Source: Phycisphaerales bacterium (GTDB taxonomy: Bacteria; Planctomycetota; Phycisphaerae; Tepidisphaerales; Tepidisphaeraceae). From it: DNA of 58,879 bases. A model generated the notes under the pieces. That model was not told the DNA's origin, did no database searches, and saw only the letters and a program-made list of their open reading frames with translations. The DNA lies in contig JADYZN010000036.1 of NCBI GenBank assembly GCA_020853095.1, forward strand, positions 1 to 58,879. The letters run 5' to 3'. Made by a program: the position numbers and the translations under genes. The number at the start of each line of letters is the position of its first letter. Positions within the stretch are counted from its first letter, which is position 1. This document shows, one piece after another, positions 1-58,879 of this stretch.

Positions 1-129
<129 letters not shown>

Positions 130-207
130 TCAGAAAAAAGGGTCACGTTGATTTATCAGCCTCGCGCGAAGGCATCTGGCTGGCGGAATGTTTGTTATAA
201 CGAAGGA

Positions 208-235
208 GAGGCGGCGTCGCGGAGCGACGACCTCC
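208..235 (-). terminator. candidate stem-loop downstream of the DUF4091 gene
   Basis: CGTCGC (215-220) pairs with GCGACG (224-229) around a GGA loop, and GAGG (208-211) pairs with CCTC (231-234) across a small internal loop. It lies just past the stop codon of the leftward gene ending at 240. There is no clear T-run after the stem in the leftward direction, so intrinsic termination is uncertain. Confidence 0.35.
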
Positions 236-239
236 AGGT

Positions 240-2726
240 TCATTGTTGATTGGCGGCTTCGATCAGACCTCCCACCCGATCGCGATAATTCATCAGGATG
301 CGCGGATTGTCGCTGAATTCGTAGGGGGATTTCACCAGGTCATCGGGGACAACGAGCAGGGTTTCGGCTTGATTGAGCCAGTTGCGCTGCGTTGCGGACA
401 GGTTGGATGGGGGAAGCTGTTTTAATTTCGCGACCCGGTCGCGCAGGATCGTCAGGTATCCGTAATCCTCGATTCCATCGCGGAAATTTTCCAGGCGGAT
501 GCTCGCCATCGGGTTGCCATCCATGCCCGGATAGATCAGATACCCCTCACCGTTGTATGGTTGGCGAAAGCAGCGCGCATCCCACTGGGTGAACGGTCCG
601 CTGTCCACGGTTTTGCGGGGCGGGCCTTCATCCCGCAGGGTGCCGTAATACAAGAATCCCTGCGAACCCATCTTGAAGGTCATCACCCCCGGCAAGAGCC
701 GGATTTCCACGGCCGGATATTCGGTGAAGAGGTTCGGATAGGGATGGACCGGCGACTGGCAGGTGTACCACCACACCTGTCGTCCCTCCGATCGCACCTG
801 TCTGGCCCGTTGCGGGTTGTAATCGGTCAGGACCGGAACCCAGATGTCCCAGTCGGTCAGGCCGCTTTGCGGGCCCCAGTCGGCCGCCAGCGCGGTGGTC
901 ATCAGTTTCACGCCGGGAAATTCCTTTTTCAGCGCCGCCGTCACCTGTTTCATCAGCGGGATGTAATCCGCGATCACCTCGTCAAACCCGTAAATGTACG
1001 CGCGATCCAGCACCCCGGCGGCCTTGGCCGCCTCATATCCCGGCCGAAGTTCCGCGATCAGCTTTTGGATCTGTTCCTGTCGTTGGGCCTCATCCAACCG
1101 CGGCGTCAACACCGTGTAATCCAGCGTTCCGAGGTTGAACCATCCCAGCGTCCCCTTGTCACGCAGATATTTGATGATCTCCATGTCCGGCGGGCCATGG
1201 CGATAGAGATCATCGTAGGTCAGGTCATAATCGGCCAGAAAATCCGCATATTTGAACTTGAATTGATTCCAATCCTGCGTGGTGTATTTGGCGAAGAACG
1301 ACTCTCCGGCGGTCGTCATCGCCAGGGGCAACGGCGAGCGGTCCGGCAGGTCAAAGCCATACACCCGCACGCACAATTCAACCTCGGCGGCGGGTTTGTC
1401 CTCCATCACCACGCGGATTTTTCCGCGATAGGTCCCGGCCGGCTGATCCTTGGGCGCTTTGATCCGCACCCAGAACGACTGAACATCCCCCGGCTCGACA
1501 TCCACCTTCGGCAGAAAATCGAGCAGCGGATCGGGCCACCACCCGACATAATCGACCGCATATTCCGGGCGGCTGGTTTTGACGAATCCGACCACCCGCA
1601 CGTCGATGTCCCCCGCCTTCAACACCGCCTGGCCATCGCCTTTCAAATCGGAGGTCTCAAGATGCACACCCCGCAATGGCGAATCCAGCGGCAGCACCGC
1701 CACCTGAAAACTCTCCCGCTCATTGCGAGCCAGGCTCAATTGCACCTTCGCGACTCCATCCAGCCGCACCGGCATGTCGCGCGGCAGGATTTTTTCGGCC
1801 GCCGGCGCAACGCCCAACAAATAACCCTCCCGGCCGGCTTGCGGGCCGATCTGATCGGCCAGTTTCAACAAACTCACCAGCCGATGGCCGCGCTGGCCGG
1901 CCCGGATCACCTCATGCGCCAACTCATCAATCCGATCGAGCGTCCAATTTCCCCCGGCCAGCTCCTTTTTCGCCTGTTGGATCGTCCCGGCCAGCTCCTG
2001 CCGCCGGCTGGAAGCCCATTGGGTCACTTCCGGTGAGCGGCGATTGTCCGCCATCGACTTTTCCACCTCGTCCACCGCCCGCAGCGCATCGGGCAAGGCG
2101 CCTTGTTCGACCTTCATGGTCGCCAATTCCCGCAGGAATTTGTTTGGTAATGGAGGCGGCGTCGATCCCGGCGACAGCAGCATCACGTTGTCGATGTAAA
2201 TCTCGACATCCCCCTCCGCCCGCGCGGTATAAAACACGAAAACCGAGATGTCGGAGCGATCCACCCCGCTCATCCATGTATCCAGCGGCACGATCTCGCG
2301 CCGGGCCGATCTGGGCGGGATGCTCACCGATCCGCCCGGCCACAATCCGCTGCTGGTTTTGGCCATTTGGGAATCGACGGCCTTGAAACGGATCAACGCG
2401 GTCGAATCGGTCGGGTTGGTCAAGTCGATCACGATCCGGTCGTAGCCGCGCCAATCCTTCACGGCCGGCGTCGTCACCCACTGCGGCCACTGTTCCATGC
2501 CCGGTTTCCATCGGGGGGTCGTCCAGACCACCGAACGTTCGCCTTGGGTGACAAACCGCCGTGACAATTCCAGGCGATCCTGATCCGGCAGGTTTAATTT
2601 CCACGCCGACAGGTCGGCAGGCGTCTCAAAATCAAACAGTTGAATTGTTTTGGATTCCCCCGCCCGCGCCAACCCCGCCCCGACCATCGCCATCGCCAAT
2701 ACGCCGAGCACCAGCCAACGATTCAT
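240..2726 (-). CDS. exported DUF4091 glycoside-hydrolase-like protein
   Basis: An 828-residue protein with a signal peptide (residues 1-22, ending GLARA). An N-terminal beta-sandwich (about 25-185, opening FDFETPADLSAWKL) resembles a carbohydrate-binding domain. A charged helical linker (about 190-285), a second beta region and a TIM-barrel-like region containing YIYGFDEV follow. The C-terminus ends in the DUF4091 signature region (SIRLENFRDGIEDYGYL). DUF4091 proteins are predicted glycoside hydrolases common in Planctomycetota and relatives; the substrate is unknown. The ATG has an AAGGA site 5-6 bases upstream, inside the regulator gene, and overlaps that gene's stop by 4 bases (ATGA), so the two are translationally coupled. 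It is a paralogue of the protein at 6094-8424: both share DLSAW and LTNPTD in the N-terminal domain. I infer a secreted polysaccharide-active enzyme controlled by the adjacent regulator. Confidence 0.85.
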   Translation of the reverse strand: MNRWLVLGVLAMAMVGAGLARAGESKTIQLFDFETPADLSAWKLNLPDQDRLELSRRFVTQGERSVVWTTPRWKPGMEQWPQWVTTPAVKDWRGYDRIVIDLTNPTDSTALIRFKAVDSQMAKTSSGLWPGGSVSIPPRSARREIVPLDTWMSGVDRSDISVFVFYTARAEGDVEIYIDNVMLLSPGSTPPPLPNKFLRELATMKVEQGALPDALRAVDEVEKSMADNRRSPEVTQWASSRRQELAGTIQQAKKELAGGNWTLDRIDELAHEVIRAGQRGHRLVSLLKLADQIGPQAGREGYLLGVAPAAEKILPRDMPVRLDGVAKVQLSLARNERESFQVAVLPLDSPLRGVHLETSDLKGDGQAVLKAGDIDVRVVGFVKTSRPEYAVDYVGWWPDPLLDFLPKVDVEPGDVQSFWVRIKAPKDQPAGTYRGKIRVVMEDKPAAEVELCVRVYGFDLPDRSPLPLAMTTAGESFFAKYTTQDWNQFKFKYADFLADYDLTYDDLYRHGPPDMEIIKYLRDKGTLGWFNLGTLDYTVLTPRLDEAQRQEQIQKLIAELRPGYEAAKAAGVLDRAYIYGFDEVIADYIPLMKQVTAALKKEFPGVKLMTTALAADWGPQSGLTDWDIWVPVLTDYNPQRARQVRSEGRQVWWYTCQSPVHPYPNLFTEYPAVEIRLLPGVMTFKMGSQGFLYYGTLRDEGPPRKTVDSGPFTQWDARCFRQPYNGEGYLIYPGMDGNPMASIRLENFRDGIEDYGYLTILRDRVAKLKQLPPSNLSATQRNWLNQAETLLVVPDDLVKSPYEFSDNPRILMNYRDRVGGLIEAANQQ

Positions 2727-3868
2727 GTCGATCCTTCCGGTTTGGGTTCGCGCATCGCCTGGGCGCAGGTCTGCCTGATCCGCAGCTCGACCCCCACCAC
2801 CTCCGGGCGGGGGGTTTGGCCGCTCATCAACTGGTCCAGATAATTCACCGCGCGGCGGGCGATCTGCTCCATCGGCAGATGGATCGTCGTCAACGCGCTG
2901 CCGGCAGGGAGAAAATCGCCATACGATGCCACGGACAAATCCCGCGGCACCGACAATCCCATGCTCTCGGCCAGCTTGATCCCCGCCAACGCCATCTGGT
3001 CATCGGCGAAGATCAACGCGGTCGGCCGCTGGGCCGATGCCAGCCACCCCCGGACGGTTTCCCGCACCGATGGCCAGCGAAAATCGCTATAAACAATACG
3101 ATCCTCCGCGCAGGGGGTTTGGGCCGACGCCAGTTCCGCCAGCAGGCGTTCGGCCAGCAGACCCGACGGCCGGATCACCTTTGGGTCGATCCCCGGGCGC
3201 GGCCCCATCACCAATCCCACCCGCCGATGACCCAGGGCCGTGATGAACCGGACCAGTTGCCGGGCGCCGTCGGCGACATCCTCCATCGCCCAAGGAACCC
3301 GGTTCTCCGGATCGACGTATATATCGCGGCTGGTGACCACGGGCACTTTCAATTGCACCAGGCGGTCGATGTCCTCCGCCGGCGGCGCGCTATAGGTGAT
3401 CACGCCATGAATGTGCCAGTCTTCGACCAATCGCGACAGGAGCGTGGGTTCGGAGGTCGAAAAGATCGTCGCATCACGCAGAGGGAAGAGTTGAAGATGA
3501 AACCGCTCATCGCACGCCGCCGTCACGCCGCGTTGGAAGCGCTCCACATCCCGCAAAATGTCCTGCTGATAACCCCGGTCAAAGGTGATGGCGATGTTTT
3601 GGACGCGCCGGCTGGGCGCTTCCTGCACGAAGGTTCCGCGCGACGGCACACCTTTCAACAACCCCTGTTTTTTCAAGGTGTTCAACGACCGGATCACCGT
3701 TCGATAGGCCACGCCGAACCGTTTGGACAATTCCTGCCCGTTGGGAAGACACGCGCCGGCCGGCAGTTCACCCTGCAAAATCTTTTCGCGCAACTGATCC
3801 TCGATCTGCCGATAGACCGGCGTCGACCGATTGCGATCCAGGTCCAGCATAAGGGTTGAGGAAGTCAC
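2723..3868 (-). CDS. GntR/LacI-hybrid (AraR-like) transcriptional regulator, cassette A
   Basis: A 381-residue cytoplasmic regulator. Residues about 15-85 form a GntR-type winged helix (PVYRQIEDQLREKILQGEL, then RTVIRSLNTLKKQG and SRGTFVQE). Residues about 90-375 are a LacI/periplasmic-binding-type sensor (HRRVGLVMGPR, RPTALIFADDQMALAGIKL, VASYGD). This architecture is that of AraR, a sugar-responsive repressor, so a sugar effector is likely but not identifiable. The start at 3868 is GTG with a weak AAAGG upstream; an in-frame ATG at 3850 also leaves the helix intact. It is co-transcribed with the DUF4091 gene (4-base overlap) and divergent from the prepilin and PEP-CTERM genes, whose promoter region holds palindromes suited to such a regulator. 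Confidence 0.88.
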   Translation of the reverse strand: MTSSTLMLDLDRNRSTPVYRQIEDQLREKILQGELPAGACLPNGQELSKRFGVAYRTVIRSLNTLKKQGLLKGVPSRGTFVQEAPSRRVQNIAITFDRGYQQDILRDVERFQRGVTAACDERFHLQLFPLRDATIFSTSEPTLLSRLVEDWHIHGVITYSAPPAEDIDRLVQLKVPVVTSRDIYVDPENRVPWAMEDVADGARQLVRFITALGHRRVGLVMGPRPGIDPKVIRPSGLLAERLLAELASAQTPCAEDRIVYSDFRWPSVRETVRGWLASAQRPTALIFADDQMALAGIKLAESMGLSVPRDLSVASYGDFLPAGSALTTIHLPMEQIARRAVNYLDQLMSGQTPRPEVVGVELRIRQTCAQAMREPKPEGST

Positions 3869-3991
3869 AGGAATCGAGCCTTTTAATAAGTATACACTGT
3901 CACTATTATATATTAACTGGACAGCACTTGCGATGTCAAGTTTATTCTAACTCTAAAATAGGCGATTTTCCACTTGTATCGTCAATTTACT

Positions 3992-4018
3992 CGAAATTTC
4001 GTCTTTCGGAAAATTTTC
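3992..4018. promoter_or_regulatory. two adjacent palindromes, candidate operators
   Basis: CGAAATTTCG (3992-4001) and GAAAATTTTC (4009-4018) are perfect 10-base palindromes 7 bases apart, the second touching the -35 box of the rightward promoter. They fit an operator for the divergent regulator at 2723-3868. That link is inference. Confidence 0.45.
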
Positions 4019-4047
4019 TTGACAAACTGAAAATTCGTGGTTAAATA
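4019..4047 (+). promoter_or_regulatory. sigma70-type promoter for the cassette A prepilin/PEP-CTERM genes
   Basis: TTGACA (4019-4024), a 17-base spacer and TAAATA (4042-4047) make a near-consensus promoter. The predicted start of transcription near 4054 leaves about 40 bases of leader before the ATG at 4093. Confidence 0.65.
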
Positions 4048-4092
4048 TACCTTCGTGTAATGAAGATGTATGTCATGCCCAAGGAGTTGGCA

Positions 4093-4881
4093 ATGATTGA
4101 GACCCGGCCGCATTCAACAACACCATCGCAACGAACCGCCGCGTTTACGTTGGTGAAATTGCTGGTCGTCATCGGCATCATAGCGCTTCTGATCAGTATC
4201 CTGATGCCCGCGCTGTCGCGTGCCCGCGAGGCCGCCAACCAGGTGGCTTGTGCCAGCAACATGCGTCAATGGGCCACCTCGGTGGTGGCTTATTCCACCG
4301 ACAACAAGGGGTGGCTGCCGATGTTTGGCGAGACCTATGGGTATAACGGTCCCGAACCCACTCTCTGGTGGAACACGCTGGCCCCCTACCTGGGCAAACA
4401 GCCCACCAACGCCGGCGGATATTATCCATCGCAGGCCGCCAATCTTGAGACCATGGCCAAAATCCGAGGCTGCCCTTCCGACCCGGATCATACCTTTGTC
4501 GGCCCCAATTATGGCGGCTTCGCGTATGCGGATGGAAGGTTGTACGGCCCGATCGTCTGGGGGCGCTATGACCCCAGCGAAGCCGTCATTGGCGTGCGGA
4601 TCACCCGGATCAAACAGTCCGGAAGCAAGATCCTGTTCGCCGAAACCACCAGCCCCTACTACCAGGTCTACAGCCCTGAAAACTGGGTTTTCGATACCGA
4701 TTGCGATGGGGATGGCATCAACGACACCTACAACTATTACCTCGGATGGAACAACTACAACGGCGGCAGGCCCAAAGTCCACCACGGCAGTTCCAACGTC
4801 GCCTTCTGTGATGGCCATGTTGAGAGCATGCCGTACAAGACGTGGCTGACGGACATGAGCTATTGGACCGTAAATAAATAA
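4093..4881 (+). CDS. prepilin-like H-X9-DG protein with Lys at mature position 5, cassette A
   Basis: About 262 residues. A short basic leader precedes [18 protein letters not shown], the hydrophobic N-terminal helix of type IV prepilins and type II secretion pseudopilins. The C-terminal part ends in an H-X9-DG motif (HHGSSNVAFCDG). A calcium-loop-like DCDGDGINDTY sits just before it. The invariant Glu of FTLVE is Lys here (gtg aaa ttg, near 4152-4160), which is odd because Glu5 matters for N-methylation and assembly in studied type IV pilins. I chose ATG 4093 because AAGGAG lies at 4081-4086, although an in-frame ATG exists at 4060. The close paralogue at 52257-53036 keeps Glu and shares SPYY.VY, DGDGI.DTY and the CDGH tail. 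It is probably a surface or periplasmic pseudopilin; its function is unknown. Confidence 0.88.
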   Translation: MIETRPHSTTPSQRTAAFTLVKLLVVIGIIALLISILMPALSRAREAANQVACASNMRQWATSVVAYSTDNKGWLPMFGETYGYNGPEPTLWWNTLAPYLGKQPTNAGGYYPSQAANLETMAKIRGCPSDPDHTFVGPNYGGFAYADGRLYGPIVWGRYDPSEAVIGVRITRIKQSGSKILFAETTSPYYQVYSPENWVFDTDCDGDGINDTYNYYLGWNNYNGGRPKVHHGSSNVAFCDGHVESMPYKTWLTDMSYWTVNK

Positions 4882-4883
4882 CC

Positions 4884-4905
4884 GGAGATGCCCGTTGAGG
4901 CATCC
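4884..4905 (+). other. intercistronic hairpin between prepilin and PEP-CTERM genes
   Basis: The left arm GGAGATGCC (4884-4892) pairs with GGCATCC (4899-4905) with a two-base bulge and a six-base loop. There is no T-run after it. It may stabilise the upstream message end or reduce read-through; this is inference. Confidence 0.4.
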
Positions 4906-4938
4906 AACAACACCCCTCATTTCATAGGAGATTGAGTA

Positions 4939-5844
4939 ATGCGTAGCGAATTTTCATTGATCGTGGCATCCGCCGTGGCTATTGCCGCTGGATCGCTGGG
5001 TATTTCGAAGGCGCACGGGGCGCCGCTTCAAATTCAGAATGGATTAACCAATTCGTATTACCCCGGCGGTTATGCGGGAACCGATGACGAGGAACTTAAC
5101 GGATGGCCCGGCGGCGGATACAACGATCTGACCGATGTCGGCTGGGCCAATGGTAATGGCGGTGGTGGGGTGACAATCCGCGCAGTCCAAACCGTGACAT
5201 GGGAACCGCGCATCTCCCTGCTTCGATTCGATCTTTCAGCGTTGACCGGCCAAGTCACAGTTAACAGCGCTTCAATTACCTTGACCCGCTATAGCTCCGG
5301 CAGCGGCGGGACCGACATCCCCTTCTATCTCCATACGATTGACAGCGTGAATGCCGGATGGGTTGAAGGAACCAACGGCGACATTACAACCAACGCCAAC
5401 TACGGCGAATCGACATGGAACCGTAAAGTTCACACCGATTCCACGGGCGTGGGAAGCGTGATGTGGGCGGATGGTGATGGAACCAACGATGGCTTTGGCG
5501 TGCCTTTGCAGGGTGGATACAGCGATACCCCGGCCGCCACCGGCTTGTTTGACACCAGCGACCCTGCCGGCACATCCTATACCCTGACGCTTTCATCCGC
5601 GCTCGTGCAATCGTGGATCGACAATCCATCCGGCAACGCGGGCCTGCTTCTGTTGGCCGATGCCAATGATCTTGGCGGGACAGAACTCTACCGATGGGTT
5701 GATTTCTGGTCTTCGGAAGCCACGACGAGTTCTAATCGACCCACACTGAACCTTGATGTATCGGCCGTTCCCGAACCGGCGAGCCTGGGATTGCTCGCGC
5801 TCGGCGGCCTGCTGCTGGCCCGCCGTCGCCGCGAACAGGTGTGA
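4939..5844 (+). CDS. PEP-CTERM DNRLRE-domain protein, cassette A
   Basis: A 301-residue exported protein: signal peptide (about 1-27, ending SKAHGA), then one DNRLRE-type domain. The DNRLRE features are WEPRISLLRFDLS near residue 94, the TLTRYSSGSGG strand, and the late VQSWIDNPSGNAGLLL element that is typical of the family. The C-terminal sorting signal is VPEPASLGLLALGG, a hydrophobic stretch and RRRR. PEP-CTERM signals are recognised by exosortase, which cleaves and attaches or releases the protein at the cell surface; no exosortase gene is in this window. AGGAG at about 4926-4930 supports the ATG. It lies 57 bases after the prepilin gene on the same strand and is followed by a strong terminator. 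DNRLRE domains occur in surface and carbohydrate-active proteins; the ligand here is unknown. Confidence 0.88.
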   Translation: MRSEFSLIVASAVAIAAGSLGISKAHGAPLQIQNGLTNSYYPGGYAGTDDEELNGWPGGGYNDLTDVGWANGNGGGGVTIRAVQTVTWEPRISLLRFDLSALTGQVTVNSASITLTRYSSGSGGTDIPFYLHTIDSVNAGWVEGTNGDITTNANYGESTWNRKVHTDSTGVGSVMWADGDGTNDGFGVPLQGGYSDTPAATGLFDTSDPAGTSYTLTLSSALVQSWIDNPSGNAGLLLLADANDLGGTELYRWVDFWSSEATTSSNRPTLNLDVSAVPEPASLGLLALGGLLLARRRREQV

Positions 5845-5923
5845 GATTTGAATTATCTGTGGCCACGGGAGTAGGAATGTGCCCATGACTGACGAATCCC
5901 GTTGTCCGGTATTGTTATCAACA

Positions 5924-5956
5924 TCGCACCCGCGCCTTTCATGGGCGCGGGTGCGA
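5924..5956 (+). terminator. strong intrinsic terminator after the PEP-CTERM gene
   Basis: A perfect 13-bp stem (TCGCACCCGCGCC at 5924-5936, GGCGCGGGTGCGA at 5944-5956) with a 7-base loop is followed by TTTT at 5961-5964. It sits 80 bases past the PEP-CTERM stop and would limit read-through into the second DUF4091 gene. Confidence 0.8.
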
Positions 5957-5958
5957 CA

Positions 5959-6066
5959 TGTTTTATGTTGGTGGAAATTCTGGCCATCATCGGCATTATC
6001 GCTCTTCCGGTCAGCATCCCGCTGCCGGCATTGAACAAGGTCCGGCGAGTTCGCGTTGCCGCTGTT
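5959..6066 (+). pseudogene. fossil prepilin N-terminus
   Basis: Translation gives FMLVEILAIIGIIALPVSIP followed by LPALNKVRRVRVAAV, a clear match to the prepilin helix [27 protein letters not shown] seen four times elsewhere in this window. There are helix-breaking prolines, the leader is replaced by terminator sequence, and there is no globular or H-X9-DG part. The reading frame is continuous with the downstream DUF4091 gene, but that gene has its own signal peptide at 6094. I read this as the remains of a second prepilin gene eroded by substitutions and deletion rather than as a fusion. Confidence 0.6.
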
Positions 6067-6093
6067 TACAACCGACTACCATCGATTGCATAC

Positions 6094-8424
6094 ATGAAAC
6101 GGATTATTTTTTCTCTGAAGGCCGTTGTTTTTTTGGTGCTGTTGCAGGTGGCCGCGGGCCGGGTGGACGCCGGGGCGGACAAGGTGGTGGTGGAGGATTT
6201 TTCCACCGCCGGCGACTTGTCGGCATGGCAGGCGGGTGAAAAGGGGATGTTTCACTTTGAGCCGGGGAGCATCGCGTTTGAATTTCCACGATACCAGCCG
6301 GGAGATGAGGCCCGATGGCCAAGCGTGCAGCGGACGTTGAATGGAATCAACGCGGGGGAATACAACGCCGCGCTGGTTGAGTTGACCAATCCGACCGACC
6401 GGCCGCAACCGATTCAGATTCAATTCGGGGATTCATCCGGACATCGAACCACCGCGCTGGCCTACGTCGCCGCGAAGACCCGGCGAACCGTGCGGGTGGA
6501 TTTTGACCACATGGCCAGCGGCATGATCGACTGGACGGCCGCCGATCACATCACGTTTTACCGAACCGAGCCGTCGGATCGATTCATCTGGAAACTTCAT
6601 CGCATCGAGCTGGTGGTTGACGATCCGGCGACGACCGAGATGGGGAAATTGCGTGAATTGTCGCGGGAAACCGGCAAATTATTGAAAGAAGTCTCCGGAT
6701 CGACCCGGCTGGACAGGGAACAGCTTGACGAGGCGAAGCAGACCATTGACCAATGGCAAAAGGCATTGGAAGAGCGCCAGGCCATCGCCGGCAAGGCGGA
6801 GGAATGCCGGTTGCAACTTTCCAGGGTGCGGTCAACGTTGCGGGCGGCGGCGCTGGCCGAACGGATCAAATCGCCAATGGTGGCGTGGGTGGTGCCGATC
6901 GGAACGGCGTTTCGGCCGGCCGATGCGCTGGGGGATTTTCGTCAGCCGGCCAAATCCATCGAAGTCTTCGCCGCCAAAGGTGAATACGAGGAAACACTGC
7001 TGCGGATCACCAATTTGACGCGGACGGCACAGGATGTGCGTGTCGAGGTCGGCGCGACAGAATCGGTGGTGCATCAGGCGTTGAGCATCCGGCGAAACCA
7101 GTCGGTGCGGGCGGCCGATGGTTCGGTGGTCGGCGATCTGCTGGTGCCGCTGGATGAGGCGGCGGCGGTGACCATCGCCCCATCGGAGACCATCGAGCTT
7201 TGGGTGAGACTGGACACCAAGCATCACGTTCTGGCGCCGGGGAGTCATTCGGCGACGTTGTCATTGCGAGAATTGCGCGGCGGGAACGTGATGGAATTGC
7301 CGCTTTCGATCCATGTTTGGAATTTTGACTATGCGGCGGCGGCCCCGTTGCGGATGACGCTGTATTCGGGGATCTCGCCGATCCAGCAATATCGGATCAT
7401 CCACGGCCGCGAGGATGAGGCGCGGCGTAACATGATCGATTATGGGGTGAACGTCATCACCCTCTGGCCCGATGCCGCGACCCGGCAGGTTCCATATCCC
7501 AAACTGACGGCCGACGGCGACTTGGCCGCGCCGCTGGATTACACCGAACATGACCGGGCGATCGCGTTTTTCCGGCAGGATGGCAACCGGCCGCTGTTCA
7601 ATCTGTGTCTGAACTTCGACGTCAGCGCCGAGATGCCCAACTGGAGGCTGCGCAACGACCTTGAGCCGGGTTCAGAACCCTGGAAACGCGGCCTGAAGGC
7701 GTGGTTTGGCGATTGGGTCAATCATTTGAAATCCCTGGGGCTGGAACCAAAGGATTTCGCTTTTTACCTGACCGATGAGCCGGACCTGGAGGAATTGGAC
7801 CGGTATCGGCTGGCGGCCGGAATCATCAAGGAGATCGATCCCGCATTGCAGGTGTTCATCAACGGCAGCGAGTTGTATGGCGATCAAAAGCTGAACGATG
7901 AATTGATGAAGGTGACGGACATCTGGAACCCCAACGAGGCGGCCGGGCTGATGGCCAATCCGGACCTGCTGCCGGAGTTGAAGAAATACGGCAAGGAAAT
8001 CTGGGTCTACGAGTGCAAGACGGAGGTTCGATCGCGGGCCATCAACGCCTATGACTACTATCGCCTGATGACCTGGCGGGCGCTTCGGGATCACCTGAGC
8101 GGCGTGGGATACTGGCATTACTGCTATACCTCCGATGCGCGGGAAATCCCATGGGATGGAACTTCGGCGCCGGCCAGCGGGGTTTTTCTGGTTTATCCGG
8201 GGCAAAACGAGTTGTTGATGAGCGTGCGATGGGAACTTGCCCGCGAGGCGTTGGAAGATGCCCGGCTGTATCGGCTGGTTGAGCGGTCCAAGGGATCGGA
8301 TCAGCAAAAATCCCGATTGCTGAAAGATGAACTATTGAAGGTCATCGCCGGTTCCAGCGATCCGGGTCTGTCGTCGCAATGGCGGCGGGAAGCGGGGAAT
8401 TTGCTGAGTGGAGAAGCGAACTAA
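6094..8424 (+). CDS. second exported DUF4091-type glycoside-hydrolase-like protein, cassette A
   Basis: A 776-residue protein starting at ATG 6094 (MKRIIFSLKAVVFLVLLQVA), a typical signal peptide. The open frame extends upstream to 5902, but that part encodes a terminator and a prepilin fossil. The N-terminal beta domain (EDFSTAGDLSAWQAG, VELTNPTD) matches that of the 240-2726 protein. A helical linker about residues 190-260 follows. The barrel region carries FAFYLTDEPDLEELDRY, with a likely acid Glu, and the C-terminal helical segment is VRWELAREALEDARLY. Its role is predicted hydrolysis of a polysaccharide outside the cytoplasm. No Shine-Dalgarno site is evident. Its end overlaps the converging small gene by four bases (8421-8424). 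Confidence 0.83.
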   Translation: MKRIIFSLKAVVFLVLLQVAAGRVDAGADKVVVEDFSTAGDLSAWQAGEKGMFHFEPGSIAFEFPRYQPGDEARWPSVQRTLNGINAGEYNAALVELTNPTDRPQPIQIQFGDSSGHRTTALAYVAAKTRRTVRVDFDHMASGMIDWTAADHITFYRTEPSDRFIWKLHRIELVVDDPATTEMGKLRELSRETGKLLKEVSGSTRLDREQLDEAKQTIDQWQKALEERQAIAGKAEECRLQLSRVRSTLRAAALAERIKSPMVAWVVPIGTAFRPADALGDFRQPAKSIEVFAAKGEYEETLLRITNLTRTAQDVRVEVGATESVVHQALSIRRNQSVRAADGSVVGDLLVPLDEAAAVTIAPSETIELWVRLDTKHHVLAPGSHSATLSLRELRGGNVMELPLSIHVWNFDYAAAAPLRMTLYSGISPIQQYRIIHGREDEARRNMIDYGVNVITLWPDAATRQVPYPKLTADGDLAAPLDYTEHDRAIAFFRQDGNRPLFNLCLNFDVSAEMPNWRLRNDLEPGSEPWKRGLKAWFGDWVNHLKSLGLEPKDFAFYLTDEPDLEELDRYRLAAGIIKEIDPALQVFINGSELYGDQKLNDELMKVTDIWNPNEAAGLMANPDLLPELKKYGKEIWVYECKTEVRSRAINAYDYYRLMTWRALRDHLSGVGYWHYCYTSDAREIPWDGTSAPASGVFLVYPGQNELLMSVRWELAREALEDARLYRLVERSKGSDQQKSRLLKDELLKVIAGSSDPGLSSQWRREAGNLLSGEAN

Positions 8425-8804
8425 TCCAGTTTTTCGGGGTCGATGCGGATGTTTTTTTCGCCGGCGGCTTTTTTCTCGCGGTATTTTTTGACCCAGGTTT
8501 CAAAGCTTTTGCCGGCGGCGGTGTCGCGGCCGGTGAATTGAAGGCGGGCGATGTCGCTGTAGCGGATGGACAGTTTGTGGTCCTGGTCCTTGGGGAACAG
8601 CCGCACGAAACATTCATCGAGCGTTTGGCTTTCGCTGTTGCGGTCGAAGATATAACCCTCGATGGATCGTCCATCCTTGAGGGTGATCGTGACATCTCCG
8701 CGATAATCAAAGGCGGTTTCGAGGGCGGCGCGAATCTCCGGCGCGGTGGCCAGGGGTGGGATCTGGCCTTGCAACATCGTTCGATCGTCGGGGGTTTGGG
8801 ACAT
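8421..8804 (-). CDS. conserved-looking small protein of unknown function next to hpnH
   Basis: 127 residues starting MSQTPDDRTM. The longer frame upstream to 9050 only overlaps hpnH and is not used. I do not recognise the family. What can be seen: no signal peptide and no membrane segment; a central beta-rich stretch (VTITLKDGRSIEGYIFDR, then RLFPKDQDHKLSIRYSDIAR) that reads like a small barrel of the SM/PRC kind; and a very charged C-terminal helix (FETWVKKYREKKAAGEK). It begins 11 bases after the hpnH stop on the same strand, so it is probably co-transcribed with hpnH. The fold suggestion is inference only. Confidence 0.7.
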   Translation of the reverse strand: MSQTPDDRTMLQGQIPPLATAPEIRAALETAFDYRGDVTITLKDGRSIEGYIFDRNSESQTLDECFVRLFPKDQDHKLSIRYSDIARLQFTGRDTAAGKSFETWVKKYREKKAAGEKNIRIDPEKLD

Positions 8805-8815
8805 ATTGATCTTGC

Positions 8816-9952
8816 TTAGACGTGGGAGACCTGGACCGTGCTGGATGGCTCGGCCGGCAGGCGGTTGCCGCGGATGGTCAATGGAACGATTTTGGGGGCC
8901 GCCGGCAATGGTTCGGGCAGGTTCGACTCGGACTTTGGATAGCGTTTGAACAACGTCGCCCGAGCGGCCGCCCACATTCCGCCCAGCGAGCTGAAGGTGT
9001 GGTCCACGGCCGAGGCTTCGTAGCCGCTGTGGACCATGCAGTTGGCGCACTTGGGGTTGCCGCTTTCGGTGCCATAGCGTTCCCAGGCGGTGTCGTCCAT
9101 CAGTTCCTTGAAGCTTTGGGCGTATCCATCCTGAAGCAGGTAGCAGGGTTTTTGCCAGCCGAAGAGGTTGTAGGTGGGCATGCCCCAGGGGGTGCAGGAA
9201 TAATGCCGCCGGCCCATGAGAAATTCGAGGAAAAGCGGGCTTTGATTGAAGACCCAGCGTTTGGATCGGTTGCTGAGGATTTTGTCGAACAGCCGGGTGG
9301 TGCGTTCGCGGGCCAGGAAATGCTTCTGGTCCGGGGCCTTGTCATAGCTGTAACCGGGGGAGAGCATCATCCCTTCGACGCCCATGTCCATCATCTGGTC
9401 AAAAAACGCGCGGACGCTTTGGGGGTTGGCGCCCTCGAAGAGGGTGGTGTTGGTGGTCACGCGGAAGCCGCGGGCCACGGCCGCCTGGATGCCTTCGACC
9501 GCGATGTCGTAGCCCCCTTCGCGGCAGACGGAAAAGTCGTGGTGTTCGCGCTGGCCGTCGAGGTGGACGCTGAATGTCAAATACTTGCTGGGGGTGAACA
9601 GGCTGAGTTTTTCCTTCAGCAGCAAGGCGTTGGTGCAGAGGTAGAGGTATTTTTTGCGTGCGACCAGGCCGGCGACGATCTGGTCGATTTGCGGGTGCAT
9701 CAGCGGTTCGCCGCCGGGGATGCTGACCATGGGTGCGCCGCATTCTTCGACGGCGTTGAAGCATTCTTCGGGGGTGAGGTTTTTTTTGAGAATGTGAGCG
9801 GGATACTGAATTTTGCCGCAGCCGGCGCAGGCGAGATTGCAGCGGAACAACGGTTCAAGCATCAGGACCAGCGGATAGCGTTTTCGGCCGCGAAGTTTTT
9901 GCTTCAGGACGTACGACGCCACGGTCCACATCTGCGAAATCGGCACACCCAT
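8816..9952 (-). CDS. hpnH: adenosyl-hopene transferase HpnH (radical SAM)
   Basis: 378 residues starting at ATG 9952 (MGVPISQMWTVASYVLKQ), with GAGGA about nine bases upstream. The in-frame TTG at 9961 is less likely. The radical SAM cluster motif CNLACAGC is at about residues 38-45. PGGEPLMHP, SVHLDGQREHHD and the C-terminal CANCMVHSGYEASAV, with cysteines of a second region, match HpnH closely along the whole length. HpnH uses S-adenosylmethionine to add a 5'-deoxyadenosyl unit to diploptene, the first step to C35 hopanoids. It is divergent from the HpnG-like phosphorylase, 97 bases away, which would catalyse the next step. Squalene-hopene cyclase is not in the window. Confidence 0.95.
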   Translation of the reverse strand: MGVPISQMWTVASYVLKQKLRGRKRYPLVLMLEPLFRCNLACAGCGKIQYPAHILKKNLTPEECFNAVEECGAPMVSIPGGEPLMHPQIDQIVAGLVARKKYLYLCTNALLLKEKLSLFTPSKYLTFSVHLDGQREHHDFSVCREGGYDIAVEGIQAAVARGFRVTTNTTLFEGANPQSVRAFFDQMMDMGVEGMMLSPGYSYDKAPDQKHFLARERTTRLFDKILSNRSKRWVFNQSPLFLEFLMGRRHYSCTPWGMPTYNLFGWQKPCYLLQDGYAQSFKELMDDTAWERYGTESGNPKCANCMVHSGYEASAVDHTFSSLGGMWAAARATLFKRYPKSESNLPEPLPAAPKIVPLTIRGNRLPAEPSSTVQVSHV

Positions 9953-9976
9953 AAGGGTCAATCCTCAATTCTGACT

Positions 9977-10055
9977 GTAAGGGGGCGATGATACAGCAAA
10001 AGGCCGTCCAACCCAACCAAATCCCAGTCTACATCATGGGTTAGGGGGCGTGATA
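9977..10055. promoter_or_regulatory. direct repeats in the hpnH/hpnG divergent promoter
   Basis: GTAAGGGGGCGATGATA (9977-9993) and GTTAGGGGGCGTGATA (10040-10055) are near-identical direct repeats 63 bases apart, bracketing the divergent intergenic region. The second copy covers the hpnG start. A TATAAT box follows at 10059-10064. They may be binding sites for a shared regulator; nothing in the window identifies it. Confidence 0.4.
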
Positions 10056-10724
10056 GGGTATAATCGGAAGATTATCGTCCAGGGAAGAATTCTCATTTTC
10101 ACGGCGGTCGAGGCGGAGGCGCGGGCCGTGGCTCGCGCGCTGGGATATGGAAGGGGATTTTCGGGCAGGGATGCGGTGTCGTTGCGGGTCGATGGGTATG
10201 AGGTGGAGATTCGGACGATTGGAATTCGAGGCGTTTATTTTCCTAACGAGTTGAGTGGACAGGGTTTGCGGGCGGTCATCCTGGCCGGGCTGGGGGGAGG
10301 ATTGGATCCAACGTTGCAAGTTGGCGATGTGGTGGTGGATGGATTGGAACGGAGCGGGACAATTTGTTGGAGCGATGAGTTGGTTGGAACGGCGGAAAGA
10401 AAGCGGGAATTGTTTGAAAAAAGCGGCGCACGGGTGGTGGAAATGGAAGGGGAAGTTGTTCGTAAGTGGTCGGGTTTACAAGGAGTTAAGTTGATCGGGG
10501 TGAGGTCTGTGAGCGATCGGGCGGACCAGGAGTTGGATGGGCGGTTGTTGGGATGGGTGGATGGATGGGGCCGGCCGCGCTGGGGAAAGCTGCTGTGGGC
10601 GATTGCACGTCGGCCGCAACGGGTCGGTGCGTTGTGGCGATTGGGCCGGGATGGTCGGCGGGCGTGCGGCACGCTTGGCCCGGCGGTGCGGCGGGTGATC
10701 GGGCAATTGAAATCATTTGATTAA
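10050..10724 (+). CDS. hpnG: hopanoid-associated phosphorylase, HpnG-like
   Basis: 224 residues of the nucleoside phosphorylase (PNP/UDP) superfamily: ILIFTAVEAEARAVARAL at the first strand, AGLGGGLDPTLQVGDVVV, VEMEGEVV (the ribose-binding Met-Glu motif) and GVRSVSDRADQELD. HpnG cleaves adenosylhopane to ribosylhopane, releasing adenine; assignment to HpnG rather than another MTA/SAH-type phosphorylase rests on the divergent hpnH neighbour. The start is GTG 10050, the only conventional start before the first strand. A perfect TATAAT at 10059-10064 lies inside this start region, so transcription may begin near 10071 and translation may use a non-standard ATT, or the box is fortuitous. The end overlaps the converging DUF4838 gene by 12 bases. 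Confidence 0.82.
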   Translation: MIGYNRKIIVQGRILIFTAVEAEARAVARALGYGRGFSGRDAVSLRVDGYEVEIRTIGIRGVYFPNELSGQGLRAVILAGLGGGLDPTLQVGDVVVDGLERSGTICWSDELVGTAERKRELFEKSGARVVEMEGEVVRKWSGLQGVKLIGVRSVSDRADQELDGRLLGWVDGWGRPRWGKLLWAIARRPQRVGALWRLGRDGRRACGTLGPAVRRVIGQLKSFD

Positions 10725-13055
10725 GGTTCCGGGGTCCGCATCGGCACGGATGAAGAGGATGCGATCGACGGCGATTTGTTGAATCTTGCCGTTGTTCGGC
10801 GGGGCGAACCAGATGAATTTGGTGTGGCTCATCGGGATCGACGCGATTTTGTACCAGTGATATTCACCATCGGGAATTTGTGAGAGCGTGATGGCGACAG
10901 GAGGCGAGGCGGCGGCGCTTTTGGAGTTGTCATAGACGCCGGCGGAGAAGGCGATGGCCGATGGATCGGCATCGGCCTTGATGCGAACCGAGGCGTAGAT
11001 GTTCCAGGGGCGCTGGGGTTGATCGTCGGCCAGCAGTCCATCCATGCGGGTTTGAATGGCCCATTGGGGGTGATTGCCGGGCATGATCGCGGCACGCCCA
11101 TCGGAGGCTTTGGGATCCGCTTCACGCGAGACCCAGCCGTTGGATTGGCCGATGATGGAAAAGTCGTGGTCCTGAAGGTCGTACCAGTCGGCGCGCGGAA
11201 GATTCGCGATTTGGGGAGGCGGGGCCACGGCGGCCGGATCGTCGCGCAGGGAGTTGATCCAGGCTTGCAGGTCTCCTTCGGATCGGCCTTCGCTGAGGGC
11301 GGTGATGTGATGGTCGCTGATGATGCGGGAAAGACGGTCGAGGTAATACCCTTTGGGGTGATCGTAAGGCCAGGGACGATTGAGTATTCGCATGACCTGT
11401 CGATGCCGCCAGCCCTGCACGATGGCATGAAGCACCGGCGCTTGAAGTAATTCCACCCGGCGGGCGATCTCCGGTTTGTCGGCGACGAGCAACTGGGCTT
11501 TTTCGAGCAGTTGAATCGACTGGTGCAGCAACCGCGGCGTCAGCCAGGGTGAATCGACCGCATCGGAGATGCCGACGAAGAGGTCTTTGGCGGCGGCGTG
11601 TCGCAGGTCGATGTATTGGGCGATGGTTGACGATGCCTGCTCGTAATACTCGTCGAGAAACTGCGATATCAGTTGGCGGTCATCCAGGGAGGGATCCCAC
11701 AACAGTTGCGCCAGCACCCATTGGCGGAGGATGGCGAAATCGCCGCCGGGAGAATGGTAATTGCCCTGCTCGAAGATGCCCTTGATGCCGTTGTTGGCGA
11801 AGAAACGGACGTTGGGGCCGAGCACGAACAGGTTGGGATGGGGTTGGACGTAATGGGCGAAATTGACGATGTAGTCCCAGACGTACAGGCGTTTGCAGAT
11901 TTCGGACCACCGGCGGGTTTCGGCGGCGAAGGTGGCGTTGACCGGGTCGGTCAGGGGTTGGGCGAAGGAACATTCGATGTCGCAGAGTCGGACGATCACG
12001 TTGTCGCGCGGGCGGACGTGCGCGGGGGGTTTGCGGGTGTAGCGATAGGCGAGCGTGTCGATGGCGATGCGGGGATAATCGTCGCGGATGTCATCGGCGA
12101 TGGCGTTGACGAAATGCAGCAATGGGCCGGAGGGGCTGCCTTCGTATTGTTCCAATTTCAGGCAGTTGGCGCACTGGCACGGATCGGAATTGTCGTTTTG
12201 CGAGACCGAGATGATCGCATCGGTGTCGGGCGGGACCTTGGCGGCGATGTCGCGGACCTGTTGTTTGACGAATTCGAGCAACTGGGGATTGGTCAGGCAC
12301 AACTGGGTCGGGCTGGGGGGCGCCACCCGTTTGCCGTTGATTTCGGAGAACCATTCGGGGTGTTGGGCGAAGTATTTTTCGTGGGGGACCAGTCGATCAA
12401 ACGTATGGACAAAAAAATCCCCGGCGTAGATGACGTGGCCGCCGAGTTCGGGGGGAATGCCGGATCGACTGGCGTTGATGCGATTGGGTAAGGCCCAATC
12501 GGGGTTGAAGGCGGTGAATTCATACACCTCGCGGTATTCCAGCGGCGGGATGAAACGAATTTGCGGGAGGGGAATCGACAGGTCGGGGATTCGGGGGATG
12601 CGGGATTCGGTTAAAGACCACCAGCGGCAGCCGAGTTGTTGAAGGAAGGTGTAGACGGCGTAGATCGTTCCACGGGAGGCGCCGGCCGCGCCGCTGAGGA
12701 TCAGGTGGTCGCCGGCGGCATGGATCACGATCCCCTCACGGCCGAGGGATTGAAGGGACAGGTCCAGCGCGGGATCGATCATGCGAGCGGCGGATGGGCC
12801 GACGGCGATGAGCGGATGGGAGAGGTCCGGATGATCGTCCGATTTCAGCTCGAAGACCGAACCGGTGATTTTCCAGAGGTACAATTGCAGCGCCTTGGCC
12901 GCGTTGATTTCGACGACCGATGCATCGGGAGCGACCACGATGGAGTACAGGGCACGGCCGGAATGGGCGATCCGCAGGGTCGGGACATCTTGATCGGCCA
13001 AAACGAACCGGCCCGACAAGGCCACGATGATGATTCCAACGATGAAACGAAACAT
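10713..13055 (-). CDS. exported DUF4838 protein (alpha-glucuronidase-like), cassette B
   Basis: 780 residues with a signal peptide (1-20, ending RFVLA). Residues about 25-170 resemble the N-terminal domain of alpha-glucuronidase-type enzymes (AAKALQLYLWKITG, YAVYTFLQQLGCRWW). Residues about 180-470 carry DUF4838 hallmarks: EYFAQHPEW-type sequence (KYFAQHPEWFSEINGKR), LCLTNPQLLEFV, and the Cys-rich NDNSDPCQCANCL. A C-terminal beta domain about 640-780 is probably carbohydrate-binding. The biochemical activity of DUF4838 is not established; a role in acidic polysaccharide breakdown fits the neighbouring heparinase-like lyase. AGGA is present before the ATG. The gap from the heparinase gene upstream is 23 bases, so they form one operon. 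Confidence 0.86.
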   Translation of the reverse strand: MFRFIVGIIIVALSGRFVLADQDVPTLRIAHSGRALYSIVVAPDASVVEINAAKALQLYLWKITGSVFELKSDDHPDLSHPLIAVGPSAARMIDPALDLSLQSLGREGIVIHAAGDHLILSGAAGASRGTIYAVYTFLQQLGCRWWSLTESRIPRIPDLSIPLPQIRFIPPLEYREVYEFTAFNPDWALPNRINASRSGIPPELGGHVIYAGDFFVHTFDRLVPHEKYFAQHPEWFSEINGKRVAPPSPTQLCLTNPQLLEFVKQQVRDIAAKVPPDTDAIISVSQNDNSDPCQCANCLKLEQYEGSPSGPLLHFVNAIADDIRDDYPRIAIDTLAYRYTRKPPAHVRPRDNVIVRLCDIECSFAQPLTDPVNATFAAETRRWSEICKRLYVWDYIVNFAHYVQPHPNLFVLGPNVRFFANNGIKGIFEQGNYHSPGGDFAILRQWVLAQLLWDPSLDDRQLISQFLDEYYEQASSTIAQYIDLRHAAAKDLFVGISDAVDSPWLTPRLLHQSIQLLEKAQLLVADKPEIARRVELLQAPVLHAIVQGWRHRQVMRILNRPWPYDHPKGYYLDRLSRIISDHHITALSEGRSEGDLQAWINSLRDDPAAVAPPPQIANLPRADWYDLQDHDFSIIGQSNGWVSREADPKASDGRAAIMPGNHPQWAIQTRMDGLLADDQPQRPWNIYASVRIKADADPSAIAFSAGVYDNSKSAAASPPVAITLSQIPDGEYHWYKIASIPMSHTKFIWFAPPNNGKIQQIAVDRILFIRADADPGTLIK

Positions 13056-13078
13056 GAATCCTCGCGAGGGAAAAAAGA

Positions 13079-16000
13079 TCAGGGGACGACGTTGACGATG
13101 CGGGCGATTTCGAGGCTGTCGCCGGGGGCGAATTGCCAGAGCCGGATGCGCTGGTTGAGATAATTCGAAAGCTCTTTGGCCGGCACGGCATCGCGCAGAT
13201 AGAGGGTTGTGCCTTCTTCGGTGCGGACGGCGCCGCGCACCGGCAAGAACGTCTTGGTCGATCCATCATCGAGCCTGAGCCATGCGCCGGCGAAGCGGTT
13301 GAAGGCGTCGGCGCCGTCGGCGAACGACAGGAACGAATCCAGTTGAAGGATGCCGCCATCGGTGGTGGAGACCACCTTGCCTTCGGCCAGCAGCGCGGTG
13401 GCATCCAGCGTCAGCCACAACCGGCCCTTTTCAGACTCGGCCGAGACGATCTGGTACATGGCCGAGCGGCCCTGATTGTAAATGCGGATCGGCGTTGCCG
13501 GCGCGAACAGGTCGGGTTTTTCCCGCCGTTCGGTGGCGATGGCGATGCGATTTTTTTCGTAATCGACCGCGAGTATGCGGCCGTAGGCGAAGGGGGTTCC
13601 CGCGCGCATCCGCGGAGTCCATTGGCCAACCTGCACGTCGCGAACCACCTTGCCGGCGCGCTGCGAGATGACGCGGGCGCCGACGGCCTGAGCGGCCGGG
13701 GAGATGCCGTTGGATGGGGGCAGTTGCAGGTGAATGGTGTCGGCGCCATCCTCCAGTTCCACCTTCAACACCAGCGGAGTGGCGGATTCCAGATGAACGC
13801 TTTTGACGGTTGGATGGTCGTTCTGATACGGGTCCAGCACCGACAGGAACCGGCTGGTGTCGCCCTTGTTGACCTCGCGTCGGACCAGCATGTAATCCAA
13901 CGACCAGTCGGTTGGGCGATTGGGCGATCGGCCGACGCCGCGCAACAGTTGCACGGGGCCGTCGACGGGGAGGATGTGCAGTTTCAGGGCATCGGCGCCG
14001 TCGCTCAGGCCGCTGTTCCAGGTCCATTGGGCGGGCGCGTCGAGGGTCGCGGTGCGAACTTCGCTCATGTAGGAGGGGAAATCATCGCGTTGACGGCCCC
14101 AGCGGTCGGTCCAGGTGGCGAAGGGTTCAACCTGCCGGCCGGCCAGCGTGCCGGGTGCGGGCGGGGTCCAGTTCAGTTGTGGATCGTTCATGGGGGCGAT
14201 CATGCCGTGCCAGCTCTGGTCGTGCTGCTGGCCGCCGTTGACGGCAAAGAGATCGACGAAATAAAAACGGGTTTCATCCACGTCCACCAGGAGGACCATG
14301 CGTTCGTACAGGTCGTTGGATTTGGCATCCGGATTGCCGAGCTGTGCGCGGTCGCGTGAATAGGGATTTTGCGAGGCGGCGGCGACGTGAACGCCGTTTT
14401 TACTGGCAAAGAGCCGCAGCCAGCCGGCGTTGGGGCGCATGGTCGGCTGGGTTTCATCGACCGTGACGGTGTTGTGCGCCAGCGAGTTGCCATCCCATTG
14501 GGAAAAATATTGCCAACTGGCGGGATAGCCCAGATCGGGCAGCACGTTGACGCCGCGGGCGAAGACTTCGATCATCAGCGGGTCGCACTGGCGATGGCCG
14601 AGAAAATTGGTGTAGTTGAGCGTCAGCGCGCGGCGGTCGTTCCCCTGGCCGCTGTCGAGGATCGCCACGCCATAGCCGTCGAGGATGCGCGTTTTCCATT
14701 CGATTTTGGCGGCGGGCCGGGTGGCGGCGGATCGAATCTGGTCGATGGGGTAGGGGTCGAAGAGTTTTCCCTCGGCCGGCTGGCCAGTGCGCAGGTCCAG
14801 GCAGGCGGCGGCGAATCGCGGGTCGCCATATTTGGCGAAGGCCCAGAGATAATTGTCGGATGGAACGTAAGACCAGCGCTGGGGGGCGTATCGTTTGGGT
14901 TTTTCGATGGCGCAGGCGTCGCCGATGGCGGGGATGAAATAGCCGTCGATGGTCAGGTCGAGGAAAAAGTCAAAGAGGCGGGGCGCCTTGGGGCCTCTGA
15001 AGATCGGGGGATATTGTTCCAGCGGAAAGCGTTTGGGCTGGCGGGCGCGGATCATCTCCAGCAGGTCGGCGACGCGGGTGAAATCGAGCTTGATGGGGCA
15101 ATAGCCGGGGCTTTCCTCGCCGCCGCCATCCCGTTCCAGGCCGTTGACCATGATGTCCGAATCGTGGACGACGCCGGCGTGGTTGTATCGGCGGATGTAA
15201 TCGACGGCGGCCGTGCTGTTGAAGGGGTTGTCGGGGCGCTGGTCGTAATCGTCCAGCACCAGCGCCACGGATGCGGCGGCGGCCTGGTGGTGGCCGGGGT
15301 TGCCCTGGATGTAACCGCTCAGCAGCCCTTCGATGCCGGATCGCAGGATGTAATTTTCGATGTAACGACGAAGATCATCGCCGGAATGGATGGGCAATCC
15401 CTTTGCCTTGAGATAGGCGATCAGCTCCGGGTCGTCCATGGAGTCGTAAAGGCCATCGTAGGCGTCGGCGAGCGCTTCGAGGCAGAAGGTTTCCCAGATC
15501 AGGTCGGTGACCATGCCGCCGACTTTGCCGGGATAATCCGGATCGACGCCGTTGGGTTGGTCGGCATAGAAAAGGCGGTCACGGCGGTCGCGCTGATTGG
15601 GGTATTCCATGGCGACTTTGGCCAGCAGGATGCACCCTTTGCGGGCGTAACGGCGGTCGCCGCTGATGAGCCATGCCTGCGAGAGGGATTTGAGCGAGGG
15701 GACCACGACCGAGGCGTAGACCATGTGGGTGTAATCGCGGAGGAAATAGTAGGTTTTGCCGTCGTGGTGGGCGCCGTTGCCATCGTCGGGATAGTCGCCG
15801 CCGGTCATGTCGCCGGTGGCGTAGTCGTTGGTGGGCCACCATTCGCCGCCGACTTTGCATTGGACTTTGTAAGGGTGGTTCAGCGGGTCGATGTTGTAGC
15901 CGCAATAGGGATCGAGACGTTTGAGTTCCGGGCCGTGGATCGGGCAGGAGGCTTTGAATTTGACCGGGACGTGCCGGGCGATTTTCGTCGTGGGCATGAG

Positions 16001-16258
16001 CATCCAGACGAAGTCGTCGGATTTATCCAGCAGTTGGTCGGCCGGGCCGTAAACCGGGCCGATGTAATAATGGGATTTGCCATCGGAGGAGCGAAGCTGC
16101 TGGTAGGTTCGCTTGGCCCAGTCGAAATGTTCGACGTTGTAGCGGGCGGTTTTGACGCGGTCGGGGGTGTAGAGGGTGGGGGCATCTTTGGCAATGGCCG
16201 TTGCGCCCCAGACGAGCGCAACGGCCATCATGATCAAAAGCGGTTTGTCGAACCCCAT
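13079..16258 (-). CDS. exported heparinase II/III-like polysaccharide lyase, cassette B
   Basis: 1059 residues from ATG 16258 (MGFDKPLLIMMAVALVWGA), a signal peptide with AAGGAG eight bases before it. The alternative ATG at 16288 lacks such a site. The N-terminal (alpha/alpha) barrel region includes GNPGHHQAAAASVALVLDDY (about 320-340). The C-terminal beta region includes HRQCDPLMIEVFARGVNVLP and NSLAHNTVTVDETQP, both typical of the heparinase II/III fold. It is longer than usual for the family, with about 350 extra C-terminal residues of beta-rich sequence. It probably cleaves uronate-containing polysaccharide by beta-elimination; the exact substrate cannot be read from sequence. Confidence 0.85.
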   Translation of the reverse strand: MGFDKPLLIMMAVALVWGATAIAKDAPTLYTPDRVKTARYNVEHFDWAKRTYQQLRSSDGKSHYYIGPVYGPADQLLDKSDDFVWMLMPTTKIARHVPVKFKASCPIHGPELKRLDPYCGYNIDPLNHPYKVQCKVGGEWWPTNDYATGDMTGGDYPDDGNGAHHDGKTYYFLRDYTHMVYASVVVPSLKSLSQAWLISGDRRYARKGCILLAKVAMEYPNQRDRRDRLFYADQPNGVDPDYPGKVGGMVTDLIWETFCLEALADAYDGLYDSMDDPELIAYLKAKGLPIHSGDDLRRYIENYILRSGIEGLLSGYIQGNPGHHQAAAASVALVLDDYDQRPDNPFNSTAAVDYIRRYNHAGVVHDSDIMVNGLERDGGGEESPGYCPIKLDFTRVADLLEMIRARQPKRFPLEQYPPIFRGPKAPRLFDFFLDLTIDGYFIPAIGDACAIEKPKRYAPQRWSYVPSDNYLWAFAKYGDPRFAAACLDLRTGQPAEGKLFDPYPIDQIRSAATRPAAKIEWKTRILDGYGVAILDSGQGNDRRALTLNYTNFLGHRQCDPLMIEVFARGVNVLPDLGYPASWQYFSQWDGNSLAHNTVTVDETQPTMRPNAGWLRLFASKNGVHVAAASQNPYSRDRAQLGNPDAKSNDLYERMVLLVDVDETRFYFVDLFAVNGGQQHDQSWHGMIAPMNDPQLNWTPPAPGTLAGRQVEPFATWTDRWGRQRDDFPSYMSEVRTATLDAPAQWTWNSGLSDGADALKLHILPVDGPVQLLRGVGRSPNRPTDWSLDYMLVRREVNKGDTSRFLSVLDPYQNDHPTVKSVHLESATPLVLKVELEDGADTIHLQLPPSNGISPAAQAVGARVISQRAGKVVRDVQVGQWTPRMRAGTPFAYGRILAVDYEKNRIAIATERREKPDLFAPATPIRIYNQGRSAMYQIVSAESEKGRLWLTLDATALLAEGKVVSTTDGGILQLDSFLSFADGADAFNRFAGAWLRLDDGSTKTFLPVRGAVRTEEGTTLYLRDAVPAKELSNYLNQRIRLWQFAPGDSLEIARIVNVVP

Positions 16259-16323
16259 CGGGGCATCTCCTTGTTTGAGTGCGCCCAATTATATGGGGCA
16301 ATGCGATATTCACGCAGGAAAAA

Positions 16324-17103
16324 TCAACCCCGACGATTTCGTCGAACCAGCGCCAGCGCGCCGAGGCCGAGGAAGATCATACCCGACGGTTCGGGGACGG
16401 GGGCCAGGGTGATGTTGTCGTAAAAGGTGGTTGCCGGTGGACGATCCACGCTCATGGCATGAACGACACGCACACTGCTCATGCTCGACAAATTATTGAA
16501 AAAATTGAACGTCGTATTGGTCCCATCCGTCAGTGGGTTGCCGTCGATCGTTCCGGTGAAGGTATCCGTGGTCGAATCGAATTGGATGACCAGATCAACC
16601 ACGGTGTTATGTGGAAACGTGTTTGTAAAATAAACGGTTCCGGACGAGGTTATGGCACGAAATCCATAATCGTCAGGAATGTACTGAATCCACGGCCCGA
16701 TGTCTCCGGAACCCGTGTTGGCATTTCCGATCCCACCGTTGATATCAACATACTGATAAGTATTGGTGTCATCATCAACGACGTAGATTTTGGCCGATAT
16801 CGTTCCCTGAGCATAGCCGGAGTTGCCGGTATTGAATGTCAGTGTCGAATTGGAGCCGCCGGTGTCTTCCATCCAGAGGGACTGATTTCCGGATCCGCCG
16901 AACGGATCGGCCGGAGTGCTGTTTCCATCCACCACCTCGACGGTCGTGCTGCTCTGGATATCCGTGAATACCACCCCATTGGTGGGCACACTTCCCACGG
17001 TATCGGACTGGAAATCCCACACCGCCGCCGGAGCGGCCGTGACGGCGCCCAGCAGGCCCAGGGCAAAGGCGCCCGACAACAGAGTATGACTTAACCGACT
17101 CAT
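16324..17103 (-). CDS. PEP-CTERM protein, cassette B
   Basis: 259 residues: signal peptide (1-27, ending AAPAA), then a beta-rich domain with LamG/concanavalin-like features (FQSDTVGSVPTNG, SLWMEDTGGSNSTLTFN, FDSTTDTFTGTIDG, FYDNITL). It ends in the sorting tail VPEPSGMIFLGLGALALVRR. AGGAGG five bases before the ATG indicates strong translation. It sits between the enzyme genes and the prepilin-like gene on the same strand. The likely role is an exosortase-processed surface protein that may bind polysaccharide; the ligand is unknown. Confidence 0.88.
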   Translation of the reverse strand: MSRLSHTLLSGAFALGLLGAVTAAPAAVWDFQSDTVGSVPTNGVVFTDIQSSTTVEVVDGNSTPADPFGGSGNQSLWMEDTGGSNSTLTFNTGNSGYAQGTISAKIYVVDDDTNTYQYVDINGGIGNANTGSGDIGPWIQYIPDDYGFRAITSSGTVYFTNTFPHNTVVDLVIQFDSTTDTFTGTIDGNPLTDGTNTTFNFFNNLSSMSSVRVVHAMSVDRPPATTFYDNITLAPVPEPSGMIFLGLGALALVRRNRRG

Positions 17104-17285
17104 ATGAACCTCCTGTGAAATGAAGCTTCATCATCGACGCGATGATGTGTACCAGACATCTTTGGGGCAAACGGCAAGCGGGCCACATTGGCGCTTGTTC
17201 CGTTCATCACCCATGAATGTTGATTTGTTTGTCATATCGTTCCATTGACCATGACGAGCCGTCCGGCTGTCTCTGGAATATCCAT

Positions 17286-18041
17286 CTAATTCACCTCGCC
17301 CCAGATGCCCCCTTCGTTGTCTTCCCACTGGGCCTTGGTGCGCAGTTCGACGTGCCCGTCGGGAAAGAGGAAATTGCCGCTGCCGTTGTGGCGATAGGGG
17401 CGGGCGTAGTTGTAATTACGCCAGGTGGCGGATGCGAAACCGGAAAAGGTGTCGAGTTTGCCGTCGCCGTCGATGTCCACGCCGCCGGGGGAGAAAGTCC
17501 ATATTTTGGGGGAGTAGATGGCCTGCCCGCTCGAATCGGCCGACAGGAACCAGTTCTGGGGAATTTTCGCGAGCTTCAACGAGCCTTTGTCGTACGGCGG
17601 GGCGTACTTGATGATGATGCCGTAATTGACGCCGTAGGCGATGTATTCGTAGCTGGTTTCACCACTGGCCGGGCAGTTCAAAAAAGTGACGCCGAATTCG
17701 CGCGAGCCGCCGGCCTGCGTGTCGATGGTTTCGGGGATGCCGGCGTATTTGGCCATGATCTGCGTGTAGAGCCGGTTGGTCTGCCAATCCAGCGACACAT
17801 AGGGGTCGCCATTGTCGGCGTAATTGGGCAGGCTGCCTTTATTTTCGTTGGCGTACATGGCATAGGCCAGGCCGTGCTGACGGAGATTGCTGGCGCATTG
17901 CACTGTGATGGCCGCCTTGCGGGCCTTGTTCAACGACGGCATCAGGATCGAGATCAAAAGCGATATAATTCCAATCACGACAAGGAGTTCCACGAGGGTA
18001 AACCCTGTTTCGCGACATGTGGGATGATGAATTGATCGCAT
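17286..18041 (-). CDS. prepilin-like H-X9-DG protein, cassette B
   Basis: 251 residues. Leader MRSIHHPTCRETG, then [20 protein letters not shown] with Glu at mature position 5. The globular part has a calcium-loop-like VDIDGDGKLDTF and the C-terminal HNGSGNFLFPDG motif (H-X9-DG). AGAGGA lies about seven bases before the ATG. It follows the regulator gene by 20 bases on the same strand, so the regulator and prepilin are probably co-transcribed. The 182-base gap to the PEP-CTERM gene shows no clear gene; I see nothing definite in it. Confidence 0.9.
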   Translation of the reverse strand: MRSIHHPTCRETGFTLVELLVVIGIISLLISILMPSLNKARKAAITVQCASNLRQHGLAYAMYANENKGSLPNYADNGDPYVSLDWQTNRLYTQIMAKYAGIPETIDTQAGGSREFGVTFLNCPASGETSYEYIAYGVNYGIIIKYAPPYDKGSLKLAKIPQNWFLSADSSGQAIYSPKIWTFSPGGVDIDGDGKLDTFSGFASATWRNYNYARPYRHNGSGNFLFPDGHVELRTKAQWEDNEGGIWGEVN

Positions 18042-18061
18042 AAACCCATCCTCTTAAAAAC

Positions 18062-19168
18062 CTAATCAATCGTGGCAAGCTGACGGGACTTGCCGGTGGA
18101 TGCCTTCCAATGAATGGCGGCATGAAAGGTCATGTCCAAAACGCGGTCCTTGTCACTTTGCAATAGAAAAACGAGATGTTCGGTGGCCCGACGGACGGCG
18201 TCGGTCCAGATGGAAATCGTGTCCGGGGCGCTCAATGGCACGGGATGCGAACGGGGCAGGGAGTCGGCCAAGGAGACCAGCGCCAGGTCATCGGGAACAT
18301 CCAGCCCCAGCCGGCGGCAGGCGTGAAACGCCTCGTGGGCCATGAACTCATCCTGAAGGACCATGGCGGTCGGGCGGTTGTCGCCGCTGAGGATGTCATC
18401 CCAACCTTTGTAGTCCCACGGTTCGCAATCCAAACGGTGGATCATCTCATCGGCCGGGCCGAGGTTGTTCTGGCGGGTGAATTCCTCCAGGATTTTCGTT
18501 TCGATGTTTTCAAATGCGGATTCGGTGTAGCACATCCAGGCGATGCGGCGGTGACCGAGGTCGAGCAGCCTTCGCAAGGCATCGTGCATGGCGGCGCGAA
18601 AATCGATGGTGATCGTGGAGATGCCCGAATGGGTCTGCGTGCCGACCATCTTCAGCATTACGGCCTTGATTCCCGATTGTTCGAGTTTTTTCAGTTCGGC
18701 TTCGGGGATGATGTAGCCGGTGTAAATGATCGCGCCCTGGATGCCCCGCGCGGCCATCGGCTCGCCGGCCTGTGCCCAGAAATGGTCGTTTTCGGTGTAG
18801 CTGAAGATGGAGACCGAACTGTCCCGTTGATCGAGGCGGGACATCACGCCATTGAGCAGAACGGACAAAAACGGGTGCGCCTGGCCGATATAGTGGGGAA
18901 CCACAATCCCAAGCCGGTTGGACAACTCCACCGGGCGGGTTTTCTGGACAAACGTCCCCACCCGCGGCTGGCGGACGATCAGGCCCGCATCGACCAATTC
19001 CTGCAACCCTCGGCGAACCGCAAGATGGCTCATGGCAAGGTCTTGCGCCAATTCCCGTTCGGAGGGCAATCGCTGCCCGGGGCGATAGTCGCCGCTGCGA
19101 ATTCGGCGCAGGACGACTTCCCTGGCCCGATTCTGCTTGAGGTCGCCGATCGCCGTTTCGTGCAGCAT
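18062..19168 (-). CDS. GntR/LacI-hybrid (AraR-like) regulator, cassette B
   Basis: 368 residues. The N-terminal GntR winged helix (RIRSGDYRPGQRLPSERELA, MSHLAVRRGLQELVDAGL, VGTFVQ) occupies residues 1-75. A LacI-type sensor follows (LGIVVPHYIGQAHPFLSVLL, LLDLGHRRIAWMCY, PTAMVLQDEFMAHEAFHACR, LALVSLADS). The ATG start lies inside the left arm of a 10-base inverted repeat (19167-19176/19214-19223), suggesting autoregulation. It heads the leftward gene set of cassette B. The effector is presumably a breakdown product of the cassette's polysaccharide; this is inference. Confidence 0.9.
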   Translation of the reverse strand: MLHETAIGDLKQNRAREVVLRRIRSGDYRPGQRLPSERELAQDLAMSHLAVRRGLQELVDAGLIVRQPRVGTFVQKTRPVELSNRLGIVVPHYIGQAHPFLSVLLNGVMSRLDQRDSSVSIFSYTENDHFWAQAGEPMAARGIQGAIIYTGYIIPEAELKKLEQSGIKAVMLKMVGTQTHSGISTITIDFRAAMHDALRRLLDLGHRRIAWMCYTESAFENIETKILEEFTRQNNLGPADEMIHRLDCEPWDYKGWDDILSGDNRPTAMVLQDEFMAHEAFHACRRLGLDVPDDLALVSLADSLPRSHPVPLSAPDTISIWTDAVRRATEHLVFLLQSDKDRVLDMTFHAAIHWKASTGKSRQLATID

Positions 19169-19223
19169 ATGGCAGAAAAATACTCTAATCTATTTGATTA
19201 GTCAATAAAATTATCTGCCATAT
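19167..19223. promoter_or_regulatory. nested inverted repeats upstream of the cassette B regulator
   Basis: ATATGGCAGA (19167-19176) and TCTGCCATAT (19214-19223) form perfect 10-base arms with centres 47 bases apart. Between them CTAATC-tattt-GATTAG (19185-19201) is a 17-base perfect palindrome with a 5-base centre. The arrangement fits an autoregulatory operator for the GntR-type protein starting at 19168. Confidence 0.6.
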
Positions 19224-19369
19224 TCTGATTTTAGCTGTTGGGTCTGCCGGGGTGGTACGGGGTTTCCAGCATTTTGTCGGCCGGTGAGATTGTCCATCCC
19301 CGGCGGGCGGATGGCGTGTTAGGTTGCTGATGACCTTGAAACACGAAGGGAATCATAGGAGATCCGCAG

Positions 19370-20134
19370 ATGAAATTGCAGGACAAGGTGGCGCTGGTGA
19401 CCGGCGCCAACAGCGGGATTGGCAAGGCCATCGCCACGCGATTCGCGGCCGAGGGGGCGCGGGTGGTGGTCAATTATCATTCGCACGAGGACGATCAACA
19501 GGCCGCGGCCGAGGCCCGGTCTTTTGGGGATGAGAGCATCGCGCTGGTCGGGGATGTGAGCAATCGGGAGGATGTCCAGCGGATGATGGGCATGATCGTT
19601 GAGCGGTTTGGGCGGCTGGACATCGCGGTGAACAATGCGGGGATCGAGATCAAAAAGCCGTTTCTGGACACCACGCCCCAGGAATGGGAGCGGGTCATGG
19701 CGGTCAACGTGTCGGGGGTTTTTTTCGTCACGCAGGCGGCGGCGATTCAGATGGTGAAACAGGGAGGAGGCGGGAAAATCATCAACATTTCCTCTGTTCA
19801 TGAGGACATTCCGTTTTCGGGGTATACTTCGTATTGTGCCAGCAAAGGCGCGGTGCGGATGATGATGAGGAATCTGTCGATCGAGCTGGCCCCCCACCGC
19901 ATCAACGTCAACAACATCGCGCCGGGAGCGATCGCGACGCCGATCAATCAGGCGGTTCTGGACGATCCAGCCGCCCGGGCGCAGGCCATCGAGGAGATTC
20001 CCTGGGGTCGATTTGGCCGGCCGGAGGAGGTGGCGGCGGTGGCGGCGTTCCTGGCTTCGGATGAGGCGGAATACGTGACCGGCAGCACCTATTGCGTCGA
20101 TGGCGGGCTGGTTCGGCAGGTCACCAAATACTGA
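19370..20134 (+). CDS. SDR-family dehydrogenase (glucose 1-dehydrogenase-like)
   Basis: 254 residues, a classical short-chain dehydrogenase: cofactor motif TGANSGIG (11-18), VNNAGIE near 90, and the catalytic Ser and YCASK (YxxxK) near 145-165. The PWGRFGRPEEVA and YVTGSTYCVDGG segments are typical of glucose 1-dehydrogenase-like members. AGGAG eight bases before the ATG supports the start. It is 9 bases from the GH63-type glucosidase gene, which suggests that the sugar released by the glucosidase, or a derivative, is the substrate. The exact substrate is not shown by sequence. Confidence 0.88.
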   Translation: MKLQDKVALVTGANSGIGKAIATRFAAEGARVVVNYHSHEDDQQAAAEARSFGDESIALVGDVSNREDVQRMMGMIVERFGRLDIAVNNAGIEIKKPFLDTTPQEWERVMAVNVSGVFFVTQAAAIQMVKQGGGGKIINISSVHEDIPFSGYTSYCASKGAVRMMMRNLSIELAPHRINVNNIAPGAIATPINQAVLDDPAARAQAIEEIPWGRFGRPEEVAAVAAFLASDEAEYVTGSTYCVDGGLVRQVTKY

Positions 20135-20143
20135 TTGTTGAAC

Positions 20144-22822
<2,679 letters not shown>

Positions 22823-22924
22823 TCGGAAGATTTTTGGGGAAAATATCCTCAACAACGCCCTTTCACCCGCGGAAATTGAACGATTTGGGGCGGGGACTAT
22901 TCATCCGTCCGGCAGGGCGCTACA

Positions 22925-23317
22925 ATGACTGGTCCGATGTTACTGAAATTGCTCAAAGCGAAAATTCACCGTGCGACCGTGACCCAGACCGAAGTGGACT
23001 ATCATGGAAGCATCACCATTGACCGGGATCTGCTGGAGGCGACGGGACTGTTGCCCAACGAGGCCGTCATCGTGGCCGATTGCGAGAACGGCAACCGGTT
23101 TGAAACGTACATCCTGCCGGGCGAGGCCGGCAGCGGCATCATCGGCATCAACGGCGCGGCCGCCCGGTTGTCGCAGGTGGGTCATCGTGTGATCGTCATG
23201 GGGTTCGCGTATTACACCGCCGCCGCCGAGGCCGGGGATCATGTGGCCCGCGTCATCATCGCCGACGGCAAAAACCGCGTGCTGGAGCGCATCGACGCCC
23301 CATCGCGGCTGGATTGA
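22925..23317 (+). CDS. panD: aspartate 1-decarboxylase precursor
   Basis: 130 residues. PanD converts L-aspartate to beta-alanine for pantothenate and CoA synthesis. The self-cleavage Gly-Ser site is seen in DYHGSITID (Ser becomes the pyruvoyl group). NGAAARLSQVGHRVIVMGFA is the conserved C-terminal region, and the length fits the family. A TACAAT box at 22921-22926 overlaps the first ATG, so transcription might start near 22932 and translation at the next in-frame ATG (22937, MLLKLLKAKIHRA), which also matches the usual PanD N-terminus. No Shine-Dalgarno site is seen. Confidence 0.94.
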   Translation: MTGPMLLKLLKAKIHRATVTQTEVDYHGSITIDRDLLEATGLLPNEAVIVADCENGNRFETYILPGEAGSGIIGINGAAARLSQVGHRVIVMGFAYYTAAAEAGDHVARVIIADGKNRVLERIDAPSRLD

Positions 23318-23352
23318 GCCGGCAACGGTTGTTTTGTTGAAAACGAGTCATC

Positions 23353-24303
23353 ATGTGGCAGGAAATCGTCCGTTTGCACTTGTTTGGCCGCGACTTCCCG
23401 ATCTACGGGTATGGTTTGATGCTGGTCATCGGGTTTCTGGCGGCGGTGCAACTGGCCAAATATCTGGCCCGCCGAAAGGGGATTGACCCGGAATTGTTCG
23501 TCAACGCGGGGTTGTTGGCGCTGATCATGGGCGTGTTGGGCGCCCGGTTGTCGCACGTGCTGGAAAACCTGCCCGATTATACGAGGTCGGACCTGACGTT
23601 CGGCCAGAATTTCTGGAACGCGATCAACATCAGTTCGGGCGGGTTGACGTATTACGGGGGGTTTCTGCTGGCGTTTCCGGCGTTGGTGCTCTACGCGAAA
23701 TTCAAAAAAATTCCGATTCGACTGGGGATGGACATTATCGCGCCCTGTTTGATGGTGGGGTTGGGTTTTGGGCGGATCGGGTGTTTTTTGAATGGTTGTT
23801 GCTATGGGGCGCCAAGCGACGTCGCGGCGGTTGGGACGGTTGAATTTCCCTATCGAAGCCTCGCATATGAAGACCAGTGGCGGGAGGGAAAGATATCCCC
23901 CCCGCCGGAATTGATCCGAACCGACGGGCGGAACGTCGAATTGATTCCCAGGCAGCAATTAAAAGGCACGGAGCTGATCCTGGCCGATGAGCAGCATTCG
24001 CTGCCGGTGCTTCCCTCGCAGCTATACAGCACGATCACGGCCTGGCTGATCGCGGCCATGCTGGTCGCCTATTTCTCGCTTGGCCCCGCCCCCGGCCGTG
24101 TTTTCGCACTGATGATGATGGTCGAGGGCCTGACAAGATTTTTGCTGGAAATGCTCCGCGTCGAACCTGCCGTGCTGGGGCCGCTGAGCCTGAGCATGGT
24201 GCTGGGGCTGCTGCTGATGGCCGGCGGAGCGGTCTTGTGGGCCATTTTCGGGCGGCTGGGTGATGCGGCAAAAACGCCCAAAGCGGTGGCGATGGCGCAT
24301 TAA
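23353..24303 (+). CDS. lgt: prolipoprotein diacylglyceryl transferase
   Basis: 316 residues with about seven membrane segments. Lgt attaches diacylglycerol from phosphatidylglycerol to the lipobox cysteine of prelipoproteins at the inner membrane. GFGRIGCFLNGCCYG is the signature loop. LPSQLYSTI and RFLLEMLRVE match the C-terminal half. About 80 residues of polar sequence between GCCYG and the QLYS motif form a long loop, as in other planctomycete Lgt proteins. The usual His-Gly-Gly motif reads TYYGGFL here, with Tyr in place of His. It lies 36 bases after panD on the same strand. Confidence 0.95.
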   Translation: MWQEIVRLHLFGRDFPIYGYGLMLVIGFLAAVQLAKYLARRKGIDPELFVNAGLLALIMGVLGARLSHVLENLPDYTRSDLTFGQNFWNAINISSGGLTYYGGFLLAFPALVLYAKFKKIPIRLGMDIIAPCLMVGLGFGRIGCFLNGCCYGAPSDVAAVGTVEFPYRSLAYEDQWREGKISPPPELIRTDGRNVELIPRQQLKGTELILADEQHSLPVLPSQLYSTITAWLIAAMLVAYFSLGPAPGRVFALMMMVEGLTRFLLEMLRVEPAVLGPLSLSMVLGLLLMAGGAVLWAIFGRLGDAAKTPKAVAMAH

Positions 24304-24413
24304 ATCCTGGCTATTTCAGGCCTGATCAAAACCCAAATAAAGTGACTCGCAGCGACTTGACAACGCTTCAGCTCGCCTTACTTTGAGATGGAGTCTCAAT
24401 CACCAAGGAAAAC

Positions 24414-25178
24414 ATGACGCAAAATATGATCCGTTGTTTGGCCGGTTTGATGGCCGTGGTCGCCATTTCGCCATTCGCCGCCGCCGACCCCAGGCCGTTT
24501 ACTCTTTCCAATGATGTTTATTCCATTGGCAAGGGAAATTTTGAGTATGAACAGTACGTCACCTGGCGACACCATACGGATGATAATCCCAGCTACAACC
24601 GTTTCGACTTTCGTCACGAAATCGAATTTGGCGTCGCGGACAATTTCGACGTGTCGATTTACGCGGCCAATTGGCGCTACCAGGATTCCAGCGGTTTCAC
24701 CGGCACCAAATACGATTCATCCGGCGGCGAGGGCATCCTTTATCTGTCCAATCCCGTGACCGATGTCATTGGCGCGGGGATTTACGCCGAATTTCTTTTC
24801 GGCCCCGATTTTTTTGAATTTGAACAAAAACTTCTGCTGCAAAAGGACATCGGGAATTGGACGTTCCTTTACAACGCGATCATCGAAACCGAAATCGAAC
24901 GGGGCAACACCAACAATGAGGTCGAAGGCGTTCTCGGCCAAAGCGTCGGGGTGGCTTATTCATTGTCTCCCCAGTGGATCGTCGGCGGCGAACTGAAGGT
25001 GGAGTGGGAATTTGAAGATTGGGACCACCACGTGAACACCGCGGTCTATCTCGGCCCGGTGGTCAGCTATCGCAGCAGCGGCCCATGGTGGGTGACGGTC
25101 ACACCAACCGCCCAATTGACCGACAACGAGGATGATGCCGATTTCCTCGTCCGCATGATTTTCGGTTGGGAATTCTAA
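24414..25178 (+). CDS. outer-membrane-like beta-barrel protein of unknown function
   Basis: 254 residues. A signal peptide (1-25, ending FAAAD or near) is followed by alternating hydrophobic and polar strands separated by short turns (FDFRHEIEFGV, FDVSIYAANWRYQ, AGIYAEFLF, WIVGGELKVEWEFE, WWVTVTPTAQLTD). The C-terminus ends in Phe after an aromatic strand (MIFGWEF), as is common for outer-membrane barrels. I do not recognise a specific family, and no enzymatic motif is visible. It stands alone between lgt and a tRNA gene. A barrel or porin-like role is inferred from pattern only. Confidence 0.75.
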   Translation: MTQNMIRCLAGLMAVVAISPFAAADPRPFTLSNDVYSIGKGNFEYEQYVTWRHHTDDNPSYNRFDFRHEIEFGVADNFDVSIYAANWRYQDSSGFTGTKYDSSGGEGILYLSNPVTDVIGAGIYAEFLFGPDFFEFEQKLLLQKDIGNWTFLYNAIIETEIERGNTNNEVEGVLGQSVGVAYSLSPQWIVGGELKVEWEFEDWDHHVNTAVYLGPVVSYRSSGPWWVTVTPTAQLTDNEDDADFLVRMIFGWEF

Positions 25179-25218
25179 CTTGCCGGAACCCTCCGGCGGT
25201 GATACTATTTTTCTCATC

Positions 25219-25292
25219 GGGCGGTTGGCGCAGTTGGCTAGCGCACCAGCATGACACGCTGGGGGTCACAGGTTCGAGCCCTGTACCGCCCA
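25219..25292 (+). tRNA. tRNA-Val (anticodon GAC)
   Basis: The acceptor stem GGGCGGT pairs with ACCGCCC. D arm GCGC/GCGC, anticodon stem CCAGC/GCTGG with loop ATGACAC (anticodon GAC), T arm ACAGG-TTCGAGC-CCTGT, discriminator A. The 3' CCA is not encoded (ATTT follows). The cloverleaf is complete, with no intron. Confidence 0.95.
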
Positions 25293-25349
25293 TTTCACTT
25301 AATTCACACCGGCGCCCACCTGATCCCCGGCATCCGATGTCGGGGTGAT

Positions 25350-26408
25350 CTATTCATTGACGCTCTGGTACATCGCCAGGATGTTCGCCGTTGGGGTGAT
25401 GGGTTGAATATTGTGGCAGGGGCCGCAGATCCAGCGGCTGTGTTCGAAGATTTTTCTCGCCTGGCGAACCTCCCGCTTCACTTCGTCGGTCGTTCCAAAT
25501 GGAAGGGTTTGCTGGTTTTCAATCGAACCGTGGAAAATGACCCGGTCGCCAAAATCGCGAGCCAGTCCTTCGCGGTCCATGCCGGGGCAGCGCCATTGGA
25601 TGGGATTGAGCAATTCGATCCCCACGCGATCGATCAGGTCGGGCAGGAAGATGCGGGCGGCGCCATCCGTATGATACATGATGTGGATGCCGTATTGCCT
25701 CGCCAGGTCGGCCATCCTGATCTGATTGGGCAGTAGGAAACGCCGGTACACCTCCAGGCTCATCAGCGGACCGCTCTGGCTGCCCAGGTCTTCAGCGATG
25801 TAGGTCAGGTCGATCCGACCTCGGCCGGCTTCGAAGATTCGGCGGTTGATCTCGTAATGGACCTCGAACAGCCGCCCCAGAATGGCATCGGCGATGTCGG
25901 GATTGCAAAGCAGATCCTCGTACGCCTGCTCCATGCCACGCAGAGAGACGTAAAGCAGAAATGGCTCGTACCGCCCACCCTGAACCACATGTCTGCCATC
26001 ATCCGCCGCGAGAATGTCCGCCACCTCCGCATAGTTAAAATCATCGGGGTTTGGCCATCGATGCGCCTTCACATCCGCGGGCGACTCAGCGCCGGCCAGC
26101 GGATTGTAGGTGGCCTCGGTATATGCACCGGTTTCGTATGGGATGCTGGTCAGCCCGACGCCCCAGTAGTCGCGGTCGGGATGATCCTTGTCCAAAGGCC
26201 CGATGTAGCGCGGCTCAATGATGCGCCGGCCGTCGATGTCGAGCTTTTGAAAAAGCGAATCCAGATCGGCGCAGTCCAGTTCGGACAGCAGCCGGGCTGT
26301 GACCTCTTTGGTCGCCTGATAGTCGGTCGGGATGCGATCCGGCCTCCTGCCGTCGAATAAACAATGCCATCTTTCGCGGGGAGTCATCGTCGTGTCCGTT
26401 TCGGTCAT
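25350..26408 (-). CDS. uroporphyrinogen-decarboxylase-family protein, cassette C
   Basis: 352 residues of the URO-D/MtaA superfamily: TPRERWHCLFDGRRPDRIPT at the N-terminus, YIAEDLGSQSGPLMSLEVYR in the middle, MYHTDGAARIFLPDLIDRVG and the C-terminal GPCHNIQPITPTANILAMY. True heme enzymes (HemE) have a different N-terminal arginine motif. This subgroup is common in polysaccharide-degradation neighbourhoods of Planctomycetota and Lentisphaerota, and its reaction is unknown. Some relatives move methyl groups between corrinoid proteins and thiols. No Shine-Dalgarno site precedes the ATG; MTPRERW at residue 8 is an alternative start. Confidence 0.82.
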   Translation of the reverse strand: MTETDTTMTPRERWHCLFDGRRPDRIPTDYQATKEVTARLLSELDCADLDSLFQKLDIDGRRIIEPRYIGPLDKDHPDRDYWGVGLTSIPYETGAYTEATYNPLAGAESPADVKAHRWPNPDDFNYAEVADILAADDGRHVVQGGRYEPFLLYVSLRGMEQAYEDLLCNPDIADAILGRLFEVHYEINRRIFEAGRGRIDLTYIAEDLGSQSGPLMSLEVYRRFLLPNQIRMADLARQYGIHIMYHTDGAARIFLPDLIDRVGIELLNPIQWRCPGMDREGLARDFGDRVIFHGSIENQQTLPFGTTDEVKREVRQARKIFEHSRWICGPCHNIQPITPTANILAMYQSVNE

Positions 26409-26434
26409 GAATTGAACGTGAATGCATCAAACCC

Positions 26435-26479
26435 AAGGCCATCCGATCCGTGTGAACAGGCGATCGATCGGATGGCCTT
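26435..26479 (-). terminator. long perfect hairpin downstream of the cassette C PEP-CTERM gene
   Basis: AAGGCCATCCGATC (26435-26448) and GATCGGATGGCCTT (26466-26479) pair over 14 bases with a 17-base loop. It lies about 90 bases past the PEP-CTERM stop and just upstream of the URO-D gene. The T-content after the stem is modest in the leftward direction, so it may attenuate or protect the message end rather than terminate fully. Confidence 0.6.
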
Positions 26480-26569
26480 TGAAGCTGGATTCCCGCGTGT
26501 TTGGGCCGATGTTGCAAACACCGCATCACCGGCAAACGCCCGAGCAATCCCAAGATGTCCCGCCGCTGT

Positions 26570-27574
26570 TTATGCGTGCTTGCGCCGGCGAATCAGCAAC
26601 AGGGCCGCGCCACCAATGATTCCCAGCGATGCCGGTTCGGGCACCGGAGCATAGGTTGCACCGATTTCGGCGATCTGGGTCGCGCCACCGCCCGGGGTGT
26701 TGGTGTTTGCCCACACCAGCTTGAAATACCTGGCATCCACCGGCTGGTTGAACGTGATCGTCTGCGTCGCAGGCGACGAGGGGAGCGTCGCGCTGGCGAT
26801 CAGGGTGGTCAGGTTATTGGGATCATCGGTTGGACTGTAAAAGACCTGAACATCCTTGGGACCATTCCAAGAAGCGGCCTGGCGGGCGGCGATGGTCAAA
26901 CCGCTGATATCCTGGCCGGCCTGCTGAAGCACATCCAGGACATAATTTCCCGCTTCACCGGGGTTGTTTGAAAACGTATTGATGTCACCATCGGTGCTGT
27001 GATTGACCGGATAAGGGTTGTTCTGGTTGGTCAATGAAGAATAGACCACCACGGGGCGCTGGACCTGCAATTCGGTCAGCCACAACGAATACGTACCCGA
27101 TGGATTTTGATTGACGTACCGAAAATACCGCTTGTTTTGCTGGGGGAAATAGAACCGGCGGCCAATGTTTTGTTCCCCGTTGACGTTGGCATCGGCGCCA
27201 AACAGGTTGCTGGCGGTTCCGACCGTCACCCAGTCGTTGTTGGCGGGGTTGTCGCTGGTGGAGACCTGGATCAGGAAATTGTTGGCCACGCCCGCACCAA
27301 ATCCACCCGCCCAGGTGGTTGCGCTGACATCGCTGAAACTGGTGACCGAGCCGAAATCGTAGGTGATGTAAGAGCCGTTGACCGTCGTTCCGGCCCCGGT
27401 TCCGGTATCACCCCGGCCATCGGTTTCCAAATGATTGACGGTGGCACTGGCATTTCGCCAGTTATTGCTGTCGTAAACCGTCGGGGTGATCGCCCCCCAC
27501 GATGAACCGGCCGCCGACAGAATCATGCCGCCCGCGATACCCCCTGCCGATAAAACTTGACTCAAACGACGCAT
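26570..27574 (-). CDS. PEP-CTERM protein with discoidin-like beta domain, cassette C
   Basis: 334 residues from ATG 27574 (MRRLSQVLSAGGIAGGMILS), chosen because GGAGG lies eight bases upstream; the frame is open to 27634. After the signal peptide come two F5/8-type-C-like (discoidin) segments: YITYDFGSVTSFSDVSATTW with RYFRYVNQN, and YVLDVLQQAGQDISGLTIA with ARYFKLVWANTN. The tail is VPEPASLGIIGGAALLLIRR. Discoidin folds commonly bind carbohydrate at the cell surface. A 14-base palindrome (27663-27676) lies about 90 bases upstream of the start. Confidence 0.87.
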   Translation of the reverse strand: MRRLSQVLSAGGIAGGMILSAAGSSWGAITPTVYDSNNWRNASATVNHLETDGRGDTGTGAGTTVNGSYITYDFGSVTSFSDVSATTWAGGFGAGVANNFLIQVSTSDNPANNDWVTVGTASNLFGADANVNGEQNIGRRFYFPQQNKRYFRYVNQNPSGTYSLWLTELQVQRPVVVYSSLTNQNNPYPVNHSTDGDINTFSNNPGEAGNYVLDVLQQAGQDISGLTIAARQAASWNGPKDVQVFYSPTDDPNNLTTLIASATLPSSPATQTITFNQPVDARYFKLVWANTNTPGGGATQIAEIGATYAPVPEPASLGIIGGAALLLIRRRKHA

Positions 27575-27662
27575 AGAGATGTCCTCCGTAAAAAGTGTTG
27601 ATAGTAATGTACTCCAACTTTGAATAAGATTCAAGAAAATTTTATCTTTTATTTTTAATCAA

Positions 27663-27676
27663 CTGAAATATTTCAG
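27663..27676. promoter_or_regulatory. 14-base palindrome CTGAAATATTTCAG, candidate LacI operator
   Basis: CTGAAATATTTCAG is perfectly palindromic and lies in the AT-rich promoter region of the PEP-CTERM gene starting at 27574. A sister palindrome, CTGAAATTTTCAG, is found beside the LacI-family gene of the same cassette (33576-33588). Confidence 0.6.
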
Positions 27677-27858
27677 GCATAGCGACCATTAATTCCATGT
27701 AACGTCTCATTGGTAATTGTAATTTATCATCAGAATTATCCTATTTTCTCGACTACCGGATCGCCTAAAGATCAATGCACAGAGCAAAATATTTTCAAAT
27801 CCGACAACTTAAATTTCGCCAACTTCATTGTGGTTTGAACTTGTCCGAACGACTCGAC

Positions 27859-29835
27859 TTATGGTTCCAGCCGATACACCACCACGCCAAACGGGGCCAG
27901 TTTTTGGGTGATCGCGCCGCCGACAAGCGTGGGATGGCGATCGGGGTCAAGGAGATATTCGGCTTTTCGGATCGGCTTATCTGGGAGGGTCAATCGCATC
28001 TTTTCCACCGGCGTACTGCCGTGGTTGACGATGACCACTTCGATTTTTCCGTTCACTTTCCTGGCGAGGTGTTTCAGATTTTCGCCTTCCACTTTCACCT
28101 CGGCGGGCAGGTTGCTGAACAAAAATGGCTCCAGTTGCCTGGATTCGTGGTTGATCAGGCGTACGGAAGCCTGCAATTGGGGCATGTTGTCCAGGAAGCT
28201 GGAGGCTGGGTTCGATTCGGACCAGGAGTAGTACCAGAACGATTTCATCCCATCGCAGATGTTGAAATACGCCTCCGCACGAAGCTGGGCCGGCGTGGGG
28301 ATGCCGGCTCCAGGGTTGCCGTAGGTCTGAAGGACCGAGATCAGCGGTTTGCCGGGGTTGGCCTTTTTGATCGCGACGTTGTAGTCGTGCAACGCGGCGA
28401 TGCCCACCGTCGGCATGGGATAGTAGTCGTAGGAAGCCAAGTCGGACATGCCCGCGTATTGCTCAAACAGGGGCGTCTGACAGTAATTGACAAGGACGAT
28501 GTGGTTGGGGTCCAGCTTGCGGACCAGTTCATATCCACGTCGAACCTCGGCGGGATCCATGCGGTGGGCATCCGGTTCATCGATCAGGTCCCACAAGAGC
28601 AGGCCGGGATGGTTTTTCAGGCGGTTGACCGCCTCGGTGAGTTTGTCGGTTTTCCACGTTTGCGTGCTCCAGTCGAACATCGCATCGTGAAACAGGACTG
28701 CTTCGGAATAGACGCCGCCGTTGTGGTACAGGTCATCAACCCGTCGGACCAGCTCGTCGATACTGTTGCCTCCCCAGGTCTGGGAGAAGTTGATTCCGTA
28801 GGTTCTTCGCAGTTTGGCGATTCCGTCGGCTTCCAGCGGGTTATGATAGAGCATGATTGACACAAACGGCTTGCCGTTGACCAGGAAATTGCCATCCGGA
28901 CCGATCTGGGTCTTTTGGATCGGCGGCAATTTTTCCGTACCGATCGGCGGAACCACCACCATCTGTCGCTGGTAATGAAGGCGTTCGGAACCATCCTGGC
29001 GGGCGTAGTCGATGTTGATGCGATATTGGCCCACCGGCAGGCCGGCGGTGGGGATTTCCCAGTAACTGGGGCCGGCGCGTTCGATGAGCGGGTTGCCCGA
29101 TTTCCAGACGGGTGTTTGGTCGGCCACGCCGGTGGACAAGACCCGTTGAACCTGGATGTCCACCTTACCGCCGGCGGCTTCGCGGCCGACGTTCATCCAA
29201 AGCGGCAGCAAACCGGGGGTGTTGCCGTCGGGACCGGACTCGACGATGCCGTTTTCCTGATCGGAAACCTGCAACAGGGAATAGGGTGTATTGAGAAACG
29301 GGTCCGGTTGGGAGGTCAGTCGAATGTCATCCCACCAGATGCTCCCTTCGCTGGTGTCCGCCATGCGCACGCCGACCTGGAGCGAGAGGGTGTTTTGGCC
29401 CGGCCGCACCAACGCCACGCGCCGTTGCCAATCCTTGTTTCCACTGCCCAGCCAGGTCCAGTGATCGCCGATGGGGTTTCCCTGGTCGTTTAATTCCCGC
29501 AGCACGATGCCGGAGCTTTTGGCCGGGTCGATGGAGTCCCGGTAGAAGAATTCCAACTTGTAGATCATGCCCGCCTGGACCTTGATCGGATCGGAAAAGG
29601 CGACGTTCCATCGGGTGAGGCCCTTGGCGGACTGTTTAAGGCTGTAACGCCCTTCGTGGGGCCGGTCGGTATCGACCGTGATGACCCCCCCACCCTGGGG
29701 GTCCAGCGTGTAACCTTTGATATTTCCCTGTTCAAATCCGGGATTGGCCAGCAGGTTTTTGTTTTGTGCGGCGGATTGACCGTATGAAAAGCCCGCCATC
29801 GCGCCCGCGAGAATCAGAACGATCAGTTGTCTCAT
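27859..29835 (-). CDS. exported TIM-barrel glycoside hydrolase with N-terminal CBM-like domain, cassette C
   Basis: 658 residues, signal peptide (1-19, ending FSYGQ). Residues about 25-180 form a carbohydrate-binding-like beta-sandwich (LLANPGFEQGNIKGYTLD, WWDDIRL). A second beta region covers 200-310. Residues about 320-600 form a TIM barrel with FLVNGKPFVSIMLYHNP, LLLWDLIDEPDAHR (likely acid Glu) and SYDYYPMP. The strand where retaining enzymes carry the nucleophile Glu reads LISVLQTYG, so the mechanism is unclear. The GH family is not assigned. AGGAG eight bases before the ATG. A small hairpin (GCGGGA/TCCCGC, 29875-29892) separates it from the upstream prepilin gene. Confidence 0.83.
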   Translation of the reverse strand: MRQLIVLILAGAMAGFSYGQSAAQNKNLLANPGFEQGNIKGYTLDPQGGGVITVDTDRPHEGRYSLKQSAKGLTRWNVAFSDPIKVQAGMIYKLEFFYRDSIDPAKSSGIVLRELNDQGNPIGDHWTWLGSGNKDWQRRVALVRPGQNTLSLQVGVRMADTSEGSIWWDDIRLTSQPDPFLNTPYSLLQVSDQENGIVESGPDGNTPGLLPLWMNVGREAAGGKVDIQVQRVLSTGVADQTPVWKSGNPLIERAGPSYWEIPTAGLPVGQYRINIDYARQDGSERLHYQRQMVVVPPIGTEKLPPIQKTQIGPDGNFLVNGKPFVSIMLYHNPLEADGIAKLRRTYGINFSQTWGGNSIDELVRRVDDLYHNGGVYSEAVLFHDAMFDWSTQTWKTDKLTEAVNRLKNHPGLLLWDLIDEPDAHRMDPAEVRRGYELVRKLDPNHIVLVNYCQTPLFEQYAGMSDLASYDYYPMPTVGIAALHDYNVAIKKANPGKPLISVLQTYGNPGAGIPTPAQLRAEAYFNICDGMKSFWYYSWSESNPASSFLDNMPQLQASVRLINHESRQLEPFLFSNLPAEVKVEGENLKHLARKVNGKIEVVIVNHGSTPVEKMRLTLPDKPIRKAEYLLDPDRHPTLVGGAITQKLAPFGVVVYRLEP

Positions 29836-29953
29836 GGATCAAACTCCTGTTGCACAAAATCTGTCTACTCGCCAGCGGGAGATTCTTCCCGCGTGCGCGC
29901 ACTGCGGGCAATAGGTGTTGCACACCACCCCGCTCACGCACGAGGGCAACCTC

Positions 29954-30733
29954 TTAAAATTGCCAGCCGGGGTAGGGATCCCATTTCAGCATATTGCCGA
30001 TCGCACCCGGATCGGTGGGCAGTGGGACCAGCGGATACGCGTTCACATGCCCATCCACAAACAGGACGTTGATGTGGTTGGAGTGGCGATAGCTGTTATA
30101 GGGAACGGGATCCATGGGATGCGAAGAATAACTTGCCGTGTTGGGGCTGCCGGCGGAGGCATTGTATGGATATTGCTTGGAATCGATCAGCCAGACGGTC
30201 TCTGGCGCGCGGGTGATCTGCGTGACTTTGATCGGTTTCATGTATTTGTATGAAACAGGGTCCGTAACATACAGGTTCAAGTCCTTGCCGACGTAGATGT
30301 TGGCCGCGTAACAGAGGGGATACTGACGATAGGGGAAAGTGGGCAGCTCGACCCAGGTGCCATAACCTCGGATGACTTCCTCCTCGGAGGCGGCGGGACA
30401 GCGGAATACTTCGATGTTCCGGCCCAGGTAAGGATACACCCGGCTGGGCCACCAGTAGTTCCCGGGTCTTTCAGGGACAAGCGTATTGGGGGGGAACCAG
30501 TTTTTGTTGTCAGCGCAGTACAAAGCCATCGCCATGCCAAGTTGACGCATGTTGGAGGCGCAGGCGACCTGCTTGGCCGATTCGCGGGCCTTGTTCAGCG
30601 AAGGGAGCAGGATGCTGATCAAAAGGGCGATAATGCCTATGACGACCAGCAATTCGACCAAGGTAAATGCTTTTGAGGAGATCGGAACTACGTGATCGGC
30701 CCGATTGGAGTTGATTCGTCTTTCGCGGTTCAT
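29954..30733 (-). CDS. prepilin-like H-X9-DG protein, cassette C
   Basis: 259 residues from ATG 30733 (MNRERRINSNRADH), with AGGAG six bases upstream; an open frame extends to 30790. After the leader comes [20 protein letters not shown] with Glu at mature position 5, then [20 protein letters not shown]. The C-terminal motif is HSNHINVLFVDG (H-X9-DG). Unlike the cassette A, B and D paralogues, it lacks the DGDG calcium-loop-like segment. It is probably co-transcribed with the glycosidase gene downstream. Confidence 0.9.
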   Translation of the reverse strand: MNRERRINSNRADHVVPISSKAFTLVELLVVIGIIALLISILLPSLNKARESAKQVACASNMRQLGMAMALYCADNKNWFPPNTLVPERPGNYWWPSRVYPYLGRNIEVFRCPAASEEEVIRGYGTWVELPTFPYRQYPLCYAANIYVGKDLNLYVTDPVSYKYMKPIKVTQITRAPETVWLIDSKQYPYNASAGSPNTASYSSHPMDPVPYNSYRHSNHINVLFVDGHVNAYPLVPLPTDPGAIGNMLKWDPYPGWQF

Positions 30734-30836
30734 TTGAGGCTCCTGTTCCGAGAACTCCACAGTCGATGAACTCCTGACCCCCATACTCAACTTGAATGCC
30801 TACTTTAAGCGAATCGCCGAAGGGTGTCAAGAATAA

Positions 30837-30985
30837 TTTCAGATTGTTCAAAACTTTATTATTCAGAATTTTTCAGTTTCGTTTCAATTGCATATATTGG
30901 ATTATTTTGGTAATAATTTTACATTACGAATAGGTTATCCAATATCCTGGCGATGAATGCTGTGGTTATTTCAGGCTTATTTATT
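30837..30985. promoter_or_regulatory. divergent promoter region with TTTCAG half-sites and a 9-base inverted repeat
   Basis: This AT-rich region separates the leftward prepilin gene and the rightward GH gene. TTTCAG-type half-sites recur (near 30837, 30863, 30871 and 30969, the last in TTATTTCAGG), as in the CTGAAA palindromes at 27663 and 33576. Separately, ATATTGGAT (30894-30902) and ATCCAATAT (30937-30945) are perfect 9-base arms with centres 43 bases apart. Both are candidate regulator sites. Confidence 0.45.
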
Positions 30986-31003
30986 CAGGAATGACGGCAA
31001 CAC

Positions 31004-32455
31004 ATGAAGGAAATATCATTTGTCACCACGGAAGAGTGTCTTGAAGGTGTGATGACGCCGCAAATTCTGGGTTTTACGCCGACGGCGGTCTGGAATCCCA
31101 GTCCCACCGTGCATCACGACACGGATCCCTGGCCATTGCCCAAGGAGATGGTGATCGGTCCGGAGATTACGGAGGAGACCGGATCGCGGTTTTCGCCGCC
31201 TCCCTGTGCGTTCATCGTCGAGGATGATCAGCATCGCGCGCTGGTGGCGGTTCGCGCCGATGCCGGCTGGCACCGGTGGAACGAGATGACGATCCGCGTG
31301 GAACCTTCCAAGGTCACGGTCAAAATTGACCTGGAGGGGAAGACGCCTCCGAAGCAGGCGCTGGAGCATATTCACCTGCATGTTTTTGATGGCAAACCGC
31401 GGGAGTCTCGGCATGAGCTGTTGGCCAGGGGATTGTCGGCGTTGTATCCGCAAGCCTTCAAGCCGGTTGCGCCGCCGCCGGAGTGGTGGTTGAAGCCGAT
31501 TTATTGTGGATGGGGAGATCAGGTCACGATTTCGATGTATCTGGAAGGGGTGGGGCCGGAGCCTCGCGCGGTCAATTATTGCACGCAGGGGCTTCATGAG
31601 CGGTGGATCAGGCGGCTGGATGAGGCGGGAGTGCCGTTTGGGACGATTTTGATCGATCATGGGTGGTCGCCGGCGGGAGACTGGCGGCCGATCCTGACGC
31701 GCTGGCCTGATTTGAAGGGTTTCATCCGGCGGCAACACGAGCGAGGCCGTCGGGTGTTGCTGTGGCTGGCAACCTGGCTGTGGGATGGGTTGGCGGATGA
31801 ATATTGCATCTTCGTGGGGGATCGCAAGCTCTGCACCGACCCGACCAATCCAAAATACATGGAACTGATCGCCGGATGGGTCCGCGATCTGGTCGGACCG
31901 GATGGATACGATGCCGATGGGTTCAAGATCGACCAGCTCAATTTTTGTCCCTCGTATCGGCATCCATCCGGCGGGGCGGGATTTGGAACGCATTTTCGAT
32001 ATGACAAGCCGCACGGGCCGATCCGCCAGCATGGGGATGGATGGGGCATTGAGTTGCTGCATCGCCTGCAAAAACAGATTTATGATGCGGCCAAGTCGGT
32101 CAAGCCCGATGCGTTGATCACCAGCAGCACGGTGCATCCCTATTTTCACGACACGTTTGACATGGTGCGGCTGCACGACATGGCGCTTTTTACGCCGGAT
32201 ATTTTCAAGGCCATGCGTGCGCGGGCGGATTTGGCGCGTGCGGCGTTGTCGGGCAAGCCGATCGACGCGGACAACTGGATTCACAGCGATTATGACATGT
32301 GGTTGCGATACACCTGTGGAAGCCGGGCGATTGGGGTTCCGTGCATCTTTTTCGCCGAGCGATTCATGATGGATTGGCACAAGGAACCGGCGACAAAGCC
32401 GGTGGCGATGGCCGACCTGCGGCGTATCGCCAGGGCGTGGTCGAAGGGGAGTTGA
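31004..32455 (+). CDS. GH31/GH36-like TIM-barrel glycosidase, cassette C
   Basis: 483 residues, no signal peptide, so probably cytoplasmic. The N-terminal beta domain (about 1-150) is followed by a barrel: GTILIDHGWSPAGDWRPILT, KGFIRRQHERGRRVLLWLAT, and DADGFKIDQLNF, where the Asp fits the nucleophile of the GH31/GH36 superfamily. WGIELLHRLQKQIYDAAK and TSSTVHPYFHDTFDMVRLHD follow. It is shorter than most GH31 or GH36 enzymes and I cannot assign a family. It is divergent from the prepilin operon and convergent with the LacI gene, 14 bases away. It probably cleaves an alpha-linked sugar from imported oligosaccharide. Confidence 0.75.
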   Translation: MKEISFVTTEECLEGVMTPQILGFTPTAVWNPSPTVHHDTDPWPLPKEMVIGPEITEETGSRFSPPPCAFIVEDDQHRALVAVRADAGWHRWNEMTIRVEPSKVTVKIDLEGKTPPKQALEHIHLHVFDGKPRESRHELLARGLSALYPQAFKPVAPPPEWWLKPIYCGWGDQVTISMYLEGVGPEPRAVNYCTQGLHERWIRRLDEAGVPFGTILIDHGWSPAGDWRPILTRWPDLKGFIRRQHERGRRVLLWLATWLWDGLADEYCIFVGDRKLCTDPTNPKYMELIAGWVRDLVGPDGYDADGFKIDQLNFCPSYRHPSGGAGFGTHFRYDKPHGPIRQHGDGWGIELLHRLQKQIYDAAKSVKPDALITSSTVHPYFHDTFDMVRLHDMALFTPDIFKAMRARADLARAALSGKPIDADNWIHSDYDMWLRYTCGSRAIGVPCIFFAERFMMDWHKEPATKPVAMADLRRIARAWSKGS

Positions 32456-32469
32456 TCGGCCGGTTAAAA

Positions 32470-33534
32470 TCAGGGGAAATTGCGGATGATCGGCGCGATG
32501 GTCAGTTGGGTGGGTTGAGGAAGCGGGCTGCGACGCAGTTCGGCCAGGCGATTGACCGCGGCCATGGAGATCATTTCGGTGTTTTCCATGATCAGGGGAT
32601 AGTCGTCCATGCCCAGCATTTCGATCATTTCGGCGGATCCGCCGCAGATGAGGGTTTTATTCAGCGATTCGGCATTGGGAAACGAGGCGGCGTGGGCCTG
32701 AGCCATTGAATGGGCGGTGGTGATGTCGGGAACCATGTAGGCGGTGGGTGGATCGGCAAGCGAACTGAACTGCTGGATGATCTGTGGGCCGGCAAACTTA
32801 CGGCCGGTGATGGCGATGAGATTGAGGTCAATGGTCTGGCCGTGTTCGAGAAGAGCCAGTTTATACCCCATGAGCCATTGCCAGTGGCACAAGCCGCGCG
32901 GCGCGTTTTCGCTGGCGAAGGCGATGCGACGATGGCCCAGCTTGAGCAATCGGGCGACGACGACCTGGCTGGCGTAGATTTCATCGCTGGCGACAACGTG
33001 CCCGACGCGATGAATCCGGCCGATGTCGTCATCATTCAGCAAAATGTGCCCGTAGATGACGCAGGGGATGTTTTTTTCGTTCAAAGCGTCCAGCAGACGT
33101 TCATCGGCATAACCGCTGATGATCAGGCCGTCGAGCATTTTACCGAATCCCACGGCCTGTTCGATGACCTGATCGGGATGCTCGATGGATTCGATGTCGA
33201 TGATTTCCAGTCGATAGTTATTTTGGCGGGCATGACGGGCCAGGATGCGAGGCAGGTTGCTGTGAGGCGGCACGCCCCATCGCCCCCCCACCATCACCAG
33301 GCCGATCCGTTCGAGCCGGCGTTGCGGGGGTTCATCTTTCAAATAGATGCCAGCGCGGCGATATCCAAGCACCTGGCTCAATTCGCGGACCTGTCGTTTG
33401 GTTTCCGAGCTGATATCGGGATGATCCGCCAGGGCCATGGAGACGGCGGCAACTGAAATTTCAGCCCGGGTGGCGATATCCTTGAGTCGAATGGGTTTTG
33501 TGGTTGTCTGTTTCATAAGCTTTATTGATACCAT
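32470..33534 (-). CDS. LacI-family regulator, cassette C
   Basis: 354 residues. The LacI helix-turn-helix is at about 15-65 (RLKDIATRAEISVAAVSMAL, then SSETKRQVRELSQVLGYR). A periplasmic-binding-type sensor follows (RIGLVMVGGRWG, DGLIISGYADERLLDAL, LLKLGHRRIAFASE). The likely effector is a sugar from the rhamnose-containing substrate of the neighbouring GH78 and GH106-like enzymes; this is inference. Neither the ATG at 33534 nor the in-frame ATG at 33516 has a good ribosome site. It is divergent from the GH78 gene, and the shared promoter holds a perfect palindrome. Confidence 0.9.
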   Translation of the reverse strand: MVSIKLMKQTTTKPIRLKDIATRAEISVAAVSMALADHPDISSETKRQVRELSQVLGYRRAGIYLKDEPPQRRLERIGLVMVGGRWGVPPHSNLPRILARHARQNNYRLEIIDIESIEHPDQVIEQAVGFGKMLDGLIISGYADERLLDALNEKNIPCVIYGHILLNDDDIGRIHRVGHVVASDEIYASQVVVARLLKLGHRRIAFASENAPRGLCHWQWLMGYKLALLEHGQTIDLNLIAITGRKFAGPQIIQQFSSLADPPTAYMVPDITTAHSMAQAHAASFPNAESLNKTLICGGSAEMIEMLGMDDYPLIMENTEMISMAAVNRLAELRRSPLPQPTQLTIAPIIRNFP

Positions 33535-33575
33535 CCAGTCCCGCCTAAAACACCTTGGGACGGCTTGAATTATAC

Positions 33576-33588
33576 CTGAAATTTTCAG
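33576..33588. promoter_or_regulatory. 13-base palindrome CTGAAATTTTCAG, candidate LacI operator
   Basis: It lies between the LacI gene and the GH78 gene. A further half-site CTGAAAAT is at 33606-33613. Similarity to the palindrome at 27663-27676 suggests that one regulator controls both promoters. Confidence 0.6.
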
Positions 33589-33665
33589 TTTGTAAATTGA
33601 TTTTACTGAAAATATGAAGTATTATTTTCGCATCTCATCGGATGACAGCGAAAGGATTTCATTTT

Positions 33666-36401
33666 ATGAGGGATCATGCGGGTATCCTGGGTGCGCCTGA
33701 GCGGTTGCGGTGCGAATATCTTGAAAATCCGCTGGGGATGGATGAGCCGCGGCCGCGATTAAGCTGGCAGGTTCGTGATCCGCGGCGAGGGGCGGCGCAA
33801 CGTGCTTATCAGGTGAGGGTGGCCACATCAAAGCGATTGCTGGAGGAGGGTTCGGCCGACGTGTGGGACAGCGGCAAGGTCGAATCCGACCGGACGATCC
33901 AGGTGGAATACGCCGGCCGGGAACTGGAATCTCGCGGGCGATATCACTGGCAGGTGCGGAGTTGGGATGCGCGGGGAGAGGCATCGCCCTGGAGCCGGGT
34001 GCAATGGTGGGAGATGGGGTTTCTTGAAAGCGACCAATGGAAGGGGCAATGGATCGGGCCGGCGGCGCCGGAGGATGATCGCACGTTCATCCCATGCCCG
34101 TTTCTGCGGCGGGAATTTGAGGTCGGCGGTCGCATCGCGCGGGCACGGATTTATGCAACGGCAAAGGGGTTGTACGAGTTGCAACTGAACGGCCGGCGGG
34201 TGGGGCAGGATTACTTCACACCGGGGTGGACGGAATACCATCATCGCATCGCCTATCAGACCTACGATGTCACGGAACTGATCCGCGAGGGGACCAACGC
34301 ATTGGGGGCGATCCTGGGCGATGGGTGGTATGGGGGACACGTTGGGGGGTTCATGCGCATGAGGTTGTACGGGCCGGCGCCGCGGCTGCTGGTGCAACTC
34401 GAATTGCAGTTTGAGGATGGGAGCACGCGGATCATCGCAACCGATTCCTCCTGGCGAATGAACAGCGGACCGATATTGCAAAGCGATTTCATGCGTGGCG
34501 AGCATTACGATGCGCGGCTGGAAATGCCCGGCTGGAGCGAGGCGGGATTTGATGAGGGTTCATGGCGGACGCCCGTGGCCGAGCCGCTGGACGAGGTGAA
34601 ACTGGTTGCGCAGGCGATGCCGCCGGTTCGGCAGATGCAGGTATTGCTGGCCAAAAGTCGCGTGCAGGTTCGTCCGGGTGTCTGGGTTTTTGACATGGGA
34701 CAGAACATGGTGGGGAACGTCAGGCTCGACGTTCAGTGCCGCCGGAGCGCCACGATTCAGTTGCGTTACGCCGAGACGTTGAACGCGGATGGGACGTTGT
34801 ACACCGACAACTACCGCACCGCCCAGAGCGTGGATCTGTTCACCGCCAGGGGTGATGAGATTCGGGAGAACGGGCCTCGGCATCCATTTGACGTGCCGCA
34901 CGAGATTTTCCAGCCGCGGTTTACCTTCAAGGGGTTTCGATACGTTGAGGTCAGCGGGCATGAGGGAGAACCGCCTTTGTGGGCGGTCAAGGGAATCGTG
35001 CAGTACAGCGACAACGAAACCACCGGCGACTTTGAATGTTCCGACCCGCTGCTCAACCAGCTTTACAGCAACATCGTCTGGAGCCAGCGCGACAATTTTC
35101 TGGAAGTTCCCACCGATTGCCCGCAGCGCGATGAACGACTCGGATGGATGGGAGATGCCCAGGTGTTCGCCTCCACCGCGTGTTACAACATGGATACCGC
35201 GGCGTTTTTCGCCAAGTGGATGCGGGATGTCGAGCTGGCCCAGCGCGCCGACGGCGCATTTCCGGACGTGGTTCCCAATGCGCTGGGGATGCGGAAGGAC
35301 GGCCACCTGAATTTTGATCATCACGCCTGGGCCGACGCCGCCCTGGTCATTCCGTGGACGTTGTATCTTTATTATGGCGACCAGCGAATCCTGCGGCGGC
35401 ATTACCAGGCGATGGCGCGCTGGGTTGAATATTGCCGTAAAAACAGCGAAGGGCTGATTCGGCCCGCCGGCGGATTCGGCGACTGGCTGTCGGTCGAGGT
35501 TCACACGCCCACAGACCTGATCAATACCGCATGGTTCGCCCGTTGCGCCTGGCTGATGCGGCGGATCGCCACGGTTTTGGGTCTGCGGGAGGATGCCGAT
35601 CGTTATGAGACGCTGTTCAATGAGATTCGCGCCGCGTTCAACCAGCGGTTTGTGACTCCGCAGGGTCTTGTCAGCGGGGATACACAAACGGCTTATCTGC
35701 TGGCGCTGGCCTTTGACCTGCTGGAGGATGGGTTGCGTCCCGCGGCGGTCCATCGGCTGGTCGAAGACATCCGGCAGCGGCACAACCATCTTTCCACGGG
35801 ATTCGTCGGCACGCCGTGGCTGTTGCCGGTGCTGAGCGAAAACGGCCGCGATGACACCGCCTACGGGCTGTTGCATCAGACCACTTATCCCTCGTGGCTT
35901 TTTGCCGTGACGCATGGTGCGACGACCATCTGGGAGCGGTGGGATGGATGGACCCCGCTGAACGGGTTTCAGATTTCCCACATGAATTCGCTGAACCATT
36001 ATGCGTATGGCGCGGTGGGACGGTGGATGTATGAGAACATCGGCGGGATCAAACTGGATGAACGGCATCCCGGATTCACGCGATTTGTCATTCATCCGCG
36101 GCCGCATGAGAGCAAGCTGACTAGCGCCCGCGCCGTTTATCATTCAATCCAGGGGACGATCTCCACCGAATGGGCGATGCACGAGGATCACTGGATGCTG
36201 AAGGTGGTCATCCCGCCCAACACCGCCGCGGAGATCGTTCTGGAGGCGAAAACGATGGAGGTCATCTCCGAACGCGGCGTGCCGCTGAACCAGGCGGCCG
36301 GGTTGTCTGAATGTCAGGTTGAACGGGGCCTTGTCCGTTGCATCGCGGGCGCCGGCCGATATGAATTTGTGATCGAATCCATGGCGGCCGTTTCAAAATG
36401 A
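33666..36401 (+). CDS. alpha-L-rhamnosidase, GH78
   Basis: 911 residues from ATG 33666 (AAAGGA nine bases upstream); ATG 33642 in frame is also possible. No signal peptide. It hydrolyses terminal alpha-L-rhamnose with inversion. The start ERLRCEYLENPLGMDEPRPR is typical for GH78. The N-terminal beta domains cover about 130-320. The catalytic (alpha/alpha)6 barrel has PTDCPQRDERLGWMGD (catalytic acid Glu in DER, substrate-binding Asp residues) near residue 490, and TIWERWDGWTPLNGFQ (general base Glu region) near 760. A C-terminal beta domain follows. Its stop overlaps the next gene's start (ATGA), so the two are translated together. Confidence 0.95.
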   Translation: MRDHAGILGAPERLRCEYLENPLGMDEPRPRLSWQVRDPRRGAAQRAYQVRVATSKRLLEEGSADVWDSGKVESDRTIQVEYAGRELESRGRYHWQVRSWDARGEASPWSRVQWWEMGFLESDQWKGQWIGPAAPEDDRTFIPCPFLRREFEVGGRIARARIYATAKGLYELQLNGRRVGQDYFTPGWTEYHHRIAYQTYDVTELIREGTNALGAILGDGWYGGHVGGFMRMRLYGPAPRLLVQLELQFEDGSTRIIATDSSWRMNSGPILQSDFMRGEHYDARLEMPGWSEAGFDEGSWRTPVAEPLDEVKLVAQAMPPVRQMQVLLAKSRVQVRPGVWVFDMGQNMVGNVRLDVQCRRSATIQLRYAETLNADGTLYTDNYRTAQSVDLFTARGDEIRENGPRHPFDVPHEIFQPRFTFKGFRYVEVSGHEGEPPLWAVKGIVQYSDNETTGDFECSDPLLNQLYSNIVWSQRDNFLEVPTDCPQRDERLGWMGDAQVFASTACYNMDTAAFFAKWMRDVELAQRADGAFPDVVPNALGMRKDGHLNFDHHAWADAALVIPWTLYLYYGDQRILRRHYQAMARWVEYCRKNSEGLIRPAGGFGDWLSVEVHTPTDLINTAWFARCAWLMRRIATVLGLREDADRYETLFNEIRAAFNQRFVTPQGLVSGDTQTAYLLALAFDLLEDGLRPAAVHRLVEDIRQRHNHLSTGFVGTPWLLPVLSENGRDDTAYGLLHQTTYPSWLFAVTHGATTIWERWDGWTPLNGFQISHMNSLNHYAYGAVGRWMYENIGGIKLDERHPGFTRFVIHPRPHESKLTSARAVYHSIQGTISTEWAMHEDHWMLKVVIPPNTAAEIVLEAKTMEVISERGVPLNQAAGLSECQVERGLVRCIAGAGRYEFVIESMAAVSK

Positions 36402-39319
36402 ACATCAAATCCGCCCAATCCAAGACCGTTCCCGGCCCCATCGCGATGTGGTTCATGAATGACACGATGGATGAGCCGACGATGCGCCATCAACTTGATG
36501 AGCTGGCGGGCAAGGGGTTTGGCGCGGTGCTGCTGCATCCGCGGGATGGGATGACCACGCCGTTTTCATCGCGGCGGTGGTATGAGCAGTCGGCGTTTGT
36601 CATCCGGGAATGTATCAGACGTGGGATCAGGCCGTGGTTTTATGATGAAAACCCCTGCCCCAGCGGGTCGGCCGGCGGAATGGTGAGCGACTTGCATCCG
36701 GAACTGGTCTGCCAGGCTTTGTCGTCGGACAAGCGGACGGTTCGGCCGGAAAAGGGAGTGATTCGCGCCGTGTTCAAGGATGCCGGCCGGCTTTTGCGGA
36801 TTTACGCCGCGGAGGCCGATGAATCGGGCGGGCGTGCCGAGCCGTGGCGGGATGTGACCGAATGGGCGGGGCTGGTGGGAGATCACTGGTTCGTGCAGGG
36901 GGCACGGACGCGCGGATATGGGCCGACGCACATGCCTGACACATGCGATGCGCATTGGCGGGCATGGGTGGACCGCATCCGATGGGTGCTTGAGTGGAAG
37001 CCGCCGGAGGATCGGGCGTATCACGTCATGGCGGTGAGTCGCAAGTTGTTCGTGGAAACGAGGCCGATCCATTACGTCGATCTGATTCATCCCGAATCGA
37101 CCCGCCGATTCATCGAACTGACGTATCAGCGGGCGTATGACCAGCTTGGGCCGGAGCTGTTCGGGCGGCTGGAGGCGGGTTTCAGTGATGAACCGAAGCT
37201 GTTTGGGCCGTATCACTGGTCGAGCATCCTGCCGGAGGATTATCAAAAGGCGTATGGGCGGGATATTTTTCGCGATCTGCCGATCTTGATCGACGATGCG
37301 GGATTGGAAGGAGAGATCGCCCGGCTGCGGTATCGGCGTTTATTGGGCAGGCTTTGGAAGGAACGCTTCTGGGATGTGATGGCCGATTGGTGTCGCGGGC
37401 ATGGGATGCTGCTGGCGGGCCATTCATCGCCGGAGGAGGACCCGGTGAAGCAGGCGTGTCACACGCCCGCGTTGATGCAGGGGCTGTCAACGATGGATTG
37501 GCCGGGGTGCGACCAGATCACCTCGCGATTTGAGAAATTACAGGATGAATTAAGCCCGCTGATCGCGTCATCGGTGGCCCATCAGCACGGCAAGGAACAC
37601 GTGCTGGTGGAGAGCCTGGGCGTGTCGGGCGAAGGGATCACCCCCGCTCGCATGAAGCGGATACTGGACCACCTGGCGATTTTGGGATGCGATCTATTCT
37701 GCCTGCATGGCCAGCTATACAGCATGGCCGGCGACCGCAAACGTGAAGCGCCCCCGTCGATCTTCGTTCAGCAGCCATACTGGCCGTTTATCAGCGAATT
37801 GAACGATCATCTCATGGAATGGACGCGCTGGCATGGATTGGGGGAGGCGGTTCGGCCGATCGGTGTGGTCTATCCCACGGCGGCGTTTGAATCCTCCCGG
37901 CCGGACGATGCGCAGGCCAGAACATGGGCAATCGCGCTGGATGAGATCATCGCAAACCTGTTGAAGGCGGGGTTGAGCTTTGATCTGGTGAGCGATCTGG
38001 ACATCGCCAATCCGGCGATGGCCCATTGCGAGGGAGGCCGATTGCACATCGGCAAGGCCCGATATGAATCGCTGGTGCTTGCGGACATCGGCTTGCTGGA
38101 ACAACCGGCGGCCGATGCGATCGCCGCGTGGGACAGGAGTGGATTGCAGGTGCTGTCACTGGGGAAAATCCGGATGGCGGGGATGGACCGGCTGGTCCAG
38201 TTGGGGGAATCGACATCGATTGATGCGATGGTTAAACAACTGGTTCAACGGCATCGGTCGTGGATGAAGACCGATGCCGGGGAGATCGTTTACACGCACA
38301 CACGCATTCGGGATGGCCATGTTCACCGGGCGCTGTGGAATCCGGGGAATCGTCCGGCGAAGGTGACATTTACCCGGACGGGCGACTCGATTGAGCTGGG
38401 GCCTGATGGGGTGGAGTTCGTGGTCGATGACAAAGCACCGAACTCTGACGCTTTGCCGGCCTCCGCCAGAGTCGTCGAGCTGAACGGCGCGTGGGTGATG
38501 AAGCCCTCGCAGTCCAATGTCCTTCGACTTTCGCATTGGCGGATGCGCACGCCCGATGGCGTGGAGCAGAACGTCAGTGTGCCGGCCAAGAGCGCGGATG
38601 TGGACTGGATGCCGGCCGAATTCATCACCAGCGGATTTTTCCCACTGACGCCAAAGGGTTGCATCCTGGAATGCGACGTCGAGGTGGAGGGAATCATCGG
38701 GGAGTTGCATCTGAACTGGGATGTCAAAGCGATCGGGGCCTCGGCGAAGCTCTGGATCAACGATCGGTTGGTGGATTTGAGCGAGCGGAAGAACGGATTG
38801 TGGTTTGATTCGTACAGCCGTCCGCTGGATGGATGCTTGCGGGAGGGTCGCAACTCTCTTCGCCTGGAGATCGATCCTCCCGAGGCGGATGAACGCGCGT
38901 TGATTGATCCTTTGTATTTGTGCGGCAGGTTTCTTGTGCCCGATCCGGCGCGTTTGCGCATCACAAAGGGTGCCGAGGTGAGAAGCGAATCGCCGTTGGA
39001 TTGGGCCAAGGCGGGTTACCCGCATTATTCGGGAGAAATGATTTACAGCACCGAATTTTCCGCGCCGAAGGACTGTCGCCGCATCTGGATCGAATGGATG
39101 GAGGGTCAGCGCGATCCGGTGGAGGTCCGGCTGAACGGCAAAACCATCGGCCGGCGGTGCTGGGGGCCGTGGCGGGTGGAATTGACCGATGCGTTGAAAA
39201 CCGGCCGCAATCTGCTGGAAATTAGCAGTGCCAACACGCTGATCAACCGTCTTGAAGGGGTGGCCCAGCCGAGCGGGCTGACCGGTAAACCCCGACTGAT
39301 GGTGAGTTCCGAAAAGTAA
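36398..39319 (+). CDS. GH106-like alpha-L-rhamnosidase-type hydrolase
   Basis: 973 residues, no signal peptide. The N-terminal region GPIAMWFMNDTMDEPTMRHQ, the strand GFGAVLLHPRDGM and the motif PWFYDENPCPSGSAGG match the GH106-type YDE..PSG.AGG signature. FSDEPKLFGPYHWS, HGMLLAGHSSPEEDP and EHVLVESLGVSGEG continue the barrel (about 20-420). A Rossmann-like middle part and a C-terminal GH2-type sugar-binding domain (VEVRLNGKTIGRRCWGPW, GRNLLEISSANTLINRLEG) close the protein. Coupling to the GH78 gene supports action on rhamnose-containing oligosaccharides in the cytoplasm. GH106 assignment is by motif only. Confidence 0.82.
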   Translation: MNIKSAQSKTVPGPIAMWFMNDTMDEPTMRHQLDELAGKGFGAVLLHPRDGMTTPFSSRRWYEQSAFVIRECIRRGIRPWFYDENPCPSGSAGGMVSDLHPELVCQALSSDKRTVRPEKGVIRAVFKDAGRLLRIYAAEADESGGRAEPWRDVTEWAGLVGDHWFVQGARTRGYGPTHMPDTCDAHWRAWVDRIRWVLEWKPPEDRAYHVMAVSRKLFVETRPIHYVDLIHPESTRRFIELTYQRAYDQLGPELFGRLEAGFSDEPKLFGPYHWSSILPEDYQKAYGRDIFRDLPILIDDAGLEGEIARLRYRRLLGRLWKERFWDVMADWCRGHGMLLAGHSSPEEDPVKQACHTPALMQGLSTMDWPGCDQITSRFEKLQDELSPLIASSVAHQHGKEHVLVESLGVSGEGITPARMKRILDHLAILGCDLFCLHGQLYSMAGDRKREAPPSIFVQQPYWPFISELNDHLMEWTRWHGLGEAVRPIGVVYPTAAFESSRPDDAQARTWAIALDEIIANLLKAGLSFDLVSDLDIANPAMAHCEGGRLHIGKARYESLVLADIGLLEQPAADAIAAWDRSGLQVLSLGKIRMAGMDRLVQLGESTSIDAMVKQLVQRHRSWMKTDAGEIVYTHTRIRDGHVHRALWNPGNRPAKVTFTRTGDSIELGPDGVEFVVDDKAPNSDALPASARVVELNGAWVMKPSQSNVLRLSHWRMRTPDGVEQNVSVPAKSADVDWMPAEFITSGFFPLTPKGCILECDVEVEGIIGELHLNWDVKAIGASAKLWINDRLVDLSERKNGLWFDSYSRPLDGCLREGRNSLRLEIDPPEADERALIDPLYLCGRFLVPDPARLRITKGAEVRSESPLDWAKAGYPHYSGEMIYSTEFSAPKDCRRIWIEWMEGQRDPVEVRLNGKTIGRRCWGPWRVELTDALKTGRNLLEISSANTLINRLEGVAQPSGLTGKPRLMVSSEK

Positions 39320-39382
39320 AGACTCCAGCCCGCCGCCTCGCCTTCACATAAATCACGCCAGGCCAACAGCTTACGTTACAAT

Positions 39383-39622
39383 CTAATCCAATGTCCAGAC
39401 GACGGCCAGTTTGAATCGGCCGGTGTCGTCTTCATAGACTTCGGGGTCGATGGATTCGATTCCGGCCATTAAAAAGCCGCCGGAGGGATCGAGCAGGCCG
39501 ATCTGTTCGCCGCGTTGGGAATGCCAGCCGGCGGTTTGATCCGCCACAACATGGCATTCGTTCGCATCGGGCCGATGGATGCCGGGCTTTTCGTACAGGC
39601 GGATGGTGAGCCTTTCCTTCAC
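39383..39622 (-). CDS. small protein of unknown function
   Basis: 79 residues from GTG 39622, with an in-frame stop only three codons upstream. Codons are strongly GC3-biased, as in neighbouring genes, which supports a real gene. No signal peptide, membrane segment or recognisable motif. The sequence has a likely two-layer beta character ([39 protein letters not shown]). It lies alone between the GH106-like gene and gltB, opposite to both. No ribosome site is evident. Confidence 0.55.
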
Positions 39623-39722
39623 GATTTGTCAGGTTACCCCGGCCAAGGCGGCCTGAACAAGCCAAAATCGGCCGCTGGGGAAATTTTCATCGCGGGCATT
39701 GGTATGAGGGGGTTAAAAGTAA

Positions 39723-39728
39723 TACAAT
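39723..39728 (+). promoter_or_regulatory. -10-like TACAAT before gltB
   Basis: TACAAT at 39723-39728 predicts a transcript start near 39735, leaving about 11 bases before ATG 39746. No clear -35 box. It resembles the placement seen before hpnG, panD and ubiE. Confidence 0.4.
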
Positions 39729-39745
39729 GGTCCGGATTTTTTTTT

Positions 39746-42700
39746 ATGGAACCCACGATGAATCATCACCCATCAAGCGTCATTTCGGCCGACCCGACCA
39801 GCCACGCCGCTTTCGTCGATGGCGTGCGTGGCAAACAGGGGTTGTACGATCCGGCGTTCGAGCATGATTCGTGCGGGGTGGGGTTTGTCTGCCACATCAA
39901 AGGGCAGGCTTCGCACAACATCGTGGATCAGGCGTTGCTGATGCTGGAGAACATGAGCCATCGGGGGGCGTGCGGCTGCGAGGAGGACAGTGGAGATGGA
40001 GCCGGCATCCTGGTGCGCACGCCCGACAAGTTTTTCCGCAAGGAGGCGGCGCGACTGGGGTTTCATCTGCCGGCCGAGGGGCATTACGCGGTGGGAATGG
40101 TCTTTTTGCCCAAGGACCTGGTGTTGCGGCGGGAATGCGAGGCGATTCTTGAAAAGGTGGTGCGGGATTACGGCATGATCGTGCTGGGGTGGCGGGATGT
40201 GCCGATCGACAGCCGTCATTGCGGGCCGACGCCGAGGCTTTGCGAGCCGCGCATCCGCCAGATTTTCGTCGGCATGGCCGAGACTTTCTACAACCGCACG
40301 GACTTTGACCGCCGGTTGTACCTGGTCCGCCAGCGCGCCGAAAACGCCATCGAATTCAGCACGCTGCCGCAGGTGGCGCGGGAGCAGTTTTACATCTGCA
40401 TCCTGTCGGCCAACCGGACGATCTACAAGGGGATGCTGACCAGCGAGCAGTTGCGCAAGTATTTTCCGGACCTGTCGGACCCGGATTTTGTCAGTTCGCT
40501 GGCGATCGTTCACTCGCGGTTTTCCACCAACACGTTTCCCTCGTGGGATCGGGCGCATCCGTTTCGTTACGTCGCCCACAACGGCGAGATCAACACGCTG
40601 CGCGGCAACCGCAACTGGATGCGGTCGCGATCCGGAGCGCTGCGGTCGGAGGTCTTTGGCGATGAATTGCCCAAGATGTTCCCGATTTTGACCGAATCCG
40701 GATCGGACACGGCCACGTTCGACAACTGTCTGCAGTTCCTGTGCGTCAACGGCCGGTCGCTGCCGCACGGGGTGTTGATGATGATTCCGCAGGCGTGGCA
40801 GCAGGATGACCTGATGGACGCCGATCTGCGGGCGTTTTACGAGTATCACGCCTGCCTGATGGAACCCTGGGATGGGCCGGCATCGGTCACGTTCACCAAT
40901 GGTTACCTGGTGGGCGCGGTGCTGGATCGCAACGGCCTTCGTCCCAGCCGCTATTACGTCACCAAGGATGACCTGATCATCATGGCCAGCGAGGTGGGCG
41001 TGTTGCCGATCGAGCCAAACCGCGTGGCGCGCAAGTGGCGGTTGCAACCGGGTCGAATCTTTCTGGTGGACACCCGGCAGGGCCGGATCATCGACGATGG
41101 GGAGATCAAGCGCGAGCTGGTGGATCAACGGCCGTGGCGCAAGTGGCTGGATGAACACCTGATCGACCTGGACAGCCTTCCGGAGCCGCGCGAGGTTCAT
41201 CCGGTGGATCATGATACGCTGATGGTCCGGCAGCACGCCTTTGGCTACACGGTCGAGGATATGAAGATGATCGTGGGGCCGATGGCCGCCACGGGGATGG
41301 AGGCGATCGGGTCGATGGGGACCGATACGCCGCTGGCCTGTTTGTCGCAGCGGCCGCAGCTTTTGTACAACTATTTCAAGCAATTGTTCGCGCAGGTGAC
41401 CAACCCGCCGCTGGATGCGAATTTCGAGTCGCTGGTGACGTCGTTGTACACCTATCTGGGCCGCGAGGGGAATTTGTTGGAGGAGACCCCCCGCCACGCC
41501 CATTTGATCAAGCTCAAGCAGCCGATCCTGAGCAACGCCGACCTGGAAAAACTGCGACAGGTGGCGGTGGGCGACTTGCGGGCCGTCACGCTGCCGATGC
41601 TCTTCAACGTCCGCGATGGGGAAAAGGGACTGCAACAGGCATTGGAGGAACTGTGCCGGTCGGCGTCGCAGGCGGTGAAGGATGGGGCGTCGATCCTGGT
41701 GTTGTCGGATCGTGGCGTCGACGCCGAGCATGCGCCGATCCCCAGTCTGCTGGCGACCGCGGCGGTTCATCATCACCTGATCCGCGAAGGATCGCGCACG
41801 CAGGCGGGGCTGGTGATCGAGACCGGCGAGGCGCGTGAGGTTCACCATTTCTGCCTGTTGATCGGATATGGCGCCGGCGCGGTCAATCCGTACGTCGCGT
41901 TTGAGACGCTGGCCGATCTGCACAAGGAAGGGATTTTGCCGCAGGGCCTGAAGCTGGAGCAGGCATACAAGAATTACATCAAGGCCGCCAACAAGGGGAT
42001 CATCAAGGTGGCGTCCAAGATGGGGATCTCGACGGTGCAGAGCTATCGCGGGGCGCAGATTTTCGAGGCGATCGGCCTGAGCAAGGAGCTGGTGGATCGA
42101 TATTTCACCAACACGGCTTCGCGGCTCAACGGCGTGGGGTTGGAAGTGCTGGCGCGCGAATGTCTGGAACGCCATCGGCGCGGGTTCCCGCCGATCCAGG
42201 CCCCCCGCGAGGTGCTGGAAAATGGCGGCCAGTATCAGTGGCGGCGGGATGGGGAATACCACCTGTGGAATCCGCACACGGTGGCCAAGATGCAACATGC
42301 GGTGCGCATCAGCAGTTACGCGACGTTCAAGGAATACACCAAACTGGTGGATGATGAATCGCGCAACCGCTGCACGCTGCGGGGATTGTTGAAGTTCAAG
42401 AAAAACCAGCCGGTCCCGCTGGAAGAGGTGGAACCGGCAAGCGAGATCGTCAAGCGGTTCGTCACCGGCGCGATGAGCTTCGGGTCGATCAGCAAGGAGG
42501 CGCACGAAAATCTGGCCATCGCCATGAACCGCATCGGCGGCAAGAGCAACACCGGCGAAGGGGGAGAAGACCCCCGGCGGTTCAAAAAGGAAGACAACGG
42601 CGACTGGCGTCGATCGGCCATCAAGCAGGTGGCCTCAGCGCGTTTTGGCGTGACGACCGAATACCTGGTCAACGCCGACGAGTTGCAGATCAAGATGGCG

Positions 42701-44380
42701 CAGGGGGCCAAGCCGGGCGAGGGCGGGCAGTTGCCGGGCCACAAGGTCGATCCGTTCATCGGCAAAATCCGCCATTCCACGCCGGGCGTCGGGCTGATTT
42801 CGCCGCCGCCGCACCATGACATTTATTCGATCGAGGACCTGGCGCAGCTCATCCACGACCTGAAGAACGTCAACTCGCAGGCGAGGGTCAGCGTGAAGCT
42901 GGTCAGCGAGGTGGGCGTGGGGACGGTCGCCGCGGGGGTGGCCAAGGCCAAGGCCGACCACATCCTGATCAGCGGCGACAGCGGCGGCACGGGCGCTTCG
43001 CCCCTGACCAGCATCAAGCACGCGGGCATCCCGTGGGAGATGGGGTTGTCGGAGACGCAGCAGACGCTGGTACTCAACGACCTGCGCGGCCGGGTGATCG
43101 TTCAGACCGACGGGCAGATCAAGACCGGACGGGACGTGGTGGTGGCGGCGCTGCTGGGCGCTGAGGAAATTGGATTCGCCACCGCCCCGCTGATCGCCTC
43201 CGGGTGCATCATGATGCGCGTGTGCCATTTGAACACCTGCCCGGTGGGCGTGGCGACGCAGGACCCGGAACTGCGGCGAAAATTCGCCGGCAAGCCCGAA
43301 CACGTCATCAACTTCTTCTTCTTCATCGCCGAGGAGGTACGGGAATTGATGGCGCAACTGGGCTTCCGCAGTTTCCAGGAGATGGTCGGGCGGGTGGACC
43401 TGCTGGAGGTGGAGGATGTTTCATCGCACTGGAAGGCCCGGCATCTGGATTTGTCCGTGCTGCTGCATCGCCCGCAAACCAAGGCCGGCGTCGCCATCAG
43501 CAACGTCCAGAAACAGGACCACGGGCTGGACAAGTCGTTGGACAACACCCAACTGATCCCGCTGGCCCAGCCCGCCCTGCTGCGGGGTGAAAAGGTGGTC
43601 CACGAACTGCCGATCAAAAACACCAACCGCACCGTCGGCACAACGCTGTCGGGGCGGATCGCGCAACAGCACGGGCAGGCCGGACTGCCGGTTGACACGA
43701 TCAACTTCAAATTCACCGGTTCGGCCGGCCAGAGTTTTGGCGCATTTCTTTCCCGCGGCGTCACGCTGACCCTTGAGGGGGATGCCAACGACTACGTCGG
43801 CAAGGGGTTGTCGGGAGGAAAAATCATCGTCTTCCCGCCCCGGCAGGCGACGTTCAAGCCGGAGGAGAACATCATCGCCGGCAACGTCTGCGGGTATGGC
43901 GCGATCGACGGCGAGCTGTACGTCCGCGGCGTGGTGGGTGAACGGTTCTGCGTGCGAAATTCCGGCGCTTCGGCGGTGGTTGAAGGGGTCGGCGACCATG
44001 GCTGCGAATACATGACCGGCGGACGGGTCGTCATCATCGGCCCCACCGGACGTAATTTCGCCGCGGGCATGAGCGGCGGCATCGCCTACGTCTACGATGA
44101 CAACGGCCAGTTCCCCGAATTGTGCAACAAGGACCTGGTTGAACTGGAAAAGCCGGCCGATTTCACGCCCGACGACGTGAAAACACTCCGCACGCTGCTG
44201 GAAAACCATTACCGTTACACCACCAGCGCCGTCGCCAAGGCGATTCTCGACGACTGGGACAACGAGCTGCGCTGGTTCGTCAAGGTCATGCCCACGGATT
44301 ACCGCCGCGCCCTGGCCCGCATGGCCGAGATCGAAGCCCAGGCCAGCCGACTGTCGGAACGCCAGACAACCGGAGTGTAA
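39746..44380 (+). CDS. gltB: glutamate synthase large subunit
   Basis: About 1544 residues from ATG 39746 (ATG 39758, MNHHPSS, equally possible). It makes glutamate from glutamine and 2-oxoglutarate. The class II amidotransferase domain begins after a short propeptide at the catalytic Cys in EHDSCGVGF (about residue 37) and runs to about 430 ([28 protein letters not shown]). The central domain and the FMN-binding synthase domain follow ([21 protein letters not shown]). The 3Fe-4S cysteines are in [15 protein letters not shown] (C-x5-C-x4-C). The C-terminal GXGXG beta-helix is about 1240-1500. The adjacent gltD indicates the NADPH-type enzyme. The frame is open upstream to 39515, but that sequence overlaps the small leftward gene and is not GltB-like. 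Confidence 0.96.
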
Positions 44381-44427
44381 ATCAGCCACCCTTTAGCAAC
44401 GAACGCGGAATTATGTGAGGATTTTTC

Positions 44428-45918
44428 ATGGGAAAGCCGACCGGATTCAAGGAGATCGCCCGCCAGACGCCCCAGCGCCGGCCGGTGGAGTTGCGCGTGT
44501 TGGACTGGGATGAAATCTACCTGGAGTTCGGCGACCGCAAACTTCAGGAGCAGGGGGCGCGCTGCATGGATTGCGGCATCCCCTTCTGCCACGAAGGATG
44601 CCCGTTGGGCAACATCATCCCCGAATGGAACGACCTGGTCTACAAAAACCGGTGGCAGGATGCGCTGGAGATGCTCTTCAAGACCAACAATTTCCCTGAA
44701 TTCACCGGCCGGATCTGCCCCGCGCCGTGCGAGGAAGCCTGCGTCCTGGGGATCAACGAAAAGCCGGTCACGATCAAACTCATCGAGCAGAACATCGTTG
44801 AGCACGCCTTCAAAAACGGATGGGTCAAGCCCAACCCCCCGGCCCGACGAACCGGCAAAAACGTCGCGGTCGTCGGCTCCGGCCCCGCGGGTCTGGCGTG
44901 CGCAGCGCAGCTCAATCAGGCGGGGCACACCGTCACCGTTTACGAGCGCGCCGACCGCGTCGGCGGCCTGCTCACCTACGGCATTCCCAACTTCAAACTT
45001 GAAAAATGGGTCGTCGAACGCCGTGTCAAACTGCTGGAAGCCGAGGGGATCCGGTTCAAAACCAACGCCAACGTCGGCTTCAACGTCAAGGTTGAGGACC
45101 TTCGCCGCGATTACGATGCGATCGTCCTGTGCGGTGGATCCACCCAGCCGCGCGACCTGACCGTCCCCGGCCGGGAATTAAAGGGCGTCCATTTCGCGAT
45201 GGATTATCTCCCCCAACAAAACCGGCGCAATTTCGGCGATACGATCCCGGAAAACCAATCCATCACCGCAAAGGACAAGCACGTGATCATCCTGGGAGGT
45301 GGCGACACCGGCGCGGATTGCCTGGGCACCGCGCTGCGTCAGGGCGCCAAGTCCGTCAGCCAGTTTGAGCTGCTCCCCAAGCCACCCGAAAGCCGCGCTC
45401 CGGACATGCCCTGGCCTTACTGGCCGATGATCCTGCGGATCAGCTCGGCCCACGAGGAAAGCAGCACCCTGCAACAGGGACTGGACGCCAATCGGCCGGC
45501 CAAAATCCGCGATTATGCCATCGCCACCCAGAGTTTTGGCGGCGAGAACGGACAGGTCAATAAGCTTCGCGCGATCCGTCTTGAATGGGAAATGCAAGGC
45601 AGCCGGCCGGTGAAGATGAAGGAAATCCCCGGCAGCGAGTTTGAACTTGATTGCGACTTGTGCCTGCTGGCGATGGGGTTTGTCCATCCCGAACACCCCG
45701 GCCCCATCCAGCAGCTTGGCCTGACGTTGGACCCGCGCGGCAACGTGCAGGTTGACCAGAACTATCAGACCAACATTCCGGGCGTTTTCGCCGCCGGCGA
45801 CCTGCGTCGCGGCCAATCGCTGGTGGTCTGGGCCATCTCCGAAGGCCGACAGGCCGCCCGCGCGGTGGATGAATCGCTGATGGGCCGGTCGGACCTGCCC
45901 TATCTGAAATTGTTCTGA
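44428..45918 (+). CDS. gltD: glutamate synthase small subunit (NADPH-type)
   Basis: 496 residues. The N-terminal domain has cysteines for two 4Fe-4S clusters ([29 protein letters not shown]). The FAD site is [14 protein letters not shown] (about 150-163) and the NADPH site is [15 protein letters not shown] (about 290). [20 protein letters not shown] is the second FAD segment. It passes electrons from NADPH to GltB. It is 47 bases downstream of gltB, with GAGGA before the ATG, so they form a two-gene operon. Confidence 0.96.
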
Positions 45919-45966
45919 CCGCCGCGACCGGCGAACGTCGGCGCAGGCTCGCCTTTCACGTTGGGT

Positions 45967-48069
45967 CTATAGCCCCGCGAGGGGGAAATCATCGGCTTCC
46001 GGGGCGGGTTTTCTCAGATCGGATTCCGGTCCGCCTTCCAATGCCTTGACCTCCAGGGGGGTTTCCTCCACGTGGCTGACCGTGCCATCATCTGTTTCAT
46101 CCCGCTCGGCGGTCGCCAACTGCCGGAACAGGGCCATCAGGTCGCGCAGGCCGCCGATGGTGAACCAGACGGTGGTCCCGACCCCGATGACCAGTGGCAT
46201 CCAGATGCCAACGATGTGCCAGTAGTTTGACCACCATGCCGTGGGCCACGGCCAGAACAGGTTCCAGATCGTGAAGATCACGAAGATGCCGAACCAGAAC
46301 ATCGTCCAGAGAAACAACGCCCACGACTGACACTTGTCGGCAAAGGTGAAATGGTGATCGATACCGATGATCGATTTCCATGAGCGCGGCGGTTTGGCAA
46401 CCGTCGGCAGCGGCTTGCCCTGTTCATCCACGGCCCATTTCCCTCGGTGCAGGATGCGATCCAGTTCAAAATCCTCCCGGCAGGTCAGCAGCGACACCAC
46501 CGCGTACATCACCACCGCCGAGACCATGGCGATGAAATAAAACCACTGGCCGTTGATCGGGAACTCCTCCATGTTCTTCCGCAAAAATTCGCTGTTGGGA
46601 TACAACTTCGCAAGCCAGGGGGCCAGCTCGTGCGGCCAGAACTGGCGGATGAGGATCCCCGCCACGCCCAGCGTTGATCCGGTGATCATGCCCGCGAACG
46701 CCCCGGCCGTGGTTCCTTTTTTCCAGTAGAACCCACCGAGGATCGCCGAGCCGGCTCCGCCCAGGAAGATCGTCCCGGTCAGGGCGAAATACATCAGGAT
46801 GTAATCGGTCTGCGGGAACGTCAGCCCGTAGACGTAGGAAAAGACCGCTACGAACGCGATGCTCCAGCGGATGAGCCGAATGTGCCCCTTGGGGGTCATC
46901 CGTTTTTTGCGGAAAGGCAGCACCACATCCTGGGCGAAGATGGTCCCCCATGAGTGCATGTAGGAGGAATCGCAACTGATCAGGGCGAAGAGCATGATCG
47001 AGGCGAACATCCCCTTGATGCCGATCGGCAGAAGGTGCGACAGCGCCAGCGGCACGCGCATCTGGTTGCCCACGGCGTGATTGTCGATCTGGGAGACGGC
47101 GTTGTTGACCCACGCCGCCCCCTCGCTGTAATGCGGGTGGTGCATGTAGGTGTAGGCGCAGATCGCCAGCAGGGCGATCATCACGTTCTTGGCGAAGTTG
47201 CGCCAGTTGCCGAGGATGCCGCCCATCTTGGCCTCGTGCGGGTTGGCGGCCGACGCCGCGAAGGCGTGCCCCCCCTGCCAGGCGCGCGTGCCGTAGATGG
47301 TGGCGAACAGGCCGATCAGGACGTACCAGATGTTGAAATCCGCCACCTGGCTGGTGTCAAATGGGTTGATCAGCGACTTGCCCGGCGGCGTATTGGTCAT
47401 CGCATCGTGGATTTCCTTCCAACTGAACATCCACAGCAGCGCCGCGGCCACCACGATGTACATCAGGCCGGAGATCAGCCCCTCGATGCAGTCGGTGACC
47501 ATCGCCGTCAACTGGCCGCCCGCCAGGACAAAACACAACGACCCGCCCAGCAGCACGAACATCATGATCGCCTCGGTGCGGACCGGCAGGCCGAACAATT
47601 CCGTGTGTTGCGGGAAACCAAAGTAATAAATAAAGAACCGCGCCCCCACGATCGGAAAGACCGCGTAGTTGAGCACCCCCGACACCCACGCCACGATCCC
47701 GATGAAAATGCGGAAACTTTTGGAATAACGTGCTTCAAAGAATTGAGCCAGCGTCATGACCCGGCTTTCGCGATAGCGGTAAACCACGAATCCGGTCAGG
47801 GTGATGAACAACCCCACCGGCAAGGTCATCTGCTGCCACCAGCCGATGGCGAAGCCGGACAGATACCACATCTCGAAGATCGCGATGACGCTGATCGCCC
47901 CCATCGCCGCCTCGCCGGAGGCGTTGGCCACGAGGTATCGCCCCGCCGCCCGGCCGGCCGTCATGAAATCCGCGACGCTCTTGACGTGACGCTGGGTGAT
48001 AAAGGCGATGTAAACGATAAAAGCCAGCGGAATCAGTAAAATCGCCCAGTCGATGATGTGCAGATCCAC
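45967..48069 (-). CDS. sodium:solute symporter (SSS family), cassette D
   Basis: 700 residues with roughly fourteen membrane segments. N-terminal IIDWAILLIPLAFIVYIAFI and the FMTAGRAAGRYLVANASGEA segment match the SSS start. RESRVMTLAQFFEARYSKSF is the conserved loop of sugar and solute symporters. It has two long hydrophilic parts near the C-terminus and a charged tail. The start is GTG 48069 with AAAGG seven bases upstream. It is the last gene of the leftward cassette D, so it is a good candidate for uptake of the cassette's breakdown product; the solute is unknown. It is convergent with gltD. Confidence 0.88.
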   Translation of the reverse strand: MDLHIIDWAILLIPLAFIVYIAFITQRHVKSVADFMTAGRAAGRYLVANASGEAAMGAISVIAIFEMWYLSGFAIGWWQQMTLPVGLFITLTGFVVYRYRESRVMTLAQFFEARYSKSFRIFIGIVAWVSGVLNYAVFPIVGARFFIYYFGFPQHTELFGLPVRTEAIMMFVLLGGSLCFVLAGGQLTAMVTDCIEGLISGLMYIVVAAALLWMFSWKEIHDAMTNTPPGKSLINPFDTSQVADFNIWYVLIGLFATIYGTRAWQGGHAFAASAANPHEAKMGGILGNWRNFAKNVMIALLAICAYTYMHHPHYSEGAAWVNNAVSQIDNHAVGNQMRVPLALSHLLPIGIKGMFASIMLFALISCDSSYMHSWGTIFAQDVVLPFRKKRMTPKGHIRLIRWSIAFVAVFSYVYGLTFPQTDYILMYFALTGTIFLGGAGSAILGGFYWKKGTTAGAFAGMITGSTLGVAGILIRQFWPHELAPWLAKLYPNSEFLRKNMEEFPINGQWFYFIAMVSAVVMYAVVSLLTCREDFELDRILHRGKWAVDEQGKPLPTVAKPPRSWKSIIGIDHHFTFADKCQSWALFLWTMFWFGIFVIFTIWNLFWPWPTAWWSNYWHIVGIWMPLVIGVGTTVWFTIGGLRDLMALFRQLATAERDETDDGTVSHVEETPLEVKALEGGPESDLRKPAPEADDFPLAGL

Positions 48070-48135
48070 GAAACGACCTTTCTACAATCGCGGATCGCGG
48101 GCATTGAACATCGCGCCGCCGTGTATGTATGTGTC

Positions 48136-48906
48136 TTACCGAACCAGTTTCAGCCGGGCATATCCTTCCAACAGATGCCAGTTGCCCTCATTCAGCATCG
48201 GGGCCGATGACAATTCCGGTCCGGTCTTCAGTTGTCGAAAACGGGAGTAATTATATCGTGCCGCAAAAACCCGCCAAGGGGTCCGCGGATCAAAATGGTC
48301 TCCCATGCGGGTCAATTCGCTCAAGGGAACCGCCATTTCGCCGGTCCAGCCGAGGTCGGTGTCTTTCCAGTCGTTGAGTGTTCCCTCGATTTGGGCGGCC
48401 GTTTTCAGCACATCCTCCGACACCAGCAGGTCCTGCATCCCCAACAAACCCCGGCCGGGAATGAAAAACCGGGTCTGTTTGCCCGCCGGCGTGACGTACA
48501 GCTCCCAATACCACGTTGAGTTGTCGGGCTTCAAAAACAGCTCGGCCACATCCCCATACTGATAATGATGCATCCCATCCTTGTCCCCGTGGGCCTGCAG
48601 GTCCTTGTCCTTGAAATCGACCGCCAGGTAAAAATATTTGTCATCCCACGCGAATCGGACGGTTCCCGGGTCTTCGCACCGGCCATCCAATGCGATGTTG
48701 GCCGGCTGATGCAGGGTGTAACGGGTGGCCTGCTGCCAGACCGGATCGTCCAGCTTCCCATCCACCTTCACCGGCGACTGGCTGTATTTCGCCTCCATGA
48801 CCGGCGATGTGTCGCCCAAGACCTCCGGTTTGGCCTCGTTTTGAACTTGTTTGTGGGCACACCCCCCCAACGCCACGGCCGCCAGCAACCAGATCACCTG
48901 CTTCAT
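48136..48906 (-). CDS. lipoprotein with CBM9-like domain, cassette D
   Basis: 256 residues. A lipoprotein signal MKQVIWLLAAVALGGC places the lipid-modified Cys at residue 16. The mature part is a carbohydrate-binding family 9-like domain: SPVKVDGKLDDPVWQQA, TVRFAWDDKYFYLAVDFKDK, VAELFLKPDNSTWYWELYV and WTGEMAVPLSEL, all characteristic elements. GAGGAG is six bases before the ATG. The likely role is to bind a polysaccharide at the outer face of a membrane. It is 66 bases upstream of the symporter gene and co-directional. Confidence 0.88.
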   Translation of the reverse strand: MKQVIWLLAAVALGGCAHKQVQNEAKPEVLGDTSPVMEAKYSQSPVKVDGKLDDPVWQQATRYTLHQPANIALDGRCEDPGTVRFAWDDKYFYLAVDFKDKDLQAHGDKDGMHHYQYGDVAELFLKPDNSTWYWELYVTPAGKQTRFFIPGRGLLGMQDLLVSEDVLKTAAQIEGTLNDWKDTDLGWTGEMAVPLSELTRMGDHFDPRTPWRVFAARYNYSRFRQLKTGPELSSAPMLNEGNWHLLEGYARLKLVR

Positions 48907-49023
48907 GGATCGCTCCTCGGTTGAATCCGTTCGTAAAAAGTAACGACCGGGCGATTAAAAAGGAAATTTCGTGCAATCCATGCGCAACCTCCGGTCGCGG
49001 GGATCAGGAATGAATGTGCCACG

Positions 49024-49163
49024 GAGACACAGAGACACGGAGAAGAAAGAGAAAATTGCAGCTTTCGCGCTGTGGACCATTGGGTCCGGTGTATTCAATT
49101 ATCAAAATAAATGGTCCGCATGACACAAGCCACTATTTTGTCTTCTCCGTGTCTCTGTGTCTC
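49024..49163. repeat. 23-base inverted repeat element (GAGACACAGAGACACGG-type)
   Basis: The arm at 49024-49046 (starting GAGACACAGAGACACGGA) is exactly repeated in inverted orientation at 49141-49163, with 94 bases between. Each arm is itself built of short GACACA steps. The element could fold into a long hairpin. Similar 'GAGACACAGAGACACGGAG' sequences occur as dispersed repeats in many bacterial genomes. There is no gene inside. Confidence 0.75.
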
Positions 49164-49226
49164 TGTGTCAAACCCTTCTTCCTCCCTCCCCCGTTCCCGT
49201 GGCCGCCGCGCCTTGCCCCCATCCGT

Positions 49227-49478
49227 TGGCGCGGACAAGGGTGTTATTGGCGCCAAAATGACTCCCGCTGGCGCCAATAAGTCTTCCGATGGCGCGTTTC
49301 AGGGGCGCGATGGCGCGTTTTCGCCTCGCGATGGCGCGTTTCAGAGTCCCGATGGCGCGTTTTCGCCTCGCGATGGCGCGTTTCGGGGTTCCGATGGCGC
49401 GTTTTTGCCGCGCGGTGGCGCGTTTTAGAGTTCCGATGGCGCGTTTTGGCCTCTCAATCGCGCCGACCAAATTGGGTG
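49227..49478. repeat. 21-bp tandem repeat array, 12 units
   Basis: The core TGGCGC recurs at 49227, 49248, 49269, 49290, 49311, 49332, 49353, 49374, 49395, 49416 and 49437, exactly 21 bases apart, with a twelfth degenerate core (TCGCGC) at 49458. The central units read GATGGCGCGTTT plus a 9-base variable part. The first three and last units are diverged. All frames are largely open because 21 is a multiple of three, giving GAFSPRD-type heptads on the plus strand and KRAIGTL-type heptads on the minus. I find no start site or codon signal for a real gene. Confidence 0.9.
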
Positions 49479-49587
49479 TGATTCAGCCGAAGCGGCAAGG
49501 GGTCGATAAAAATGGATGTTTCATGCAATCCCTGCGCGGGATGGGTTCGTCAGGAAACAGGATGTCGATGGGAATCGGAAAATTCGC

Positions 49588-50709
49588 TTATCGGGCGAGG
49601 TTGATCCAGTGGTAGAGATCGTCGATCCGCCAGCGGTTCACCATGCACTGGAGATGGCCGGCCCATTGGACGCCCCTGGCCCGGTAATAGCCGAAGATGG
49701 CCCATCGGTCGTTGAAGGTGGCCACCGGCATGGCGTAGGTGCATTGGGGGTCGGATTCGAGGGGGATGGACCTGGACCAGGTATGGCCATCGTCTTTGGA
49801 GATCGCCACGGACAACGGCACGCGCAGGCCGAACTGGGGATGATCGGGGTCGTAGGGGCTGTCGTTCCAGATGACCAGCAGGTCGCCGGTGGCGGGGATG
49901 CGGGTGATGAACGGGCAGGATTCGGGGGATTGCAACGGGGTGGGGATGGCGGTTGACCAGGTGTCGCCGCCATCGGTGGAGCGGGACTGGTATAAAAATC
50001 CAAGCTGGGTGCGCATGACCATGAGCAGGTCGCCGGCTTGGGTCTGGACGATGCACGGTTCCATGGCGCCACGCTCGGCGCCGACCCGGCCGGGGACGGC
50101 CACCGTGTCACGCCCGCGCCGCCAGGTCAGGCCTTCATCGTCGGAAAGCCACGCCTGGGAGATGTAGATCATCCCTTTGCGTTCGTGGCCCCATTTGGAT
50201 TCTTTGGCCGTCCACGACGTCGCGTAAACCAGCCGGCCGGTGCGCAGTTGAATCAACCGGCTGCCGCTGGCGCAGTGATAGCCGGGGGCATCGGTGACAC
50301 AGATCGGATCGGACCAGTTTTTCAGCGATTCATCCCCGTAGCGCAGAATGATTTTCATGTCGGTGAAGGAATTCTGGCGCATGTAGGCCATCGCGATTTT
50401 GCCCGAATGAAGTCGCAGGATGCCCGGCCCGACGTTGCAGAGCAGGCCGTCATTTTCAAACATCACCCCTTCCTCACCCCAGGTTTTGCCCTGGTCGTGG
50501 CTGATGAGAAAGGCCAGCCGGGAGGCGGCCTCATCGTCGACGCCGCCGTACTGGTCGTCAAAGAGCATGGCCAGGTCGCCGTTGGATTTCCAGAAGAAGG
50601 CTTCGGGGAGACTGCGCGGGCGCTGGTCGCCAAAATCGGTCACGGGAACCCCGCTGGTCGGCCCGACATGGACGACCAGGGGTTTGCGGGTTTTTAACTG
50701 CGAAGGCAA
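49588..50709 (-). CDS. sialidase-like (BNR/Asp-box) protein, cassette D
   Basis: 373 residues, predicted six-bladed beta-propeller of the sialidase superfamily. Four Asp-box-like motifs are seen: SHDQGKTW, SDDEGLTW, STDGGDTW and SKDDGHTW. An early RPRSLPEAF may supply an arginine. No signal peptide, so cytoplasmic. The start is TTG 50709 with AAGGAG five bases upstream, 9 bases after the preceding stop, so it is coupled to the PEP-CTERM enzyme gene. Members of this superfamily include exo-sialidases and other hydrolases or lyases; the substrate here is unknown. Confidence 0.83.
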   Translation of the reverse strand: MPSQLKTRKPLVVHVGPTSGVPVTDFGDQRPRSLPEAFFWKSNGDLAMLFDDQYGGVDDEAASRLAFLISHDQGKTWGEEGVMFENDGLLCNVGPGILRLHSGKIAMAYMRQNSFTDMKIILRYGDESLKNWSDPICVTDAPGYHCASGSRLIQLRTGRLVYATSWTAKESKWGHERKGMIYISQAWLSDDEGLTWRRGRDTVAVPGRVGAERGAMEPCIVQTQAGDLLMVMRTQLGFLYQSRSTDGGDTWSTAIPTPLQSPESCPFITRIPATGDLLVIWNDSPYDPDHPQFGLRVPLSVAISKDDGHTWSRSIPLESDPQCTYAMPVATFNDRWAIFGYYRARGVQWAGHLQCMVNRWRIDDLYHWINLAR

Positions 50710-50718
50710 GGCAACTCC

Positions 50719-52215
50719 TTAATTTTTCTTGTTGAGTTTCAAACGTCGCCGCCCCATCCCACTGAAAAGGAAAAACAAGGCGAAGAGGGGAAATCCGGCC
50801 GGTTCGGGGACGACGAAGAGAGCGCCGGTGTTGTATTTGAACAAGTCCCCCTCGCCGCCGTTCAAAGTCCAGTCGAGGTAATATTGTGATCCGCCGGTTG
50901 AAACCAGCGGGATGTTATCCACCAGACCCGTGTCGCGGTTGAGCAATTGCAGGCTGTTGATGCCGCTGGAGCCAAAGTTAAAGGTGAGACGGACTCGCTG
51001 ACGGGTGGCGATGCTGTCGCCGGTGGAATCGGTCAGGCCATTGGTAATCATGAAATAGAGTTGATCGCTGTATTGGTCGCCATCGAATTGTTCGGCCAGG
51101 AGCTTGAACTGGCCGATGAGGATGTCCCCATCCAGCCCGTTGTTTTTGCTGCCCAGGTTGTCCACCGAGATCCCCGTCAGGTAAGGGTCGCTGTCACTGG
51201 CGGAGGACCATTCGCTGGTGAACTCGGGGAGGTCATTTTTTTCGCTAAAGATGTAGTTGACGCGGTGCCTGCCAAGCACGAATTGAAGATTGACGCTTTT
51301 GAGGCGCAACAAGGACGGTCCGAGATTCAACGTATGCTGGTTGAGTCGTGCGATGCTGTAATACATGGATGTGGGATTGGTGTCGTTGGGGCCGTTAAAA
51401 AGCAGGGATTGATACGAATCATCCGGCTGTTCATTGCTGTAGCGCCAGGCGATGAGAGATTTGTAACCATACGCCCAGGCCGCGCCGTATTGGATGGCCA
51501 ACTGTGATTCGGACAGCGCGTAGTCGTTGGCCTGTTTGAACGGGCCGACGTAGGTGGCATATGGGATCGGTCGGGAATAATCGCCATTGTTTCCGGCCAG
51601 CGCCGCGGCGCGATATTTGCCCATGTGGTTGTACTGGGCCGTGGGGCTGCCGCCATCCCAAGTATTTTGATAGAGGAAGGCGTAATAATCGAACGACAGC
51701 ATGTCCGGCTGGGCGATGGCCATGTAATTCTTGATCTGGGCCAGCGTCGTGGAGGAAGCGGCATCATTGGCAAAGCCGATGACGTTGGGCGTGCTGGCTC
51801 GGATGGCGGCCAGCCGGCTGGCCATGGTGGCGACGACGTTGGGGTCGCCCAGGTCCTGCTCATCCCAGACGCTGACCATGGTCAGACCATCGTATGATGG
51901 ATTGCCAGGGCTTGTGGATTCCAAATCCCATCGTGACCACCGGTAATTACCGACCGGCGGGGTCCACATCTGCTGGTCCCAGTTCGTATTGGAAAAGTTC
52001 AACCCGGTGAAATGCGCGTTTCGCAGAGTTGTCAGATTGATCTGGTCGGAGCCATCGGGATGACGAAACAGCGCCTCCGGCGACGTCGTCGCGTGAATTT
52101 GATACCCATATTGCAATAACAACTGGTGGCCGCGATCCAGGGTTTGGGCATGCGATGGAAACGAAACCGCCAGAGTCAGGAGAAAAATCAGGACATGGCA
52201 AACCTTATTCCACAT
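50719..52215 (-). CDS. PEP-CTERM TIM-barrel enzyme, cassette D
   Basis: 498 residues: signal peptide (1-24, ending PSHAQ), a barrel-like region about 30-310 (LRNAHFTGLNFSNTNW, LTMVSVWDEQDLGDPN, QPDMLSFDYYAFLYQ, YGYKSLIAWRYSNEQPDD), then a beta domain and the sorting tail VPEPAGFPLFALFFLF with GRRRLK. It looks like a glycoside hydrolase of the GH39/42/5 superfamily type, but I cannot name the family. Combining an enzyme with a PEP-CTERM tail suggests a surface-anchored hydrolase. GGAG eight bases before the ATG. Confidence 0.8.
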   Translation of the reverse strand: MWNKVCHVLIFLLTLAVSFPSHAQTLDRGHQLLLQYGYQIHATTSPEALFRHPDGSDQINLTTLRNAHFTGLNFSNTNWDQQMWTPPVGNYRWSRWDLESTSPGNPSYDGLTMVSVWDEQDLGDPNVVATMASRLAAIRASTPNVIGFANDAASSTTLAQIKNYMAIAQPDMLSFDYYAFLYQNTWDGGSPTAQYNHMGKYRAAALAGNNGDYSRPIPYATYVGPFKQANDYALSESQLAIQYGAAWAYGYKSLIAWRYSNEQPDDSYQSLLFNGPNDTNPTSMYYSIARLNQHTLNLGPSLLRLKSVNLQFVLGRHRVNYIFSEKNDLPEFTSEWSSASDSDPYLTGISVDNLGSKNNGLDGDILIGQFKLLAEQFDGDQYSDQLYFMITNGLTDSTGDSIATRQRVRLTFNFGSSGINSLQLLNRDTGLVDNIPLVSTGGSQYYLDWTLNGGEGDLFKYNTGALFVVPEPAGFPLFALFFLFSGMGRRRLKLNKKN

Positions 52216-52256
52216 GGTGATGGCTCCAATGGTGGATTAAACAACGAGCGGTCGGC

Positions 52257-53036
52257 TTACTTGATGTCCGTCCAGTTTCCGTTCTGAGGATTGATCCAGT
52301 CCTTGTAATGCATGAGCGACACATGGCCGTCGCAGAACATCACGTTGGAATAACCGCGATGGATCTTGGGCGATCCGCCGTTGAAGTTGTTCCACCCCAG
52401 CCAGTAGCTGTAGGTGTCCATGATGCCATCGCCATCGCTGTCGGAGTTGAAGCTCCAGCCGATGGGCGTATAGACCATGTAATAGGGGGAGTGGGTTTCG
52501 ACGAACATGATCCAACTGGCGGAGTGGTAGACTTCGTTGGCCTTGAATCCATCCCACGGTCCGGTTGCCGAATAGCTGCGGCCGATGACCATCGGGGCGT
52601 AGTGGTATCGGTCCGCCGTTCGGCCGCCGCCGTAGTTGGGGCCGATGGCGACGTTGTCGGGGTCGGCGGGACAGCAGCGGAGTTTCCGCGTCGATTCGAT
52701 CATGCCATAAAGGGATGTGTAAAAATCGGGATCCAGGTTTGGCTGCTGGCTCAGATATTTCGCCAGGGTGTTCCACCAGTTGGATTCAGGGACGTTGATC
52801 ACCGGGTTGTCCTGAAAGACCGGGAAGTAACCCTTGTTGTCCATGGTGTACTGCAACATCGCCATGCCGTATTGCCGCATGTTGCTGGCGCAGGCGACGG
52901 CGTTGGCGGCACTGCGGGCCTTTTGAAGCGATGGGAGCAGGATGCCGATCAAAAGAGCTATGATTCCGATGACGACCAGCAGTTCCACCAGCGTAAACGC
53001 GGCCGTTTTGCGAACGATTGAAGAGGAATGAAACAT
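52257..53036 (-). CDS. prepilin-like H-X9-DG protein, cassette D
   Basis: 259 residues from ATG 53036 ([13 protein letters not shown]), with GGGAG upstream; the frame is open to 53084. [20 protein letters not shown] has Glu at mature position 5. A calcium-loop-like [15 protein letters not shown] precedes the C-terminal [12 protein letters not shown] (H-X9-DG). It is the closest relative in the window of the cassette A protein at 4093-4881 (shared SPYY.VY, WF/W.F, GWNN.NGG, CDGH). It lies between the two PEP-CTERM genes. Confidence 0.9.
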
Positions 53037-53087
53037 GTTGACTCCCGCGGTAAAGACAAACCCTCGCCAGTCCATATCGTTCAAAAG

Positions 53088-53119
53088 GCTCCGGCCCCAC
53101 CGCCAAGCGGGGCCGGAGC
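53088..53119 (-). terminator. intrinsic terminator or attenuator after a PEP-CTERM gene
   Basis: GCTCCGGCCCC (53088-53098) pairs perfectly with GGGGCCGGAGC (53109-53119) around a 10-base loop. In the leftward direction it is followed by TTTT. It lies 21 bases past the PEP-CTERM stop and before the prepilin start. Confidence 0.75.
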
Positions 53120-53139
53120 GAGCGCGTCAATCGTGACAC

Positions 53140-53898
53140 TTATGCCTTTCGACGCCGGCTCAACAGGCCCAGCGCACCCAGACCAATCAATGATAGGCTG
53201 GCCGGCTCGGGGACGGGGGTGGTGGAGACGACGATATTGTCGACATAGACATTATTCTGCAGAGCATTGGCGTTGAAATAAAACTCCTTGAGGCTGATGG
53301 AGCCTGGATCGGCAACCGTGAAATTACCGGTCGACGATCCGACCGTCAGTGATGCCGCACCGGTTGCATAGTCGATGACCAGCGATCCATGTTGCCATGA
53401 ATTGGTTGTGAAGCTGAAATTGGCCACCGGATTGAACGTATTGCTGAGGTTCGTGTAATACGACAATGTGCCATTAGACTTGATCAGAGCATCAATTCCA
53501 CGGGCACTGGGCGACCAGGTGATCAGTTCCAGGCCATAGTCCGCGGCACTGTTGACGTAAAAATCAAACTCGGTGTAAACCTTCACGCTGGTGGTGGCGG
53601 TAATACCGGCGGCATCCTGCATGATGGCAATGCGATCTCCCAATGAAGCATAGAATGTTCCACCAGAACCGGCCGGTGCGACAAAACCGACATCCGTTCC
53701 ATCGCGAATCGTGGAAGATCCCGAACCAGCAATCGGGTTCCAAGGTTGTCCCACATCCGGTGTGGTGGAGTTGACGGTTTGGCCATTGGTATAGCCAACA
53801 CCTTCAAAATCATCCGAGAACAAGACGGCCGCCGAAGCGAAGCTCGACAAAGCCAACGAGGCGACAAGCGCCAAACTACCTGCGGTGCGGAATTGCAT
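53140..53898 (-). CDS. PEP-CTERM protein, cassette D
   Basis: 252 residues: signal peptide (1-23, ending FASAA), then a beta-sandwich resembling LamG/concanavalin-like domains (LFSDDFEGVGYTNGQTVN, VYTEFDFYVNS, WQHGSLVIDYATGAASLTVG, VYVDNIVVS). The tail is VPEPASLSLIGLGALGLLSR plus RRKA. GGAGG four to five bases before the ATG predicts high expression. It resembles the cassette B PEP-CTERM protein in overall layout. It is the first gene after the regulator and is closed by a strong hairpin. Confidence 0.89.
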   Translation of the reverse strand: MQFRTAGSLALVASLALSSFASAAVLFSDDFEGVGYTNGQTVNSTTPDVGQPWNPIAGSGSSTIRDGTDVGFVAPAGSGGTFYASLGDRIAIMQDAAGITATTSVKVYTEFDFYVNSAADYGLELITWSPSARGIDALIKSNGTLSYYTNLSNTFNPVANFSFTTNSWQHGSLVIDYATGAASLTVGSSTGNFTVADPGSISLKEFYFNANALQNNVYVDNIVVSTTPVPEPASLSLIGLGALGLLSRRRKA

Positions 53899-53955
53899 AA
53901 GACCTCCAAAAAAATGAGAAAAGAAAATGACCCAACACGGGTAACAATTTTTGAA

Positions 53956-55128
53956 TTAAACCATCTCCAGTACCTGCCTGCCGGTGCGGAACATTGGCAT
54001 TCCATCGCCGACGGTGGCGTTGGTGGTTAATTTCCAGGGGGACCGATGGTCCGGGCCGCGCCAGATGAAGGGGAACCGGATGTCAGGCTCGACCGGCCGG
54101 CCGGACAGGATGTCATTGAGCGATTCGACGGCGATTTTTCCGCATTGGCGGAGATTGTTGCAGCCCTGCTGCCAGTATTCGGGGAAATGAATGGGGGAAT
54201 CTTCGTTGCTGAAGACGGCGATCACCAGATCATCGGGGACGCGAAGCTGGCGGGCCAGGATGCCCATGTGAACACCGCGCCCGATCACGTCGTCCAGGAC
54301 GATCAGGCCGTGGGGGCGGTTCTTTAGCGACCACAGGTGGTTGAACGCATGATATCCGGCCCAGTCGGTGGTCTGCTGGACGCCGATGATCCAGTCGGGA
54401 TTGGGTTGCAGGCCGGCCTCGGTGATCAGTTGTTCGAGCTGGCGGATGGTGTCGAGCCGTTCGGTCGGGCCGTTGTCCTGATCCAGCCAAAAAATGGCGA
54501 TATCTTTGATCTTGCGGTCTCGCATGTGTCGCAAGGAAGCGCGAAGCAGGCCATCGCGGTTAAAACGAAGCCGAACCGTGACGTTGGGGCTGTTGACGCC
54601 CAGGCCGATGGTGGGGATGCCGCGCTGGCGGGCCAGTTCAAACAGCGGATCGGAGCCATAATGGCCCATCAGGATCAACCCCTGCGGCCGGCCATTTTCG
54701 AGAATGCTCATCACATCCGGACTGATCGGCGCGGGGGCCTGAAACCGGGGGTACATGTCGGTCAAAATGCGGGCGGGGATGCGCAGGGATGCCAGGTGGT
54801 CGGTGATGGATTGCAACAGCAACGGAAGCGTCGGCGATTGCGATGTGTCCAACAGATATTGGTTGTGGACCAGAATGCCGGCGAATTGCAGGTGCGAATC
54901 ATCGGCGACAAACGTCCCCTTGCCGGCGATGGAATAGATCAGGCCGCGTGCCTGCAACCGGCGGAATGCTTTTTGGACGGTCAACGGGGCGACTTTGAGC
55001 TGCTTGGCCAGAACAGAGACGCCGGGGAGCAATTCATGGGCGGACAACTGCTGCTTGAGAATCAGTTGTTCGAGCAATTGCTCGATCTGAAGGTAAACCG
55101 GAATGGGACTGGCCGAATCGACTTGCAT
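53956..55128 (-). CDS. GntR/LacI-hybrid (AraR-like) regulator, cassette D
   Basis: 390 residues. The GntR winged helix is at 1-78 (PIPVYLQIEQLLEQLILKQQ, VAPLTVQKAFRRLQARGL, GKGTFVADD). A LacI-type sensor follows (FAGILVHNQYLLDTSQSPT, RPQGLILMGHYGSDPLFELA, MRDRKIKDIAIFWLDQDN, RPHGLIVLDDVIGRGVHMG, LVIAVFSNEDSP). It heads the leftward cassette D. Its promoter region carries near-repeats of AAAAGGCCTTA. The effector is unknown, presumably a sugar. Confidence 0.9.
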   Translation of the reverse strand: MQVDSASPIPVYLQIEQLLEQLILKQQLSAHELLPGVSVLAKQLKVAPLTVQKAFRRLQARGLIYSIAGKGTFVADDSHLQFAGILVHNQYLLDTSQSPTLPLLLQSITDHLASLRIPARILTDMYPRFQAPAPISPDVMSILENGRPQGLILMGHYGSDPLFELARQRGIPTIGLGVNSPNVTVRLRFNRDGLLRASLRHMRDRKIKDIAIFWLDQDNGPTERLDTIRQLEQLITEAGLQPNPDWIIGVQQTTDWAGYHAFNHLWSLKNRPHGLIVLDDVIGRGVHMGILARQLRVPDDLVIAVFSNEDSPIHFPEYWQQGCNNLRQCGKIAVESLNDILSGRPVEPDIRFPFIWRGPDHRSPWKLTTNATVGDGMPMFRTGRQVLEMV

Positions 55129-55142
55129 GGGAACCTTGTCCT

Positions 55143-55254
55143 AAAAGGCCTTACACTTCAGTACCACAACCATATTACTTCAAATTTTATATTAGTCAAG
55201 GAAATTTTTTAACGTGCCAAATGTGGATTATGTTCTTTACTAAAAAGGACTTAT
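55143..55254. promoter_or_regulatory. near-repeats flanking the cassette D regulator promoter
   Basis: CTAAAAGGCCTTAC (55141-55154) and CTAAAAAGGACTTAT (55240-55254) are similar and about 100 bases apart; AAGGCCTT in the first is a palindrome. The second also serves as the ribosome site (AAAGGA) of the small rightward gene, so its resemblance may be partly accidental. Confidence 0.3.
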
Positions 55255-55257
55255 GAT

Positions 55258-55449
55258 GTGGGCATGATTCGGATACGGGAAATATCGGACCCGGAATTGC
55301 GTCGGCGGATTGTTGAGGCGCTGGCGGAGGTGCGTGGTTGCACGACGGCCGGGATTCCGGACTGGTTTGAGCTGGATGATGCGGATTTTGTGGACTTGTT
55401 GAACTTGTTGCGGGAAGAACAGCGGGAGTTGGACGATCCGCGGATGTAA
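55258..55449 (+). CDS. small acidic protein of unknown function
   Basis: 63 residues from GTG 55258, which has AAAAAGGA eight bases upstream; ATG 55264 is the alternative. Helical and charged (DPELRRRIVEALAEVRG, DDADFVDLLNLLREEQRELD), with no signal or membrane segment. Its stop is 6 bases from the converging aminotransferase gene end. Codon use is consistent with coding. I do not recognise the family. Confidence 0.55.
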   Translation: MGMIRIREISDPELRRRIVEALAEVRGCTTAGIPDWFELDDADFVDLLNLLREEQRELDDPRM

Positions 55450-55454
55450 GTCGT

Positions 55455-56309
55455 TCAGCGCGCACCTGTCATGGCGATGATTTGTTCGCGCAGGAGTTGG
55501 TGGAGTTTCAGGGTTTTTTGGCCGCAATGCGGGGGAAACGGGTGTTGGTTGAAGTGGGAAACCCAACTGATCTCGCGGGTGGTGCTGGTGATGAACAGCT
55601 CATCGGCGTGCGGGATTTCGGATTCGCGAAGGGGTCGTTCGTCGATTTGCAGGCCCGCTTGCGGGGCGAGGTCGAGGAGCGCCGCGCGGGTGATGCCGGG
55701 AAGGACGCGCGGGCCGGCCGGGTGGGTGAGCAGCGTATTGCCGAAGATGGCGAAAAGATTGCTGGAGGAACATTCGCTGACCAGCCCCCCTTCGACAAAG
55801 GCGGCCTCGTCGAAGCCATGGGCGATGGCGTGGTTTTTGGCCAGGATGTTGGGCAAAAGGGCGATGGATTTGATCCAGCAGCATTTCCACCGTTCATCGG
55901 GAACGCAGCAGAGTTTGACGCCGGTTGACTGTCCCGGCGCCGGCAACGGGGGAAGCGGGCGGGTGTAAAAAAGCAGCGTCGGCCTGGGATGATCGGGAAA
56001 TTGATGGTTGCGGGGGGCGATGCCGCGGGTCAACTGGAGATAAACCATCGCCTCTTTGGCATTGCTCTGGTCGATCAGTTTATGGATCTCGCGGGACAAT
56101 TGGTCGATCGGCAATGGGATCGACAGCCCGATGGCCTGTGCGGATTGATGCAGCCGGGCGAGGTGCTCGTTGAGGGTAAAAGGCCTGGCGTTGTAGAGGC
56201 GGATGACTTCGTAGACGCCGTCGGCGAATTGAAAGCCGCGATCTTCGACGCCGATGCGGGCATCGGCCATCGGGATGATTTCGCCATTGAGCCAGATCAG
56301 GTCGGTCAT
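55455..56309 (-). CDS. class IV aminotransferase (D-amino-acid aminotransferase-like)
   Basis: 284 residues of fold-type IV PLP enzymes. IWLNGEIIPMADARIGVEDR and GFQFADGVYEVIRLYNARPF form the N-terminal domain. The PLP-binding Lys is in WIKSIALLPNILAKNHA (about 145), followed by AAFVEGGLVSECSSSNLFAI and VLPGITRAALLDLA. Length and motifs favour D-alanine aminotransferase (Dat), which supplies D-glutamate or D-alanine; branched-chain aminotransferase or aminodeoxychorismate lyase are the alternatives. GAGG precedes the ATG. It is divergent from ubiE by 50 bases. Confidence 0.88.
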   Translation of the reverse strand: MTDLIWLNGEIIPMADARIGVEDRGFQFADGVYEVIRLYNARPFTLNEHLARLHQSAQAIGLSIPLPIDQLSREIHKLIDQSNAKEAMVYLQLTRGIAPRNHQFPDHPRPTLLFYTRPLPPLPAPGQSTGVKLCCVPDERWKCCWIKSIALLPNILAKNHAIAHGFDEAAFVEGGLVSECSSSNLFAIFGNTLLTHPAGPRVLPGITRAALLDLAPQAGLQIDERPLRESEIPHADELFITSTTREISWVSHFNQHPFPPHCGQKTLKLHQLLREQIIAMTGAR

Positions 56310-56341
56310 CGGCGCCTCGGTGCAATCTTAACCATGTTCCT

Positions 56342-56347
56342 TATAAT
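56342..56347 (+). promoter_or_regulatory. -10 box TATAAT before ubiE/menG
   Basis: A perfect TATAAT at 56342-56347 puts transcription start near 56354, about 6 bases before the ATG at 56360. The message would be nearly leaderless. The following CGG is shared with the box before hpnG (TATAATCGG). No convincing -35. Confidence 0.5.
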
Positions 56348-56359
56348 CGGCCAACCAAC

Positions 56360-57142
56360 ATGGTTTCCAGTGATCCAACTTCGACGGCGTGGGATGAATC
56401 CTCATTGCGCGATCCGCATCACGCGGCCGACAAACGCGGGCGGGTGCAGCGGATGTTCTCGGCGATCGCCCCCAGTTATGACCTGAACAACCGTTTGCAC
56501 AGCCTGGGGATGGATCAATGGTGGCGAAAGAAGGCGGTGAAACTCGCCGGATTGAAAGCGGGCGAGCGGGTGGTGGATGTGGCGTGCGGGACGGGGGATT
56601 TGACGCTGCAATTTGAACGAGGGCTGAAGAAACTGGGGGAAGATTCCGGCCCGGCAAAGGTGTTGGGCGTGGATTTCACCTATGCGATGCTCCCCATCGC
56701 GGTGCGCAAGGCGGCCGGGCGGGGATCGCCGGCGCGATACATCAATGGCGATGCGCAGGGTCTGCCGCTGGCGGATGGATGTTGCGATGTGGTGTCGATC
56801 GCGTTTGGGATTCGCAACGTGCAGGAACCGGAACGGGCGATGCGGGAATTTGTGCGTATTCTGCGGCCGGGCGGTCGGGTGATCGTGCTGGAATTTTCGC
56901 TGCCGGAAAATCCGGTGCTGCGTGGGATGTACAATCTTTATTTCCGCAAGATTCTGCCAATTTCGGCCACATGGATCAGCGGGGATCGGTCGGGGGCGTA
57001 TAAGTATCTGCCGGAATCGGTGAACACGTTCATCGGCCGGGACCGGATGATGCAGATCATGCGCGAGGCGGGATTGAGCGAGGTCCGGCAGGTGGCGATG
57101 ACGTTTGGGGTGTGTGTTTGCTATGTGGGGATGAAGAAGTAG
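56360..57142 (+). CDS. ubiE: demethylmenaquinone (ubiquinone/menaquinone) methyltransferase
   Basis: 260 residues. A SAM-dependent methyltransferase of the UbiE/MenG family: RVQRMFSAIAPSYDLNNRLH, motif I VVDVACGTGDLTLQ, DAQGLPLADGCCDVVSIAFG, RNVQEPERAMREFVRILRPG and the C-terminal YKYLPESVNTFIGRDRMMQI. It methylates the quinone ring in the last steps of menaquinone synthesis; Planctomycetota use menaquinone, so menG is the better functional name. It stands alone. Confidence 0.94.
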   Translation: MVSSDPTSTAWDESSLRDPHHAADKRGRVQRMFSAIAPSYDLNNRLHSLGMDQWWRKKAVKLAGLKAGERVVDVACGTGDLTLQFERGLKKLGEDSGPAKVLGVDFTYAMLPIAVRKAAGRGSPARYINGDAQGLPLADGCCDVVSIAFGIRNVQEPERAMREFVRILRPGGRVIVLEFSLPENPVLRGMYNLYFRKILPISATWISGDRSGAYKYLPESVNTFIGRDRMMQIMREAGLSEVRQVAMTFGVCVCYVGMKK

Positions 57143-57160
57143 ACGGGGTGTTCCCAAAAC

Positions 57161-57241
57161 CGGACATTTCTACTTTGCTAAGATCGGACATTACATTTTC
57201 TACGACACCATCTGAAAAAAACATTGACATCTGGATGTCCG
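57161..57241. mobile_element. insertion-sequence-end-like repeats (solo remnant)
   Basis: CGGACATTTCTACTTTGCTA (57161-57180) and CGGACATTACATTTTCTAC (57185-57203) are imperfect direct repeats, and ATGTCCG occurs inverted at 57235-57241. Subterminal CGGACAT-type repeats with CTACTTTGC are familiar from the ends of several DDE-transposase insertion sequences. No transposase gene is beside them, so this is at most a remnant end. Confidence 0.4.
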
Positions 57242-57251
57242 ATACTATCCT
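57224..57251 (+). promoter_or_regulatory. promoter for the PKD/beta-helix gene
   Basis: TTGACA (57224-57229), a 16-base spacer and TATCCT (57246-57251). The -35 is a perfect consensus match. The predicted transcript starts near 57258. Confidence 0.5.
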
Positions 57252-57285
57252 GTGAAGGATCGGGTTCTTTCATGGAGAAAGGATC

Positions 57286-57317
57286 GTTCACAAAAAGAGC
57301 CGGGAAGGCTCTGGAAC
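57286..57317 (+). other. stem-loop at the 5' end of the beta-helix gene
   Basis: AGAGCC (57296-57301) pairs with GGCTCT (57307-57312) around GGGAA, and GTTC (57286-57289) pairs with GAAC (57314-57317) outside an internal loop. If translation starts at ATG 57339 rather than 57272, this would be a structured leader. There is no T-run. Confidence 0.4.
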
Positions 57318-57377
57318 ATTTCAGCATTGGGGAAAAACATGACCGATTTCTCGCCGTCGTCCGGATATGCGCGCCGT

Positions 57378-57389
57378 GGGGGGGGGGGG
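57378..57389 (+). repeat. 12-base poly-G tract
   Basis: Twelve consecutive G residues in the leader-coding part of the frameshifted exported protein. Tracts this long are prone to slippage in cells and in sequencing. A length of 10 or 13 would connect ATG 57339 with the LERRVMLAD frame. Confidence 0.85.
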
Positions 57390-58879
57390 CGCAAGGCGTC
57401 ATCCGACCTGAGCATTTATATTTGAATCATTGGAATGGCGGTGGTCGCCCCGCTGTGGTGGAGGCGCTGGAACGGCGGGTGATGTTGGCTGATGACCCCT
57501 CTGATCGGCACGATCAGCGACTCGGTCATGCTGGGCACGGCCATCCACGTCGATGCGATCGGTTCCAACTTCGACGGCCAATCGCCCCAGAACCTCGACA
57601 TCCAGTGGGATTTTGGCGACACCGACGCCTCGGGCCGGGATCAAAATCACAACCGGATGCGCGGTTTCAACGCCGCCCACCTGTACACGGCTCCGGGAAC
57701 CTACACCATCGGCCTGACAATCACCGACCCCCTGGGCAACGCCACACAGGCCACGCGGCAGGTCACCATCGCCCCCGACACCCGCACCCTGCTGACGGTC
57801 AACAGCCAAAGCCAGCTCAATTCGCTCAACAACATCGCCTCCAACACCCGCGTTGAATTTGTCGGCTCCGCCTTTTCGCTCACCCACTCCATCGGTCTTG
57901 GCGGCAACGTCGTGCTCACCAGCGCCAACGCCGATGGGAGCCGCACGCGATTGAACGCGGTGGATGGGTTGTACGAGTTTTTCACCGTCAACGGCAACAA
58001 CGTCACCATCGGCGACCTGTCGTTGGACACCCCCTCGCGCGCGGGCGTCGGCGGCAGCGCCGGCACGGCGATGGGGTTTGAAGCCTCCGGCCAGCGGCAG
58101 AACCTGACGCTGGAAAACTGCGAGCTGCTGAACCTCAACCACGTGTTCGTCGGCAATTCCAAGCCCGCCGGCGTGCTGTTCCAGGACAACGCCGCCCCGG
58201 TCGTCGGGGGGCTGCGCGGCCACATCGCCTGGGCCGAAGGGTCGCGCTGGACGTATGTCGGCAACACCACCGCCAGCAACAGCCAAAGCATCATCACCGC
58301 CGCCACGAACATCAGCCTGATCAACATCTCCGACAACAGCTTCAGCCGATCCGCCAGCGGCGGTGTGAGCCTGGACTACGGGCCGGAATACATCTACATC
58401 GGCGGCAACAAGTTCAACCGGGCCAAGACGCAGACCAACGGCACCTGGACGGGCGTCATCGTGGACAAGGCGCGATACATCCGTTTTGAACGCAACGACG
58501 TCAACCAGGCGGACATCATCGTCCGGGCCGGCACCGCGCAGACGACCTTCACCAACAACGTCTTCACCTATGAGAGTAATTTCTACGCCGCCTTCCAGTT
58601 CAACCTGGGGTATGATGCGGGCAAGGGATTGACGGTTGAAGACATCGTCGTCTCCCACAACACCCTTCGACCCAACGGATTCGGCATGGCGGGGTTCATG
58701 GTCCATAACCCGCCGTCGGGCCTGACGATCGAGGGCAACCTGTTTGATGCCACGGGGATGGGGGTCGGGGTTGAGCAGCGGTCGGGGATGTACACCAAGG
58801 TGCCGCTGTCGGCGTTGACGATTGGGAACAACGCCTGGGTGCTGCCCTCGGCCGGTTACAATGGAGCCTATCAATACAA

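Follow-up and report, generated by a model that had tools for sequence, protein, structure and literature searches.

A non-coding tandem array in 21-bp steps in a Phycisphaerales genome, its empty site in a same-genus species and its probable link to a methyltransferase unit

The stretch of DNA analysed here, called the window, covers 58,879 nucleotides of contig JADYZN010000036.1 (C36) of a Phycisphaerales bacterium and includes an array of twelve units set 21 bp apart. This array is very probably a non-coding satellite belonging to a class of bacterial tandem repeats, 20-21 nt in length, that is constant in size and variable in sequence. The class itself is already known, reported but unexplained; what this analysis adds is the connection with a methyltransferase unit and, in a species of the same genus, an empty site. 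Our overall account, in which a satellite of this class sits in a gene-less derivative of that unit and has its phase kept by reading of one face of the helix, is plausible but tentative.

On the plus strand the core TGGCGC is found in 11 copies, at 49227, 49248, 49269, 49290, 49311, 49332, 49353, 49374, 49395, 49416 and 49437, and the core of unit 12, at 49458, is TCGCGC, a degraded form. Tandem Repeats Finder (TRF) scored the array at 168 for period 21 and at 250 for a higher-order period of 42, with 0% indels. The initial annotation had described an exact 21-bp array of twelve TGGCGC units at 49227-49478. Its spacing is indeed exact, in 21-bp steps over 49227-49437, but its unit sequence is not, adjacent units being different at 5-12 of the 21 positions; the array proper finishes near 49468. 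Across the 3.6-Mb genome, a pattern of two cores at 21-bp spacing had 26+6 matches, mostly within three arrays, whereas its reversed control had 1+1. A chance origin of the spacing is therefore excluded.

Two types of unit make up the array. Units 1-3 (49227-49289, plus strand) have TGGCGC followed by G or C and are of the kind found upstream of a methyltransferase gene on contig C6. Units 4-12 (49290-49468, plus strand) are mostly of the TGGCGCGTTT type, as on contig C10, with a 42-bp higher-order repeat and the TCGCGC core at the end. The leader immediately to the left (49205-49226, plus strand) is common to the C6 leader that lies between the methyltransferase start and the array there. Positions 49205-49295 are 87% identical over 91 bp to C6 (L009 3789-3879), and units 4-12 are 76% identical over 178 bp to the C10 paralogue; the left part thus being C6-like and the remainder C10-like, we regard the window array as a composite. 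Variable parts recur between units and 42-bp duplications are present. The alternation of two types of variable part that had been noted for the array holds in units 5-8, where there is a 42-bp duplication, but not across the whole. A CRISPR array was rejected on this anatomy: the core is short, the variable parts recur, and with the 42-bp duplications there are no unique spacers between near-identical repeats. A palindromic unit like that of REP elements was likewise rejected, the self reverse-complement score of the main window unit being at the level of shuffles (p 0.96).

The interval contains no credible gene, as the initial annotation had stated (coding score 0.00). The suggestion that the array is a minisatellite coding for a heptad-repeat peptide of the KRAIGTL or GAFSPRD type draws on the fact that 21 is a multiple of three, on one minus-strand frame that is open for 100 codons, and on the C6 copy of the array, whose open frame is continuous with the methyltransferase. 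We consider it very improbable and have rejected it. In none of 14 arrays did the substitutions follow codon position (the window array gave p 0.33), stop codons interrupt the other five of the six frames, and translation of the window array matched no Pfam family above cut-off. In about half of the 14 arrays conservation is block-like, with a core set against a variable part.

Transcription of the array as a repeat RNA, either a sponge or a small RNA, with a unit length suited to an RNA-binding protein, appears improbable. The plus strand does fold better than dinucleotide shuffles (z -2.5), hinting at a structured RNA on that strand only, and in Bacillus coagulans repeats of the 52-nt sister class are transcribed (PMC8161180, PMC8625621). 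However, the minus strand is unremarkable (z -1.25), an Rfam search at the array gave no match, and around it a single weak promoter-like site was found and nothing resembling a terminator. Moreover, the Halobacillus arrays described below are positioned behind a terminator.

The proposal that the array be looked for elsewhere in the genome (G000) was borne out, with TGGCGC arrays found at C10:505-738 and C6:33810-34024 in addition to that of the window. TRF analysis of an 864-kb sample detected three further non-coding arrays of exact period 21 and unrelated sequence, at C12:4941-5184, C40:91730-91882 and C40:173853-173947. TGGCGC is absent from three of the six arrays. Comparison of consensus units with shuffles divides the period-21 arrays, at least six in number, into four unrelated families; one pair, C6/C40b, just reaches the 95% null level. 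Exact intergenic matches at lags of 21, 42 and 63 numbered 31, 28 and 18, in a sample that includes arrays located by sequence, compared with 0-1 at lags of 19, 20, 22 and 23. When contigs were picked by size alone, the lag-21 count for this genome was 8 against a mean of 2.05, a modest excess that comes essentially from two arrays. The same sampling gave a strong excess in G188 (24 against a mean of 2.11) and little excess in the sister species, G001, or in the relative G013. Apart from the 21-bp arrays, the 864-kb sample has a single long non-coding tandem structure, a CRISPR-like array with the repeat CGGTTCACCCCCACGGGCGTGGGGAAAAG and a period of ~61 (L135 12622-13327; G000:C40:92622-93327), which has a 21-bp array within 1 kb of it.

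The window array is part of a piece of ~610 bp, at approximately 48970-49579, that is present here and absent from the same-genus species G001. The flanking genes are collinear in G001 on both sides, at 82-85% identity, and 53 bp occupy the site from which the inverted repeat and the array are missing; an empty site in a relative is thus found for this piece, as for a mobile unit. The inverted repeat, of CACGGAG type, has its left arm, with the left border of the element, at 48980-49047 (plus strand), 96% identical over 68 bp to the sequence on the stop side of the C6 methyltransferase. Its right arm, at 49141-49170 (plus strand), is 93% complementary to positions 49017-49046 of the left arm, with 94 nt between them. 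An imperfect direct repeat of ~60 bp borders the piece and is single in the empty site. The left member (48949-49009, plus strand) partly overlaps the border of the inverted-repeat element, and the right member (49501-49562, plus strand) aligns with it at a score of 50, against a shuffle maximum of 33, the two being moderately alike. At the ends of the piece no common sequence was found beyond the array on the right side, and no recombinase was identified. Three other array loci also have no array in the G001 sequence examined, which with the window locus makes four.

The inverted repeat (CACGGAGACACAGAGACACGGAG, two arms and a loop of ~94 nt) occurs at some two dozen sites in G000, including 49017-49170 of the window, and is found also in G013 and G077 and in other families of the class. 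It lies near five of the six 21-bp arrays of this genome, and many copies have no array. As a constant companion of such arrays it was rejected, being near none in G188 or G137. On C12 (L158 6684-7004) there is an insertion that carries the inverted repeat without an array and measures ~320 bp, compared with ~53 bp in G001.

What are probably graded copies of a larger unit are found at three places in the genome. On C6 the order is an arm of the inverted repeat, an intact methyltransferase gene on the minus strand (domains N6_N4_Mtase and Mrr_cat), the leader and the array. On C10 an arm and the last bases of the gene are joined directly to the 5' part of the gene, followed by the array, so that relative to C6 there is an internal deletion of ~1.6 kb and only the two ends of the gene are kept. 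In the window the inverted repeat is followed by the C6-like leader and the array, with no trace of the gene. The inverted repeat and the array here match both sides of the intact C6 gene in the same order and orientation. To judge from these alignments, the window piece is probably a derivative of an inverted-repeat, methyltransferase and array unit that lost its gene, and such a loss would be its most economical reading. Alternatively, the inverted repeat and the array could have come together by chance, the former being common, dispersed and free of arrays at many of its sites.

A remnant on C70 (L118; G000:C70:40492-40721) consists of the 3' end of the methyltransferase beside a copy of the inverted repeat, without a 21-bp array. 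On C6 (L009 2015-5527) the methyltransferase-Mrr gene adjoins two proteins that match the candidate defence families PDC-M19B and PDC-M19A, and this neighbourhood is possibly a defence island. Beside the array and the methyltransferase remnant on C10 (L008 837-2429) is a P-loop ATPase of the Sll1717 family that weakly matches a model of an anti-phage protein.

A functional tie between the array and the methyltransferase, whether as a cluster of target sites or as a region that controls or reports methylation, seems quite improbable to us. In its favour, the array and the gene are collinear on C6, with a remnant of the gene on C10, and the C6 reading frame passes through the array into the methyltransferase. 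Homologues of the enzyme in related genomes, however, have no such array adjacent, for which reason the array was rejected as its general partner, and the other arrays of this genome have unrelated sequences and other neighbours. Mobile restriction-modification genes can insert with a long target duplication. The methyltransferase unit resembles them in leaving remnants at several places, and the window insertion does so in its bordering ~60-bp direct repeat, single in the empty site; it differs in that these direct repeats are moderately alike and belong in part to the inverted-repeat element. To our knowledge, no 21-bp array figures in the description of such insertions.

Arrays of period 21 with other sequences were found in G188, G077, G137, G199, G237 and G010. 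A search of 60 relatives with the window array itself gave only a 27-bp match, in one of them, and the same-genus genome had no array match. A scan of a genome collection for GCGCCAA at 21-bp steps, with period and core fixed by design and part of the matches coding, detected arrays in distant phyla as well, among them those of Halobacillus, Sporosarcina, Evansella, Tannerella, Prevotellaceae, a spirochaete and others. Three Halobacillus records (L256, L314 and L332) have an array at an orthologous place, directly after the terminator of an ftsW/rodA-like gene; these consist of 13, 20 and 5 units, and the unit sequences differ and are species-specific. Core-to-core steps in the Bacillales were 21 bp in 135 cases, 20 bp in 14 and 19 bp in 7, with none of 22-39 bp.

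Three further observations concern repeats in other genomes. G199 (L171 6338-9445) has a 21-bp array of GGCGCCAATAAAGATGGTATC type inside an open frame of 1036 codons, the start of which resembles the iron-sulphur subunit of a molybdenum hydroxylase; the array is possibly an in-frame peptide linker. In G013 (L194, L197, L205 and L207) the motif CCGAACGAACCCAA is dispersed in small intergenic clusters with steps of ~21-24 bp; these may be a less strict version of the 21-bp arrays. G188 (L214 14426-17301) has a long non-coding array of period ~66 and ~42 units, which is probably a CRISPR array.

The recurrence of the period supports the view that the fixed 21-bp spacing is not an accident of the window array. 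Among the units of the six arrays in G000 we inferred 206 substitutions and no net shift of register, and at the indel-to-substitution ratio of the local intergenic DNA 11.4 indels would be expected. This comparison is indicative only, because the ratio comes from 2,058 aligned intergenic bases and the edges of the arrays are themselves defined by register. The argument of the initial annotation from the two-turn spacing finds partial support in both points, since the period recurs in unrelated sequences of the genome and the register has survived substitutions beyond what the local indel ratio would allow. For this particular array, strong selection to keep it is less credible, because G001 does not have it and showed no array in the sequence examined at three other loci. 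A/T content has a 10.5-bp component at p 0.001 against shuffled units but p 0.02-0.05 against the intergenic background, for which reason the signal is suggestive at best; it fits sensing of helical phase without deciding the matter. Taken together, the kept register, the lack of a codon signal and a period that is common without a common sequence favour something that senses helical phase.

The main rival is a serious one. The array may be a minisatellite that evolves neutrally and whose two-turn steps reflect a bias of mutation: slippage, template switching or unequal recombination would copy blocks best when strands re-align in helical phase, so that any seed would reach 21 bp with no benefit to the cell. 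Such copying would give the same static picture. It would account for the common period of unrelated sequences and for the 42-bp block duplications inside the window array, and it agrees with the failure to find four of the array loci in the sister species and with a copy number that varies freely between Halobacillus species. The deficit of indels relative to substitutions argues against it, as do the three Halobacillus genomes, where an array has persisted at a single position despite turnover of its sequence. Nor do we know of any described mutation process with a two-turn step, a point that we count against this explanation. On balance we hold neutral copying to be possible, if on the unlikely side, and tentatively keep as our working proposal, a plausible one, that the two-turn phase would be maintained by binding or bending.

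Constant-size tandem repeats of 20-21 nt in bacteria were reportedly described by Subirana and Messeguer in the Journal of Bacteriology in 2020. The repeats of this class vary in sequence but keep to a size of 20-21 or 52 nt; a genome has several families of them, most are non-coding, and their cores are short and conserved (PMC8161180). The authors pointed out the match between 21 nt and two turns of the helix and suggested a polymerising protein or a small RNA (PMC8161180, Subirana & Messeguer, IJMS 2021). The window array has the traits of this class and we therefore assign it there: its unit is 21 bp, it has at least 4 units (11 intact cores and one degraded), and it is non-coding and largely species-specific, with a short core conserved within the array. 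The genome likewise has several families that agree in length and differ in sequence, four in six arrays. A further trait of the class is a core common to most arrays of a species; here TGGCGC is found in three of six and no core is common to all. Also unlike the published report, one family here runs collinear with a methyltransferase gene and with deletion copies of that gene; that study of Bacillus mentions neither planctomycetes nor a methyltransferase (PMC8161180). Intergenic tandem repeats with high structural variation are described for lake Planctomycetota (PMC9426551), and those of G000 are similar in being intergenic and in being gained and lost, the two traits that the comparison covered.

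Neither of two other well-known kinds of repeat fits the array. REP/BIME elements are intergenic repeat clusters in many copies; the window units differ from them in not being palindromic and in their fixed 21-bp steps. Plasmid iterons are direct repeats of ~20-22 bp in helical phase, and the unit length and direct orientation of the array are iteron-like. Even so, an iteron-type replication control region, as the initial annotation had entertained, is hardly credible here. The array is chromosomal, its neighbours are ordinary genes (CBM9-like, BNR-repeat and sodium/solute symporter), the neighbours searched included no recognisable replication gene, and one genome carries several arrays of unrelated sequence. 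Searches of plasmid and phage sequences with the window array, and of plasmids with a Halobacillus array, gave no match, and a plasmid or phage origin was rejected.

In the account that we prefer, a unit of inverted repeat, methyltransferase and array would have lost its gene and so given rise to the window piece. The array would grow and shrink by whole units, of 21 or 42 bp. One face of the helix would be read, either by a candidate protein that polymerises along the repeats or through their summed bend. The sequence within units could drift freely provided that the phase was kept, which would explain constant length with free sequence. Against this account, no binding protein was identified in the analysis, and the sister species does not retain most of the array loci examined. 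Because the families of this genome have no common core, a single sequence-specific protein cannot serve all of the arrays.

A bolder version, to which we give little credence, gives the two-turn-phased arrays a function within mobile methyltransferase units: by assembling along one face of the array, a protein would aid dispersal or insertion of the unit. The window would hold a gene-less derivative that still carries the platform. If this were true, the class of constant-size satellites would gain a mechanism, namely recognition of helical phase rather than of sequence.

This genome offers several unrelated families of arrays, one family that is tied to a methyltransferase and has graded deletion copies, and a sister species with an empty site. 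The cultured Halobacillus species, with an array at the same place and different units, are useful for testing. A fixed length combined with a free sequence points to something, whether in the cell or in the process of mutation, that measures two turns of DNA.
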